Assembly (NCBI GenBank): GCA_008690995.1
Contig: VRMN01000001.1
Location: 5,084,001-5,148,000 of the forward strand
Direction of reading: 5' to 3'
From: Porphyridium purpureum
Taxonomy: Eukaryota > Rhodophyta > Bangiophyceae > Porphyridiales > Porphyridiaceae
DNA length: 64,000 nt
Each line of letters opens with the position of its first letter. The first letter of the stretch is position 1. The notes beneath the pieces were generated by a model that ran no database searches, was not told the origin of the DNA, and worked only from the letters and a program-made list of their open reading frames with translations. Below are positions 1 to 64,000 of this stretch, piece after piece. A program made the position numbers and the translations under genes.

Positions 1-598
1 TTCCGAACCCACCCAGCTTGACGCTGGGTCCGGGACCTTTTGCCACGAAAACGGTTTGCGCGGAAACATTTCCATGAACCGAGCATCCACTTTCATGCAC
101 AAAGTGCAAGGCCGACACGACTTGCGACACGATCCGGAGCACCATGCCTTCATCCAGCGTTGGCCGATCCTGCGTCCTCGACATCCACTCGTGCAAGGAC
201 GCATTTGGGCAGAATTCATAAATGAACATAACGCCATTCTTCGCGCTGCCCGTTTTCTTAGACAAGAGCACGCAATCCTCCAGATTCAAGATGGGCGGCG
301 TTGCGCCAAACTGTTTCATTGCGGCCGCACCGAGCGCCGCGGCCTTCTTCCACGCGCCGATTTCGGCCAGCAAATCATGCAGCTCCTTTTCACTCGCGAC
401 AACCTGGCGCTTGACCACGTACGTTGCGCTCGAGTCGGCCGCCTTCATGAGCGACACGGCGCTATCCTTGCGCGACTCGAGCTTCTTCAGCAGCTGGAAC
501 CGCCACTCGGTGCCGGCCATCCCCGCGACGGTCATCACGGCCGCGGCCCTTTGCACGGGCGCGCCGCCGTTCGCGCTCCCACCCACCCCGGTCGCCAT
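1..598 (-). CDS. Pseudokinase-domain protein, N-terminal part (runs off the window)
   Basis: The reverse strand is open from an ATG at 598 to the window edge (199 codons), so the gene is cut at its C-terminal side. The product has a short Ala/Gly-rich start, then a kinase-like N-lobe: EWRFQLLKK, an ATYVVKRQ strand carrying the candidate ATP-binding Lys, a helix with a possible partner Glu, and a hinge-like FIYEFCPNASL. The catalytic loop is degenerate: the segment after FVHESGC reads VHGNVSAQTVF instead of HRD...N, and the metal-binding loop reads LGGFG instead of DFG. Loss of both Asp residues predicts a catalytically inactive pseudokinase used as a scaffold or regulator. The overall pattern recalls SCYL-, NRBP- or PAN3-type pseudokinases, but I cannot choose among them from the fragment. 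It diverges from the complex I gene at 919. Confidence 0.72.
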   Translation of the reverse strand, partial: MATGVGGSANGGAPVQRAAAVMTVAGMAGTEWRFQLLKKLESRKDSAVSLMKAADSSATYVVKRQVVASEKELHDLLAEIGAWKKAAALGAAAMKQFGATPPILNLEDCVLLSKKTGSAKNGVMFIYEFCPNASLHEWMSRTQDRPTLDEGMVLRIVSQVVSALHFVHESGCSVHGNVSAQTVFVAKGPGPSVKLGGFG

Positions 599-698
599 CG
601 CGCCCGAGCACTTCCCCCCTTCTCCCTCCTTCCCACCCACCCTGATCCGCCTCGATCCACGGAAACCCACACACGCGTCACACGCACACCCACGAGTG

Positions 699-707
699 AA
701 ACCCTAA
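699..707 (+). promoter_or_regulatory. Telo-box AAACCCTAA
   Basis: Exact nonamer in the divergent pseudokinase/complex I promoter. Plant telo-boxes mark growth-related genes. Confidence 0.45.
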
Positions 708-764
708 CGCGATGCATTCATAGCAAAGCGCTGCCGTTTTGTGATGAAGCGCAAACAAACAGAG

Positions 765-773
765 AAACCCTAA
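765..773 (+). promoter_or_regulatory. Telo-box AAACCCTAA
   Basis: Second copy in the same promoter. The shared context (A)GAAACCCTAAGC matches the copy at 35905. Confidence 0.45.
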
Positions 774-918
774 GCTCTTGCGCGAAGCCAGTCGGGGCGA
801 AAGCTGCTCGAGGAAACGAGGTGAGAAGGGAAAGGGAGGCACAGGGTGGAGAGAGACAGAGTCGGTGGCGGGGAAGGAGGGAGCGCGTGAGACGCGGGTG
901 GGGGGAGAGGTAGGCAAG

Positions 919-1263
919 ATGGCGACGATCAATGAGGCGCCGATATATGATGTGGTGAACCCGGACCCCTCGATCCGAGACGTTCTTTCCGCGATGCGCC
1001 CGGCCGACTGGGCGCTCGTGGTCGGCTGCACGCTCGCGGGCATTCCCATAGGCTTTCTCATGGGCGCGCCCGGCATTCGCCGCCCCATCATGATGCACGC
1101 GGTTTGGGTGAACTTCAGTGGCTCGATGGGCGTGGGCGTGGGCCTCACAACTTACCGTCTTCTTGGGTTTAAAGAGAACAAAACCGAGGTCCGACGCTTT
1201 GGCGCCTTTCGGAAGATGGAGGACATGCCGTACGCAAGAGCCCAGCAAGTTTGGGATCAATAA
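919..1263 (+). CDS. NADH-ubiquinone oxidoreductase 20.9 kDa (NUXM)-like subunit
   Basis: A 114-residue protein starting at ATG 919 (context CAAGATGG). The family, known from plants and fungi as a mitochondrial complex I accessory subunit, has the pattern YPVVD..PP, a hydrophobic helix, a GIRGP-like turn, a second glycine-rich helix and a short RLLGF tail. Here the same order is seen: IYDVVNPDPS near residue 10, a helix (about 30-50) ending GFLMGAPGIRRP, a second glycine-rich helix (about 58-72) and TYRLLGFKEN. Two membrane helices fit an inner-membrane arm location. The reading frame extends upstream through non-ATG codons only, so 919 is the natural start. It converges with PEX12, with about 100 bp between stop codons. 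Confidence 0.8.
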   Translation: MATINEAPIYDVVNPDPSIRDVLSAMRPADWALVVGCTLAGIPIGFLMGAPGIRRPIMMHAVWVNFSGSMGVGVGLTTYRLLGFKENKTEVRRFGAFRKMEDMPYARAQQVWDQ

Positions 1264-1365
1264 TTAATTATATGGCACTGAAAATAAAGGCTTCGCTCCA
1301 GAGGCTCGCGTCCCAACATAACTAAGCCTGAGACGAGCTCGCACGTTGCTTCTCGCGGCTGCTGA

Positions 1366-2668
1366 TCAAGATTCATATATGCGCCGCATATCGTCCACTC
1401 TGGTAGGAAGGAGCGTGACAGGGCATTTGCCCGTTTGCTGAATGGCCTGAAAGAGACACTCGTAACAGAAAACATAACCTGACGCGCCGCACGCTGCTGG
1501 GTTGGAGCGCCTGCTTCAGGTCCATAACGGGTAGGATGAGCGTCGCTTGAGGGCATTTGCCCGTTTGCTGAATGGCCTGAAAGAGACACTCGTAACAGAA
1601 AACATAACCTGACGCGCCGCACGCTGCTGGGTTGGAGCGCTGCTTCAGGCATAACGGGCATGTGTCGCTTGAACTCGGCAGGGCGCGCGCCGATGCGCTT
1701 GAGCTAGGCGCCAGCGCGCGCGGGGGGCCTGGAACCGTACTCGTTTCGGCACTCTGGCGTTTTTGTTCCGCATAGTAATATTCTCCGAACTTGTACACAA
1801 AGACGCCGACAATCAGCGCGATCTTGAGGGATGAGATTGCCTTGTCGAGCACCGATAGCGTTTTTGCGCCGACGCCTTGAGGTGCGCGCTCATCACCCGA
1901 CGAATTCTGAGCCTCGCGCAGTTCAGATATGCTTTGGCGTCGCACAACAAGATTCTGCAGCCGCAATAGGAAGCTGAAATGCTTTGTGAGCCCGAAAAGG
2001 TACGCCAGATTGTAACCTACAGATGTAATGTCGTATGTCGTTGCGAGAATGGGGTAAAGCAACACAAACCATCGCTTTGCAAGCCGCTGAAGACGCGAGG
2101 ACGAAGCAGGGTCCGCTTCCTGTTGATGTAAGTGATGCGCAGTGCTACCCAGCAGTCGCGCCACTGCGCCGCCCGTCAGTCTTTCGTAGAGAGCGTCCAA
2201 CTTGATCCGCACGTAAGGCACACCGACCTCGGTGAGCAAGGACGTTGCGACCTGCAGAGCCGTAAGCGGCGCACCTCTCGTGTCTCCGCCATCCATGAAC
2301 ACATCGTCTGAGCCCAAATGTGCTGAAGCTCCTCTCGACGCCGTCGATTGACCCGAGGACGCCGCATTCATCCGCGAAGCTGCAGCCCGCCTCAAGCATG
2401 CCGACACAGACTCCCTTCTCAAATTATAAAACACCTCGGTGACGGTTCCGTGAGATCCCAGCAGACTATTTGTCTGCACAATCAGGTGAAGCGCCAAGAA
2501 AAGCTCCTCAGTACGCGGTAGCACGCGGAACAGCACCGCATGTCGCAGCGCCAGCACCTCGAGCGTGTATTTGAGCGCCGCACGGAGCGACAGAATGATC
2601 TGGTGCTGAGCGTACATTTCAAAGTACGAGGGACGAAGGTCCCCGCTCCCAATACTTGTCAGAAACAT
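1366..2668 (-). CDS. PEX12: Peroxisome assembly protein 12, RING peroxin (two exons proposed)
   Basis: PEX12 is a peroxisomal-membrane RING subunit of the PEX2-PEX10-PEX12 ubiquitin ligase that recycles the import receptor PEX5. The N-terminus shows RPSYFEMYAQHQ, then helices with RTEELFLALHLIVQ and VFYNLRRES, and a C-terminal incomplete RING (CPLC, then GYVFCYECLFQ and a final KCP), all typical of the family. The unspliced frame ends in an atypical tail because of a 130-bp tandem duplication. Removing a GT-AG intron at 1479-1608 restores the conserved ending, KCPVTLLPTRVDDMRRI and a stop at 1366. Proposed exons are complement(1609..2668) and complement(1366..1478), 390 residues. An in-frame ATG at 2761 would add 31 basic residues; I prefer 2668 because the homologous region begins there. 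Confidence 0.85.
1421..1640. repeat. 130-bp-period tandem duplication inside PEX12
   Basis: Positions 1421-1510 recur without a mismatch at 1551-1640, a 90-bp identical core at a period of 130 bp. Beyond the core, the remaining 40 bp of each unit are recognisably similar but differ by several substitutions and small indels. The unit contains CAGGT on the coding (-) strand, so each copy supplies a potential splice acceptor and donor. The period is not a multiple of three. Confidence 0.95.
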
Positions 2669-3988
2669 CGCTCCAGCAACGGACGTCGACTTGCCCGCAC
2701 TCTTCCTCCCTTTGTTGCCAAACCACCTGTACAAACAACCACCTTGCAATCTCAACCTCATCTAGACGGCCAAGAAATCAAATGGATTCGGGGCGTCGAT
2801 AGAGATGGCGGCATACATCGGTTAAGGGTCTACTGTGCAGCAGCTCTCCTCTCTGCCGTCTTTGGAGGGACCGAGGGCGAAGATGTTGTCATCACCTTCA
2901 CCATTGCCTCTACGCTGATGGAGGGTCAACGTCAGTGTTCGACACCAAGATGCCGAGCGCGTCAACGTTTCGCACGAAAATGTCCTCGGCGCCGCCGGCG
3001 TCCCAGTCTGTGACTGCACCGCAGTTCGCAGAGCCACATGCGCAGGCATTGGCGCTGCACGTGCCCATCTTGATGGTCCCGCGCGTGGGTGGCACTGTTG
3101 TTCGCGTGCACGCCTAATTGATCGTCACCAGGTGGGAGCCGCGGTGGCGCGCCGTGAACGACAGCCGCGTGTGAAACCGAGGGTGGGCTCTGCAGAATAT
3201 CTGACGCGCGGCCCTGGAGCGGACCCTGCAATCGCGGCGGCAGGTCTTGTTGTAGATCTCTCGTGGGGACAGGAGCATGACTTCGTTCTCCAACACGAGA
3301 AACACGGCTAGCTACTCTCATGCCTTGCGCTGCAGCGGCTCCGGCTAGCGCAGTTGTGGGCTGGGTGCTTCATATTTGATCGGCCTGGTTAGTTTGTACT
3401 TTGTGGTGCGCGCGTGCTACAATCGGGAGTCCATGTTAGTGCGGACGCGCGCAAGAATCGCGGCCTAGTCTGTCCACAGCCGCCTCGGTTTACTGTCACG
3501 CCAAGACTTCCACGTTCACCGCCATCTGTACCATCATAGTTGGTCATTGGCTGTGCACTGGAGCCGCAGGCAGAGCAATCCATGGTGCGGTCGCTGGCAT
3601 ATGTACATACTATGTTGGTGCCGCTGCCGCTGCCGCTGCCGCTGCCGCGCTCTGTATGGCAGCGGGCGCTGACACTACCGGCTTTGTCTCAGGTGCCACC
3701 GGAGCTGCCTTTCGTACCTTCTACTAGATTTGCTTCGAGTCGCTTAAAATGTCACTCTTGAATGCACTCCTCTCCGACCGCCAGATTCTGCCACTTTCCT
3801 CTCTTTGTCATGAAGGATTTTCGATTTCTTTGGGGAAGAAAGCGAGGGTGCAACAAAGAGTCCGTGTTCGAATGCGATAATCTGAGAGACACTTGCGGCT
3901 TTGAGCGCACCAAGTCCCTGGAGGGTGGTACCAACTTCACAACAAGTGAGATCTGCTCTCCTTCGTTCCTTGCGCCCCGTTGTTTGTG
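2669..3988. other. Gap between PEX12 and the golgin gene, with unassigned coding-like tracts
   Basis: No complete recognisable gene was found. Several + strand tracts look protein-like in different frames: one with CAAALLSAVFGGTEGED near 2830-2940, one with EYLTRGPGADPAIAAAGL near 3200-3310, one with YLIGLVSLYFVVRAC near 3375-3435, and one ending at 3729 that contains FTAICTIIVGHW and an alanine run. Together they could be exons of an unrecognised multi-exon membrane-protein gene or a decayed gene. On the - strand a 52-codon ORF (3068-2910) starts MGTCSANACACGSANC, which is Cys-rich but unsupported by anything else. A GCCGCT microsatellite lies at 3620-3648. Confidence 0.4.
3620..3648. repeat. 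GCCGCT hexanucleotide microsatellite
   Basis: Nearly five uninterrupted copies of GCCGCT. In one + strand frame it encodes a run of nine alanines within a hydrophobic stretch. Confidence 0.9.
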
Positions 3989-4789
3989 ATGGAGCCTGGG
4001 CATCCGACCAAGGCGTCTGCGTCAGACGCTGCGGTCGCGCCTCGGAAAGAGTCCCGCATGGACACTCAGAGAAGCAGGCCTCATGAGGATAGGAAAGGAG
4101 CCTCTCAGACGAAAGCAGGTTCACGGCTTGATTCCAAAGCGGCAGTCGGCACGCATGGGCAGCAGCAGCAGCACCAACATCATTATCACGCGAGCAGCGC
4201 GCAGGCAGCCGAGCTGGTCAAGCAGGCTCGGCTTCAGGAGAGTGAGAGGAGAAAGCAGGCAGAGGATGAGCAGAAGCGCTTATCCAACACACCGGACATG
4301 GACAGCGAGCTGGAGCTGGAAGAGGTGTCGAAAATGGACCCGGGCCTTGCGGGCATGGACGACAATGAGTTGTTTCGACGGCAGCGTGCATTGCAGGAGA
4401 AACTGGAGGTGAAGCATATGGAATATGTCAAGCAAGCAAAGCGATTGCAGATTCTTCGACAGGAGCTGAAGGATTTGGAGGAGCCCCTGAAGCGAGAAAT
4501 TTTTGCAGCCCGGACGCGGCTAGAGGAGGTGAACAAGGATGAGACGCGTTGGGTCAATGAGGTCAATGGATTGAGAAAGCAGATGCGAGAGGCCGAAAAG
4601 GAGCTCCAGAAAGCGCGCTCGCTCAAACAAGAGTGTACAGATTCCCTGGTCACAGTTATGGCAGACTACGAGAAGAAAAAGGAGGAGCGTCTCGAGCAAA
4701 TTGCACTCATTCTGGGTGAAAAGAGCTTGAATGACAAGTCCGGCACTGACCCGTCCGCGTCCTCAGATCCTGCCTTCTCTGGCTTTTGA
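3989..4789 (+). CDS. RAB6-interacting golgin (GORAB/SCYL1BP1)-like coiled-coil protein
   Basis: A 266-residue protein from ATG 3989; the frame extends upstream only by a TTG. The first ~90 residues are polar and low-complexity (Gln/His run near residue 55). The rest is a long coiled coil. Its C-terminal half follows the GORAB pattern closely in spacing: a helix with LQILRQELKDLEEPLKREI, a second with ARTRLEEVNKDE and RKQMREAEKELQKAR, and a final segment resembling the family's C-terminal block before KKKEERLEQIALIL. GORAB proteins are Golgi-associated and bind RAB6 and SCYL1, acting in retrograde (COPI) traffic. The assignment rests on alignment from memory over about 90 residues of coiled coil, so a generic coiled-coil protein remains possible. 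Confidence 0.6.
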   Translation: MEPGHPTKASASDAAVAPRKESRMDTQRSRPHEDRKGASQTKAGSRLDSKAAVGTHGQQQQHQHHYHASSAQAAELVKQARLQESERRKQAEDEQKRLSNTPDMDSELELEEVSKMDPGLAGMDDNELFRRQRALQEKLEVKHMEYVKQAKRLQILRQELKDLEEPLKREIFAARTRLEEVNKDETRWVNEVNGLRKQMREAEKELQKARSLKQECTDSLVTVMADYEKKKEERLEQIALILGEKSLNDKSGTDPSASSDPAFSGF

Positions 4790-5034
4790 AGGGAAGTAAA
4801 TGCACGGATGCTGTGCTCGCGTTATGTTATGGTATCCGAGCTAAAAGGAGTGGGAGCTTGACATCGTGAAACTGAGGGGCGACGCGTGGGTTTTCACTTT
4901 GAGACAGCGCTTGTATGTCGTCCCGTGCGCCATTCCTGACACATACAAGCGGCACTCTCTAGCACCCAGCCGGTTTTGTTCGGGCGATAACTTGCACGGT
5001 GCGGTGCTTTGATTCGCTCGTCCCAGCGCAAGAT

Positions 5035-6612
5035 TTAGTTTAGAAAATTGTGCGGCGTGAATGGGGACGTATGTATATGGCTAAGTGGAGGACGCGGAGG
5101 CGGTCGAACATCCAGTGCCGCAGCCCGTGACCACGCCGGTTTCATAAGAGTAGAAGCTGGCACCGTGTCGAAACTTTGAATGGGCGGCAAACAAGGCATC
5201 CTTCCGAGTGTGTACGCAAAGGACACTCCGGTTGCCTGCCGCTTTTTGGCTGGGGTCACAAAGTCCGAATCATGGTCCTCCACATCAAGTATCGGCTCCG
5301 TATGAGGCGCTTTCGCGCCACGGTAAGAGCTGGATGCGTCCTTTGGAGCAACGGTACGAAACACATGGCTCTTTGATACAGAGCTGCGCAGTGGATCAGC
5401 ATGTGTTGAATTGCTTGGCGTGTAGCATTCCTCCATTGGGAATTTTTCACTCTCGTCCGAAACCAAGAACTGCCGGAGATGCTGCTGAAGCACTCGACAC
5501 GTTGATTTTGTGCTCTTACCGACCCAGATGCGGTGATTTCTGGACAACGAGGCGACCTGATCTCGTGTGAAATCGCCGGCATTCTCTTTTTCGTACAGGC
5601 GCTGCTTCGTGCGATTCTTGTACTCCTCAAAATTTGATTGTGGTTGCAGCAGGTACTCCAGCTCCCTCGGGTTCACGACAAGATTTAGGTAAACGTAATG
5701 CAGCGCGTCTTCTTCAAACGAGAATGAGTCGATGGAGCTGAACTTGATATCAATCGCGCCGTATGGACCACCCTTCTGCATCGCGGAGGCCAAGTCATCA
5801 CCCAGGAACAACTCATATCGCAGCTTGCGCCGCCCGAAAAGAAATTTGATTTCAAGCGTCGACCATTCCTTGTCGGCGAATGTTTGCACCAGTGATTCAC
5901 ACGCCCACTTGGAACCAATTGCGAGCTTTGTCCTGTGCAGAGACAGTGCCGCCGGTGTTTTGGAAGAAGAAGCACTGGACTGTTCGTCTATTCGCCATGC
6001 CTTTCGCTTACGCAGACTTTCAGATGGCGGCACAGCGGAGGCGGCATCGTGCACATGACTTTCGTTTTGGGAAGCGGTGTCTAATGGTAGGCTCGATGCT
6101 GAGTTCTTTTGGGCCTGAAATCGATGCGAATTTGCTTCGCTCGTTTTCACATTTGCACTGGGAGAGCCTGACCGCAGTGGAAAAGAGTCCTGTCTTTTTG
6201 CGGTGGACTCCAGAGTTGCATGACGACTGGGACTGTCTCCGACATCGCTGCGCGGCGTGTCGCTCCCTGTGCTGTCCGGTGAAGCTGCTTGACGCCTCAT
6301 GCGCACCTGCTTTGCGCGGCGGTTATTGAACCAGGTCCGAACTTTTCGCAACGGCTTACCGAACGAAGCGGCAAGACTCTCAAGTTCGTCCTTCTTTGGA
6401 TAAGGGCAGGCTTCAAACAGGCGCGCCATTCCTTCCAGCTCGCTGGGCGAAAACTCGCTCGAGCCCTTCTTCAGTGACAAAGGCGCGTTCTCGACAGCCT
6501 CTGCCGCTCGAAGCATCCAGTCAATCACATTTTGCTCAGCCATGTGGATGTTTTCCTTGTTACTCTGTGAGAAAATGCCATAAGACGACGCCTTTCCGTG
6601 CTGCCTTTCCAT
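5035..6612 (-). CDS. Homeodomain transcription factor with an uncharacterised C-terminal domain
   Basis: A 525-residue protein from ATG 6612 (only a TTG lies further upstream in frame). A homeodomain occupies about residues 51-107: FSPSELEGMARLF, a typical three-helix spacing, and the recognition helix VRTWFNNRRAKQ with the invariant W, F, N and R. It has no extra three-residue TALE loop. A Ser/Thr-rich linker follows. Residues about 230-385 form a second folded region containing KWACESLVQTF, EIKFLFGRRKLRYELFLGDDL and VYLNLVVNPRELEYLL. This looks conserved and mixed alpha/beta, but I cannot name it. The C-terminus is Pro-rich. It probably acts in the nucleus as a DNA-binding regulator; the second domain may mediate dimerisation or cofactor binding. 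Confidence 0.85.
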   Translation of the reverse strand: MERQHGKASSYGIFSQSNKENIHMAEQNVIDWMLRAAEAVENAPLSLKKGSSEFSPSELEGMARLFEACPYPKKDELESLAASFGKPLRKVRTWFNNRRAKQVRMRRQAASPDSTGSDTPRSDVGDSPSRHATLESTAKRQDSFPLRSGSPSANVKTSEANSHRFQAQKNSASSLPLDTASQNESHVHDAASAVPPSESLRKRKAWRIDEQSSASSSKTPAALSLHRTKLAIGSKWACESLVQTFADKEWSTLEIKFLFGRRKLRYELFLGDDLASAMQKGGPYGAIDIKFSSIDSFSFEEDALHYVYLNLVVNPRELEYLLQPQSNFEEYKNRTKQRLYEKENAGDFTRDQVASLSRNHRIWVGKSTKSTCRVLQQHLRQFLVSDESEKFPMEECYTPSNSTHADPLRSSVSKSHVFRTVAPKDASSSYRGAKAPHTEPILDVEDHDSDFVTPAKKRQATGVSFAYTLGRMPCLPPIQSFDTVPASTLMKPAWSRAAALDVRPPPRPPLSHIHTSPFTPHNFLN

Positions 6613-7497
6613 GATCCGAGCGAGGCTCGTTTCTGCGCGTGCCTTTTTTCCTGCTGCTGTGCCGAGAACTTCCAAGCGGCGTCACGCGTGCGCGCGCCAC
6701 TCTGTTCGCCCGCCAAGTGCTCCCTTTATATCGGAGCGATGACGTTGACGCGGATGCCCGAGAAAATCCGCTCGCCCTTGAGAACTTATCTGTGCGCGTG
6801 CAACTCGACTTATCAAACTCAAACAAAACAGCACGTTTATACCCGCACTTCCCTGCGAAGAAACCACCTCTGCTCGCGAATCTGCTTTCGCTTTCCGCCA
6901 AGCTCCCCACCGTCCAAATCACCACCTGTTAAACCCCCACCATCCGTTTCCTTCTCTGTGTATTTGTATATATGCGTGTGTGTGTGTATTTGTAGCTCCG
7001 ACGCTTTCCACTTTCAAGCGAGCTTCACGACCCCGCTTTCGTTCTTCTCCTCTCCACTCCCCTCCCTCCCTCTCTCTGTCCCTCCGCGCCCTTCTTCTTC
7101 TCATCTCATACGGGTGTCCCTGTCTGCCTCCTTTTCCCGCTTTCCCTCCTTCTCCCGTCAACGCCCGCCAAAAATCCCCTCATAACAGAACGACCCCAGT
7201 TTAATACACACACACCCACACACCCTCTCACTCACCAACCCTCCTCATTTCAAAGGGGGGAGGGGGGGGCGGGGGGCGCGTATGAATGAATGCTGCTGGT
7301 TTTGCCTCGGCCTGCCACCACATCGGATCGCACGTCGCTTTGCGCTCGCTTTTGGGAAACACCCCACACTGCGTCTATAATTAGCGCGTGATTTTCTCAT
7401 AGCAAACCATCTCATATTCAAGGGGGGCGTGTGGGTTTTGGCGCGCGCAAGTGAAAAACAAGGTACACTGTATTTTTGTCCATGTGTACAGCGAGTA
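6613..7497. promoter_or_regulatory. Upstream region of the homeodomain gene; low-complexity DNA
   Basis: No gene is supported. The segment holds a GT/TATG repeat near 6970-6992, a long pyrimidine-rich + strand tract (about 7030-7165), a CA repeat near 7205-7225 and a pure G tract at 7255-7276. The pyrimidine tract is typical of core promoters and leader sequences in compact algal genomes. Confidence 0.45.
7255..7276 (+). repeat. G-run with quadruplex potential
   Basis: Three runs of six to eight G separated by single bases within 22 bp. There is enough G for an intramolecular G-quadruplex. It lies about 220 bp left of the DNA transposon. Confidence 0.7.
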
Positions 7498-7529
7498 CAG
7501 TAAGTGACAATCAATTAAAAACACCCGCT
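7498..7529 (+). repeat. Left terminal inverted repeat of the DNA transposon
   Basis: 32-bp repeat pairing with 8857-8888 on the opposite strand, with one mismatch at position 4. Confidence 0.9.
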
Positions 7530-8856
7530 GTTTTGCATATTTTCTATGAAAATAGGTAATTTTAGAATAAAATTGAAGAAGGTCGACCTTTCGGTGACCG
7601 TGCGAGCGTCCAAACGATTAAAAACAGTGCAGTCAAACACACATTCCAGGGGTCATAGAGCATGGACATGAGCGCGCGGCGCGGTTTCATCAGGAGCACA
7701 GCAATGTCTTTCAGTGGACAAGAGCCCAGCATGATTGGTGGCGTGGTTACGGAGGAATGCATGATGCGGGTGATCACGAACTGACCATTGAGTTTTTGCT
7801 CCGTTGCATTAGTACAAAGGTATTTGAATAGCCTCAAAACGGAAAGCAAATGGAGGCCCGATCAGAATGACGCAAGAATAACATCCAAACCGCACCTAAA
7901 GCTTGAAAATGTCCCAAAGCAAGGCCTTCTTTTGCTGCGCTTTTTAACTTGCACAGAACTCTAATCAGCATGTGCCGAGCCAATTTCAGCGCAACGCACC
8001 AGACTTGGAACCAGAAATAAGCGCACGTGCGAGACGAAGACGACCATACCAGCTTTGGAGAACTGTCATGGACACACACAAAATGAATGAGTTGTTTTTA
8101 CTGCTGAAAACAGAGAAAAACTTGCAAGTGTTATTTACGGACCTAAAAGGCTCGAATTGGAGGGTTCTGATGGTGTCCTCTTCTCTTAGGGAGGGTCAGA
8201 GCTTATCCCAGTCAACCATTTCATCTGTACGTTTGGTGCACACAGCTTGATAACTTGGGAGTGCCAACCACACCCGAAAATTTAGACTTCTCCTTCGCAT
8301 GCGACTATCGTATCCCTATTGAGAGGGGCGCAAGAAGCGTGAACATGTTGGACAGATTTCGGGTGAATATGAGAGCCGTAAAAAAGCTCAGTTGCTTCAT
8401 GTTTATGTTGCTCTATGTAGCTTGCCTCAAGGCAGAGCAAACCGGGTACCGATTGAAAAGCAAATATGTGGAAGCTAGAGATAGTCCTGCGCTCCCGCGA
8501 GACTTGGATTCAATTGACCATGTTCGGAGACATGTAATAGGCCACGTTTACGGTGAATTCCAGCAGTTTTATAGCGTGAAAGAGCTGCGAACGGCAGATT
8601 AGGACGCCCTGGCGAAAATGGAGGGCTCCTGCGTCACAGGCTCGCGTGACAGTGTGTCAAAGGGACTCGTTGGAAAGGTCTTGGGCCAAGGAAGGACGTG
8701 GCGCTTTCAGAACTCGCTTCTACCCTTCACTGCTGCGGTAAACTCTCTGAACTTGCTCTGTTTTTAATCGTTTGTCACTTTCCCTTCGCGCGTAAAATCT
8801 CTACTTCAACGAGTTTATACTAAATTTACCATGTTTTGTTATAAAAGGTAACGACT

Positions 8857-8888
8857 AGCGGGTGTTTTTAATTGATTGTCACTTGCTG
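8857..8888 (-). repeat. Right terminal inverted repeat of the DNA transposon
   Basis: Inverted partner of 7498-7529. The flanking TA is at 8889-8890. Confidence 0.9.
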
Positions 8889-9017
8889 TACACTTGTGAG
8901 TGTTGATGCATGGTGCAATGGTGATGGAAAGTAACCGTTAAACCGGTGAGTCATCGGCAGAAACCGCTAGGACCGCGTGGGTTTCTTTCTGCGTTGGTGC
9001 GCCACGGAAGTGGGGGA

Positions 9018-9205
9018 GCCGCGTGCGCAACACGCAGTGCGCGTGGACTGTGGTGGCAGTCTTGCGTGGCGGTGGCGAGAAAGCAGCGCACCGTACCAAG
9101 CGAAACTCCTGCCGCGTGCGCAGCACGCAGTGCGCGTGGACTGTGGTGCGCAGTCTTGCGTGGCGGTGGCGAGAAAGAAAGCGCACCGTACCAAGCGAAA
9201 CTCCT
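9018..9205. repeat. 93-bp tandem duplication
   Basis: A unit beginning GCCGCGTGCGC and ending CGAAACTCCT occurs twice in direct succession (9018-9110 and 9111-9205), with few substitutions and small indels. It lies in a gene-poor stretch just right of the transposon. I see no gene over it. Confidence 0.9.
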
Positions 9206-11171
9206 GAACCGATGTCGCTTCGTGATTCAAGCGCAGCAGGACAATTCAGCACAGCGCCATGAAGTACACAGAAACCCAGCTTTGCAGCGAAAATCATCTG
9301 CAGCGCGGGGGTTGAGCGCTGCGCCCATGGCGTCACCGTTGTGCGTGAATTATCCCTACACCTCTTTCATGTGGCCTCCACAATTTTGGCTTCAGCCGAG
9401 CAGGATGCTCCAGTTGAGTCGTTCGGCGCGACGTGACAGGGCAATAAGCTGGTGCGGCCGGACAACATGTGATGCTACATCTTCAGATTTCAGAAATGAG
9501 GGCCGAACCAGGACCAGGCGACGCCCCATGAAGCATTTGTCCCGTGAGTAAGGCCCTGGAGAAGAGAAGCCTATGTAGTCATCGTTCAGGCGTGTGCCCA
9601 CGCGAACAACACGGCTATCTGTGGCAGCCTTCATAAATCGCGGGCTGGAGTGATGAGAAAACATTCCACGGGACGAGGGTGGCTTGCGACCTGAAAAGCG
9701 AGTTGAGGAACACTTGTGGGAGTAACCGTGCTATCCCTGCCATATTCAAGTAGAGTTGCTCGAGCACGATGCCGCAGCCTTCTGTATTTTGCCCTTGTGT
9801 TGCTTTCTTTGGAAGCATGTCACGGATGACCCCAGCATTTTGCGAGGGCCACTCCAACGTGGTGCTAGTCGCATGGGCTGCGACAGACCATATTCTTGAA
9901 CTGAATTCCGCGCCGACGCGCGGCAGCTTTGGAAGACCTTCTTCCAACTCAGTCAGGCTAAAGGTAAGAGCAAGCGGAGAGCATGTGACAGAATACCGAG
10001 GATTCCTGGCAATGATGCCAACGTCAGCTATTTGCTAGCTGCAGGGTTTGTCAAAAAAAAAGTTGTAAAACATTTTGCTGGTGCCGTCACTGCTCCGCCT
10101 CAAGACATTGCTGCCGAGGGCGTGGTAGCAGTCGATCCTAGTCGTGTTGCGTTTGCCAACTGCACTTAGAGGGCCAGATGATAGGAATGAGACTCCTGCA
10201 TTTGCATGCTATGACGACAAGGAGTACCATCAGGCAATTTGTGTTCGGCAAGCTCGCGTCAAACGCATGCAATGGATTAGCTGAGCAAACCTGTTCAGAG
10301 CTTTGAAACAGCTGCCGAGCACCACGACCCTAAGTGTCGTGTTGGTGTTTGCGCACATCTCGCACTTGCTTATGACGCTGGACAGGTTGCTGCAGCTGAG
10401 TAGCGAGTGACGTATGACATTTGCCAGCGCATCACAACTTGAGTCAATGCAAGTGATACAAGACCTGGACCAGTATCTTTTGGAGCCGGTACTTCCAGTA
10501 TCTGTATTGACGGTCACTGCGAAGACCGTGTGAAGTGCGCAAGGCGCCGAGGAGGGGAGGCATTGAAGTGTGTGATGTAGTCGAAGATTACAGTAGGCAG
10601 GACTGCAAGTGCCGTCACAACGAAGCAGTGCCCATTTTACAGTGCAGAAGAAAGGGACGGCATTCTTTGTGCGCAACGTTGTGCGTAAAACAACAATAAT
10701 AACAATATGCAAGTGCACGACACTGACTTGCGATACTCATGCCGCACTGAATATTCTGTTATGTCTCTCCGGCGTCCTTGCGTGGCAGTAAACCGGAAGT
10801 ATCCCGCACGTACGTCTCAAAACAGAACGCGCGTTGTGCCGTGCGGTCTCTATTGCCCAACCGTGAAGCGGTCCAAGCTGACACGTGCGATGCACCACCG
10901 CGGTCTCCTTCCATGTATGCCGTGCATCTGCAGGCGGATGCTCGAAGCCCGGAGACGGGCCCACGCTTCGGCAACGTTTGCAGCGGCGGCATGCGTCATG
11001 CTTGTGTGCGAGCTGCGCGCCTCACAACATTGAATGTGCAGTGCCTACGTCGGGTCGACTTTGATTTATTTTGTTGCGGGGAAACGCGTGACAAACAGCG
11101 GGCGGGAGGCGGACGTGCGCGGGGCATAGGGACGCGACGACGAGACACAAGCCAGTTCGGAGCCGCAAAAA
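9206..11171. pseudogene. Gene-poor stretch with interrupted coding-like tracts
   Basis: No intact gene is recognised. Between about 9300 and 10700 several + strand tracts have strongly protein-like composition but lie in different frames. Examples are one with FRADARQLWKTFFQLSQAKG near 9905-9965 that continues through NDANVSYLLAAGF, one with ACYDDKEYHQAICVRQARV near 10215-10260, and one with SFETAAEHHDPKCRVGVCAH near 10290-10355. They may be one decayed or intron-split gene, or remains of a mobile element; I cannot name the family. The segment from 10700 to 11171 is probably the zinc-ribbon gene's upstream region, with no clear motif. Confidence 0.35.
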
Positions 11172-11942
11172 ATGGCGCGGAACAAGCGCGCAAAAGAGCA
11201 GGAGCGCGGAGATGAGGTGCGGAAGAGACTAGGCTTTGAAGGCGGTGAGCAGGATGCGGGCGAGGGGGCGAAGCAGAACGATGGGCAACCGGTGTTGGTG
11301 GTTGAAGCGCCTCTCGCAGCGTCGGAAAGTCTGCCCGAGCAACTGGCAGGGGCTGGGATGGAGGAGGTCGTGGATGTCAGTGTGAAGATGAAGGAGGAGC
11401 AGGGCGGAGAACCGACTGTTCAAATGGCTGTGACGATGCCCACCACCATGCCGAAAACGGCGCTGCAGCGACAGGACCAAGTCGGCATGGATGCCAGGAG
11501 CGATGAAGAGGAAGGGGCCGGTGACAAAGAGGAAGAGCTGGAACCCGAAGCGGAAACAGAAGCAGAGCAAGGAAATGAACAAGATCAGGACTCGAACCTC
11601 AACGCACCGGCGATGCCCAGAAAGCGGTCACAGGGCTTCAAAGTTTGTCCGTCGTGCAAATATCACAATGCGGTGGCGGTGGCCGAGTGCCGCGAATGCA
11701 ACCATGTGTTTTACGTCAAGAAGGGGCTTCAGATTGCAAAGCGTGAGTGTCCGCAGTGCCAATGGTCCAACAAGGTGACGTCGAAGACATGTAGGAGTTG
11801 CGGCTTTTCGTTTAGGCAGCAAACGGAGCAGAAAAAAGCGATTCACAAAAGTCTAGCGAAAGCTATCAAGGATGGTGCCAAGCCAGGCTCCAATACTGCC
11901 CCGCAGTATTACCAGCTTGGGCCTGCCTTCAATGGACTGTGA
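11172..11942 (+). CDS. Twin zinc-ribbon protein with acidic N-terminus
   Basis: A 256-residue protein from ATG 11172 (AAAAATGG context). The first 150 residues are polar and highly acidic, with Glu/Asp runs near 110-140. Two similar four-cysteine ribbons follow: C159/C162 with C173/C176 (VCPSCKYHN ... ECRECNHVF) and C193/C196 with C207/C210 (ECPQCQWSN ... TCRSCGFSF). Each resembles small rubredoxin-knuckle ribbons of the UPF0547 or RanBP2 type, which bind one zinc each and often contact RNA, DNA or ubiquitin. Basic residues flank both ribbons (GLQIAKRE, EQKKAIHKSLAKA), which fits nucleic-acid binding. The function is not known. It is tail-to-tail with the giant gene, with under 90 bp between stops. 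Confidence 0.8.
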   Translation: MARNKRAKEQERGDEVRKRLGFEGGEQDAGEGAKQNDGQPVLVVEAPLAASESLPEQLAGAGMEEVVDVSVKMKEEQGGEPTVQMAVTMPTTMPKTALQRQDQVGMDARSDEEEGAGDKEEELEPEAETEAEQGNEQDQDSNLNAPAMPRKRSQGFKVCPSCKYHNAVAVAECRECNHVFYVKKGLQIAKRECPQCQWSNKVTSKTCRSCGFSFRQQTEQKKAIHKSLAKAIKDGAKPGSNTAPQYYQLGPAFNGL

Positions 11943-12028
11943 CACTCTATATTTAAAACAGGAATCGTTGTCCGCATGCTAAACAACTTGGTCATTCTAA
12001 AAAGTTGACTTACGCAAAGCACGTCCCC

Positions 12029-15000
12029 TCAAGGAGCTTGAATAGTACCTGAGAACTGAGCGACCATAGCAAGCGTTTCACTGCGCACTTTTGGAGAGCA
12101 CTTGGCGTCTTCCACGATGTGCTTGAGCAAAGACGAAAGCCCAAGTCTTTCTCTCTGCTCAAAATCACGGATGCTTGTTATGGCTGATTCGCGAACATAG
12201 TAAATTTCGTACGCCATCGAGCGCTGGGCGTACGTACTGAGAAGCTCAAGTCTCGTTCTGTGAAGTGAAATGGCTGCGTCACCCAGCCCGCTCATGAGCG
12301 ACGAGGGATGGCTCTGCTGTGTTTGAGAACCCCGGCCAGGATATATTTTCTCGTACTTCTCCCTGACATGCTTCTCGCCCTCAAAACCCCGCGCAACCAG
12401 CCGGTCAAACTCCTCGAGACATCTATCAAAACTCATGGAGCCAACGTCCGACAGCTTCACGGAGTCTGGTAACACGAACAGTGGGGAGCTGAGCCGCTCG
12501 AGCAGTCCAGCAAACTGCGCTTGCAAGTCACGGATAGGATCAAGTAGGCGCGTCTCTTGCTCCAGAGTGATATGCCTGAGCGCCACGAAATCGTTCCACA
12601 GTAGATCGATTGGATACATGGGCAGCTGCACATCCATATGCCGCTGCGTGCCGCAGCTATTAGGAGTTGCAAGGAGCACGGCGTCCGGTCCGCTGATACC
12701 CCAACGCAGTACCTGGCGTTCCATGGTGAGAGCGTATATGATCTGATTAACAGGATCGTACGCTATACGGCTCGTGCTCAGCGTCATCTTTTTCATCTTC
12801 ACGCTTGCATGCCTCAGTTGCTTTGATTTACCTGCGGCAACACCGCCGATGGCGTGACTCTGGATTTTGAACGAGCGCTTGAGCACGGTGCGCTGCGAGC
12901 TGACCGGCGAGACGCGTAGCACCTCTACAGAACCGTGCGACCCACCAATCAGCAGCATATTAGCAGACGGGCACACAGTGCAGCGATTTAAAAAGTCGAT
13001 CGTACTTAGACAAAAGCCCTTTGACGACGTCGTCTCGCTGCCGCAGATGCTTCCGTCCACGCTGTTGAAACACGAAACCATCGAGCCTCTCTGTCCCGCG
13101 GATAATGTCACTACGACGCTACCTTCGAAAAGGAGCACGAGGCCGAGAAGGCTTGAAGCCGACACCAAAAACGTGCTCATTTCGCTCACCGCAATGTTCG
13201 AGCCTTGGTTCTCGACCCGCACGCAGCGCACGTAGCCGTCCGAATAGCCTATGCACACGGTGGACACGTGCGGTGTTGCCTCAATCCATGCACTGGCAAC
13301 GTGCTCAACACGTGCTGTCAGATGTTCCGCGCGCGGCAAAATCTGACAATGCGACTCGAAGCTCAATCTGCTCGCCATACTTGCAACGCCATGCGAGAAG
13401 CCCACCAAGAAAATGTCCGAATTCTCGCCCACGAAGCAGATACTTGTCACGCGTACGCCGTTAGCACGGTCCGCGTCCGACAAAAGGTCCACGCTACGGA
13501 TGCTGCCGCGTACCGTATTGACCGCATACACCGTACCCATACTAGATACAGCCCACAGCTCGTCTTCCAGCTGCAACATCATTCCGGCAACCAGCGATCC
13601 CTGTGGCTCAATTAGTATGTCCAGTATCCTCTGCTGCCCTCCACTGCTGTAGACCACCAAGGAGGTGCGCGACAGCACAACTACTTCGCCACGGTGAAAA
13701 TGCACGGCTACCAGTACCGGATCACTGTCCAGATCGGCCAGATTTGTCAATTGCGTGCTGCTCTGGCAAGACGGACGCGAAACCAGGTCGCGATTCTGGC
13801 GAGGCATGAGATTCCCGCCAACAGTACATGAGCTCCATCCACGCGCCAAATTCGAAGAAAACTCCCCGCCGCCTGCCGCTGTCATGCCGCGTCCACCGAC
13901 GGGAACCAACAGCGAACTGCGCATTATTGACGGGCCAGAGGCTCCAGATGCGCCGGAAAACTCCTCATGAGTGAGCAGCCTGCCTGTTTCATTCCGGCCG
14001 GTAAACTTGGTGTAAGTACGTGCGTATAATTCCGAATCGAAGTCGCTCGTTGCTGATGAACGTACACTGTCCGAGCAAGTAACGGCATGCTGAGGTCCAG
14101 GAATCTGCTTCGTCATGTGATTCAGCTCCTGCGGTTCCGAGCGAGGCGATAAAATAGACTTGCCTCGCGGACTGATCAAGCTATGTGGTGCCGCCCTTGA
14201 CACGGAGTGTTGATATTGTTTTGCACGATCAGTCACCGAGCGCTCCCCACCCTTTGCGTCCCTAGGGCTGAAGACCAAGACGGGAGCTGCTTCGACGCCG
14301 GTCTTTCGAGTGCGAGATCGATTCGGAATCGCTGTACCACTCCGTGACGTCGAGCTGTAGCGCTCTTGCGTTTTGCTTCTGGTCAATGAACGCTGTACAC
14401 TGTCCAGTTGTGGATCACTTTTGCCCTCTGCAAACGCGCTCGCCTCTTTTTTCTTCTTCATTTGATGCGTGTGGTCTTCATCATTCAGCTTGTCTTTGAG
14501 CGACAATTTGGACGTGTCCATTTGCGAACCCGTATTCACCTCTTGAACTTCCTTCGACGTCTCCGCACGCAATATGGTCGACGACGCAATGTACTGGCGC
14601 CCCCACATCCCAGAAAAATCAGAATCTTCAGGAGGCGGTTGCCTGGACGCTTGCGTATGACTCTTGCCAAGTTGCTTGCCGTACCGCTGGGATATGATCA
14701 AGTTCTGCACCGACCTCTCGGGCAGGCGGAAGGGATACCGAAGGCAGCGACATGTACTGCGCGCTGCGTGAAGGTCCTTCGAACTGAATGTTGCTTCGTT
14801 GGCCACCCGCACGTAGTCGGATAATCCAATTGAACTATCCCCGTTCGGTGGCTCAAAAGTTCTGGACACGCTTGCTGAAAGGCCGCCGAGCGCGTCAAAT
14901 TCAGATGCAGTAGTCATCACCGTGTCCACGCGTTCGCGAGAAAATGCTGCATTGCGCATGTCCTGCTCCAAAATGGGCTGATCCGACCCAAAGCTTCCTT

Positions 15001-18000
15001 TCTGCTGAAGTTGCGCTGAGTGCGTCGATTGCCGCATCAACGCCGCTTTGGGCGAATTATCAGAGGCCAGGAAGCCAGTGCCTGTTGCCTTTCTGCTGGC
15101 AATTTCATCCGCGCGTGGTGAAGTCAGCTTGTGCTTCCCCGGACGAGGAGACCAATTTGCCGTTACGGTTTCTTCGAGCACCCGCATTCGAACCTGCGTG
15201 CTCTCGATTGCGGCAGCTTGTCGCTTGCTCTCCTCTGCTTCCGGTGGTGAAACTAGAGTGTGAAATGGCTCCTTACTCCTTTTTTCATGCTTTTGTTGCG
15301 CCCTGGGTGACGCGACGCTCGTCGACAACACCACATGCTCGTCAGCGTCGAAGTCACGCAGCCCTGATTTAAAGTCAAAGTCGTCCAAGTCGCTAAAATC
15401 AAGCTCTTCTAGCCGAGCTATGGATTTCTTGGCCGCTTTTTTCTTCACAGCATGCGAGTCCCTTACCTTCATGTCTTTGACCTTTTTCTGGCGATGAGAG
15501 ACTGGCGCCACTTTTGGGCTCGAAGGCGGCAGTTCTGTTTCCCGCGGGCTCATGTTTTTTGGTGATGAAGACGAAAAGTGCACTGACGATGTACTGAGGC
15601 GCGAAGATTGTTTCTTCGTGCTTTCAACTGGTTTCTTGTTCCTCTCCAACAACGTGGATGAAGCTTCTGCATCTTCCATAGACGCCGTACCCGTCTGAAT
15701 CCCAATCGATGCAAATTGCTTCGCTACTCTACGTCCTTGCACTCTCGCTGGTTCACTGTGATTCTCATGATCTGCCACTGTGCCTACTGATCTATGATCC
15801 GATTTTTCGTGTTTCGTGACGACAGATTCCTCCACCTCTGTCACCTCACCATCTCGCGAAAAGCTGATTGTTTCAGTGAAGATCTCCTCTTCCCTCTCTG
15901 CCGCCGCCATGTCACTCAGCAACTCCATTTCAACGACCGGCAAATTCAAAAACTCCGTCATTTCTCGTGCCAAGCCAGGCAATACAATGGCTCTCCGTTC
16001 TTCTGGCCGGAAAGCAACTTCGCCTTCTTTCGATTCGTCCAAACTCAAGGTTTCAGCCATTTGGTCTTCAATCTCCGACTGCTCATCAGACTCTGTCGGA
16101 ATCAGAAACTCCTGACAGATCTCTGCATCGTAAAAGGATGCTGCTCGACTTGAAGACACCTGAAAATCGCTGCCACTATTTTTGGTTTCATCCGATCTTC
16201 CTCTGAGATTGCTCCAGGTATCCGCGTTTGATCCTGCACTGGAGTGTGTCTCAGAAGCAAACTCCTCCTCAAGGCGAGCGCCCGGCTCCACGTTCTCCGT
16301 ACGTGCAAAGACTGCTTCAAACTCCATAACATCAACCAACTCCTCAACTTCTTTCAAAACTTCTTCAAACGGAACGGACGTTGGTCGGCTTACGCCGTTT
16401 GCACCGACGACCAGATCATCCTCCTCCACAACTTTAACATAGGGTTCCTCTTTTCCGTCTTTGACAATTGAAGCGTTTTCATCCCCGGCCAGCTCATTCA
16501 AGTGCTCAACAACTGAAAGCCCTTCTGGGCTCGATCCTTCACTTGCCGCGTCGCGCCACGCAGACAAAATGCTTTCCGCATCGCGCGTTGATGCCCCTGG
16601 CGACGGAGAAGAGACTTCACGCTGAAGAACCTGAAACTGGAGCGCTGGATCGGGACAATGTATGTTGTGATCAATCTGTAAAGTTTGAATCCATAAATCA
16701 AAGTTCGACTCTGTGCGCGTCCGTTCCAGACCTCCTTCTGCTCTAAGGCCATTCTCCATGGTGATCAAAGTACGCCACGCGAGCAATTCTTCCGGCTCCT
16801 TCTCGTGCGCCTCCAAAACAAGAGGATCCATACTTTCACCTGATACGTGAGCCTCTGTGTGGGCATTAAGATCTTCAAGCACACCGTCAACCCACTTGAT
16901 ATATTCACGCTCAAAGTGGGAATCGCAGGCGTCCGCTGCCGGCTCTCTCGGTACCCGATGTGAGATCGGACAAGTGTCCGAAGTGGCCATGGCATCCAGC
17001 CACAATGCGTACAGAGCCCGCGACAGTTCATCATTGCACAAGGCTATTCGCTGGGCTTCGCGGTCCATATGTAGCCACCGGTCATACGAAGGCTGCGGGA
17101 AGTCTGCCAAGTGCTCTTTTTCTTTCTCGCGCACACTGAGATTCTCGTGAATACCGATCGCAGCCGCGCGTACGAGAACACCTTGCACATCTGCCGTATA
17201 GGCTGGTGGCCACGGATCCCAGTCTCCGTTCTTCTGCAGCAAACATCCATTGAGGAGAAGATCTATGTCATTCAACCATATTCGCGCTTCAAAGCTGAAC
17301 TTGTCATCACCAGCAGCTCCTTCAATTTCAGCATTCAAGCCGGTTTCTATATTTCCATCCAAATTACGCCATTGCCGGTAAATGCTAGGCCCACGCGATA
17401 AATCCATTCCCTCGTCATGCAGCCGTTTTGTGGCAATGCTGTTCGCGGCACGAGCGTGCAGCTGCAGATCTTCGGTGAGATTGCAAATGTGGTTAAGCCA
17501 TTGCAGCATATCTACTTCGCGCGCCAACACGCTCGAGTTCCAGCTCATCGCAGTCCACTCTTTAACCAGCCGGGCTGTCTCCGCGTCCTCTGCGTCCGTG
17601 GCTGCGCCACAAGCCACCTTGCTCCACTCGTCAAAGTGTATCGTGCAAATATCTCGCCGCACATGTACCACAGGGCTCGGTTTCGCCGACGCAATGTTCA
17701 ACCCACCACCAGTTTCTCCCGCGGCGAGATAGCGTATTCTCTCGTCGTTCACGTGCTGTTCCCATCGGTCTGAGCGGAAGCCGCGTTCACGGGCCAAACT
17801 TGGAGAAACGCTCGAGAGCCACCATGCAAGCATAGACTCTAAAGTAGCTCCGGCAGACTCATTCGACATCCAAGTGAGCGTACTGGCCCACAAGTCGTAC
17901 AGCTTGGACACAACCTTTGGCTCTTCAGAATCATCAAAGGTAAAATCTCGACAGGTACCAGCGCTTGCTTCCTCACACCCCTTCCATTCAATCAAGAGAC

Positions 18001-20497
18001 GAGATGCTAATTCCCCATTTCGTTGTTCATTCACGGCTTCACCGAGCGGCACACCTTTCAAACCAGGCGTGCCGCGCAGTGGCCATTGAATACGGTCTGC
18101 GATCGATGCATTTTGCTCAAGCTCAGCTGCAGCTCTGCCGAGATGCCTCACAAAGCCTTGCCCACGCGCCACCGCATCCTGCGGGATTTCGCTCCATGCA
18201 GACTGCGCAACGCGGGCCGGCCATGAGAGAGGTGATGAAGCGCAAAATAATAAAAGTGCATGTGTTTCTTGCCAGAGCGAAACAAGCTGGTCCGAGCTTA
18301 ACACCTTGTCTTCAGGCAACATTAAAAAATGAACATCTTCGTCGCCAACAATTTGCTTTCCATCATCAGCAACCTGAAGTTCCTCGCAAAGCCTTTCACA
18401 AGGCGCAACCATGCATTCCTTCCAACGTCGCACAAGCGCGTCCGCATGCACACAGGTGTCGGCTCCGTGCCCCTCCAAAGCATTGAAAGGCTCTCCCTTC
18501 GAAATATGCGTGCGTCGCTTCCGTGCCGGGAATGCGTCAACCGTCTTTGTCCATTCGGCCAGCCACTGGCGACAAATCTCGGCGCGCAACCACAATAGGT
18601 GTGCACGCTGTGCAACTTCTGCCCACTCTGCATATTGAACAACTGTCTCCTCCGGATCAAAGTCAATGCGACTTAACGCAATAGGCGCCAATGCACACCC
18701 GTTCGAAAGCATGCCTGCCTGTTTCTTCTCTTGGTCCAGCACGCGGCGCCGCTCGGCACGTAGATACTCTTCCCACTTGTCCACAAAGAAGCCGCACTCC
18801 GTCGCGAGACTGGGCCGGACACTGGACAACCACCATGCGAATGCGGACAGACTTGTGGATTTCCATGAAGGCGCACTATCACCCGACACCCATTTCAAGG
18901 TGTTCATCCACAGGTCATACGAGTCACTGTCGACAGAATCTCGCTTTTCTTGTGAGCCGCCATAAGCAATGAGCTGGACCTCAGGCTCCATACTTTCGCA
19001 TCGTCCCCACGCGCTCAGCAATCGGGTTACCGCAGCAATAGACTCTTCGACTCCTTCCACAGGTTCCTCTGGCTTGCGGGTCTTTGACAGTGACAAGGGC
19101 GGCCACTGTATACTGTCTGCCAAGTGCGTGCTGCGCTCAATTTCGACTGCTCCTCGACCAGCAGCAGAACTCGAGGGTCGATGATGTTCTTGCTGTGTCC
19201 AACATCGCACCTCATCGTCCCCCGAAGGGAAAACGGTATCTTGAGATGTCAGCTTCCAAGCGGATAATAAATAATTTGATAAAGCGCCACGATCTCCTAC
19301 CTCTTTCAAAGTGTCTGACAAAGACCTGATGCAGGGGGTGAATCGAATGCTCACAGTACTTGCTCTTTCCGTCCAGTCAACCGAGTGAAACACACGGTTC
19401 GTACTGCTCCTGCCTGTGGCCACACATCGACAAAGGCTGGCATGTAATTTGCCTCGCTGCAGTCGTCATGCCTCGAACCGGCCAGTTCTCTTCCACGCCC
19501 GCTCATAGTCACTTCATGGTTCTCACGGTCAAACGGGACATCCACCGCGTACGCTCGCCATTCATCCATCCAGCGCTGAGCGATACCTGCTCGTAGCCAG
19601 AGAAGAAACGAGCTAAGTGCATGTTGGACCCACTCAGCGTACAAACGCGTCGTCTCCGGAATCAACTAACACGTCGGCATCGCCTTTCGCCGTGCTCTCG
19701 CTCGTCGGAACCGACGCATCGCTTTCGACGCCCACGCTTGCAGCGCCTGCGGAAGCTTCGTGAGCATCCTGGAGCTCACACAGGCAATCATACCATTGAT
19801 GCGCATTGAATCCGTCGGATTTCTGCAGGTCAGCATCCACGCTCGACAGCCACCACGCAAGCAGTGAGCTGGATATGACAGGAGTCGCATGCGCGCGTGA
19901 ATTCAACAAGTATGTCAGAGCGTTCGCCCATAAGTCATGATCAGCAGCCATCGGGTCATTATTAGCTCTAGAGGAAGCCGATAGTGCCTCAGCTCCTATC
20001 GACGGCGAGAGGACCGTGTTGCTCATATCAATCCACTCTCGATGAAGGCAGAGTAGGAGCTGCTCTGCCTCTTCGGGACTGCTTTGACTTTCTAATGGAT
20101 GAGAATTTACAGATGACGACGTGGCCGCCGCGAATGGCCACTGAAAAGTATCTGTCTCGTTTGCCTTCCGCTGCAATTGCAATGCCGCGCGATCATGCGG
20201 TTCAGTATCCGCCCACCACAGTTCCTCACTTGCGGGATTACTCCCCAACACGGTCAAAACTGCAGGACCTTGCATCGCTCGCCTGGCTCTGTCTAGCCAG
20301 CCCATGAGTGCTTCATCCGCACTCAAGCCCAAGTCGCTTTCACGTACTGCAGCAGGCAGCTCGCACTGCTGATGCCGCTGCCGCTGAACGTGCGATTGGC
20401 GGCTCGCCATGGTGCGATTCCACTCGTGCAGCCACCCAGCACATATCGCTTGCCTCAGCGTCGCCGCTTGTGTTCGATCTCCGCTGTCGCTTGCCAT
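12029..20497 (-). CDS. Giant Trp-rich repeat protein with beta-propeller-like C-terminus
   Basis: The start is ATG 20497, directly preceded by an in-frame TAA two codons upstream. The N-terminal third contains three tandem units of about 340 residues. Each carries an xxIQWP/FQWP motif (near 20135, 19110, 18090), an LxxxW...LW...LxW stretch and a striking AWWLSSV motif followed by GF...W (near 19850, 18835, 17825). More degenerate Trp-rich segments continue to about 16500. A long Ser-, Glu- and Lys-rich disordered middle follows. From about 13800 down to 12600 the sequence has repeated beta-strand blocks typical of a WD40-like propeller, then a helical end. The frame changes twice, at about 19634-19680 (+1) and within 19351-19423. 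Repeat homology continues across both, so these are small introns or sequence indels, not gene boundaries. I do not recognise the family; a scaffold role is only a guess. Confidence 0.7.
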
Positions 20498-21350
20498 TCC
20501 TTAAACGGTTGAGGAGAATGCACCGCGTCCGCCCCACCTGACGGCTTCCGCATCAAAGCTCTGGACCGTATCTCGAGTCAGAGGCGCCCGCAACTCTGTC
20601 TTACGGCGAATGCACAAGAGTCATGCACCAGGGAAGTGCGTCGAACAAATTCCACGCACATCCACCTCGCGCGCCTGCTGCCACAGCAAGAACTCGCCTC
20701 TCTCGGCGGCTGACCACCCCAGTTCTTCCCCTTCAAACCCCTATGCAGACCTCGGCTGCACGATGCTTGCAAGCGCACGAGCACAAAGCACAACAGGGCA
20801 GCACGACGATGCACAGCCTTGCCATGCTCCGCGCACGTGGCAGTGTTTATGCACAGACCGCGGCGGCGTCACGAGCGAGGATGAGAACTCACGGCGTCCA
20901 CCAAAGCACTCACTGCTTGCACACGCCAAACGTGCTCTACAATCCCGACCACCATATCAGCATGAAGCATGCTCGCCACCATCCTCCTCCCCTTCCCCTT
21001 CGCTAATCGCAAAACTTCTGGATTTCTTGTCGTTTGACAATTGCCATCACAATGATCCAAAAATGGCGCTTGGACATGCAACTGTTTTTTAACCCACGCA
21101 GTTGTGCCAATTTCTCAATTTTCCGACGGAGGATTTCGGTTGTTGCTCGGGCTCGCTTGCGGTACAATTATTGCGCTGTACACTATTAAGAATGGGGCAA
21201 ATAATCATTCTCCCGTTGACCGCTTCACTGTAAGACCCGAAAACATCGCACTCAGCCGGCTTACAGACGTCAATTGGGTTGAAGGCGCCACAGGGTGTAC
21301 AGTGGGTGCACTCGCGGTCACTGTACGTTTTGAGAGAGAGAGGTCGCGAG
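20498..21350. other. Divergent intergenic region, giant gene / OTU protease
   Basis: 850 bp between divergent genes. Short ORFs on + (20610-21092) have His/Ser/Pro-rich, non-conserved translations, and I reject them as genes. No repeat or strong motif was seen. Confidence 0.5.
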
Positions 21351-22091
21351 ATGGCGGCGAAAGCAGAGAAGAAAGAGAAAGAGGAACATTGGAGAGGAGG
21401 GCGGACGGCGCGAGGCATGGAGGGAGAAGGGAGACACGGGCGTCGGCAGGCATGGACGCCGCCGAGTGCGGCGGGTATGATTGGCGCGGGTATGGACGCG
21501 ATGCGACGGGTGCGCGGGTTCGGAGCGCGCCTGGCGTGGGAATGTGACGAGATGCCGCGCGCGCATGATAGCCGCGTGGTGGCCGCGGCGGTTTCGCTGC
21601 GCCGGCTTGTCGCCAAAGCAGCGGATGCGCTACTGGATGAGCGGCAGGTGCGCGTCGTGCGCATCAAGGGCGACGGGCGGTGCATGTTTCGCGCCATTGC
21701 ACGGAATCTGGCCGCGTTCGACGGACGCAACCTGTCCGAAGGAGCAGAGAGGCAGGACGCGGACTTCCTGCGCAACGCTGCCTACAAGGTGGTGTGCGTC
21801 GAGAAGAAGAAGGAATTTCAGGCCAGCTACCTGATCGAAGGCAACATCGACCACTATTGCGCTCAGATGAGGAGCCCCAGCTTCTACGGTGGCGAAACAG
21901 AAATGTTCATTCTTGCGGACCTCCTGCAGAAGCCCATTGCCGTGTACCTCCCCGCGGGACGCAGTCAGTTTCAGAAAATCATTTGCTACGGCGAAAAGTA
22001 CTTGAAGAAGATGCCGAACGGCCGCTCGGAAACCATCAAGTTGTTGTATAACGGCACAAACCACTACGAAGCTCTGATTGATCGCTGCTAA
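21351..22091 (+). CDS. OTU-domain cysteine protease (deubiquitinase)
   Basis: A 246-residue protein from ATG 21351; upstream in-frame starts are only TTG. The first ~80 residues are basic and Ala/Gly-rich, possibly a linker or targeting region. The OTU fold follows: VVRIKGDGRCMFRAIARNL holds the catalytic DGxC motif (Asp and Cys), an internal LIEGNIDHYCAQM helix and YGGETEMFILADLLQKPIAVY are typical of the core, and the end NGTNHYEAL supplies the catalytic His. OTU enzymes cleave ubiquitin chains. Substrate and linkage preference cannot be read from sequence. Length fits a compact OTU with no extra ubiquitin-binding domain. Confidence 0.9.
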   Translation: MAAKAEKKEKEEHWRGGRTARGMEGEGRHGRRQAWTPPSAAGMIGAGMDAMRRVRGFGARLAWECDEMPRAHDSRVVAAAVSLRRLVAKAADALLDERQVRVVRIKGDGRCMFRAIARNLAAFDGRNLSEGAERQDADFLRNAAYKVVCVEKKKEFQASYLIEGNIDHYCAQMRSPSFYGGETEMFILADLLQKPIAVYLPAGRSQFQKIICYGEKYLKKMPNGRSETIKLLYNGTNHYEALIDRC

Positions 22092-22598
22092 TATTCACAG
22101 GACGTAGACATTGCCTAGTCATATCGATCGTTTGGTGCGCCATCCTGCTTTGAAGACGATAGAGACTCCAGCTCCAGGCTGGCAACAGTGACTTCCAAGT
22201 GAGGATTGGAACGCCAAGCCGTGGGACAAGGAATCACGTGATGCCACATCACGTTGACCCTAAAGTACTGCGTTTGTTTCTTAATAAAACACGCGCGTTT
22301 TACCAGAACACGCCCATTTGTCGATCAGCGTTCAGCACGCGGCAGGGGCCTGAGGGGAATAGCTAAACGGGTTTTTCGTGGGACGACGGAGCTTCGAGCG
22401 ATGCGTGACAGTCAGTGGTACGCGCGCCAGATCACGAACGGCAGAAACGAAGTAGGGCAGGCGGCGCGCGCGGGAGGAGCAGGAGCTGCTGGGTTCCACA
22501 GAGGAAGAAGAGCAAAGACAGTAGGGTAGCTGACAGCAAAGACCAGGACAGAAAAGCAACGGCGACGAAACGAGTGCGAATCGCGCCGCGGGACGGAC
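22092..22598. promoter_or_regulatory. Gap between OTU and transporter genes
   Basis: 507 bp between two + strand genes. It carries an AATAAA signal near 22282, a candidate poly(A) signal of the OTU gene, then purine-rich leader sequence (GAGGAGCAGG...) before the transporter start. No gene was seen. Confidence 0.4.
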
Positions 22599-23858
22599 AT
22601 GCATCAGCATGGCCTGGTGTGGGCATCGGTGTGCTACTCGGTCTCGAATACGGGCATTACGTTGCTCAATAAGGCGCTGTTTTCGCAGCGCGAGTTCGAC
22701 TTTCCGTGGTTCACCTTGGCCGCCCAAAACATCATCGCTATCCTGCTTGTGATTTTCGCGCGCGTAGTGGTCGGCACGCAGCACCGAATTAAGGTGAAGC
22801 GCCAGCGTGGACGCGATGTCTCGGGTCTCGTTCACGATATCCCTCTTCCCGGCTCAGCGTCGGTCGTGGTTTCTGATCCTGAGATGCAGGCTGCCATTTC
22901 GCAGTTCTTACACCACCCATGGCACAATTGGATCAATATCAGTCTGTGTCGCCAGATTGCAGTGCCCATCGTGTTTTTCGTGCTTTTTATATTCAGCAAC
23001 GCGCAGAGCCTCAAGTACCTTTCACTGCCAGTGCTGACCTGTTTCAAGAGCCTGGCGCCTATCTTTACCACGCTCATTGAGCGCACGGTATTTGGAGACA
23101 TCTTTGGAACGGATGTGTACGTGTCAATGCTTCTCGTGGTGCTGTCTACCATCGTGACTTTTGCATACGATATTGAGTTTTCACCATGGGGATACATTTG
23201 GGCCCTTCTCAATGTCTCTGCAAATGTGGCGTATCTTGTCAGCCTGCGTGTGTGTTTGTCGGACGATTTTTCGTCATTCGAAAAGGCGTTCCACTCGAAC
23301 TTGCTGTCACTCGTCGCGATTGTGCCTCTTTCCTTTATTTCCGGAGAGCTCCCGGGCGCGTTCTCGGCTCTGGCGAATGAAACCGCCTCATACAAGCTAG
23401 GATTCTTCTTTTCCGGGGCCATGACACTGGCGCTCGTTACATCGTCCTTTTGGGTACTTTCATCGTCGAACGGCGCGACGCTTTCATTTTTGGGAGGTCT
23501 GAACAAGATTCCTGTCGTGTTCCTCGGTTATTTTCTGTTCGGTGCGCACGTGTCCATGCAGGGCTGGATTGGTATTGGGCTGGGTATTCTTGCGGGAATT
23601 TTCTTTATTCAAAAGAAGACGCTGCACAAGATCCGTCGGTCACCAGCACCCGTGCGCATGGGGCTCATGGGTTTCTCCTTCACTCACAGTCCAAAGATCT
23701 CCATGCACGCGACCGAGATGGACATGGAGGCGCTGCAGCCGTCCCCGAAGAACATTCATATGAATGGTGTTATCAGCCATATCCACCACTCCAAGGACGG
23801 CTCATTGAAGCTCGAGCCATCGCTGCATGAATCTCAAATACGGCCTGGATCGGTCTGA
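22599..23858 (+). CDS. GDP-mannose-type nucleotide-sugar transporter
   Basis: A 419-residue drug/metabolite-superfamily transporter from ATG 22599, with about ten predicted membrane helices. The family hallmark in GDP-mannose transporters (yeast VRG4, plant GONST) is a FxxGALNK-type motif that binds the sugar nucleotide; here SFLGGLNKIP is seen after SSNGATL. Other typical elements are NKALFSQ in the first helix loop, the SLKYLSLPVLTCFKSLAPI segment and FFIQKK at the last helix end. The predicted role is import of GDP-sugar into the Golgi lumen for glycosylation and polysaccharide synthesis. The cytosolic tail of about 70 residues is His- and Met-rich and longer than usual. Substrate could be another GDP-sugar. 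Confidence 0.85.
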   Translation: MHQHGLVWASVCYSVSNTGITLLNKALFSQREFDFPWFTLAAQNIIAILLVIFARVVVGTQHRIKVKRQRGRDVSGLVHDIPLPGSASVVVSDPEMQAAISQFLHHPWHNWINISLCRQIAVPIVFFVLFIFSNAQSLKYLSLPVLTCFKSLAPIFTTLIERTVFGDIFGTDVYVSMLLVVLSTIVTFAYDIEFSPWGYIWALLNVSANVAYLVSLRVCLSDDFSSFEKAFHSNLLSLVAIVPLSFISGELPGAFSALANETASYKLGFFFSGAMTLALVTSSFWVLSSSNGATLSFLGGLNKIPVVFLGYFLFGAHVSMQGWIGIGLGILAGIFFIQKKTLHKIRRSPAPVRMGLMGFSFTHSPKISMHATEMDMEALQPSPKNIHMNGVISHIHHSKDGSLKLEPSLHESQIRPGSV

Positions 23859-23987
23859 GCGCTCTCTAAATCTAGTGCAAGATGTCGAAGCGGACGCCTG
23901 CTTTCACACGGGTTGGAGTCAAAAACAGCCTCAACGTGACTGTGTAAAAAGAAGAAGAACAATGGTTTTTGATCTCTGTGCGTGGCG

Positions 23988-24440
23988 TTACTTTGAGCAC
24001 ATCCTGATGGCATCTTCAATATAGTTAGTTGTACCACCTGTATCCATGGAGCCCACAAAGCCGCCCTTCTTCTCACCCTTGTGAAACAAAAACACGGCCG
24101 GCACAGTGGAAACGTCCAACGAGCGTGCGATCTCCATCGCTTTATCCACATCCAGTCGCGCAAGCTTAATCCTGCCTTGATGAGCAAGCACTGCCTCCTC
24201 CAGGACGGGCGTAAACTTTCTACACGGCGCGCACCATGTTGCGTGCGCCTGCAGGAGCACAGGCACCTTGAGTTCCTCGAGCACGTGTGTCTTAAACTGT
24301 TCGGGCTCAATGTCCATCACAACCGTCCCCGGCGCCCATGCACTCTGGCACATCCGGCGCACAGACACCCCAAAGGATGAGGCATTCCCCAAGGGCGCCC
24401 GAGCTAGCACCCGGAGCCTCATCAACGCTGTCACTGCCAT
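23988..24440 (-). CDS. Thioredoxin-like protein, probably mitochondrial
   Basis: A 150-residue protein from ATG 24440; a TTG upstream is not used. The first ~35 residues are basic, Ala/Leu/Ser-rich and free of acids (MAVTALMRLRVLARAPLG), as in mitochondrial leaders. A thioredoxin fold follows: VLLQAHATWCAPCRKFTPVLEE holds the redox CxxC as WCAPC (WCGPC in classical thioredoxin), then KLARLDVDKAMEIA, the cis-proline segment VSTVPAVFLFHKG, and the final GG/IED helix. The first strand has QAHA in place of the usual DFxA, so the buried Asp is missing. The CAPC active site suggests a thioredoxin-like oxidoreductase with altered redox potential. It converges with the GDP-sugar transporter, about 130 bp apart. 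Confidence 0.88.
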   Translation of the reverse strand: MAVTALMRLRVLARAPLGNASSFGVSVRRMCQSAWAPGTVVMDIEPEQFKTHVLEELKVPVLLQAHATWCAPCRKFTPVLEEAVLAHQGRIKLARLDVDKAMEIARSLDVSTVPAVFLFHKGEKKGGFVGSMDTGGTTNYIEDAIRMCSK

Positions 24441-24578
24441 CTCGCTTTGAGGATGTCTCTCTTCTTTCAACACGCGTGGATTCGAGAAACCGCGCGCGTC
24501 GAAGACGCACGGTAGGTTACGCTACTGCACCTGAGTGTTCACCTCACATGCGTGAAAGCTTGGACTGACAGAGTTGCG

Positions 24579-25754
24579 ATGAAAATAGATTCAAGGGCGC
24601 ACGGGCGCCGGAAGCACACGTGTGCAATTGTGCGCGCGCCACCCGCAAGCTCTTCTCATGCATTAGCGTTCGGGTCGGGTGCACCGGAGCTCAAGCTAGA
24701 CGTGCAGTGGCCGCGATGGCTCGGCGACGCGCTCGGCTGGCTTCTCCAGCCGGCAGCCGCGCTGGCAAAAGCTGTGAACGACTCAGATTTGGGGACCACC
24801 GTGGGGGGCTTAATTCTGAGCGCTACCGGCGATGTCAAGACGCGCTTCGAGGCCGCCGAGCGGCTGGTCGCCATCGGCGACATTCACGGCGACGTCGATG
24901 CGCTGCGCGTCGCGCTCAAGCTCTGTAACGTATTGGGCCCGAACGACGAATGGGTGGGCGGGAAGACAGTTTTGGTGCAAGTCGGCGACCAGTTGGATCG
25001 CGGCGATACTGAGCTGGCTGTGCTGCGTCTGTTGTATCGGCTGCAGGATACAGCCCCCGCCGCCGGTGGGAAAGTGCATATCCTCCTCGGCAATCACGAG
25101 CTGATGAATGTGGAGCACGACTTCCGGTATGTGACGCAGGGCGGCTTTGCGGAATTCGCACGAGAAGTGGAGAAAACCGGCCGCGAGCCAGATTTGTCCA
25201 AGGTGCCGACCCCAGTGATCGAGTCTATCAAGGCCATGCCGCAGTGGATGCGGCCGCGTGCTCTTGCCTTTCGGCCAGGCGGCACGGAGGCGACGTTGAT
25301 GGCGAATCGCATGCAGGTCGCAGTGGTCGTTGGCGATAATCTCTTTGTGCACGGGGGCCTCAAGCCGGAACATGTGACCGAACCTGACGCGCTCGAAACG
25401 ATGAATAAGAATACACGCCAGTTTCTGCTCGGCAAAGCGGACAAACCAACTGCGTTGCGCGGGGGCAAGAGTCCCGTGTGGATGCGCAATTTTTCGCGGC
25501 CTGTGCCAGAGACAAGCGACTGCAGCATGCTCACACGCACGCTGCAGCTTACCAACACGCGACGCATGATCGTCGGCCACACGCCGCAGGCTGCGGGTGT
25601 GAACGGCGCGTGCAGCGGGCGCGTTTGGCGCGTGGACACGGGCATGTCGTCTGCGTACGGCGGGATACCAGAGGCGCTAGAGATCACGCCCAAGCGCGTG
25701 CGCATTCTGACGCCCCGAGGCGTGCAAGCTGGAAACTCTCGCATGCGCCGCTGA
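24579..25754 (+). CDS. Shewanella-like protein phosphatase (PPP family)
   Basis: A 391-residue metallophosphatase from ATG 24579. The PPP metal and catalytic motifs appear in order: AIGDIHGD (near residue 103), VGDQLDRGD, LLGNHELMN and, near the C-terminus, VGHTPQ. The segment FVHGGL also fits. The spacing, with a long insert between GNHE and the first His-rich strand and no C-terminal GDxVDRG type, is characteristic of the bacterial-like SLP group found in plants, algae and some protists. Plant SLP1 is plastid-located; here the first ~45 residues are basic and Ser/Ala-rich, compatible with a transit peptide. A seven-codon upstream ORF starts at ATG 24548, 31 bp before the start. Confidence 0.88.
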   Translation: MKIDSRAHGRRKHTCAIVRAPPASSSHALAFGSGAPELKLDVQWPRWLGDALGWLLQPAAALAKAVNDSDLGTTVGGLILSATGDVKTRFEAAERLVAIGDIHGDVDALRVALKLCNVLGPNDEWVGGKTVLVQVGDQLDRGDTELAVLRLLYRLQDTAPAAGGKVHILLGNHELMNVEHDFRYVTQGGFAEFAREVEKTGREPDLSKVPTPVIESIKAMPQWMRPRALAFRPGGTEATLMANRMQVAVVVGDNLFVHGGLKPEHVTEPDALETMNKNTRQFLLGKADKPTALRGGKSPVWMRNFSRPVPETSDCSMLTRTLQLTNTRRMIVGHTPQAAGVNGACSGRVWRVDTGMSSAYGGIPEALEITPKRVRILTPRGVQAGNSRMRR

Positions 25755-26600
25755 CGAGCCGAATCGAGCAAGGTTGGGTGGTATCATTACCAATTAGCGC
25801 GGGAATGCGGGAGCGCAGGCGTACCACATGGGTCCTGAATGCGATCTACAGCGACCCTTTCCTTGTGCAAAACTTTGAATTTTTGAATCTCCAGAATCTT
25901 TTACACTGTCACGCGATAGCCCTTCCGCCTGCTCACATGCGTCTGAACACACCAGCCATGAGAACCTTGCGCCAACACAACTCGGCGCCCTGTTGCTGCT
26001 CACACCCGATGACGCTGCGACCGATGCGTCACCACCGCCACTGCAATGCACATGGCGGCTGCCAGCCAGGACGCCGCACACGCGCCCTCAATATGACGCA
26101 TCGACCCAAAAACAGACACGCGACGCAATGGTGTCCACGTGTTGTAATTGTAACACGTACCTCCACGCCGAAAACAACCCCCGCGCCCGCGCCAAAAATA
26201 GGAAAACAACGGAGAAAAATAAGGCCTGCGTAGTGACAGGCGCGCCGCATTGCTGTACCTCGACGAGCACATGTCACTGTGAGCGAACTTCTTGCGGTTC
26301 GCGGGTGTGCGCTGAATCGACAAGATTTGATGCGCGTGCCTTTTTCGGCGCTTCGATACAGTTTGTCAATTTTTAGAAGCACCGGTCACGAGCCGCACGA
26401 ATGGCGGCCGTGTCTAAACGGTTGCGTGATGGTTACTTATGGCGGGCGAGGTTCATGCCGCTCGATCCCTGACGGCGATGGAGCGGGGCGAAACGAAGTG
26501 TTGAGCAGTTGTTGGGCAAGGAAAAAAGGGAGGAAGCTGTCCACGGAGTAGATGCGATTGGGTTGAAAGAGGGCAGTGGACGTCCGCTCGAAAGTTGATC
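25755..26600. other. Gap between SLP and the FLZ-like gene
   Basis: 846 bp. ORFs on both strands here have low-complexity translations and I reject them. A perfect dyad lies at 26137-26158 (ACGTGTT ... AACACGT). No gene was recognised. Confidence 0.45.
26137..26158. promoter_or_regulatory. Perfect dyad containing ACGTG cores
   Basis: Arms ACGTGTT and AACACGT around an 8-bp AT-rich centre. Each arm carries an ACGTG core as bound by bZIP or bHLH factors. It lies 440 bp upstream of the FLZ-like gene. Confidence 0.35.
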
Positions 26601-27035
26601 ATGACGACAGATAGGACTGGATGTGCGAGGCACGACTTGAGGAAGAGCGCCGCGTTCGGGAGCAAGAGTCTGGACGAGTTCTGCAGGAATTGTGGCAGGG
26701 ATGTAAGGATTAACTTGGAGGTTTACTCGACTGAAGAGGGCCAGTTCTGCGGGCAGAACTGCTGGTGGAGCATGAAACTCGATGCGTCAAATCAGCGCAT
26801 CAGGAAGTCGCGCAAAGCAGTGCCCATCAGACGTTGCAAAGGAGCGCATCATGGAGCAAAGGAATGCGTGCTGGACACAGACCCAAGCTTGATGCCGCTT
26901 CTGCCAGAGAGTATGGCCGAGTACTCTCACGCAATGTTCCAGCAAGCGCTTTTGACGCAGCACACCCATTGCCCGAACTGCCCGCCCACGGAGCACGTCG
27001 TGTGGAAGGTAAACGCGTCAGAACGCAGCTCTTGA
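26601..27035 (+). CDS. Small zinc-finger protein resembling the plant FLZ domain
   Basis: A 144-residue protein from ATG 26601 (TTG at 26595 rejected). Residues about 24-62 contain LDEFCRNCGRDVRINLEVYS followed by FCGQNC, matching the FLZ layout: an FxxCxxC pair, a hydrophobic/Tyr stretch and an FCxxxC pair. In plants, FLZ proteins are SnRK1-interacting scaffolds. The middle is basic (RIRKSRKAVPIRRC), and the C-terminus has a further HCPNCPP cysteine pair that could bind metal. Other treble-clef or MYM-like zinc fingers are alternatives. Confidence 0.55.
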   Translation: MTTDRTGCARHDLRKSAAFGSKSLDEFCRNCGRDVRINLEVYSTEEGQFCGQNCWWSMKLDASNQRIRKSRKAVPIRRCKGAHHGAKECVLDTDPSLMPLLPESMAEYSHAMFQQALLTQHTHCPNCPPTEHVVWKVNASERSS

Positions 27036-27558
27036 ATGGAACGATCAGGTGCAAATGTTTTTCTTCCCTGCCGTTTATTCTACTCAATTGACTCGACATT
27101 CATGCAATGATCGTTCCGGAGAGAGCACAAGACGCCAAGTTGTGCCGGCCCTTGTGTAGCCAGCGTGCGCGTTTATTTGGTGGCTGTTGTGGTAGTCGCC
27201 AGTCCTCGTGGTCAGCTCCTTGTCTCGATTCTCTTGCCGCCCGTAGTTTATAGCTTTGTAGTGATAGTTGCCATTTTCGGCAGTATAAACCCCCGCATTT
27301 CTAACCTTCTTCAGGAGCGCGTTCTTTTCGAGCCAAGGTCAAAACACGGTGCGGCAGAGGACAGCTTCCGTCGCGCAAGACGGCCAAACGAACGAGACAT
27401 GCTCGTGGCTGAGTGTCGCCGGCCGCGCAACATTCCAGAACGTCGCCAGCTCAAACGTAGTACAGTGTGTACAGTTATGATCTCGGAGCTGGTGGCCGGC
27501 CATGCGTCGCACGAGCATGCGTAGCCGAGGAGAATAGCGGCGCGCATGTGCGGGAGAG
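27036..27558. promoter_or_regulatory. Upstream region of the seryl-tRNA synthetase gene
   Basis: 523 bp between two + strand genes. It includes a GT-rich segment (about 27160-27280) with a short hydrophobic ORF I do not accept as a gene. No repeat or known motif. Confidence 0.4.
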
Positions 27559-29085
27559 ATGATGGCCATGATGGAGCGGCAAAGCCTAGCGTGCTTCCAG
27601 ACCTCGCTTGCGTCTTTTCACAAGTCGAGATCGTGCGTGGGTCCACTCAATGTGACTGCATGCCGCTATGGTTTCACCACCGGTGCGGTGTCCTCGTGGG
27701 GACTGTTTCGCCTGGGAAGCACGCGATATCATTCCAACGCAGCGCTGAATAGCGGCAATGTCGGTCGCCGGCGCGCATCGGTGAACAAGACGTTTGAATC
27801 TGGACTCAGAATGGCCGCCATTGACTACAAGGCATTGGACAAGCGGCTCGACGAAATGAAGACCAACATCCAGAACCGCAAGGTGGACGCGGATGCCGAT
27901 AAAGTGATGGCTTTGTACCATGCGTTCTGCAGCTACACAACAGAGGCCGGAAACATGCGCCAAAGACGAAATGAAAATGCGGCCAAGATGAAGTCGGCAG
28001 GGAAAATGGGCCCAGAAGAGCGCGGCGCTTTGATCGAGGAAGGCAAGCAGATCAAGGCAGACCTGGCGGCTCTAGAGCACAAACTCGCCGAGATCGAGTT
28101 ATCAATGGAGACAGAGGCCATGCGCATTCCAAATTTTACACACCCAGATGTGCCTGTCGGTGAAGAAGCGAATGCGACTTTGGTGTTCATGCAGGGCGAG
28201 CAGCGAGCATTTGGCTTTGAGGTGCGAGACCACGTGCGACTGGGCGAGGCCTTGGACCTTTTTGACTTTGACAATGCATCGCGTGTGACCGGTCCGAAGT
28301 TTTACTACTTGCGTAATGCGGGTGCCCTGCTAGAGTTCGCGCTGATCAATTACGCGCTGAGCCGCGTGCTCAAGCACAAATTCACGCCCATGACGACGCC
28401 TGATCTCGCACACGAGGCGGTAGTCGCCGGTTGCGGCTTTAACCCACGCGGAGAATCATCGCAGGTGTATACGCTGAACGGCTCCGACCTTTGCCTGGTG
28501 GGAACAGCCGAGATTCCTCTTGGCGGCTATTACTCGGATCAGCTTCTTGACGCCGCGCAGCTGCCCATCAGGATGGCTGCCGTAAGTCACTGCTTCCGAC
28601 AGGAGGCCGGCTCGGCAGGCTTGGCCACGCGCGGGCTCTATCGTGTCCACCAGTTTACCAAGGTCGAGATGTTTGTACTGTGCCACCCTGATGACAGCGA
28701 CCGAATGCACGACGAGCTGCTCGAGATTGAGAAAGGCCTTTTCAGTGACCTCGGGCTGCACTATAAGGTGCTGGACATGCCCACGGAAGACCTCGGGAAC
28801 CCAGCGTACCGCAAGTTTGACATTGAGGCGTGGATGCCTGGCCGCGGCTCCTATGGCGAAATTAGCTCGGCGTCCAACTGCACTGACTACCAGGCACGCC
28901 GTCTAAACATTAAGTATCGGCATGCACAGGGCGATAACCGTTACGTGCACACCTTGAATGGCACGGCGTGTGCCGTACCGCGCATGATCGTTGCGATTCT
29001 GGAAAACTTCCAAACCAACGACGGCAAGATCATTGTCCCCGAAGTGCTCAGGCCGTTCATGGGTGGGATGGAAATTATTGAGTGA
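27559..29085 (+). CDS. Seryl-tRNA synthetase, organellar type
   Basis: A 508-residue class II aminoacyl-tRNA synthetase that charges tRNA-Ser. The first ~85 residues are basic, Ser/Ala/Thr-rich and poor in acids, fitting a mitochondrial and/or plastid leader. A long antiparallel coiled-coil tRNA-binding arm follows (about 95-200, ending EAMRIPNFTHPDVPVG, the usual hinge). Then come the serine-binding TAEIPL, motif 2 (SHCFRQEAGSAG followed by GLYRVHQFTKVE) and motif 3 (NGTACAVPRMIVAILEN). The arm and core resemble bacterial-type SerRS, as expected for an organellar enzyme. The start ATG 27559 gives a full-length leader; the internal Met at 27811 would remove it. Confidence 0.95.
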   Translation: MMAMMERQSLACFQTSLASFHKSRSCVGPLNVTACRYGFTTGAVSSWGLFRLGSTRYHSNAALNSGNVGRRRASVNKTFESGLRMAAIDYKALDKRLDEMKTNIQNRKVDADADKVMALYHAFCSYTTEAGNMRQRRNENAAKMKSAGKMGPEERGALIEEGKQIKADLAALEHKLAEIELSMETEAMRIPNFTHPDVPVGEEANATLVFMQGEQRAFGFEVRDHVRLGEALDLFDFDNASRVTGPKFYYLRNAGALLEFALINYALSRVLKHKFTPMTTPDLAHEAVVAGCGFNPRGESSQVYTLNGSDLCLVGTAEIPLGGYYSDQLLDAAQLPIRMAAVSHCFRQEAGSAGLATRGLYRVHQFTKVEMFVLCHPDDSDRMHDELLEIEKGLFSDLGLHYKVLDMPTEDLGNPAYRKFDIEAWMPGRGSYGEISSASNCTDYQARRLNIKYRHAQGDNRYVHTLNGTACAVPRMIVAILENFQTNDGKIIVPEVLRPFMGGMEIIE

Positions 29086-29448
29086 TTACGATCAGCTATC
29101 GCGGCGCGCTCTCGTTGCATCCGGGCGAAACCCAACCAAGCATGTTTCTCCACGTGAATGTGGCATTTCGGGAAGGGCTTCGTCAATTGGGCAGCCAATG
29201 CAAGTGTCTCTGAAAGGGGACGACGACGGACAAGTGAAAGGTGCAGGAGCCGTGAGGCTTGACCGATCGCCCAGGCTTCGAATATGCCCGCTGGAGAGAG
29301 TTGTTCCCTTGCTGGTAGAAGCCGAACAAGAGGTTCGTACCGAAAGTCACAAGCAGTGTGCAAATAAAAAGGAGGCGGTTTATAGTGTTCCATTGCGAAC
29401 CGAATTTTTCATCCCGGGTCTTTGGCTTTTCTGTTTCAAGCGCAATTT
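29086..29448. other. Convergent gap, SerRS / unknown protein
   Basis: 363 bp of shared 3' region. No ORF with support and no repeat. Confidence 0.5.
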
Positions 29449-30696
29449 TCACGAAGAAGCACATATGTGCTTCGAGCGGTTTGGAGGCCATACGTCGTGT
29501 TCGCACTGCACGCACTTTAGCCATCCTTTGCGGCATGGGTGGGTCTGGAACCGTTTGCTGATATTGTCGCGCGGCTCGTTTCCCCATGCTTCGGGTTTCT
29601 TGCGCCCAGTGGCAGTTCGCGCGCGTAGCCGCGCCGCGCGGTGCATCGAACCGTCGTGGAAACCCTTTTCCGTGCCTGAAGAGGCGACTGCCAGAGAAAT
29701 GCTGTGATTAATAAGCTCCAATGGCAGTTCCGAGCCATTATAAAAGAGACGGAACGGGTAGCTCTCGTTCCATTGCGAATACTGCGCACCCGTATCTTGA
29801 GACGCGCAGGCGTCCGAGCTGCCGGTCTTGCCGCATATAGCCTTCAGGTCCGAGGTCCGAGAATGCTCCTCCAACTGAACGCCAATCAGCTTTCTGTGCT
29901 GCAAATTCCAGAACGGAATCTCCGAGCTCTCAACCTGACTATGGATGATTGCGGTACCACCGCCGTGTCTGCCGTCCGCAGGCCAACTGGGATACTGCTC
30001 TTCCCGCACGTACTTTGGCTCGAATATCTTCGTCACAAAGTCCTGAAATTCCAATTCCTCGTCTGACGAAAGGTCATCCACATCCTCCGGGACCAAAGGC
30101 AGCCGCATGTGTGTCCGCTTGGGTGTACTCGTGCGCCTCTTGCCGTTCAAGCACACCTGCATCGAGCGTTCTGCGAGTGACCGTTTCCTGTTTGGTTCCA
30201 TCTGGTTGTGGCTCTGGGGCACCACCTGTTGTGCTGATGTGCGCACCGGCCTGTTCGAGCTTGGCTTCGAATCCGCGGTTGCCGAGCCAGAGCGCGCTCC
30301 CGCAGCATTTTTAGTCTTGGCCACATCTCGGCCAGTGACAGCCGAAGTCGGGGCGCCAATGCTGGAGCTGACGCTGCTTCCAGGCGATGGCGTCCGCAGC
30401 TTTGCGTCCCGTTTCCTTGAGGCGGCTGCCCCGGACGCCGGCGCGTCTACCGGTGCTGCTGACGGCGCAGCCGCTCCGGACGCCGTCGCAGGTGCCGCCA
30501 CGGCATTCTCTTTTTGATGACTGCTTGGCACAACGTCGTGCGACGCAGCCCGCCTATCTGCACTGGCTAGCTTGGCCGGTCCCACTTGGCCAAGCGGCGG
30601 ACCCAAGGATCGCACCACCGCTGCTGGGCTGCTGATCGGCCCAGCTTTGTAGACTGCTGGCACAATCTTCTCATCCTTCACGAGAGGCTCCTCCAT
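29449..30696 (-). CDS. Unknown Ala/Ser/Pro-rich protein with C-terminal Cys/His cluster
   Basis: A 415-residue protein from ATG 30696. Residues 1-175 are low-complexity Ala/Ser/Pro with scattered basic residues, likely disordered. A basic patch (GKRRTSTPKRTHMRL) near 190 could be a nuclear localisation signal, followed by an acidic EDVDDLSSDEELEFQDF. Residues about 230-340 look folded, with EIPFWNLQHRKLIGVQLEEH and FRLFYNGSELPLELINH. The end reads KCVQCEHDVWPPNRSKHIC, a CxxC...HxxxC arrangement that could bind one zinc. I recognise no family. The codon choice resembles the neighbours, so it is probably a genuine lineage-specific nuclear protein. Confidence 0.6.
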   Translation of the reverse strand: MEEPLVKDEKIVPAVYKAGPISSPAAVVRSLGPPLGQVGPAKLASADRRAASHDVVPSSHQKENAVAAPATASGAAAPSAAPVDAPASGAAASRKRDAKLRTPSPGSSVSSSIGAPTSAVTGRDVAKTKNAAGARSGSATADSKPSSNRPVRTSAQQVVPQSHNQMEPNRKRSLAERSMQVCLNGKRRTSTPKRTHMRLPLVPEDVDDLSSDEELEFQDFVTKIFEPKYVREEQYPSWPADGRHGGGTAIIHSQVESSEIPFWNLQHRKLIGVQLEEHSRTSDLKAICGKTGSSDACASQDTGAQYSQWNESYPFRLFYNGSELPLELINHSISLAVASSGTEKGFHDGSMHRAARLRARTATGRKKPEAWGNEPRDNISKRFQTHPCRKGWLKCVQCEHDVWPPNRSKHICASS

Positions 30697-30941
30697 ATCC
30701 TCGAGCCGCTGTCACGCTGCGCGTCTCCCGCCGCCGCTGCCCACCGCCGCCACTGCCAGTGCTGCTGTGCCAACGCAGCACTGCCCGCCGCCGGCGCGTG
30801 CCCTCGGCAAACCCGCGCGCCGTCCAACCGAGCCCGGATCCTGGCGCCGCAGCGACATGCAGCGCCCAGGCCAGCTTCCACCTCCCGCACACGCCGCTGC
30901 CGTCACCTCGCGTCCTTCCGCAGCATGCACCGCCACGCCCA

Positions 30942-30969
30942 CCTCTCTCCCTCTCTCTCTCTCTCTCCC
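30942..30969. repeat. CT microsatellite
   Basis: Near-perfect CT dinucleotide run of about 28 bp in the upstream region of the gene ending at 29449. Confidence 0.9.
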
Positions 30970-31206
30970 TGTCTGCGTCGGAGCGCGAAACGTGTGTCTT
31001 CCGCCCCTCCCTCGCCCGTCCGGCGCGTTTCGCATCGTCGCCTCAGCGCGTCGCCGCTTTCGGGGCTGTTTTACTACGAAGCGCAACCCCCCGCGACCGC
31101 CCTTCAACGCGTGCGTTACATGCGCTTCATACCGACGTAGAACGCCTGCGGTTTCATACAATCCCCGCGCCTTTTTTGGTTGTTTCAAAACACAACTGGA
31201 TCACCA

Positions 31207-31207
<1 letters not shown>

Positions 31208-31241
<34 letters not shown>
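31208..31241. repeat. GA/GACAGA microsatellite
   Basis: A GA run grading into GACAGA units over about 34 bp. Confidence 0.9.
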
Positions 31242-31587
31242 TACACTCTCGTATACAGCCCAGCATCTCAACGAAAACGTCTACTAAAGTGACACCAAAC
31301 AATCAGGTCGGGTGCCGGCGCGCGCGCGCCCACGCGCGTGCCTGCATACACGACTGCGCGACTGCGACTATTTGTGTACAGTTGGCGCGCGCGTTTCGAG
31401 TTGCGCCTGCTAAACCACGCGCGTTTGGGTATGACGTGGTCTCATAGGGGTCGGTCGGAGGCAAGGCATGCCAACTGAACACCCTGGCCTCTGACCGCAA
31501 GAATCGCCCAAACGGCGACGTTTTGTCAAGTAGCTGGACTGCTGCGAGCGTCGCGGGTGAGCGCGGCTAGCAGCCAAGCGCGTGCTG

Positions 31588-32767
31588 TCAGTCGGTGGCT
31601 GGAGGGGTACGGTCGGTGTCGCCCACCATTCCTGTGCGCGCCTGTAGCGCGTCGGGTGTGGCGGCGCCCTGCACGGCTGCAGAGAGCGCTGCCGCCGCCG
31701 CGCGGACTAGCTCGCCGTCTGCGCCTTCGATGGTCAGCATCACGTTGTACTTGTCGTCTGGCTGCGTGCGAGGGTAGCTCCCAAAGTCCAGCAAGGGAAA
31801 CGCGTCTGCAATGCGCTGCAGCTCAGACGCGAGCTCGCCTTCGTACCTGTTGGTGTACACCGTCGACGACTTGAGCGCCGTCTCGTCTGAACCAAACCGG
31901 TGCAGGTTGAACTGCAACATCCTTTCAAAGATCCACGGCACGCCAGGCAGGATGAACACGTTGGTGTTGACACAGACAATGGGCACCCAAAGCCCGTCGG
32001 TGGAATACAGCTCGCACGGATCCGGGAATAGCGCCATCCGCTTTCTAGCCTCATTGATCTCGTGCTGTGGCGAGATCCGCCTCATCTCGCTTACTGTGAA
32101 TTCGTTCAGCTTGAGCTGCAGTCCAAAGGCGCGCGCTATCGCCTCGTACGTGATATCATCCTGAATCGTACACAAACATAGAGAGAGAGCATATGAAATT
32201 CGCAGTCACGTTAGCCCTGAAACATTATAGTGCGCGCTCAGCAACCAGATAAAACCATCCTTCCCTCGGCGATGTTGCCAAGTGCGACTTTCACAAACCC
32301 AGTATGCCAGGGCTTGCGCGTCCAAACGAGCAGGTAAAGAAACGTACCAAAGTGGGCCCGATCCCACCCGAGGTAAAGACATAGTCCGATTTGGCGCTCA
32401 GGCGTGTGACAGCCTCGGCAATCTCGTCATAGTCATCCGGTATGATTTCGACACGCATCAGCTTCACGCCGCGATCGTACAATCGGGACGCCAAGAAGCG
32501 CGTATTGGTGTCCTGCACTTTGCCATTCAGCAGCTCGTTCCCGATAATCAGGGCTGCGGCAGTTTTCAGCTCGGGATTACGCTGACCCGGAGAATCGGGG
32601 CCACTAGCGCTCATGCCCAGCGGGCGACGTCCGCGAGGGTGTTCTCGCGGGGCGCGTGCGGGAATCGATGCGTACGCTCGGCACGATGCAAGTCTCCGCT
32701 GCACCGCTAGGAAGGGATGACGCGCCACAGGCGCAGCCCCCGCGTTCACCCACAGCAAGAATACCAT
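31588..32767 (-). CDS. MoCF/CinA-like molybdopterin-binding domain protein, two exons
   Basis: The two frames 32767-32348 and 32160-31588 join into one 330-residue protein across a 187-bp intron (32347 to 32161). The donor is GTACGT and the acceptor is a pyrimidine-rich ...ATTCAG, phase 0. Exon 1 gives a basic leader with many Ala/Arg (mitochondrial-type), then AAALIIGNELLNGK, TRFLASRLYDRGV and the MoCF nucleotide-binding turn TSGGIGPT. Exon 2 continues DDITYEAIARAFGL, then EARKRMALFP and a VPGVPWIF-like loop. This is the domain shared by MoaB/MogA, CinA N-termini and FAD-synthase-like proteins. The usual His after GPT is Leu at the splice junction. It may act in molybdopterin, FAD or nucleotide-repair chemistry in mitochondria. 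Confidence 0.88.
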
Positions 32768-33116
32768 TCGTAATCTGTTCGACAAAGACTGGAAGTCACG
32801 CGCAAGCTCACAATCAATTTACGACATCTAGCGCAAGGGAAGAAAAATTAGGAAGCGCCAGAAGATGCCGAGAAAGGATCTGCCTGCAGTCCATGAAGCA
32901 ATCGGACGCAATGCCACATACAACATAAATTGCAAGAATTTTATTGCTGCTCCTAAACCCCCAAAGGGAGCCTGACTAGGCGAAAAACTTCCCACCCAAG
33001 CGTGTCCTTCAGCCTTGGCTACCAACCAAGCACATGGAGAAGAGCGAGAGACCAAGCACAGTGAGTAGGTGCACGCAGATACAGATCCATCAAGAAATTT
33101 CAAAATAGCCGCAGTC
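32768..33116. other. Gap, MoCF gene / phospholipase D
   Basis: 349 bp between two - strand genes. No ORF or repeat worth naming. Confidence 0.5.
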
Positions 33117-35435
33117 CTAGCTGGTAAGGGTGTCTGGCAGGAAGAAGCTAGTCGCGCCAGGCACTTTCGCCTTGGTGTCCGGGAAGTACTTGATGGTATC
33201 AGAGATATGTCCTTTCTCGTCGACATCGTACGGGTAGGGCAGCAAGTGCCCCTTGAGTTCAACCAGTTCAGAGTCGTGCATGTAGTCCTCCCAGATCTTG
33301 CCCGACCTCAACGAAACGTACTTGACGCATTCCATGGAGGACGGGTCCTCAATCTTTTCGCTGAGCTCGCCCAAGTGCTCTGCCCACAGCGACTTACGGA
33401 AGGCAGCGACGTCCCCCTTTGGCAAGTGACCGTTGTTGTACTCTACTGTGTAATACGGCTGGTACGACCCCATGGCCATCTCCGTGTCGCGCGTGCCAGC
33501 CATCGAACGTTCATTAATGTTCGCCGAGCCTACCAGAATGTACTCGTCGTCCACAATCATCATCTTGCTGTGCACATAGATCATGCAGCGTCTTGATTTT
33601 TGCAGCACGTCTGTGTCAGAGCCAGCAATCGGCGGCTCGTCAGTCAGTGGCTGCCCGCCGTCCGGAATTTCGCGGTTGCCCAGACAGAAGAACATTAAAT
33701 AATCCAGCGGGTGCGCCTTGGAATTTCGCTTCTTGAGCGCGTCCCCAATCCTCTTATACATCATCTCGATCGTGAAAAACTGCCATTTTAAGATCTCCTG
33801 CACTGCCGCATCGCCTGGAACACCTTCCGGATGCATCGGAATCAAAATGTATGCCGTGAAACGCTCGTTCGCCTCGATCTTCTCGATAATTTTCTGGACA
33901 ATTTCCAGCGGAATGATGTGCAGCGCAAAGTCGTACTGGTGATGGATCCACGCGTGGCTCGAACCAATGAAGTACTGGTTCTCAATGTACAGAAACTTCT
34001 TCGCGCGACGAATCTGGTGCACGTAGGCGCGATGAATGCTGGCGTCGACTTGGCGCCCCTTTTTCTTGAACACCCCGGGAACATCATGATCAAAGATGGC
34101 GGAGCGCTCGTCGATGGAGCGGAAGAACTGGCACACAAACTCGTCGTAGTTTTTGAACGCCTTGGCCTCGTCCTCACGCGAGAGAAACAGCTCAGCAGGA
34201 AGCTTGTACAGCTTTTCGTTGTTTGCGCCTTCCACCTGCTTCTTCCATCGGTCCTCAAAGTTTTTGAGCACGTCGTGCGCGGCGTTTCCTTCCACTTTCA
34301 TGTGGATGTCGTGCCAGGGCTCGCGCGGGCCGTACTTGTTCTCGATCCCTGTCCAGCAATTCTGATAAAAATCGTTCCCAGAATGACAGGTCGCCAGCGT
34401 GCGGAACAAGGGGTGTTCCGGGTAGTCGTAGCGACCGTCGGTGATGTCGATTCCGCCCAAAAAGGCGACGACGCGTCGCTTGCTCGGGTCACCAGGCACA
34501 GCCGCATCTACAATGATTGACTTTTGGTGGTGTGTCCACATGCCACCTACGGCTATTCCGCCCCAATTGCCCGAAGTTCCGTCATCCTTGCGCAGCACGG
34601 GTTCGCAAATCACATCAGTTCCGGCGTAAAGCTTCCTGTTTTCCTCGTCGTGTGTGCCCATGAGGCCCGCACTGCTGCTTGTAGATATCATTTCGTCCCA
34701 GGGCATCAACAGCACACGGCATCCTTCGCTGGCCTTCTTCAAGAACAACTCACCAACGGTCAATTTCGGCGGGTCGCGGATCAGCGAGATGTCTGAGTAG
34801 ATGGCCCACCCACACGCGTACACAAAGTACTTGGCGTCCAAAATGGCTTGGTAGGTTTCTTCCCAGCACTTTCCATGCCTGTACTCCACGCCGTTTGCCT
34901 TGACAATTTTGGGCAGCTCGCCATCCTTGTGGTGCGCGTCCTGGTACAATGTCACCTTGTTTCCTTCACTTTTCGAAAAATAGCAACCAGGCACTTCTGG
35001 CTGCAGTCCCACGGCCTCCAGTGGCTCAAATACCACAGCCAGGTTCAGCTCGCCGTGATCTCCCTTGCCCTTCCCCTTTTCGTCGGTGAGCGGCATCCAT
35101 CCCTTGATGGAGCGCGAAGCGATGAGATCGACTGTCGGAATAAAATAGTATCCCAGCACGAGTCCCGAGTCGCCCGAGATCACCTCAAAGGTGATTTGTT
35201 CGACGTCCTCGCACACAAACATATCGCGTGTGACCTCCCAGGTTGGATTCTGGGTGTCCACGACAGCGTGGCTCTTGATGCATACTTTATGCTTCCCGAT
35301 CCGGCACGTGAAGTACGGATCGACCTCGCCGGCCATCGAGACCTTCTGCCTCAGCTTATCCGCCAAGGACTTTTTCTTCCACAAGTCGCGCGCGCCCTCG
35401 ATGGACAGCGACAAGCTGCCGTGTAGCAACACCAT
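33117..35435 (-). CDS. Phospholipase D, plant C2 type
   Basis: A 772-residue enzyme that hydrolyses phosphatidylcholine and related lipids to phosphatidic acid. The N-terminus is a Ca2+-binding C2 domain (MVLLHGSLSLSIEGARDL, then GEVDPYFTCRIG and TQNPTWE). The two catalytic HxKxxxxD motifs are intact: WTHHQKSIIVDAAV in the first half and YVHSKMMIVDDEYILVGSANIN in the second. ENQYFIGSSHAW and the GTRDTEMAMG block are family landmarks. Length matches plant alpha/beta-type PLDs. I chose ATG 35435 because the C2 domain begins there. The frame runs upstream through ATGs at 35675 and 35654, but that stretch is low-complexity and includes a TATAAAA (35658-35664, - strand), so it is probably promoter. 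Confidence 0.95.
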   Translation of the reverse strand: MVLLHGSLSLSIEGARDLWKKKSLADKLRQKVSMAGEVDPYFTCRIGKHKVCIKSHAVVDTQNPTWEVTRDMFVCEDVEQITFEVISGDSGLVLGYYFIPTVDLIASRSIKGWMPLTDEKGKGKGDHGELNLAVVFEPLEAVGLQPEVPGCYFSKSEGNKVTLYQDAHHKDGELPKIVKANGVEYRHGKCWEETYQAILDAKYFVYACGWAIYSDISLIRDPPKLTVGELFLKKASEGCRVLLMPWDEMISTSSSAGLMGTHDEENRKLYAGTDVICEPVLRKDDGTSGNWGGIAVGGMWTHHQKSIIVDAAVPGDPSKRRVVAFLGGIDITDGRYDYPEHPLFRTLATCHSGNDFYQNCWTGIENKYGPREPWHDIHMKVEGNAAHDVLKNFEDRWKKQVEGANNEKLYKLPAELFLSREDEAKAFKNYDEFVCQFFRSIDERSAIFDHDVPGVFKKKGRQVDASIHRAYVHQIRRAKKFLYIENQYFIGSSHAWIHHQYDFALHIIPLEIVQKIIEKIEANERFTAYILIPMHPEGVPGDAAVQEILKWQFFTIEMMYKRIGDALKKRNSKAHPLDYLMFFCLGNREIPDGGQPLTDEPPIAGSDTDVLQKSRRCMIYVHSKMMIVDDEYILVGSANINERSMAGTRDTEMAMGSYQPYYTVEYNNGHLPKGDVAAFRKSLWAEHLGELSEKIEDPSSMECVKYVSLRSGKIWEDYMHDSELVELKGHLLPYPYDVDEKGHISDTIKYFPDTKAKVPGATSFFLPDTLTS

Positions 35436-36229
35436 GATGCGTGCGTGCTCCTTCCACCACCAGGCGTTTCCTTGTCTCGCGCAAATCCCGCGCAACTCCA
35501 CGAACCCTACCTCCTGTTCTGCACAGTCAACACAACCCGACCGACCACCGCGAGCCTCCGCACACCCCAATCCACCCAACCTCCTCCTGAACACACAACA
35601 CACACCCCTTTCCTCTGCCTCGCTCTTTCCCGATATCCTTGCTCCCGAGCACATACGTTTTATACCGCTGGTCATTTGACTATACCGTGTCACACCTCAA
35701 GTGGCGCCACGACGAAATCCGTAACGCCAGCCGAGTCCGTTTGAGCGGATTGTGCTAGTAAGACAAGCTGATTTTATATGTGCACAAGCTGTCAGAAACT
35801 AAAATCGAATCGCAAAACTGTGGACCACCCGCGCTGGGCTGCTGTTTCTCTTTATAGGTACAGTGGGTACACGGTTCACGCGTGTGTTGGGCAAGCAACC
35901 GCAGAAACCCTAAGCTGCGATAGACGGGGCCGCGTACCGCCATGATGTGAGCGGGAAAGAGGGTCGCGTTGCGTACTCGCGGAGGACGCTCACGGCGATG
36001 CGCGCGACAGGTGATTGCGACGCTCAAGTCCAAAGCTCGTGCTAAACATTCTGCATTCTCGTCCCGTCATAGCAATACCTCCTCTTCTTGCTCCGCCGAC
36101 GCGCACCACGAGGATTCTGTCCTCGTGCGTACACTTGCTGCCCGTACTTTCGCATCTTGAAAATGCGGAGGGAATGCTGAGGCGTTCGTGGGCGCGTGTG
36201 CGTGAGAGAGAGTGAAGAGTAATGTGATC
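35436..36229. promoter_or_regulatory. Divergent promoter, PLD / FetA-FetB fusion
   Basis: 794 bp. On the PLD side a TATAAAA lies at 35658-35664 on the - strand, 225 bp upstream of its ATG, within a C/A-rich low-complexity tract. A telo-box AAACCCTAA is at 35905-35913 on +. No gene was seen. Confidence 0.5.
35905..35913 (+). promoter_or_regulatory. Telo-box AAACCCTAA
   Basis: Copy between PLD and the transporter fusion, with the same flanks (AGAAACCCTAAGCT) as the copy at 765. Confidence 0.45.
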
Positions 36230-38161
36230 ATGAACGAATTCTTCGAGGAAGGCCTTGCCCCACAGCAATGCTCCATGGATCGCGAAGCGGCGCCTGTGCA
36301 TTCGACTGGGCCCCGGCGTGGAAAGGAGCTTGTGGTATTGGGGGAAGATGGAACGTCGGCCATGCTGCGTTCGCTCGCAAGGCTCGATCCGCCGCGTGAT
36401 ACGCCCGCGTCGGCGGCCAGCGGCGTTCGTCGTGGGCACTCGTGTGGTCGCAAACGAGTGCAAGCAGAGCTGGAAGCGAGACTGGGCGTAAACGTGCGTG
36501 GGACAACGTCACCTGTTACCTACCGCGCATCCGTGATGCTTGTTGCACCGCATTTGGCCGTGGCCAATGGAGCAAGCACATACTGGGAGCGCTGGCTTTA
36601 TGCGCGTGCATTGGCTGTGCGAGCTGGTCGCCGCCATATGCACCAAGATGCGTCGTTGGTCTTGCACAGAATCCTTGAACAGGACCTTGATGTCCCAGCG
36701 TCCTTGATACACATACCAGTCGTGCAGCTCTCTGTGAAGCATGCCATTCTGCTGCACGTTGCGACCGCGCTTGCGTTAGCACCAGATGTGCTCTTGATCG
36801 ATAACATTACCGCATCGCTGGACGATGGCGCTGCGCAGCGGGTGCGGCGTGCGGTACAGCTGCACGCGGAGCGCCCGGGTGACAATCTGTCGGTCGTATG
36901 GGCTTCAAACTCATCGGCAGAGCTTCGTCGCCTTGGCTTACAATCCGATTTTATTCTTCACGAGGCAAGGCACGAAGCGATGCAGCGGCCCCCGGACCAT
37001 CCTCATCGACTCAACCAGCGGGATGCTGCCAAAAAACGAGAGCCACAGAGCTACGAGTGGTTCTCGTCGGCTGCAGGACGGGGTAGATTTGAATGGCTCA
37101 TGGGTCTAGCCGTTACGCACGCATTTTTGTGTCAGATCCTGCTGGTGAGTGCAGCGCATGTTCCTGCATCATTCGGTTCTTCGCCCGTGTCCTCCTCGAG
37201 TCCGATTTCAGCTCTTTGGGCGACGGCAGGCGAGATGTTTGCTTTCAGCACACCTTCCCGCGCAGCAGTTGTTGACCCGACCCATCCCGTGAACATTTCG
37301 TTTCCGTCCGTGCTCATCGCAGCTGGGTTGCTTTTCATCACGAGCATCTTGACGTACGTGCTCCACCTGAAACTCATCTTGACAGTAATCTTTGCCGCGG
37401 TGCGATGCACTGTTCAACTATGTCTGGTCGGCTTTGTGCTGATCTATATTATCCGGATCAATACACCGCTGCTCACCATTGGATACTGCTGCATGATGAT
37501 TGCGGCAGCTGGCGCCGAGACGGTACAACGTTTGCAGTATTCTTATAAGATGCTCCCGCTTCACATTCTGGGGTGTCAACTGCTTGCGTCGTGTGTGTCC
37601 ATTGTATTTGCTCTGTTTATTGTGACGGGCGTGGGTATTGACGCCCAGTATATGATTCCCATGTACGGCATGCTGCTCGGGAACTCACTCACGGGAATGA
37701 CCGTGTCCCTGAACACCTTGCTCGCCGAGTTTGCCGAGCACAAGGCAAACATTGAGGCTTTCACGTGCCTTGGTGCCACGCGGTTTGAGGCCACACGTGG
37801 AATTGTAGCTCGTGCGGTGACCATGGGGCTCACTCCGTCACTGAATCAAATGTCTGTTGCCGGACTCGTGGCAATTCCAGGAATGATGACGGGCCAAATC
37901 CTGGGTGGCACGGCGCCGGAACAAGCGGCATTCTACCAGATTATGATCATGTTCCTCATTGGCTCAACGAGCATAGTGTCTGTTTCCTTGGTCAATATTG
38001 TTGCGGTAACCGTGCTCATCAACGCCGACCACATCATTCTCGACGAAAAGATCACGCGCACAGAGAAAGGGCCGTCTTGGATTGAAAAGGCGGGTCACGC
38101 TGTGACTCGCATTTTCCGGGGCGAGGGAGAGGCAGCCCCGATACCTACGAGCGAAACGTGA
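36230..38161 (+). CDS. Fusion of a degenerate FetA/STAR1-like ATPase with a FetB/ALS3-like permease
   Basis: 643 residues from ATG 36230. The C-terminal 300 residues are a UPF0014-type permease (bacterial FetB, plant STAR2/ALS3): NISFPSVLIAAG, AAVRCTVQLCLVGF, MLLGNSLTGMTVSL, AFTCLGATRFEA and AIPGMMTGQILGGTAPEQA, with about seven helices. The N-terminal ~220 residues align in order to an ABC ATPase but have lost its chemistry. The P-loop position reads GEDGTSAMLRSLARL (no GKS/T), the signature is LSVKH instead of LSGGE, Walker B reads LLIDNITASLDD (Asn for the catalytic Glu), and the switch His is Asn in VWASNSS. Bacterial FetAB exports iron; STAR1/STAR2 affects aluminium tolerance. In those systems the two proteins are separate, so a fused inactive ATPase is unusual. 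It may pair with an active ATPase or work as a regulator. Confidence 0.82.
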   Translation: MNEFFEEGLAPQQCSMDREAAPVHSTGPRRGKELVVLGEDGTSAMLRSLARLDPPRDTPASAASGVRRGHSCGRKRVQAELEARLGVNVRGTTSPVTYRASVMLVAPHLAVANGASTYWERWLYARALAVRAGRRHMHQDASLVLHRILEQDLDVPASLIHIPVVQLSVKHAILLHVATALALAPDVLLIDNITASLDDGAAQRVRRAVQLHAERPGDNLSVVWASNSSAELRRLGLQSDFILHEARHEAMQRPPDHPHRLNQRDAAKKREPQSYEWFSSAAGRGRFEWLMGLAVTHAFLCQILLVSAAHVPASFGSSPVSSSSPISALWATAGEMFAFSTPSRAAVVDPTHPVNISFPSVLIAAGLLFITSILTYVLHLKLILTVIFAAVRCTVQLCLVGFVLIYIIRINTPLLTIGYCCMMIAAAGAETVQRLQYSYKMLPLHILGCQLLASCVSIVFALFIVTGVGIDAQYMIPMYGMLLGNSLTGMTVSLNTLLAEFAEHKANIEAFTCLGATRFEATRGIVARAVTMGLTPSLNQMSVAGLVAIPGMMTGQILGGTAPEQAAFYQIMIMFLIGSTSIVSVSLVNIVAVTVLINADHIILDEKITRTEKGPSWIEKAGHAVTRIFRGEGEAAPIPTSET

Positions 38162-38315
38162 GACGGCGGTGCCTCCAGCGAGACCAGCGCGCTCTTGCCC
38201 GCGGCCAAGTAAAAGATTATCAGTCACAGTGGGACATGGGCGTCCAGCGCATTCCGCAAAGATTCGACATGTGCTTTATTTCCATACATCGAGCATGCGC
38301 CGTTGACAGGAACGG

Positions 38316-40586
38316 TCACGTACGTGACGACTTCCTCCTCCGACGCAAAGGTGCGTTTGAATCGATCGTGGTGCGCTCAAACTGCTGCAACATTCGCAGG
38401 TGATTCGAGCGCTCCAGGCACGTTCTCGCGAGCTCTTCGCGACCGAGTTGCTCCTCAATCTGGCCCCAGCACTCCCAAATCCTGGGCTCCATATTGTTCA
38501 GCCGGATGGCGCGCGCGCAATAGTTGCGCGCGACTAGCAAATCACCATCTTTGCTGAGTTTCTCAAATTCAGCAAAAAGCGACCACATCCAGTACGAATC
38601 TGGGAACACATTCACGCCCTCTTTGAACAAAAAGCGGGCGCGAGCGGTCTCGCCGCACTTCACTTCCAAGAGACCCCATGAGAAAAGCAGCGCCGCAAAC
38701 GCCTCTCGTCGAGTCTTGGCCGCGGCGGCGCTGGATTTCACGGCTCTGCTGCCTCCAGCCCCGGGGAGCCCCCATGCTAATGCCTTTGCACCACTGGGAC
38801 GAGCGCGGAGCGCCATTCGACCGCCTTTTCCAGTGGCTGCGTGATCTTCACCAAAAACATCGTCGTCGTCGCGATGATCGTTGGGAAGTTCGAGCTCCAG
38901 CGGAACAAGAAATGCAGTCGACTCCTGCTCAGTAAATACCGGATACGACGCAGCGGCCGGTCCAGCGGCCGGCGCGGGCAAATGCGCCAACAGACGTTCA
39001 TGTTCTGGGTTACATTTCTTCACGCCGTCCACATAGAGGGTGCGCGCACTTTCAAAATTCAGTTGCTCGGCCTCCAAGACGGCAAAGCATTGCCACGAGT
39101 AAGGGTCACACGGGTCGATCTGGAGCGCGCGCTTGAATAAATTGCGAGACGCCTGAACTTCAGAACGGATGCGCATCAGCTTGCCATACTCACGCACGAG
39201 TTGTACATCACGGGGATAAACATCAAGGGCCGACTCAAACACGCGCTTGGCCTGAGCCCAATTACCGAGGTGGTGCTCCATACGTGCCCAAGACTGCCAC
39301 ACCTGCAGAGTCGATGTGGAGCGAGAGCGCGACCAGGACACCGAGGCTGCTCCTGCAAGCTGTTCAGTGCCGCGACGGTACACATTGCGTGCGTTCACAA
39401 ATTGTTGCTGCCTTTCCTCAATCTGTCCCCAAGTCAGCCACACAAGCGTATTCTGAGGGTCAATTTGTGAGGCACGAAGAAGGCACTCTCGCGCCGCTGC
39501 CACATTTCCGGCTTTGTATTCGAGAGTTGCGCGCCCCTGCAAACAAAACACCGATTTCCTGTCCCCTTTGCTTCTAGATGAGCTCTGGTCGGCTGCCCCG
39601 TCCGCATCGCTTGCTCTATTGTTCGTATCTGTATTGAAACCACACTCATACGTGGCGCCTCGACTGAAAAATTTGCGCGCATGCTCGGTATGACCTAGGC
39701 GATCCTCAAGTACGCCCATCGAGTAGTACAGCCTCGCGTTCTCAGGGCAGCGTCTGAGGCCCTGAAGGAGGATTGCGCGGGCAAATTCGGCACGGCCCAG
39801 TGCGTACTCCATCTGGCTCCATGAGTTGTATATCGAACCGAGCGATGGATTCGCCCGGCGAGCAACGCGGAACAGGGTGCGTGCCCGCTTGTGCAGACGC
39901 AAAGACTTTTCGAGATCCGCCCAGCATTGCCACAAAATGGAGTTACGTGGATCAGCGCGCAGCGCGCCACGAAATACATCGCGCTGCCGCTCAATGCTCT
40001 GCTGGATACGCGCTTCATTCTCGTGCGAGTTTGGCCGGGCGGCCAGCGCGTCGCGTACTTTAACCTCCAGAAGCGCACGGCGTACGGCACACCTGCCAAA
40101 CGAGGGATCAATGCGAAGCGCTTGGTCATACTTGGCCGCTGCGGAACGGAAGCGACTGCGCTTTTCCAAAGCATGCGCCTCCTGGAAAAGCGCTTCGCAC
40201 ACGCCGTCGGCCGGGTCCCGCGTGGTAATCTCCAAAAACAGCGGTGTCTTGGTGGCGACGCGTTCAGTTTCACGTGACGCTCCTTGGAGCGCCACGGAGC
40301 CGGCGTTCGGCGCGCGTGCCGATTCTGTGCCGCTTGAGTGCATAGAATTTCGGACGCGAGGATACTCATCCACGACGGCGCGAGAGAGCGTCCATCGCTC
40401 CTGATCGCGTTCCGCCGATGCCGGGTAATTCTGATCTTCCTTTAGAGCCCGGATGACGAACGTCCCTGCGTGGCGTCTGTCGGTGACAATATGCGCCGAG
40501 GAGCTCACGCGCCCCGCGACGCGCTTTGTGGTTGACGGCGCAAACAGCTGGCGCGGTCGCCTCCACCGCGGGTGCGCCACCAGCAT
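38316..40586 (-). CDS. Mbb1/HCF107-like HAT/TPR RNA-processing protein, plastid
   Basis: 756 residues from ATG 40586. The first ~50 residues (MLVAHPRWRRPRQLF...) are basic and acid-free, a likely plastid transit peptide. From about residue 120 to the end the protein is built of about a dozen 34-residue helical hairpins of the HAT/TPR class, with repeats such as AWxxWAxxExxxGxxxxARxLFxxG: ILWQCWADLEKSLRL, SIYNSWSQMEYALG, VWQSWARMEHHLGN, WSLFAEFEKLSKD. Mbb1 in Chlamydomonas and HCF107 in plants bind the psbB/psbH 5' leader and protect it from exonucleases. Orthology to Mbb1 in particular is inferred from repeat type and length. Convergent with the transporter fusion. Confidence 0.82.
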   Translation of the reverse strand: MLVAHPRWRRPRQLFAPSTTKRVAGRVSSSAHIVTDRRHAGTFVIRALKEDQNYPASAERDQERWTLSRAVVDEYPRVRNSMHSSGTESARAPNAGSVALQGASRETERVATKTPLFLEITTRDPADGVCEALFQEAHALEKRSRFRSAAAKYDQALRIDPSFGRCAVRRALLEVKVRDALAARPNSHENEARIQQSIERQRDVFRGALRADPRNSILWQCWADLEKSLRLHKRARTLFRVARRANPSLGSIYNSWSQMEYALGRAEFARAILLQGLRRCPENARLYYSMGVLEDRLGHTEHARKFFSRGATYECGFNTDTNNRASDADGAADQSSSRSKGDRKSVFCLQGRATLEYKAGNVAAARECLLRASQIDPQNTLVWLTWGQIEERQQQFVNARNVYRRGTEQLAGAASVSWSRSRSTSTLQVWQSWARMEHHLGNWAQAKRVFESALDVYPRDVQLVREYGKLMRIRSEVQASRNLFKRALQIDPCDPYSWQCFAVLEAEQLNFESARTLYVDGVKKCNPEHERLLAHLPAPAAGPAAASYPVFTEQESTAFLVPLELELPNDHRDDDDVFGEDHAATGKGGRMALRARPSGAKALAWGLPGAGGSRAVKSSAAAAKTRREAFAALLFSWGLLEVKCGETARARFLFKEGVNVFPDSYWMWSLFAEFEKLSKDGDLLVARNYCARAIRLNNMEPRIWECWGQIEEQLGREELARTCLERSNHLRMLQQFERTTIDSNAPLRRRRKSSRT

Positions 40587-41138
40587 CTCAGCGGCCGCGG
40601 CGGCCGGAAACGACGCCGTGTGACACAACGCCGCCGCGGCTCCGCGACGGCAGTGCTGGCCGCGCGTCGCTCTTGCGCCAACGCGGCATGCGGCGACGCG
40701 CGCGCGTCGGCAGCGCGCCGGCCGCACCCACGAACATGGCGCCGCGCGCACTCGCGCTTCCAGCTACCGGCGCGCGCTGATGCTCCTCCATCCCTGCATC
40801 ACCGTTTTCCCCGCTCCCTCCCGCACCGCGCAAAAAGACTCCACTTATCCGCACGTCACGCCATCGCTTCTTCCATGCCGCCACCACCGCATCGTCACCC
40901 ACAATTAGCGACCGAACAGTACACTACCACAGAATGTCGCGCGCCACTAATTTGTGCGTTTGTGTGTATTTTTCATAAGAAGGCGTTGGGTGGAGCGGAA
41001 GTACAGTTATGTGTGTGTTCGCTGCGTGTAGGCTTGGTGAAACGATGCGCACACGCGCCGAGGGCCACAATGACCGACGGACTTGGAGGCGGCTGGCTGC
41101 TTGACTCGTTCGAGCTGTGGCATCGCCCACAAAACGAG
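40587..41138. other. Gap, TPR gene / PP4 regulatory gene
   Basis: 552 bp. ORFs on + are antisense continuations or low complexity. No repeat seen. Confidence 0.45.
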
Positions 41139-43751
41139 TCAGCTTTTGGACTTATCCTTCTTCCTGAACTTCTCCGTCAGCTTGCGAGTCCATGTTTGCT
41201 TCTTCTTCGCACCCTTGCCGGCCAGCTCGTCCACGGCTTTCGCCTCGCCAATGTTGCTCGAGCTGCTGTTGCGCTTGCTGGTCACGGGTGTGGACAGACT
41301 GGCCTGATTCGCAAGAATTCCAGACAGACTCTCCTCCTCCTCCGGCTGCATGTCGAGGTGGCTGCCGGCGACGTCAGCCCGCATGATGTCCTTTTGCGAC
41401 GTCTTGCGCGGCGAAATCAAGCGCGACAATCCCTTGCCACTATGTGACTCTGTGATCGACGTTGCGCTGGCAGACTTGGACGGAATCGGCGGCTTGCCAA
41501 CGCCTTGGGAGCCGCCCGTGTGTGAGCCGGTGTGTCCACCAGCGGCGATGCTCTGCGCAACACGTGCTGTCGTGAGCGCAGCGCCTGCATAACGCCCGGT
41601 GGCCTGCTTCTCCTGCTCATCCAAATCCACCTCGCGGCTGCGTAGCTCGTCGATGCACCGCTCCTCGTCCATCCGCCTTGCATCTTCAATGTCTCGCTCG
41701 TGCCGTGCGGCGCTGTCCTCGCTCTGTAGTTTGGCAAGCTGGCGAGCCTCCCGAGTGAACTCGACCACATCGGGGTCCTCGTCAACCTCAAACATGCGCA
41801 GCGCCATTTCGAATTCGGGAAGATCGCCGCAAAAGTACCACAGATGCACGAGCGATTTCGCGAGCTTGAGCCGCACGTTCGGTACCGGGTCGCCGTACAA
41901 TTTAAGACAGTGCTTTGAAAAAATAGCGTTGAAGCGCTCCTTGCTGAACAGCGTGGTAGCGTACACCGCACTGTCCAGGAAGGCTATCCGCATCCAAAAG
42001 ACACCACCTTGGGCCCACTCGATGCGGAAAAGTGAGCTCATCTTCTCCTGATCGCTGCGCGACAGCTGGTGCATGACGTGCACCGCCGCCTCCATCACCG
42101 ACTTCCTCACGCGGTAGGTTGATTCCTCTGCCATGCTGTACAGGGCTGGCAACACGGATACGCGCAAAGTTTTGGACGGTATGGAACGCGCACTCATCCT
42201 AATTTGTTGCGCCAGCATTTCCTGCGTCCGCCAGTTCCCGTCCGACAGCAGGTGCATGTTCCGAAAAATTGGCTCCATCCACGCTCGCACCTTGCGCGGG
42301 TCTGTCTGACCCAGGCGTTGGATCTCCGATATTTCGCCCTCACATAAAAGCTGCTGCTGATCTGATACGCCATTGGGTTTGCCTAAATCTGTGCTAGCAT
42401 TTCCGACAGTATTAAGAATGTCCGCAAAGTGCTGAAGTGCATTCATGCGCACAAGAGGGTTTTCATCGTGCAGAATCGAGATTGTCCCCTTGATCAGCAT
42501 TTCCGAGTCAAGGTAATCGCGCATGATCAGCACGGTCTGGTGAAGGCCCGCAGCAAGGTTCCAGCGCGTCTCAGGATCCGGGTCTCTTGATAAAAACTCG
42601 CAAATCGTCAAGAGCTCAGCAGCATGCTTACCCTTGAGCACTGCGGTCACACCAGGCAGATTGTACGCACAATGACGCCGCACAACGGGTCCGTTGCATG
42701 TAGCCATGCGCAGAAACGCTGAATGCTCCAGTTCCCATGGGTAGCCGGGCGATTGCACCCGCATCACTTGGCTCGTGCCATACAATAATTCACCAAACAC
42801 TTCCGAAAAGATTTCTAAGAGCAGGTACGAGTCATCGTCGACTAGTCGCTGGTCTTCAGCCGCAGCGTGGTTTGCGAATTCGCAGAATTCATTAAATACT
42901 TTGGGCAGTGTGGCACCGAAAACGTGCACCGGCGGCTGCTTGATACGATGGTTCTCTAGTATGCGTGCCATGGAACGCAAAGAAGCTGCACGAATGCGCG
43001 CATTCGCATCATTCAGCAGGGTCTCGATTTGCTCCCACACCACCGTCTCGACCGTCGGCTGGTCCAACGCGGAGCCGATGAAGGCTAGTGATTCAGTGCT
43101 CATGCCACGCACTTCGATGTCCTTGTCCTGACATAACCGTAAAGCGCGTGGCAAGATGAATTGCCCAACCTGTTCGGGAGTAACACACAGACTCATTGAA
43201 CCAATTACGCGCGCCGCGAGCTTGCGGCTCACCTCGCTGGACCGATTGGCGTGTGCGTCGATGAGTGACAGCACCCGAACTAGCTCGTCATCGCTCCAGC
43301 TCACGTTGGGTAAAACTGAGACTAGAATTTCGCCCCAAGACTCATAAATTGTGTCGACCATGGCAAGCTTGACCACACGGAAGCTTGCCGCGCTGATCAT
43401 TTTGGCGGTCGCTGGCGGAATCGTCTTGTTAACTACCTCCAGAAGCGCCTCGGCCGCGGCGATCTGCAACTCGTGGCTCCACTCGTGCACGTGCAAACAC
43501 AACACGGGCACCAGCACCTGTAGAGTGTCTTCTAGGCAGTGGTCTAGAAACTGCTGGATCTCCATCATCACCACATTTTTCTTGGCTTCGCTGCCGTGTT
43601 CCAGAATGTCCGCCATCTTCCCGACCGAGAACAATGCCTCTTGCTCTAGCACCACCTCGCTGTCATCCACTTCGGGATCGCTCGTGAGCCCGTCCATGCC
43701 CGCGCCGTCCGGCTTGGATTGTGCTTCTTCCATTGTATCATCCCCATCCAT
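41139..43751 (-). CDS. HEAT-repeat PP4 regulatory subunit (PPP4R1/R4-like)
   Basis: 870 residues from ATG 43751. The bulk is HEAT repeats from about residue 40 to 690, e.g. SRKLAARVIGSMSLC, RWNLAAGLHQTVLIM, VRKSVMEAAVHVMHQL and VPNVRLKLAKSLVHLW. The DPVPNVR-type repeat with the preceding FNAIFSKHCLKLYG block is characteristic of the PP4 regulatory subunit 4 group. The last ~170 residues are charged then Ser/Thr/Lys-rich (ARHERDIEDARRMDEER, TSKRNSSSS, KKKQTWTRKLTEKFRKKDK), probably disordered. Such subunits target the PP4 catalytic subunit to substrates in DNA repair and signalling. PPP4R1 or another HEAT scaffold is the main alternative. Confidence 0.7.
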   Translation of the reverse strand: MDGDDTMEEAQSKPDGAGMDGLTSDPEVDDSEVVLEQEALFSVGKMADILEHGSEAKKNVVMMEIQQFLDHCLEDTLQVLVPVLCLHVHEWSHELQIAAAEALLEVVNKTIPPATAKMISAASFRVVKLAMVDTIYESWGEILVSVLPNVSWSDDELVRVLSLIDAHANRSSEVSRKLAARVIGSMSLCVTPEQVGQFILPRALRLCQDKDIEVRGMSTESLAFIGSALDQPTVETVVWEQIETLLNDANARIRAASLRSMARILENHRIKQPPVHVFGATLPKVFNEFCEFANHAAAEDQRLVDDDSYLLLEIFSEVFGELLYGTSQVMRVQSPGYPWELEHSAFLRMATCNGPVVRRHCAYNLPGVTAVLKGKHAAELLTICEFLSRDPDPETRWNLAAGLHQTVLIMRDYLDSEMLIKGTISILHDENPLVRMNALQHFADILNTVGNASTDLGKPNGVSDQQQLLCEGEISEIQRLGQTDPRKVRAWMEPIFRNMHLLSDGNWRTQEMLAQQIRMSARSIPSKTLRVSVLPALYSMAEESTYRVRKSVMEAAVHVMHQLSRSDQEKMSSLFRIEWAQGGVFWMRIAFLDSAVYATTLFSKERFNAIFSKHCLKLYGDPVPNVRLKLAKSLVHLWYFCGDLPEFEMALRMFEVDEDPDVVEFTREARQLAKLQSEDSAARHERDIEDARRMDEERCIDELRSREVDLDEQEKQATGRYAGAALTTARVAQSIAAGGHTGSHTGGSQGVGKPPIPSKSASATSITESHSGKGLSRLISPRKTSQKDIMRADVAGSHLDMQPEEEESLSGILANQASLSTPVTSKRNSSSSNIGEAKAVDELAGKGAKKKQTWTRKLTEKFRKKDKSKS

Positions 43752-43782
43752 TATCCCACGAGGCGACTAGGTATGTAAAATG

Positions 43783-43830
43783 GCGACAGAGCGACAAAGC
43801 TACAAAGCGACAAAGCGACAAAGCGACCGA
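43783..43830. repeat. Octamer tandem repeat GCGACAAA
   Basis: Six successive 8-bp units (consensus GCGACAAA, three exact and three with one or two substitutions). They lie 30 bp upstream of the PP4-regulatory ATG, so probably within its 5' leader. Confidence 0.9.
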
Positions 43831-44342
43831 AACAATTGGATTAAAACACTTCGCCGCTGTGCTGTCGTTCCGTTGCCGCGCGCGTTTCGTGCCGAGCCAA
43901 GTATGCGCAGACGAGGTACGCACGCGCGCACAGAGGCACAGCCAGGCGCCGCAGTACCAGAAACAACGCAAATATGTCCGCGCACTGCAATACGAAGCAG
44001 AACTCTACTCAAGCGCGTCGTCGTTTCTCATGCGGTTTGGTCCCGCTCGCGCGGAGGCGCGCAATAACCCTCCGCACGGAACGGGATATCGACGCGCGGT
44101 CCTTTCCGGCTGCGCTCGTAGAGCGAGACTGAGAAGGGACCGCCGAAGTACGCTCTAACGACGTCTCCACAGTCGCGGACGCGTTTACTCGCGCAGATGA
44201 CGGAGTCAACGCCCAACACAACTGTCACTAAAACATACGATCGTTCGCCATGTCAAGGTAGGGTTTTGATATGTACAGTCTACAAAGAACTAAGGTACAG
44301 TTACACTGGGGCGCAGCGATTCACGCGAGGCTGGCTGGCTGG
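43831..44342. promoter_or_regulatory. Gap, PP4 regulatory gene / HECT ligase
   Basis: Between two - strand genes. A telo-box (AAACCCTA on -) is at 44259-44266, about 500 bp upstream of the PP4-regulatory start. No gene recognised. Confidence 0.4.
44259..44266 (-). promoter_or_regulatory. Telo-box AAACCCTA
   Basis: Copy upstream of the PP4-regulatory gene, on its coding strand. Confidence 0.35.
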
Positions 44343-47300
44343 CTAGGAAAGGTCGAAGCCCGCGTGTGAGCTGAGCGCGTAGAGCAGCTTCTCCTGAAGT
44401 TGCTGCGGCGTTGGGTACTCTGGCAGCTTGAGCAGGTTCATGCATGTCGACGCGGTTGGCAGCCGGTCCTCGCCCTCGGCACGGTGGATGCAAAACCCTG
44501 GGTTGAGGAAGCGGAAGCCCAGCAGCGGCGCGCGCGGCGACGAGGTCACAAATTGAAGCAAGTTGCTCTGTTGCTCTGCAGACAGCTCGGCCATCACGCG
44601 CCAAAAATACTGTATCACTGCTGAATCCTCGGTGTACCCACCGCTGTAATGCGTGTGACGGCGAAGGTCAAGCAGGTCGATCTGGCCTTCCTTGCCGGAA
44701 ATGAGCAATTGTAGCTCATTTGCATTGAAGATCTGGATCCACTCCAACCGCATCACGTCCGCGAAACCGCGCAAAAATGCCGCAGTCTGCAAGCGCATCT
44801 GCACGTTCAGCTTGTAGTGCGCAACACGGTGAATGTACTCGACGCGGTTGTTTGCGTCCACACTTCGGTTGACCCCGTCCGCGCACAGCTCAACCTCTTT
44901 GCACTCGTCAAACTCATTCTCCACAATGGTGAAGTTCAAGCCAAGCTCCGGCACAAGTGCTGCGTCACATTCTTTGAGATAAAGCAGGTTCTTGAATAGG
45001 TCTGGATCGAGGCTTTCCAGGTCTTCAAAATGCGAATGCTTCCCCAGAATCTTATTGAGAAAGAACGTCGCAAATGGTAGCTTGACCAGAACGCCATCGA
45101 AAAGCGCCTTGGCCAGCATCCGGCCAAGGAACTCAAATTGCTCAAGGTGCGTATGCGGACTGATAAGGGCGGAAGATGGATTCGGGTAGAGTCGCCCGCT
45201 GGGTGTTTCCTTGAACAAACCATACATCGACGGCGAGAACGCGTTGGCCATGAATTCGTGAAGAAACTCCTTAAACACACCTCCGCCATCGATACCGGCT
45301 TCTTCCAGTCCATGCACGTCCACAAACTTGATCCGGACACGTTTTCTCAGTCTCTCGCGCAAGCTGTTCATCGAAGCAAACGCGTCCTCGAACAAGTATT
45401 CTCGCCGGATCGTAACCCAGATGCCCGAGCTTGCAAAGAACTCGGCGCTTTGCTCTTCTCGTTCTTCCGTAACCAGTTGACTGAAGATTTTCGCGCGCAA
45501 GTCAAAAGGAATGAAAAATGGTACGCGCTTCAAGAATGTTGCCGCTGCTAAGACGCGTGGCGTCTGGCTTCCGAAAGCGCCAACTCCCTTACGCAACGCG
45601 TGCGACACGATGTTATTGTCCTGATGAAAGGTTGCCGGGACGTGGAACCCGCCACGACCTGCAAGAAGACAGTCTTCTGCAAACCCGTTTGATGTCAGCA
45701 GACCTTTACCGGCGATCCAAAACGCCCCATCGTTTGAAGAAAAACGGTGCAGCAGGTCGCAGTCATGTAGCCGGGATATGAGCTTGCACGCCAGGTCGCG
45801 CACTGATCCATCACCATGGAAAGGAGACGTGCTCGCGGCACCACCTCCGCTGCCGATGTTCCAAACAATCTCAAAAACGAGCTGCTTGAGCGCGATCGCA
45901 ATCGCACAAACTTCGGCTTTCGAAAAGGGGGCCGCGGCGCCAAACAACATGTCTTTCGAATTGATGACGAACAAGTTGTGCAAATAAGCCTTGACAAATA
46001 GCTTGAACACCGGTAGTTGGAGCTGCGCGTGCGCGTTGTCCTGCCCGCCAAGAACACGGGAAATGTTGCTGTTCGAGTCGGCCTTTTGGCTTGTTTCCGC
46101 GGGACTGCTACATGCATACCACAAAGAGCGGAGCAATGGCACACCAGTGGCTCGAGATTTCGAAAATGCAAGCGTGTTAAGAAGCGGCACCTCGGCGTCT
46201 GGACTGAATTCTGCAACGAGCAAGAGACAACTAGAGACGCCCGCTAGGCCGACCTTGCTACTTTCTGCATCATCTTCCAGTACCAAATCTATGCGGCTCG
46301 CATCGTGCGTGTCGCCGAGCGCACTATCGATCAATTGCATGACGACATCTTCTGCAAGCAGCGGCTTGAGCCTCGCTACTAGCCCACTGATGTCGAGGAC
46401 GTTCTGTAATGCTGCCATCGACTTTCCCGTTTGCCCTTGCGCATTGCTGAGTTGCTTTTCATACTGGCGACGGTCTGACATCACCAACGGTACCGTTTGC
46501 ATGCGATCAACGGCCCCGCTGTCACCATCGCTTTCATCTTCATCACCACCCGCACCGACGAGCAAGTGGCGAGGAAGCAGATGAAGTAGGACGCTCACCA
46601 GCGCGATAAATTGCGTCACTGGCATCTCGTCGAGACTGTTGCGTGAGCAAACAACGTCGAGCACGTTCTGCAGCATGAAAAACACGCGCATCGGATCACT
46701 CTTCAGCGTCGCAATTCCAAGCTCGGCCTTGTCCGTTGCGCTCGTGTGGCCGGTGACAAAGGTCACACAGTTTTGTATCAAATGACGCACAAAGACGCGA
46801 TCAGCGCACTGTGCGACTGCTACAAAGCCGTCATCCTCCAATAAACCTGGAATTGAGTAGACTTCGCTAATGCATAGGAAGCACTTGTACGCCACGTCAT
46901 CGCGGCCTGCGTTGCTCTGGAGAGCACATTCCGCACGGAGCACAGAAAAGAGTGACTCTCCAATGTTGTTGCGAAGACTCTCGTGCACGCCAGCGGACTC
47001 GATGACGACGCGCCGCACGAGCACGAATAGGCGGAGCGTATCTCCCATCAATTCTGTGGACCTGTTGGCTTGGGCAATGCGCATGGCGTGCACAATCCGG
47101 AAGCACGTTAGGTAAATAAACAAGTGATGCGCATTCCTACTTGCAGTTGCTTCTGTCACTGCTCCTTGCCTTCTGAGGTGCGGTAGAGTGCGTTCTAAAA
47201 TGGCGCAAAGCAAACGTAGCAGCACACCCGATGGGACAGAGTACTTGAACAGCGCGTCTCTGTGCGTTGAGAGGATGCCCTGCTGCTCGCATTCATGCAG

Positions 47301-47834
47301 CCTCTTGCATATCCTATCTATTCTGAGCTCGTCTGGATCATCCCACGAGATCGCGCGGCTCTGCCCATTCGACGCTGGCGCGACCTCGGTTTCAGACAGG
47401 GCACACACGGACGCGAAACAATCTGTGCATGCCGTCCCTGGTGCCGACATACGGACCATTGCTCGCTGAGAGCTACCGTCTGTCCATTCGGAATCACAAG
47501 AGGACGAGCGTGATGGGCACATTTCAAAAAGAAAGCCCAAACGAGCACACAGCGTGTTCCAATGGTGAAGAAACTGCGTGGCGGGCGCGCTTGCGACCAC
47601 GTGATCGATTTGTCTGCGCTGCAGCTCGCACGCGCGCTCGCCTCCCGCAGCGCGTCGTGCGACTCGCTGCAGCGTGCGGAGCGCGGTCTCCTCTGCACGC
47701 ATGCGCGCGCGGCGCTGGCGCTCCTCGCGCGCTACCTCAAGCAAGCGCTGCTTGTCCTCCGGCTTACTACTACTTCCGCGCATGGTCACGGGCCGCCGCG
47801 ACTGCGACACGCCATCGAAGAAGTTGAAGCTCAT
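44343..47834 (-). CDS. HECT-type E3 ubiquitin ligase, UBE3C/UPL6-like
   Basis: 1,163 residues from ATG 47834. The N-terminus starts MSFNFFDGVS, then a basic helix KQRLLEVAREERQRRARMR and an IQ-like segment, the arrangement seen in UBE3C/HUL5 proteins. A long helical region follows. The C-terminal HECT domain has FVDVHGLEEAGIDGGGVFKEFL, FEFLGRMLAKALFDGVLV, SLDPDLFKNLLYLKE, LLISGKEGQIDLLDLRRHT and the terminal LPTASTCMNLLKLPEY, where Cys is the ubiquitin-accepting residue. The UBE3C group extends and edits ubiquitin chains on proteasome-bound substrates. Upstream in-frame codons to 48011 contain no ATG. Confidence 0.93.
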   Translation of the reverse strand: MSFNFFDGVSQSRRPVTMRGSSSKPEDKQRLLEVAREERQRRARMRAEETALRTLQRVARRAAGGERACELQRRQIDHVVASAPATQFLHHWNTLCARLGFLFEMCPSRSSSCDSEWTDGSSQRAMVRMSAPGTACTDCFASVCALSETEVAPASNGQSRAISWDDPDELRIDRICKRLHECEQQGILSTHRDALFKYSVPSGVLLRLLCAILERTLPHLRRQGAVTEATASRNAHHLFIYLTCFRIVHAMRIAQANRSTELMGDTLRLFVLVRRVVIESAGVHESLRNNIGESLFSVLRAECALQSNAGRDDVAYKCFLCISEVYSIPGLLEDDGFVAVAQCADRVFVRHLIQNCVTFVTGHTSATDKAELGIATLKSDPMRVFFMLQNVLDVVCSRNSLDEMPVTQFIALVSVLLHLLPRHLLVGAGGDEDESDGDSGAVDRMQTVPLVMSDRRQYEKQLSNAQGQTGKSMAALQNVLDISGLVARLKPLLAEDVVMQLIDSALGDTHDASRIDLVLEDDAESSKVGLAGVSSCLLLVAEFSPDAEVPLLNTLAFSKSRATGVPLLRSLWYACSSPAETSQKADSNSNISRVLGGQDNAHAQLQLPVFKLFVKAYLHNLFVINSKDMLFGAAAPFSKAEVCAIAIALKQLVFEIVWNIGSGGGAASTSPFHGDGSVRDLACKLISRLHDCDLLHRFSSNDGAFWIAGKGLLTSNGFAEDCLLAGRGGFHVPATFHQDNNIVSHALRKGVGAFGSQTPRVLAAATFLKRVPFFIPFDLRAKIFSQLVTEEREEQSAEFFASSGIWVTIRREYLFEDAFASMNSLRERLRKRVRIKFVDVHGLEEAGIDGGGVFKEFLHEFMANAFSPSMYGLFKETPSGRLYPNPSSALISPHTHLEQFEFLGRMLAKALFDGVLVKLPFATFFLNKILGKHSHFEDLESLDPDLFKNLLYLKECDAALVPELGLNFTIVENEFDECKEVELCADGVNRSVDANNRVEYIHRVAHYKLNVQMRLQTAAFLRGFADVMRLEWIQIFNANELQLLISGKEGQIDLLDLRRHTHYSGGYTEDSAVIQYFWRVMAELSAEQQSNLLQFVTSSPRAPLLGFRFLNPGFCIHRAEGEDRLPTASTCMNLLKLPEYPTPQQLQEKLLYALSSHAGFDLS

Positions 47835-49410
47835 GCTGACCGCCTGTGACTCCCTTTCCCTCTCCTTCCTTACCACTCTCCACCTGTCCAACCCCTTCAC
47901 ACCGCCCTGATCGCCGAAACCCGCACGCACCGGCTGCCCACGCGCCCGGACTCGCGCCAGCACGTTCGCCAAATCAAATCGACACAGTACCTCCTCGCTG
48001 TACACAACCAACTGTACTCTTTAAGGACAGTGAACGCGTGGAATTTTAGGGTTCCGCCCCGAGAGACGCCGTAGGGTTTTGAGTACAAAACCCTAGAAAG
48101 TTCTATGATGAAAGATTGTTCGAGAAGCGTGATGATCTCGGACCTGCGAAATGTTTGTCATTGTCGTTTTGTGTGGCCTTGTGCAAAGGTCAAAGGCCGG
48201 CCGAAGCTTCTGGATTCGTTCTTGACGCGCCCTCCCGGCCATTTTTCGGATACGTGGCCGGCTGTGGTTGCGAGTTGTGGAACGAATCAAAACCTGTGGT
48301 GGAAATTCGTCCTGTTGGAGAAATTTGTTCTCCCGTCCTTGCTGGAAAGAGCAAGGACGAAGGGTATAAAAGGACGAAGGGGCAAGCTGGTTCCCAGGAA
48401 TTTCCAGGTCAAGGTAGAAGAAGAGGTAAGGGCAAATAGAATAAAAAGAGAATTGGTTAGTTGGATTGAGGCAGTCGTTGGAAGACTTGGGTTGGATTTG
48501 CGGGAGAGGCACGCTAGCGTGTTGTGCGAGCGGATATCGGTCTGGAGTGTTTTTAAAAAGGCAGCTGGGGTTTAAACGTACCTTCCATCACCCTTCACTT
48601 GTCAAGACCGGTCCACTCCCTCTCGTAGTCCTCTATAAGTTGAATTTTCTGTCCTCTCTTCCTTTCTAGCCACTTTTCTCTGATTGTCCTGCTTGTCCTT
48701 CCGTTCGTTTCGGTGTGTCGGTTCGTCGTCGGTTTGTCAGTTTCCGGGGTGTGGCGGTTTCCAGTTCCTGTTATCGGTGAAGCGGTCCGGTTTTGTTGAT
48801 TCGGTTACAAAGCAGAGAGGGAGAAATTCCAAGGAACGGACAGCACAGGTACAGTACCAGTCCACGAGGGGAGTACAGCTGCAAGCTGGCTGAGGCGGCT
48901 GTCTGTCTGTCTGTTTGTCGGTCTGTTTATTTATTGGTTTGGGTGTTTGCAGGTGCATAGTGGTTGTGTGTGATGATCTGGTGTTTATTTATACACAGGG
49001 ATGTCTATTTCTGGTCGGATTTTCTCAAGGGTTTGTGTGTCACTGTCTGCAAGTGTGCGCGTGCGCGCAAGATTACTAGTGGGCCAGTTCATCAACGCCT
49101 AAAAGAAAATAAGGGCGGACCGGAATCGCGACAGGAAAGGAAAAGAGCGATCGAGCGAAAATCGGGGAAGGAGGAGGGAGAAGAGAGGGAAAAGGAAGAG
49201 ACAAGAACGGAACGCGGAGGAGGGAGGTGGGTCGGACGAGCGCCGATCGCGCATTGAGGAAGGCACGGGAGGAAGCGGGCTGCGTCGTGTAAGAGCGGTA
49301 GAGGAGGAGGGGCTGCGCGGGAAGGGGGTTGCGCGCGCAGAGGCGGCTGCTGGGCCGGCCGGGGAGCGGTGCGACGCACGGCAGTTTGCGCGTCGTCGAA
49401 ACGCGTCGGC
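47835..49410. promoter_or_regulatory. Divergent promoter, HECT ligase / CAP-N array
   Basis: 1.6 kb, the longest gap in the right half. On the left are TTAGGGTT at 48046-48053 and the hairpin 48072-48095 with two telo-boxes. A 156-codon ORF at 48105-48575 (+) lacks any recognisable domain and I do not call it. The right side (48900-49300) is TG/GT-rich then purine-rich (GAGG/GGAA) before the CAP-N gene start. Confidence 0.45.
48072..48095. promoter_or_regulatory. Palindrome built from two telo-boxes
   Basis: TAGGGTTTTG, four bases, CAAAACCCTA: a perfect 10-bp inverted repeat made of two head-to-head telo-box motifs. It lies 238 bp upstream of the HECT ligase ATG. Confidence 0.6.
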
Positions 49411-52293
49411 ATGAGCGCGCCGCACTTGGCGGAATTCGCCCAGCTGGTCTCCGGGCCAGTGGGCGAGTACGTGGCAGCGTCTGGCGCGATTGGTGGCATC
49501 GTGCAGCAGCAGGCACAACTGGTCAAGCAGGCGTTTGAAAAGGAGTATGCCTTTTTGCTCGAGGCGGCAAAGATGCAGAAGCCCTCGGATGACGAGGTGG
49601 GCAAGATGATTGCGCCCATTGGCGAAATCATGGGCAGCATCCAGAAGATCGCCGCCGACACGCCGCCCAGTGACGAATTCTTTAACCACGTCTCGGCGTG
49701 GTCCGAGTCGATCCCGGCGCTCGGATGGGTAATGGCCGAGTCGAAGCCAGTGCCTTTTGTCGCTGATTTTGAAGGTGCCGGTGAATTCTACACGTCCAAG
49801 TTGCTGATGAAGTTCAAGGGCACCGAGAACGCCAAGGCGCACCAAGCATGGGTTCGGGCTGTCAAGGCTGTGTACGAAGCGCTCAAGGCGTACATCAAAT
49901 CGTTCCACACGACAAAACTCACATGGAACCTCGGCTTGGACGCCAGTGCCGGCGCCTCCGGCGCGGGTGCCGGAGACGAGGATGATGACGAGGAAGAAGA
50001 TGCCGGCGGCGCTGACCCCATCTCGGCGTTTCAACAGATCATTGATGGCCCGGTAAAGAATTACGTGGCCGCGAGCGCCAAAATCGGTACCCCGGTCCAA
50101 TCGCAGGCAACATTCGTGCTTGAAGCGTTTGAGAAGGAGCTCGAGTTTCTCAAGACCGCGGCCAAGACGGCCAAGCCCGCGGACGGCGGGCAGTCCATGG
50201 TGGGTGATGTGGGCGCTTGCATGGGCAAAGTCGGCGAGTTTGCGAGCAGCGTGGGCCCGCGAGAACCTCTTTTTAACCACGTCAGTGTTATTGCCGAAAG
50301 CGTGAGCATTCTTGGTTGGGTTGTGGTGCCTAGCGGCGTGATAGCGTATATGTCCGATTGCGAAGGCGCGGGCGACTTTTATGTGACCAAGGTGCAAGTG
50401 GCCGCAAAAAAAGCGGAGAACGGTGCCAAGGAACTGGAATGGGTGGCCACCGTGAAGGAAATGTACACAGCGCTCAAGGCGTACGTCAAGGAGCATTTTA
50501 CCACTGGTCTGACATGGAATTTTGCAAGTGCGCCTAAGCCCAAGAAGGTGAAGAAACCCAAAGCCGCGGCAGTGGATGACGATGACGGAGACGCGGATGG
50601 CCCTGATGCATTTTCAGCGTTCCAGAGCATCGTGGACGGTCCTCTAGCAGCTTACGTTTCCGCGAGCAAGACGCTCGGTGGCGAAGTCGAGAAACAGGCC
50701 GAGGCTTACAAGAAAGCGTGGCTCGCGGAAGTTGAATTTTTGAAGAAGGCCGGAAGCATGGCGAAGCCTGCTGACGGCGGACAGTCGATGGTGGCAGAGG
50801 TGGGCGCGGAAATGGGCAAGGTAATGGAGATCGTCGGCGCGATCGGCCCCCGCGAGCCATTCTTTAATCATTGCACAGCGATTTCCGAGAGTGTGAACGT
50901 ACTCGCGTGGGTTGTGGTGGACAGTAAGCCGCTGCCCTTCATTTCCGACGCAGAAGGTGCCGGTGAGTTTTATTTGTCAAAGGTGATGATGACGTACAAG
51001 AAGGCGGATGACGGCGCGCCCCACATGGAGTGGGTCAACACGGTCAAGGCCCTGTACGCAGCACTCAAGGCGTACGTCAAGGATTACCATATGACCGCCC
51101 TCACGTGGAATTTCATGACAAACAAGCCCAAGAAGGCCAAGGCTGGTGGAGCGAAAAGGGCGTCGTCGTCGTCGTCCTCTTCTGCGTCGCTGGAGGAATT
51201 CAAAGCACTGGTGGAAGGGCCGGTCAAGGCGACGTATGGAGGTTTGTCCTTACAAATTGGTGGCCAGGTAGCCGAGCAGGCGAAGATTGTGATCGAGGCG
51301 TTCGAGAAGCAATTGGTTTTTCTGACGCAGGCCGCCAGCATGGCCAAACCTTCCAGTCAGGACGGTATCATGTCGATGTTGCGTGAGACGGGCCAGTGCA
51401 TTGGCCGTATCCAGGACATTCAGAACGCCATCCACCCGCGCGACGCGGAAGCTAATCACGTGACTGCGATCGGGGAGTCCATTCCGGCGCTGAGCTGGGT
51501 CGTCATGGAGTCCAAACCGGTGCCCTTTATTACAGAGATGGAGGGCGCAGGCGACTTTTACCTCAACAAGGTTCTTATGGATGCGAAAAAGTTGGATAAC
51601 GTGAAAGTTCATCAGGAATGGGTAAGGTCAGTGCGCGGAATCTTTGCCGCGCTGAAGAAATTTGTGAAAGACCATCATACGACATGCTTGGTGTGGAATA
51701 CGGGCGCCGGTGGAGGGGGCGCTGTCGCTGCGGGTGATGCAGAGGATGCAATGGAATCGTCTGCTGCTGGTGGCGACTCAATCAGCGACTTTGAGGCTCT
51801 ATTGGTTGGACCGCTGCAAAAGTTCTTGGATCTGTCCAAGAGCATCGGCTCGTTTGTAGAGGAGCAAGCGGTGCAGTACGCTGAGGTGTGGAAGAAGGAG
51901 CTCGACTTTCTCAAGAGCGCATCAAGCATGAAGAAGCCGGCGGACGACGAGGTTCAAGCCATGATGACGCCCATCGGGCTGGCCATGGCGGAGGTGAACA
52001 ACATCAAGGACAAGGCACCGCCTCGAGACGAGCTTGTGAATCATCTAACTGCGATGGCGGAATCCGTTCCAGCACTTGGTTGGGTTGCGCTAGACTCCAA
52101 GCCCATTCCGTACGTAGCAGATATGGCCGGAGCCGGCGAAATGTATCTCAACCGAGTGCTGCAGGCGTTCAAGACGAAAGATGATGCGCAGCTACACAAG
52201 GACTGGGTCGCAACCGTCAAGACTTTGTATGAGGAGCTCAAAAAGTATATCAAGGCACACCACACAACGTCCTTGCAATGGGGCAGCAAGTGA
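49411..52293 (+). CDS. Five tandem cyclase-associated-protein N-terminal domains
   Basis: 960 residues from ATG 49411 (the upstream GTG is ignored). The protein is five copies of the CAP N-terminal helical domain at about residues 3-170, 204-370, 401-568, 594-763 and 791-960. Each has the family landmarks: a FxxxxxGPxxxY opening, a QAxxVxxAFEKExxFLxxA helix, NHVSAxxESxPALGWV, the PxPFxxDxEGAGxFYxxKV strand-helix, and the closing HHTTxLxW. Linkers are Asp/Glu-, Lys-Pro-Ala-, Ser- or Gly/Ala-rich. In yeast and animal CAP a single such domain binds cofilin-actin and promotes actin filament severing. Canonical CAP also has a proline-rich region, WH2 motifs and a C-terminal beta-helix (CARP) for nucleotide exchange; none is seen here. 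Copies 2 and 3 are most alike. Confidence 0.93.
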   Translation: MSAPHLAEFAQLVSGPVGEYVAASGAIGGIVQQQAQLVKQAFEKEYAFLLEAAKMQKPSDDEVGKMIAPIGEIMGSIQKIAADTPPSDEFFNHVSAWSESIPALGWVMAESKPVPFVADFEGAGEFYTSKLLMKFKGTENAKAHQAWVRAVKAVYEALKAYIKSFHTTKLTWNLGLDASAGASGAGAGDEDDDEEEDAGGADPISAFQQIIDGPVKNYVAASAKIGTPVQSQATFVLEAFEKELEFLKTAAKTAKPADGGQSMVGDVGACMGKVGEFASSVGPREPLFNHVSVIAESVSILGWVVVPSGVIAYMSDCEGAGDFYVTKVQVAAKKAENGAKELEWVATVKEMYTALKAYVKEHFTTGLTWNFASAPKPKKVKKPKAAAVDDDDGDADGPDAFSAFQSIVDGPLAAYVSASKTLGGEVEKQAEAYKKAWLAEVEFLKKAGSMAKPADGGQSMVAEVGAEMGKVMEIVGAIGPREPFFNHCTAISESVNVLAWVVVDSKPLPFISDAEGAGEFYLSKVMMTYKKADDGAPHMEWVNTVKALYAALKAYVKDYHMTALTWNFMTNKPKKAKAGGAKRASSSSSSSASLEEFKALVEGPVKATYGGLSLQIGGQVAEQAKIVIEAFEKQLVFLTQAASMAKPSSQDGIMSMLRETGQCIGRIQDIQNAIHPRDAEANHVTAIGESIPALSWVVMESKPVPFITEMEGAGDFYLNKVLMDAKKLDNVKVHQEWVRSVRGIFAALKKFVKDHHTTCLVWNTGAGGGGAVAAGDAEDAMESSAAGGDSISDFEALLVGPLQKFLDLSKSIGSFVEEQAVQYAEVWKKELDFLKSASSMKKPADDEVQAMMTPIGLAMAEVNNIKDKAPPRDELVNHLTAMAESVPALGWVALDSKPIPYVADMAGAGEMYLNRVLQAFKTKDDAQLHKDWVATVKTLYEELKKYIKAHHTTSLQWGSK

Positions 52294-52505
52294 AATAAAG
52301 ACAAGAAATTAGGGTAGAGAAAGCTCGCCCCTTGAGAGCGCTCGCCCTTTTCCACGCTCGCGCAACCACGACGGTTGGCGCTCGCAGGGCTCCGCGCAAA
52401 CAGGCGCAAGAGTGAGTCGAACAACACGATTCAGAAAGCTCTTCTTTGCTTTACACTGCAGCGTCCCGAGCGCCATACCGTAAATATATTCTTCATCCGC
52501 TCGAT

Positions 52506-52997
52506 TTACGCGGCGAATAGGCCAGACGCGTAGTGTTCCTGAACGAAAGAACGGATCTTCTTGATGATTGACTCCACTGCATCAGCAAACTCGGCATGCA
52601 CGGGGTCACTGCGAACCGACTTTTCCCGCAGCGCGGCGATTCCGGACTCCATGGAGAGCAGCGCATTGTCACAGCACGCCACAGGCTCCGGGTCATTTAC
52701 CCAACAGAAAGCCGCCACGGCGTCCCCGAGCAGCAGGATATGCAGCTCTAGCAAGTCGTTCTTAGACACGCCGTCCCTAACTTCGGTGACGAGCTCTATG
52801 CTTCCTTCCAACGTCCCGAACGCGGTCTCAAGATCCAGCACAGGTTTGCCTCCGTATTCGGCTACCACCTTGATCATTTCCTCGACCGAGCTCTGAAAAC
52901 CTTTAACACTCGGCTGCATGCGCAATCCCAGCCGCTCGCTCGTCGTGTCCAGCCTTTTCATATCCGCCGCAAGGCTTGCCTTCAGAGCTTCTGCCAT
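52506..52997 (-). CDS. Single divergent CAP N-domain-like protein
   Basis: 163 residues from ATG 52997 (upstream TTG rejected). After a basic start, a helix-rich domain follows with features aligned to CAP-N but eroded: SVKGFQSSVEEMIKVVAEYGGKP in place of the GP...IGG opening, LLLGDAVAAFCWVNDPEPVA in place of NHLSAxxESIPALGWVxxxPxP, and the end SFVQEHYASGLF in place of YVKxHHTTGLxW. It lies tail-to-tail with the five-domain gene, 212 bp apart. Most likely it is a diverged paralogue from the same family, perhaps binding a different actin partner. The match is by pattern and order; identity is low. Confidence 0.6.
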   Translation of the reverse strand: MAEALKASLAADMKRLDTTSERLGLRMQPSVKGFQSSVEEMIKVVAEYGGKPVLDLETAFGTLEGSIELVTEVRDGVSKNDLLELHILLLGDAVAAFCWVNDPEPVACCDNALLSMESGIAALREKSVRSDPVHAEFADAVESIIKKIRSFVQEHYASGLFAA

Positions 52998-53333
52998 GGT
53001 TGCACGCCCCGACTCGATGCAAACTTTCCCAGGCAAGTAAGAATCTGCTTGAACTGATCTGCTTCACCCCGTCTCTTATTGCGTCTCCGGAGCACAAGAA
53101 AGCGCGAGCCTGGTAACCTACTCAGCGCCCCTCGTGTCACTCGAATCGCACGCCGTCGGTCTCGCCTCTGCAACGCACTCAAACGCGACCTTCGCACGAA
53201 CTTCGGCACGCCGACGCATGTACGGTGACGCGCGTCTGAACAAAGTCGACAGAAGACAATGCCGTGCACAATTGCGCGCATTCGGTACTTAATTATTTAG
53301 TTTCGAGTGGGCCACAATGGGTAGGCGCGTAGA
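52998..53333. other. Gap upstream of the small CAP-N-like gene
   Basis: 336 bp between two - strand genes. Nothing distinctive. Confidence 0.5.
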
Positions 53334-53960
53334 CTATCGACGTGCCTGGCGTTCTGTGTGGAGCTGGTGGAGCATAGCATTCATACTCGCATAGTACTCA
53401 GTGACCAAGTGCTCGAGCGGTCGGACACCCGGCCACATCTGCGCATGTGAACACGACGCGCTGGTTGGTTTGGATTGTAAACACGTAGCGTGATCGTTGA
53501 GATCATAGTGTTGCCCCTCTTCGTGCTGTTGTCCGTGATGGTGATGTTGCTCGGGCACTTGAGTCCTCAAGCATGTCGCGAGAGGCTCAGAATCAGATGT
53601 GACAAGCCGGCGGTGACCGGGAGGTCGCCAGTTCACGTCGGCGTTTGCTTGTAGGTGTCCGGTAGACTGAATTCGATCGCACGGAGGCTTGCACAAACAA
53701 GGGCATACGTCCTCCTCCTGCTGCTGCTGCTGCAATGCATGGCCTTGGCCATCTGCACCTGCAGCCGTCGGTGTGCGCGCGTTCTGACTCGCTGGACCTA
53801 TGCCTAACATTTTCTCCGTATCATCATCATCATCCCAAAAGTGCATACGCTTCACGCGCGTTTCCAGATTGGAGTCAGCATCATCAAGTGCACCAAGTAG
53901 CCTCACTCTCTTTCCCGTCGCCTGCCCTTGAGCGTGCGAAAGCTTGCGAGACATCTCCAT
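53334..53960 (-). CDS. Unknown Gln/His-rich protein
   Basis: 208 residues from ATG 53960, chosen because upstream in-frame starts are GTG or TTG. The sequence is polar. It has an acidic run (HFWDDDDDTEKML) near 40, a Gln tract followed by EEDVCPCLCKPPC with clustered Cys, and a His/Gln-rich HHHHGQQHEEGQHYD. The end (LEHLVTEYYASMNAMLHQLHTE) is a probable amphipathic helix. No family is recognised. It may be a lineage-specific regulatory or metal-binding protein; it could also be partly non-coding. Confidence 0.4.
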   Translation of the reverse strand: MEMSRKLSHAQGQATGKRVRLLGALDDADSNLETRVKRMHFWDDDDDTEKMLGIGPASQNARTPTAAGADGQGHALQQQQQEEDVCPCLCKPPCDRIQSTGHLQANADVNWRPPGHRRLVTSDSEPLATCLRTQVPEQHHHHGQQHEEGQHYDLNDHATCLQSKPTSASCSHAQMWPGVRPLEHLVTEYYASMNAMLHQLHTERQARR

Positions 53961-54300
53961 TTCGGCGCGCCCCCGCGTGCACCAACTGCCCTCCGTTCGG
54001 CGACACGAGCGAACGACGCCGGTGCCGAAACAGCGCTCGGCGCCCAGCGCTACCCCTACGACAGCTCTCTCTTCTGACGGCGCAGCCACCGGCTTCTGCC
54101 CTACACACTCCCGGCACGTCGTTCGTCGCCTATTCCAAAGACGCGACCGAACTTTTCTCTCCAACGCATGCCCACACTGTACCGGCACATCGCGTTCTTT
54201 CGGACGGGAAAGCGTACGCGCAAGGTTGAGCACAAACGGATTTAGTTACGTGGCAAGTAGTGTGAAGGTAGATATCAAGGGCGGGATTCCCAATGCAGCG
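53961..54300. other. Gap, unknown protein / TRP-like gene
   Basis: 340 bp. The frame of the preceding gene stays open here but without an ATG. No motif named. Confidence 0.45.
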
Positions 54301-57177
54301 TCAATCCTCGTCCGGGGATGTCTCGACAGAAGCAAACGTCGCGCCGCTCTTCAGTGCCGTATCTTCAGGCGCCGCGATAGCGTCGTCGCTGGTATCTGGC
54401 GCTGATACTGAGGCTACGCCGCCGCTTCTGCCAGCGGGAGACAGCGGGTTACTTCCGGGTGCGCCGGCGCCGCTGCCCGCACTGCGGTTCTTTGACTTTT
54501 GACTTTTCGTGATGGAGTGCCCTTTGCCCACTTTCGACTTCTTGGCACCGCCATCGAGCTGCTCCTGAAGTTCTCTGTCGAGCTCGGCCGCAGTTTTGCG
54601 CAAATCAGGGGACAACAGTGTGCCGCCAGCTTCCACGTGGCTGAGATCGCCTCCGGTTTCGAGTATGTGCGACGCCTTTTTCTTGCCAGACTTCGTCCGG
54701 CTCATCGACTTGCTGCTCATTATATTTGCTCCTGCATCACCCGGTATAATGTCGTTCGCGTCGTAGTCAGCTATATTCCCAGAAGATGCCGTAAAGCCCT
54801 CATCCGGCTGAAACTTGACGCCCTTGAGCCCAATTACATCTTCCTGCTGCTCAAGTGCCATCTGCGCAATCACTGCCTCCTCCATCCGATTACGCTCTTC
54901 GTCATTCAGTTCCCTGTCCGAATCACTGTCACTGGAATCACCTGCAAACGGAATATCCGGGTTGAACTTGTCGTGGTACGCCTTGCGCAACCCCTTAATG
55001 TAGACGAAGCTCAGCGGCAAAATATCTGCCCAAACCGCAATCAAACAGCTCAAGATTAGGGCCGCAAAGCCTAAGACTGTGATTGCAATGCTTAGGTTGG
55101 ACCTTGTCTCCAAATCTTCCGAGTAGGAGCATACAACGCACAAGACTAACACTCCAAGCTCCATCATCAGTACCGCACCTTCAAGCATGCCTTCCAGAAG
55201 GTCCGTAAACGGACGACTGAATAACAAAACGCCACCAAAGACGGCCAGTAAGACCAGCATCACAATGTAAGCTGCCGCGGCGTCACTTGTCGCACCGGCA
55301 ATGGCGCCGTCGATCGTGATCACCAGCAGCTCGAGTGCGACCAGCCAAATCCATATGTCGCCAATATGCTCGTAGAAGACACCGTACAACCTGTGGAAAT
55401 CGTTGTCGCCCTTGCGGGGCTTCCACTTGCCCAGCTCAAAGAACTTGCGGTTATACTGCAGAATTCCCTTCTTGCCCTTCACCTCGCGCGTCAGTTTGTC
55501 AATGTGCACGTACCGGAGCTGGTTCTCACGCATGCGCTTGTGCGCTTGAAACACAAGGTAGAAGCCTCCCACGAGCACGGTCGAGACCACAAAGATCAGG
55601 AGCAGAATCGCGATTGCTGTATACCCAGGCGTCTTCTCGTCGCCCGCCAGATACTGCGCGGCCGCGATAATCGATGCGGCAAAAATAAACAGCAAGCAAA
55701 CGTTCGTGATGTAGTTGAGGTGCGAGCGAGTGTTAATTTCGCGCTGTGCCCATTTCTTCCGCATGATGATGATGATTACCGGGTGGGCCACCAGCAAAAT
55801 TACCAAAATAATGGACGAGTAAAAACCGCATCCAATCGCGGTCAGCTCTGACACGCTCAAGTCTGAGTCCTGTCGGATTCCAAAGTACATAAGCGTATTT
55901 GTCACAGCACGAAGCACACCGTCGGGAACGCGTAGCAAGAGTCTCGATGCTACGCCAGCGGCTGGAAGTTCATTCCACGGCGGCGCCACGTGCAAAATAA
56001 AGGGGTTCAGATTGTCAGCAAACGAAGAAAAGGCGGGCGTCAGGCCCGAGTTTTGCACTTGGTTGATGTAGCCGAGCAAACCGGCGGTCTTAATCGCGCG
56101 GACCACTCCCGACTTGGCCGGGTTCGCTGGATTCGCTGCGGTTGCGGCAGCGATCGCCACCCCGCCGACGGCCAGGGCCAAACCACCCAGGGCAACGGCT
56201 CCGGCCGTGGCGACGCCGGCAACACCGAGCGCCTGCGCCGTGTCGATTCGATCTTGCGATTCCACAAACGGACCTGAAGGCCCGCCAGGCCCGCCAGAGT
56301 CAGGCGCCACGCGCGCAAAGTCGTATAATATCATGTCAACGATTTCATACCTGATCCAGCAACCGACCACACTGTACGCAACCCCAAGCCATAAGCCCGT
56401 GACGAAGCCTGTTCCCTGGGTGTCGAGTTTGGCGACCCAATCAGACGATGATGACGCGGTGTCGATGGTACCAATGAAGTTGATAGCGATAGATATGGCG
56501 TTCTCCGCCGGGCCTGCGGGCATGGTGTAGTTGTACTGGCCATTCTGGATGCAGTCTCGCAGAACGAGCAAAGTTTCCTCGCCGTCCGTCACTGACACGA
56601 CTCCGCCCGTGTAATTGCGAATGTCTCCTGCTTGATTCCTTATGAACCAGTCCTCGTCCGGGTTCACTACATTCACGTGCGTGAAGGAGTCTGTATCGAG
56701 TTCGAACCCTGAATAGATCAGAGATGTCTCTTCGGGGACGTCCAAATCGACCGTATTTGCTACGTACACGGATGCGGACGGAAACTGAGACAGTCCCTTG
56801 TCCTCGCATACGCCCTCGGTACCGCCCGTACCCGACGGGTTCCACAGGAAGCCTGCTTCGGCATCAACGTCGCGCGTCGGGTCATTTGTCCTGGCAAACG
56901 GGTCGTCTCCGCGCGTGAACATCCACTGGCTGTTCATCGGCCCGCCCTGCAGATTAAACACATTAAACCGCACGCGGAACTCTGTCAGATTTACTGGTGC
57001 ATCCTGCCTGTCCAGCACGGCAGAGAGCACTTGCCTGCCATCGCGTGCGTCCAACGGCAATGCGACGGCATGCACAAGCGCTCCTTTGCTGCTGCGCCGC
57101 GCCCCGTCTTCCAACAGCTGCAGCAGGATCAGCAGAGCCAACCCCGACGCCAACACGCTTCGCGACAGCGCCCTCAT
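54301..57177 (-). CDS. Polytopic membrane protein resembling the TRP/Flc family
   Basis: 958 residues from ATG 57177. A signal peptide is clear (MRALSRSVLASGLALLILLQLL). Residues about 35-280 form a luminal or extracellular domain with paired cysteines and N-glycosylation sites (NYTGG, NYTMP). A Gly/Ala-rich hydrophobic tract (GVATAGAVALGGLALAVGG) follows, then FSSFADNLNPFILH and at least eight helices. The order SSFxxNxNxF, an HKRMRENQLRY loop, and NDFHRLYGVFYEHIGDIWIWLV before more helices resembles fungal flavin-carrier/TRP-like proteins (ML-like domain plus TRP domain), which act in Ca2+ homeostasis or flavin transport. The last ~190 residues are cytosolic and acidic/Ser-rich. Family assignment is tentative. 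Confidence 0.6.
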   Translation of the reverse strand: MRALSRSVLASGLALLILLQLLEDGARRSSKGALVHAVALPLDARDGRQVLSAVLDRQDAPVNLTEFRVRFNVFNLQGGPMNSQWMFTRGDDPFARTNDPTRDVDAEAGFLWNPSGTGGTEGVCEDKGLSQFPSASVYVANTVDLDVPEETSLIYSGFELDTDSFTHVNVVNPDEDWFIRNQAGDIRNYTGGVVSVTDGEETLLVLRDCIQNGQYNYTMPAGPAENAISIAINFIGTIDTASSSSDWVAKLDTQGTGFVTGLWLGVAYSVVGCWIRYEIVDMILYDFARVAPDSGGPGGPSGPFVESQDRIDTAQALGVAGVATAGAVALGGLALAVGGVAIAAATAANPANPAKSGVVRAIKTAGLLGYINQVQNSGLTPAFSSFADNLNPFILHVAPPWNELPAAGVASRLLLRVPDGVLRAVTNTLMYFGIRQDSDLSVSELTAIGCGFYSSIILVILLVAHPVIIIIMRKKWAQREINTRSHLNYITNVCLLFIFAASIIAAAQYLAGDEKTPGYTAIAILLLIFVVSTVLVGGFYLVFQAHKRMRENQLRYVHIDKLTREVKGKKGILQYNRKFFELGKWKPRKGDNDFHRLYGVFYEHIGDIWIWLVALELLVITIDGAIAGATSDAAAAYIVMLVLLAVFGGVLLFSRPFTDLLEGMLEGAVLMMELGVLVLCVVCSYSEDLETRSNLSIAITVLGFAALILSCLIAVWADILPLSFVYIKGLRKAYHDKFNPDIPFAGDSSDSDSDRELNDEERNRMEEAVIAQMALEQQEDVIGLKGVKFQPDEGFTASSGNIADYDANDIIPGDAGANIMSSKSMSRTKSGKKKASHILETGGDLSHVEAGGTLLSPDLRKTAAELDRELQEQLDGGAKKSKVGKGHSITKSQKSKNRSAGSGAGAPGSNPLSPAGRSGGVASVSAPDTSDDAIAAPEDTALKSGATFASVETSPDED

Positions 57178-57786
57178 CCTGACGTACGACCACGCAGTCG
57201 CGGCGGCCACTGCGCGTGTCCCGTGTCGCCGACGCCCCCAGCTATATACACACGTACCACGCGGTCTTCAACGCACCACGCACATGCCTCTGCGTGTATT
57301 TTTCCTTTTCCTGGTTGAGTCTGGCTCTGCCGAACGCTGCGCGCGTGCCGTGTCTCTTATTAAAACACGCCAATTTCATAATCTCACATACGACCCATTG
57401 GGAAACATGGCATCGACCGCCTTGGACACGGACGAAAATCAGGATTCTTTTTACATTTTCGTCAATTCTTTGTGTTCCTCCTTCCGCTCCCGTTCGGGAA
57501 CATACAATGAAACGGCCTCGATTTGATAGGAATGTGATTTGCGGATGGGTGATCCAGGGTTGTGCTGCTTCACCGCTTGGGGCAGCACCACCAGTGAGGT
57601 CGGGATGCAGGCGTCTGTTAGGGCGGCAATGACCATCCAGCCGCATCGTCGACTCGGGTAAATTCATTTGCGTCCATATGGCTGTCGCCTCATCAAAAAA
57701 AAAAGACACGTGCGCCGCAAAGTTGCGGAGGTCAAAGATTGAGGACGGACGCTGCTCCTGGCGTCAGAGTCTTTTACAGTATGTCG
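57178..57786. other. Gap upstream of the TRP-like gene
   Basis: 609 bp between two - strand genes. Short ORFs only and no convincing motif. Confidence 0.45.
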
Positions 57787-58563
57787 CTATTCGACTTTCT
57801 CCGCGCGCTTCCAGAAGTACAATTGGCCGGTCGCCCCGCGGCACACAAGCGCCTGACTGTTGATAAACGTGACGTCAAACGTCGTGAACGCGCGGAGCGG
57901 TTTCCATGAGTCCGCATAAAATGAGGTGGGTCCGAGTTTCAACCGATCTAGCTGCAAAACAACGCGGTTCGTGCCCTTGATGTCCCAACTGAAGTTCACG
58001 CGCACCTTGGGCTTCAGTCCCCCCAGCGTGTTGATCGTCTCGACAAGCTCACCAAATCCGTCTTGCTCGTTGATGGTCAGCGTGATATGCTCGCAGCGGC
58101 CGCCCGGGAAATTTTTATGCAGCGACGACATGCCTCGATGGTAGCGCGCAATCGACGACGACGTGTACAGGAGCGCCCAGCTCTCGGCCAGCTGCTCACC
58201 CGATCCCAGGTTCACTTCACCAGTCGATAACTCCTCAATTTCCTCCAGAACTTCTTCGATCTCGTCGTCCTGCTCGCATCCGTCCTCGTCAAACTCAATC
58301 CCCATGCGGATGTCGCGCACGAGCTCGCACGCCTCCTCAAAGGCTTCGTCAAAGTCCTCCGAGTCCACGGCCGCGCTCGTGTCTTTCGTTTCAAACATGC
58401 TGTGTGCGATAGTCCGCAGATTACAACGAGCACCCGGCGCAGTCACCCGGTGGCGCTGCGCCACCGCGCCCCTGAAGGCATGCGCGCACGCTTTTAATTT
58501 CGGGGCGCAAGCAGCGTCGAGAGACAGAGACCCGCTCGCCGCTTGGAAAGCCGCGCATGCCAT
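57787..58563 (-). CDS. Plastid lipid-associated protein (fibrillin)
   Basis: 258 residues from ATG 58563. The first ~55 residues are Ala/Ser/Arg-rich without acids until MFETKD, a plausible plastid transit peptide. An acidic helical insert (EDFDEAFEEACELV, EIEEVLEEIEELS) precedes the fibrillin core: LAESWALLYTSSSIARYH, ITLTINEQDGFGELVETI, VRVNFSWDIKGTNRVVLQL and the closing strands with LVCRGATGQLYFWKR. Fibrillins sit on plastoglobules or thylakoids and bind lipids or quinones. The core lacks some of the usual C-terminal length, but it is complete enough to fold. Confidence 0.82.
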   Translation of the reverse strand: MACAAFQAASGSLSLDAACAPKLKACAHAFRGAVAQRHRVTAPGARCNLRTIAHSMFETKDTSAAVDSEDFDEAFEEACELVRDIRMGIEFDEDGCEQDDEIEEVLEEIEELSTGEVNLGSGEQLAESWALLYTSSSIARYHRGMSSLHKNFPGGRCEHITLTINEQDGFGELVETINTLGGLKPKVRVNFSWDIKGTNRVVLQLDRLKLGPTSFYADSWKPLRAFTTFDVTFINSQALVCRGATGQLYFWKRAEKVE

Positions 58564-59082
58564 TGCGAGATTCTGCTTCTTCTTTTCTTCCGGGAAGCCG
58601 TTCCTTGCTGCGAGCTACCTTGCGCTTCTCGTCATACGCGGAATGCCAGAGGTAAAGTATACGACGAATTGGGAGAGAGAGAAAAAAGCGGAAACAGATC
58701 CACACTAACGCAGCGCGAAATCACACAAAGTGAGGGGCGATTTATCAGAGCTACTAGGCCTTCCACACACCTGGTTCGCAATCAGCACGCGCTCCATATC
58801 CACAGCAAAGAAAGTCTGCACAATGTGCGCGAAAAAAATCAACACATTGCGCGTAGATGTACAGGGCACAGGCGCATGCCAGTTTCCCTGGGCCCAGCAC
58901 TTCCCGTTCCAATCACATCCAAGTCCCTGCCTCGCGTTAGCATGCTCCAAACACCCGCCCACATCAAGGAATGAGGCCACCTCCCACAATCCATCGGTCC
59001 TAGTCGGTCCAGCAGAAAAATCAGCCACTGTAAAGTGTATGTTGTTGACGCAGTTAAAAGTTGGTGATGCTGATTGACACGC
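58564..59082. other. Gap, fibrillin / H+-pyrophosphatase
   Basis: 519 bp between two - strand genes. Includes the 3' region of the pyrophosphatase. No gene. Confidence 0.5.
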
Positions 59083-62000
59083 TTACGGTTCCTCCCTTTG
59101 CTCATAATTTTCATAGTCGCCCGTGCCGTTATACAGTCCAGGCATGTTGAGCGGATCCTTATTGCCGTCCTTGAACGCACGGTCGCCGCCGGCGCCATCC
59201 CAAGCCTCGTACAAGGCCGAGTTCTTGAACACGCCATTCATTTCGATACCACCATCGTTGTAGTGCGTGGCCTTGGCCTTGAGCGGCGGCGGCTTTTCGC
59301 CGCCGAGCTTGGACGGCTTGGCACGCGCTTCTTCGCGCAGCTTGCGCATTTTCAGGTACCACCACAACGAGAAGACCGCTGCGGTCAATAGTGTGATCAC
59401 GAGAATGATGGCACCAATCCAGCCAAGACCATTCTCAATGCCTGGTTGCATGTAAGGCACGGAAACAAGCCCAAACACAGTCATCAGCTTGATAAGGATG
59501 TTCATCGAAGGTCCGCTCGTATCCTTGAAAGGATCGCCCACTGTGTCACCCGCCACCGTTGCCTTGTGCCACTGCGAACCCTTCGCGTGCCTCTTGCCAA
59601 AGAAGCCAGACTCAACCAGCTTCTTCGCATTGTCCCAAGCGCCACCGGCGTTCGACATCAAAATTCCGAGCATGTATCCTGAGCCAATGGCCCCGAGCAG
59701 CAGCCCGATCAGCGCGCGCTGCCCAAAGCCAAAGCCAATGATCAGTGGACTCATAATCGCGGTGAGGCCAGGAAGCGCCATCTCGAAGAGGGCCGCGGTG
59801 GTCGCGATCTTCACGCATTTTACATGGTCAGGGCGTACGCCAGACATCCCTTCACGCAAGCCCCGGATATCGCGGAACTGGCGGCGTACCTCCACAATCA
59901 TGGCCTGTGCCGCACGCGACACGGCAAGCATTGTAAGCGCGCCAAACAGGAACGGAAGCATGATGCCCACGAACACGGATCCCACCACGTAAATGTCGAC
60001 AAGGTCTACCACGTCGCGTGCGGATACAAGCACCTGAGGCTGAATACCCGGCGCCGCAACCAGCTGACGTGGATTCGGCGCCAGACCAGAGTCCTGCGCG
60101 AGTGCAGAAAGTAGGGCATAGGCGGTCAGAATAGCCGACCCATTGCTGAATCCCTTGCCAGTTGCTGCAGTCGTATTGCCAAGCGCGTCCAGCGCGTCCG
60201 TTGTGTCGCGCACCGATGATGGCATTTCAGCCATCTCGGCAATTCCGCCCGCGTTATCAGCGACGGGGCCGTATGCATCAGTGGCCATCGTTACACCAAG
60301 CGTGCTTAACATACCAACGGCTGACAACGCAATGGCGTACGAACCGAACAAGTTGTATGACCCAATGATCACCGCGACAACAAGAGCAAGAGGAAGCACT
60401 GTCGAAAGCATTCCAACGCCCAGACCCTGGATGACTACAGCGCCCGCACCGTACTCACCTGAGGATGCGATACCTTGCGTGGGGCCGTACGTCCCGGCAG
60501 TGAAAAACTCGGTCAAGTAGCCAATAATCATACCCAAGTACAGCCCAATCAAGATCGCGATAAACAGGCGCCACGAAATTTCATTTGCCGACGGGTACAC
60601 AAACGCGAGAGTCGCGTCCCACGGCCTGTAATTGGTCAGAACAGGGAGCAGACGGGGCAGAGTCGATCCGGGGAGAGGAGCACATGTGTCTGTTTCAGGA
60701 AGAATCCAGGCGGGCAAGTTGGCCTCCTTAAAGCCAACCTGGTCTGCAAACGTGCCCTGGTCGAAAAGCCCAAAGCAAAGACCGGCCGCCCCACCAATCA
60801 CCAGAATCGACGAAATAAATACGTTCAGTCGCAAGGAGTTCAGCAGCGATTCCATTACGTCTCCCTTGCCCTTGCCTTCTCCCGAAACGCTCTTCGGTAC
60901 GTGAACATACACCGTGCAGATCACGCCTACGATGACGCCCACCATCGCAAGCATAAATGGCAGAGCGATGAACATGGACAGCGATCCGTACACACCGCTT
61001 GACGGATAGTACGTGTACAGTGGTCTGGCACCCAATCCGAGAGTCGGAGAAATTGGGGCTGCGCAAATCGTGTTCGCGATAGACACCAAGAACGGTGGAT
61101 TTGTGGGCGACCCGCACTCCGCGTCGATGATCAAGTGCTGAAACACGCACATCGCGTAAGGGTTATCGAAAAAGTAGGGCAGTCCTGCTGCCAAAATGAC
61201 TGCTGCTACAATGGAGCCAACAAAGGACTCGAACAGATCAGCGCCCATACCCGCCACATCCCCAACATTGTCACCCACATTATCCGCAATTGTGGCTGGG
61301 TTTCGGGGATCATCCTCAGGGATATCTGACTCGACCTTGCCGACCAAGTCGGCGCCGACGTCGGCGGCCTTGGTGTAGATTCCGCCGCCCACGCGAGCAA
61401 ACAGCGCAATGGTAGAGGCCCCGGCGGAAAAGCCAGAGAGAGCACGCACATCGCGGAAAATCAGGTACACGATCGACAAACCCGCGATACCAATCGACAC
61501 GACGGAAAGGCCCATCACAGCACCTGCGCGGAACGCCACGTTTAAGCCTTGGGACAGGCCATTCGCCGCCGCAGCGGCTGTGCGCACATTCCCGCGCGTG
61601 GCCATGCTCATGCCAACGTAGCCCGTCACGTACGACAGAATAGCACCGATTGCGTAGCTACCCCCAAGACGCCAGTTGATGCCCAGGCCGGCGAGCAACA
61701 ACAACCCGAGCCACAGAACTAAAAGAGGAATAAGCTCGGCGATCAAAAACGCCTGCGCGCCCTCTCGAATGTACGTCGCAATTTCCACCATTCGCGGTGT
61801 GCCGACGTCCTGCCTCAAGACCGAGAACGCATAAAGACAAATGACCACCAGCCCGAATGCTCCGGCTGTCATGGCCGCCCACACGTACACCGTGGGCACA
61901 TAGAACAGAAAGGTGTCATAAGTATAGAATCCCGGCTGCGATGAAACATCGATGATCTGATTACACAGCTCGACGTCGCCAGCCTTGAGATCGCAGCGCG

Positions 62001-62325
62001 CAATGAATGCGAGAACCACCACAAACGCAATAAACGCACAGATGAAAAAGAGCGCTGCGACTAGCAGCGGGATACTGTTGTGCGCCTTGTCCTTGAGCAT
62101 GGACTCATCCACCACATGCTCACCTGCCTCCAGCGCGGGAAAGTCCGCGGGCGCGACCACCTCATACCCCTTGTACACCTTATCCCTCGGCACGTACCCA
62201 AACGGCATCGTCTCCTCCACGGGCCCTTGCTTCTCCGGCGCGCGCACTTGCACCGGCGGCTTCGCGCCGCCGGTCGGCGGCTTCCCTGCCGGAGGCATTC
62301 CCCCCGCAGGTGGCTTCGACGCCAT
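59083..62325 (-). CDS. K+-type membrane H+-pyrophosphatase (V-PPase)
   Basis: 1,080 residues from ATG 62325. It pumps protons using PPi, normally at the vacuolar or acidocalcisome membrane. The catalytic motif [11 protein letters not shown], then [45 protein letters not shown] and [13 protein letters not shown] are all present. The GNTTAA segment, with Ala after GNTT, is the signature of K+-dependent (type I) enzymes. About 16 helices fit. It is longer than the usual 760-810 residues because of a Pro/Gly/Lys-rich cytosolic N-terminus (~55 residues), a loop enlarged between helices (about residues 395-440 and 535-570) and a C-terminal tail of about 70 residues. The tail includes [15 protein letters not shown]. 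Divergent from the phosphate transporter. Confidence 0.95.
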
Positions 62326-62936
62326 TCCAACCCCCTGTTCGCCCTTTCTCCCCAACCCCCACACCACTCCTCCCCTCCCCTACTGCCCCACCCCCACCCC
62401 GCACTTAGTTCGTCCCCCTCTCTAGCACGGGCGTGTGCACTCGCTTCTACTTTCATACAAAAACACCGAGTTCCTATCAAAGCGTGCGATTTCACTATAC
62501 ACCACCGGTCTATTTCGGGTGTACTCACCAACAGAGACCAAAAGACCAAAAAGACTCAAAGAAAACGCGCCTTGTGAGCCTCTGCTTTATCCTCCTTACT
62601 ACTCGCACTGGCACGCTGGATAAGGATGAACCGAGACGCCAGCCAAGGTCTATGAAAACATGCTCGTTTACCTATGAATCTGGAAAAATAGCGGAGCGTT
62701 CAACATGAACTGAGCGTGCCGAGTTGTAGTAGTGTCACAACAATCACCGACAATAACAAGTAGTGTTAGTATGATCGCTACATGGTCATAGTTAAAATAA
62801 AGCTGTTCAATAAGGCAAAAGAGCAGTTCCCATTCTAAAATAGATCGCGTGCGTAGCCACACTGCGGAATTTCGAAAATCGAAACGGGCCGCGGACCCTG
62901 TTTCTAACCAGTACTCATGGTTAGAATGAGGGTTTC
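62326..62936. promoter_or_regulatory. Divergent promoter, H+-pyrophosphatase / phosphate transporter
   Basis: 611 bp. Pyrimidine-rich on + next to the pyrophosphatase start. A perfect dyad at 62902-62926 ends 10 bp before the transporter ATG. No gene. Confidence 0.55.
62902..62926. promoter_or_regulatory. Dyad next to the phosphate-transporter start
   Basis: TTCTAACCA, seven bases, TGGTTAGAA. The perfect 9-bp arms could form a hairpin in the 5' leader or bind a dimeric factor. Confidence 0.45.
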
Positions 62937-64000
62937 ATGGGACTCTCCTCGAGTGGTGGAGGCAGGCACCGATGTGCGTGTGCGGGAGAGGGCACGGGTG
63001 GAGATGGTGGCACTGGTGTGGATGGCAACAGCTGTGGTCGCTGGTTGCAGAGGCGGATGAGTGATCATGCTGACACGCGGGATGAAAGTGCGTGGAGTCG
63101 GCTGGCCAAGGGCCTTGCGCTGTCCTTGGGTTTCGTCGGCGACGCGTACGACCTGTTTGTCGTGAACCTGGTGATCAAGAACCTGGAGCAGGTCTACGAG
63201 CAGACAGGCTGGGACGCCTCGCATGCTTCACTCGTGGCAAGTGCCGCGCTTGTGGGTACCCTTGTCGGACAGCTGAGCTTCGGCATGCTCGCTGATCGGT
63301 TCGGACGGCGTCCGCTCTTTATTCTCTGCGCATTCCTGACGTGCTGTGGTTCTGCCCTGAGTGCGCTGAGCTCCAGGTTGCGCTCGCTGAGTCCCTGGCC
63401 CCTAGTCATTCAGCTCGTTTTATTCCGACTTCTACTGGGTGTAGGGATCGGCGGAGAGTACCCATTGTCGGCAACCGTAGCGTTTGAGACGTCCAAGCGC
63501 CCTCCCGGCGAAGCGGCAACGAGCGTGCTCGGCGTGTTTTGCATGCAAGGAGTCGGCCTTGTATTGTGCCCCGTCGTCTATCTGATACTTCTTGCGTCAC
63601 ATATGCCCCAAACGCTGACCTGGAGAATTGCACTATTTATCGGCGCGCTGCCGTCCCTGCTGGCGTTCGTGCTCCGGTTTCGGCTGCACGAATCTGACGA
63701 GTACGAAAATGTCACGACTACAGCACGTAACCGCGTGAGCTCGGCCACCCGCGTCGTTCGTGATGATACGATTGCAAGCCATTCGTGGACATTGTTTGGG
63801 ACCGCGTCGGCGTGGTTTTTGCTTGATGTAACGTTTTACGCGAACGCGTTGGCTCAAAGCCAAGTCACTGACTTGGCTGGCGTCACATCGTCTCTTCACA
63901 GCGACTGCATTCAGGCACTCCAAATGGCTTTGCTGGCCCTGCCGGGTTACGCCTTATCCTACATGTTCGCAGTGCGTCTCGGCGTGCGAAATGTCCAGAT
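62937..64000 (+). CDS. PHT1/PHO84-like phosphate:H+ symporter, N-terminal part (runs off the window)
   Basis: The frame is open from ATG 62937 to the edge. The product has a Gly/Arg/Cys-rich start (~40 residues), then the helix GLALSLGFVGDAYDLFVVNL, typical of PHT1 (GFFTDAYDLF). Following landmarks are GQLSFGMLADRFGRRPLF (MFS motif A), GVGIGGEYPLSATVAFE with FCMQGVGLV (the PHT1 GGDYPLSAT-like signature, with Glu replacing Asp), TWRIALFIGALPSL and HSWTLFGTASAWFLLDVTFYANAL. The last block corresponds to the helix 7 region. A second in-frame ATG at 63057 would remove the unusual leader. It likely imports phosphate with protons across the plasma membrane. Its promoter is shared with a pyrophosphatase that releases phosphate. 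Confidence 0.88.
   Translation, partial: MGLSSSGGGRHRCACAGEGTGGDGGTGVDGNSCGRWLQRRMSDHADTRDESAWSRLAKGLALSLGFVGDAYDLFVVNLVIKNLEQVYEQTGWDASHASLVASAALVGTLVGQLSFGMLADRFGRRPLFILCAFLTCCGSALSALSSRLRSLSPWPLVIQLVLFRLLLGVGIGGEYPLSATVAFETSKRPPGEAATSVLGVFCMQGVGLVLCPVVYLILLASHMPQTLTWRIALFIGALPSLLAFVLRFRLHESDEYENVTTTARNRVSSATRVVRDDTIASHSWTLFGTASAWFLLDVTFYANALAQSQVTDLAGVTSSLHSDCIQALQMALLALPGYALSYMFAVRLGVRNVQ

Follow-up and report, generated by a model that had tools for sequence, protein, structure and literature searches.

Organisation of the locus

The window, by which the whole stretch of 64,000 nucleotides analysed here is meant, carries on its forward strand an open reading frame (ORF) of 960 stop-free codons, which runs from an ATG at 49411 to a TGA at 52291-52293, just where the sequence-only reading of this DNA had placed it. 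Its predicted product (49411-52293, + strand; 960 aa, 102.8 kDa, pI 5.3) is an array of five tandem CAP_N/HFD domains (CAP, cyclase-associated protein; HFD, helical folded domain), referred to below as D1 to D5. The nearest upstream in-frame stop lies at 49255, and the ATG at 49411 is the only one in frame after it. At the C-terminus, D5 is followed by three residues, the stop codon and the short motif AATAAA (52294-52299, + strand), which may be used as a poly(A) signal. A chance origin of the frame is ruled out by its probability, about 1e-16 under a naive composition model, together with the Pfam CAP_N matches described below. On the opposite strand, a 465-aa ORF (49099-50496, - strand) lies antisense to D1-D2; it has no Pfam match at E 0.01 and probably stays open only as a side effect of coding sequence rich in GC.

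Downstream, 212 nt beyond the stop codon of the array and tail-to-tail with it, lies a convergent ORF, S6 (52506-52997, - strand; 163 aa from its ATG), which encodes a single, very divergent CAP_N-like protein. The remaining genes of the window, whose GC content is 56%, include those for a PAP/fibrillin protein, a triose-phosphate-transporter-like protein, an H+-pyrophosphatase, a Pex2/12 protein and a HECT protein. From this gene content the window is eukaryotic and its host is probably plastid-bearing; the genome is probably that of an alga. At gathering scores, no Rfam family matches the window. Further ORFs on the reverse strand are one of 2464 aa (12029-19423) with no Pfam match at E 0.001, one of 546 aa with a homeodomain (5035-6675) and that of the H+-pyrophosphatase (59083-62367; 1094 aa), which has 170 residues before and 126 after its Pfam match.

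Identity and fold of the five domains

The identity of the array is given by the Pfam family PF21938 (CAP_N; profile length 159, curated cut-off 27 bits), which matches the whole protein in five stretches with an E-value of 2.3e-207. The sequence-only reading had described five CAP N-domains and nothing else, and had proposed a profile comparison of each fifth with CAP_N; run with PF21938, this comparison bears the description out. All five copies cover profile positions 1-159 (E 7e-36 to 4e-46), and CAP_N is the only Pfam domain type above its own cut-off in the 960-aa protein. In order along the + strand, the copies are D1 (49423-49926, residues 5-172; 151.3 bits, E 3e-44), D2 (50020-50517, residues 204-369; 124.1 bits, E 7.1e-36), D3 (50611-51108, residues 401-566; 131.3 bits, E 4.5e-38), D4 (51187-51696, residues 593-762; 143.5 bits, E 7.5e-42) and D5 (51781-52281, residues 791-957; 157.4 bits, E 4.1e-46). 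They are joined by four linkers of 26-31 residues that are mutually dissimilar. Linker 1 (49927-50019; 31 aa) is Gly/Ala-rich and then acidic, with 11 acidic and no basic residues; linker 2 (50518-50610; 31 aa) is half basic and then half acidic; linker 3 (51109-51186; 26 aa) is Lys-rich and then has a Ser run; and linker 4 (51697-51780; 28 aa) consists of Gly, Ala and Ser with five acidic residues.

Comparison of the whole array with PDB sequences leads to the same family: five of the seven matches listed are N-domains of CAP1 and of Dictyostelium CAP (E 2.6e-34 to 7.4e-27), with two weak hits (E 0.05 and 0.84) making up the rest. NCBIfam has no match for either the array or S6. The two sequence landmarks that had been described as kept in each copy are kept in part. 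For the first, given as NH...ES.PALGWV, the pattern NH.....ES...L.WV is invariant in all five copies, and PALGWV occurs exactly in D1 and D5 only; for the second, T.L.W is invariant throughout, and the full HHTT.L.W is found in D4 and D5 only.

The fold was modelled for one copy, D5, with its four sister copies serving as the alignment. The model has a mean pLDDT of 83, with residues 106-112 below 50, and all ten PDB chains that it matches with E<0.001 are CAP N-domains (query-normalised TM 0.85-0.88), including the mouse CAP1 HFD 6rsw with a TM of 0.87-0.88. According to this model, D5 has the all-helical HFD fold of CAP1.

S6 would be a far more distant relative, one that the sequence-only reading had missed. 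Its PF21938 score of 32 bits (E 1.5e-7) is just above the cut-off of 27, its identity to the five copies is 13-18%, and a sequence search of the PDB returns no CAP chain at E 10. The S6 model (pLDDT 73) has as its ten best PDB matches the N-domains of CAP1 and Dictyostelium CAP, seven of them below E 0.001, with a query-normalised TM of 0.70-0.81 to CAP N-domains; since D1-D5 were part of the alignment that guided it, this fold match is not independent.

Divergence and constraint of the copies

The five copies are 40-55% identical to one another in protein sequence, D2 and D3 being 55% identical, and 51-60% identical in DNA. Between copies, dN is 0.40-0.65, and dS is at least 1.38 or saturated in all ten pairs. 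A repeat search of the window finds direct repeats with a spacing of 588-594 nt and 62-76% identity; Tandem Repeats Finder reports no array, a result that is uninformative, as its longest period is 500 nt and the unit measures about 590 nt. The high or saturated dS and the low DNA identity together exclude a recent or artefactual multiplication, so that the array is established as old. The low level of amino-acid change relative to synonymous change indicates constraint at the protein level, which agrees, in all ten pairs, with the view of the sequence-only reading that all five copies look selected, although the salt-bridge residues discussed below are not kept in D1-D4. At third codon positions, the copies have a GC fraction of 0.67-0.76 and five other genes of the window, taken as a yardstick, one of 0.61-0.68, two ranges that overlap, with that of the copies lying partly above.

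Tandem arrays are error-prone in assembly, and a single domain might have been multiplied in this way. An artefact of that kind would have left near-identical copies, whereas these share only 51-60% of their bases, the longest exact run common to any two is 20 nt and all four linkers are different, which leaves this explanation with almost no probability. Stuttering of the assembly is likewise ruled out by the divergence between the copies.

In a small tree of the five copies, S6, mouse and Dictyostelium, the last two group apart (100/99) and S6 forms a very long branch. Among the copies, the only supported grouping is that of D2 and D3, with moderate support (84/97), below the star threshold of the tool.

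Actin-contact residues

In mouse CAP1, the contacts of the HFD with actin are reported to involve Phe162/Tyr163, mutation of which disrupted binding, and salt bridges from Arg118/Glu119 (PMC6876575). Alignment of the copies with the mouse and Dictyostelium CAP sequences, using mouse numbering, gives a divided picture. The Tyr163 position is kept in all five copies and that of Phe162 in four, with FY in D1-D4 and MY in D5. At the Arg118/Glu119 positions, D1-D4 have AA, AS, VG and QN, respectively, and D5 has KD, a conservative replacement; Dictyostelium has RD. The PRE/PRD motif of D2-D5 was considered as the counterpart of this pair and rejected, as the alignment places other residues there. 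Judged by aligned residues, then, the copies retain the aromatic contact and have largely lost that made by salt bridges; this partial retention of the actin-contact residues is shown by the alignment. For the Arg118/Glu119 pair, family-wide universality is unsourced, and its loss would therefore say more about actin binding than about CAP_N membership. In S6 the pattern is the reverse, with SG at the FY position and RD at the salt-bridge positions that D1-D4 have lost.

Over the domain as a whole, identity of the copies is 29-40% with mouse CAP1 and 27-36% with Dictyostelium CAP. Within bounds chosen by the analysts, the stretch most like mouse is 128-170 (identity 0.46), ahead of 171-207 (0.39) and 42-127 (0.26). 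When the domain is divided into nine 20-residue segments, identity to mouse ranges from 0.15 to 0.53, the minimum falling at 102-121, around Arg118/Glu119, and the maximum in the last segment, which has six residues only. The segment 162-181, which starts with FY, has a value of 0.37; since this is mid-range among the nine, the FY region as a whole is not specially conserved. Of the 69 residues that mouse and Dictyostelium share, D1 keeps 39, D2 28, D3 32, D4 31, D5 40 and S6 12. By this count the end copies, D1 and D5, are the most canonical and the middle copies, D2-D4, are more diverged.

These patterns bear on the possibility that the array is a scaffold, its CAP_N domains having been co-opted to contact proteins other than actin, with an actin site that is a mere remnant. 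The lower retention of shared residues in D2-D4 than in D1 and D5 would fit such a role, as would the lost salt-bridge residues of D1-D4 and the complete loss of FY in the neighbouring S6. The FY pair of D1-D4 argues against it, as does the better conservation of the 128-170 stretch than of those flanking it, subject to the chosen bounds, and a scaffold is accordingly regarded as rather improbable.

Parts of CAP that are missing

CAP proteins carry an oligomerisation segment of about 40 residues on the N-terminal side of the HFD (PMC7543520). Only four residues precede D1 as delimited, and this segment is therefore absent from the array. Neither WH2 nor CARP (CAP_C) has a Pfam match in the 960-aa protein at E 0.1, and no PPPPPP run is present; a loose WH2-core pattern matches once, inside D3, where the sequence is that of CAP_N. 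Across the window, CAP_C was found in none of the 29 ORFs scanned among the 78 listed with 150 aa or more, nor in two shorter ORFs near the array.

An alternative is that the five domains are a fragment of a gene model, a single exon from some longer CAP with its oligomerisation or CARP exons located at other places. Splicing is possible, the basis here being DNA alone. The limits of the ORF speak against this, however, with an in-frame stop at 49255, a single in-frame ATG at 49411, an AATAAA immediately after the stop and merely 212 nt before the convergent S6 ORF, as does the lack of CAP_C among the 29 ORFs scanned. Several genes of the window, moreover, have near-complete Pfam domains within one ORF, among them the H+-pyrophosphatase (profile positions 2-644 of 645) and a UPF0014 protein (3-237 of 242). 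A fragment is thus considered very unlikely, and the architecture, of a domain that is itself well known, is taken as real.

Possible function of the array

The published mechanism of CAP offers a frame for this architecture. In single-filament work, strong acceleration by monomeric HFD is reported to require concentrations more than 20-fold above those of oligomeric N-CAP, GST-dimerised HFD is reported to be effective at a much lower concentration than the monomer, and two HFDs were proposed to bind the two terminal actins jointly (PMC6876575). This two-CAP model was without structural confirmation as of 2024 (PMC11390976). In another study, N-CAP activity was reported as proportional to the oligomer number, although tetramers surpassed monomers by a factor of only nearly 2 (PMC6888645), and hexameric Srv2 was described as staying for about 2 s and removing about 100 subunits per event (PMC6876572).

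By analogy, the array may be a CAP-derived, covalent pentavalent N-CAP, whose domains would attach to the last actins of cofilin-coated pointed ends and make depolymerisation faster, a reading given an even chance on the basis of homology. Full-length CAP_N in every copy and the retained aromatic residues speak for it; the replaced Arg118/Glu119 positions of D1-D4, the Met of D5 at the Phe162 position and the mid-range identity to mouse of the segment starting with FY speak against it. The five actin-binding domains would be carried on one chain by flexible-looking linkers, with multivalency encoded covalently and not through a coiled coil at the N-terminus. The likeliest mode is that at least two of them would bind the last and the second-to-last actin subunits at a cofilin-decorated pointed end, and this binding would loosen the terminal subunit, leading to faster depolymerisation. 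Five HFDs on linkers of this length could provide avidity without a coiled coil, and the array, which lacks the N-terminal segment, may need no oligomerisation, although HFD-HFD contacts may occur. The sequence-only reading had suggested a pre-assembled multivalent factor, which fits the published rise of N-CAP activity with HFD number (PMC6888645, PMC6876575). Its further proposal of a severing enhancer is contested: enhanced severing is reported in PMC6888645, and earlier work cited in PMC6876572 gave a 4-8-fold enhancement, but in PMC6876575 N-CAP accelerated pointed-end depolymerisation with no significant gain in severing, and full-length CAP gave a modest one. As tetramers reportedly surpass monomers by so little (PMC6888645), linkage may bring only a small benefit.

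A function in actin dynamics is likely, judging by the domains present, but the array might instead hold back cofilin-actin monomers or serve as a tether for other partners. As a sequestering or scavenging protein, it would hold one cofilin-ADP-actin on each HFD, up to five monomers in all, and would buffer or cluster them for a separate CAP, with any action at pointed ends being secondary. That the array has no WH2 or CARP of its own is in keeping with this. Published HFD oligomers, in contrast, work at filament ends, and five equal sites are unlikely given that not all copies have retained the salt-bridge residues, which makes sequestration an unlikely main role.

Returning to a pentavalent N-CAP acting at pointed ends, an array without WH2 and CARP should not itself recharge actin with ATP, a step that would fall to profilin or to a separate CAP. 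It is possible, though somewhat doubtful, that the two jobs of CAP are split between proteins here, the array being a dedicated pointed-end depolymerase with non-equivalent domains and recharging being performed by another protein. Cofilin and profilin are listed for the red alga Cyanidioschyzon merolae (PMC7503314). For Porphyridium purpureum, a peptide assigned to 'Adenylyl cyclase-associated protein 2' contains a proline run (PMC10456242, Table 1), so this species appears to have a proline-containing CAP. None of five peptides chosen from the ten rows of that table, this one among them, occurs in the six frames of the window, a result that speaks neither for nor against this species as the host.

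Comparison with known systems and significance

With CAP/Srv2 (mouse CAP1, yeast Srv2 and Dictyostelium CAP) the array shares the full CAP_N/HFD, present in each copy. It differs in having five HFDs per chain where CAP/Srv2 has one, and in being devoid of the N-terminal oligomerisation segment, the proline-rich motifs, WH2 and CARP. A second comparison is with the engineered N-CAP oligomers, built with a coiled coil (PMC6888645) or as GST-dimerised HFD (PMC6876575), in which several HFDs are likewise joined and the CARP half is absent. These are assemblies of identical chains with a reported gain of activity with domain number, while the array, known from sequence, has five diverged domains on one chain. 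A third point of comparison is provided by apicomplexan CAPs that are CARP-only; Vitrella and a few genes of stramenopiles are described as showing a similar loss (PMC12713339, PMC4501334). Such CARP-only CAPs too are natural CAP-family proteins cut to part of the family architecture, but the array is their reciprocal, since they lack CAP_N and it has nothing else, in five copies.

A literature search by titles and abstract openings, with partial coverage, returned no description of tandem or CAP_N-only proteins. No relative of the array was matched in viral contigs (by protein and alignment) or in prokaryotic contigs (by alignment), a result that says nothing on other algae.

The array and the CARP-only CAPs together suggest that the two halves of CAP are separable in evolution in either direction. 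The array would be the natural counterpart of a multi-armed assembly that other cells obtain through the clustering of individual molecules. The number of HFDs needed at the pointed end has been addressed with artificial oligomers whose chains are all identical; the array offers a natural test within one gene. Red algae are reported to show actin-based migration without myosin II or Arp2/3 (PMC10846614); if the host is a red alga, filament disassembly could matter more in it.
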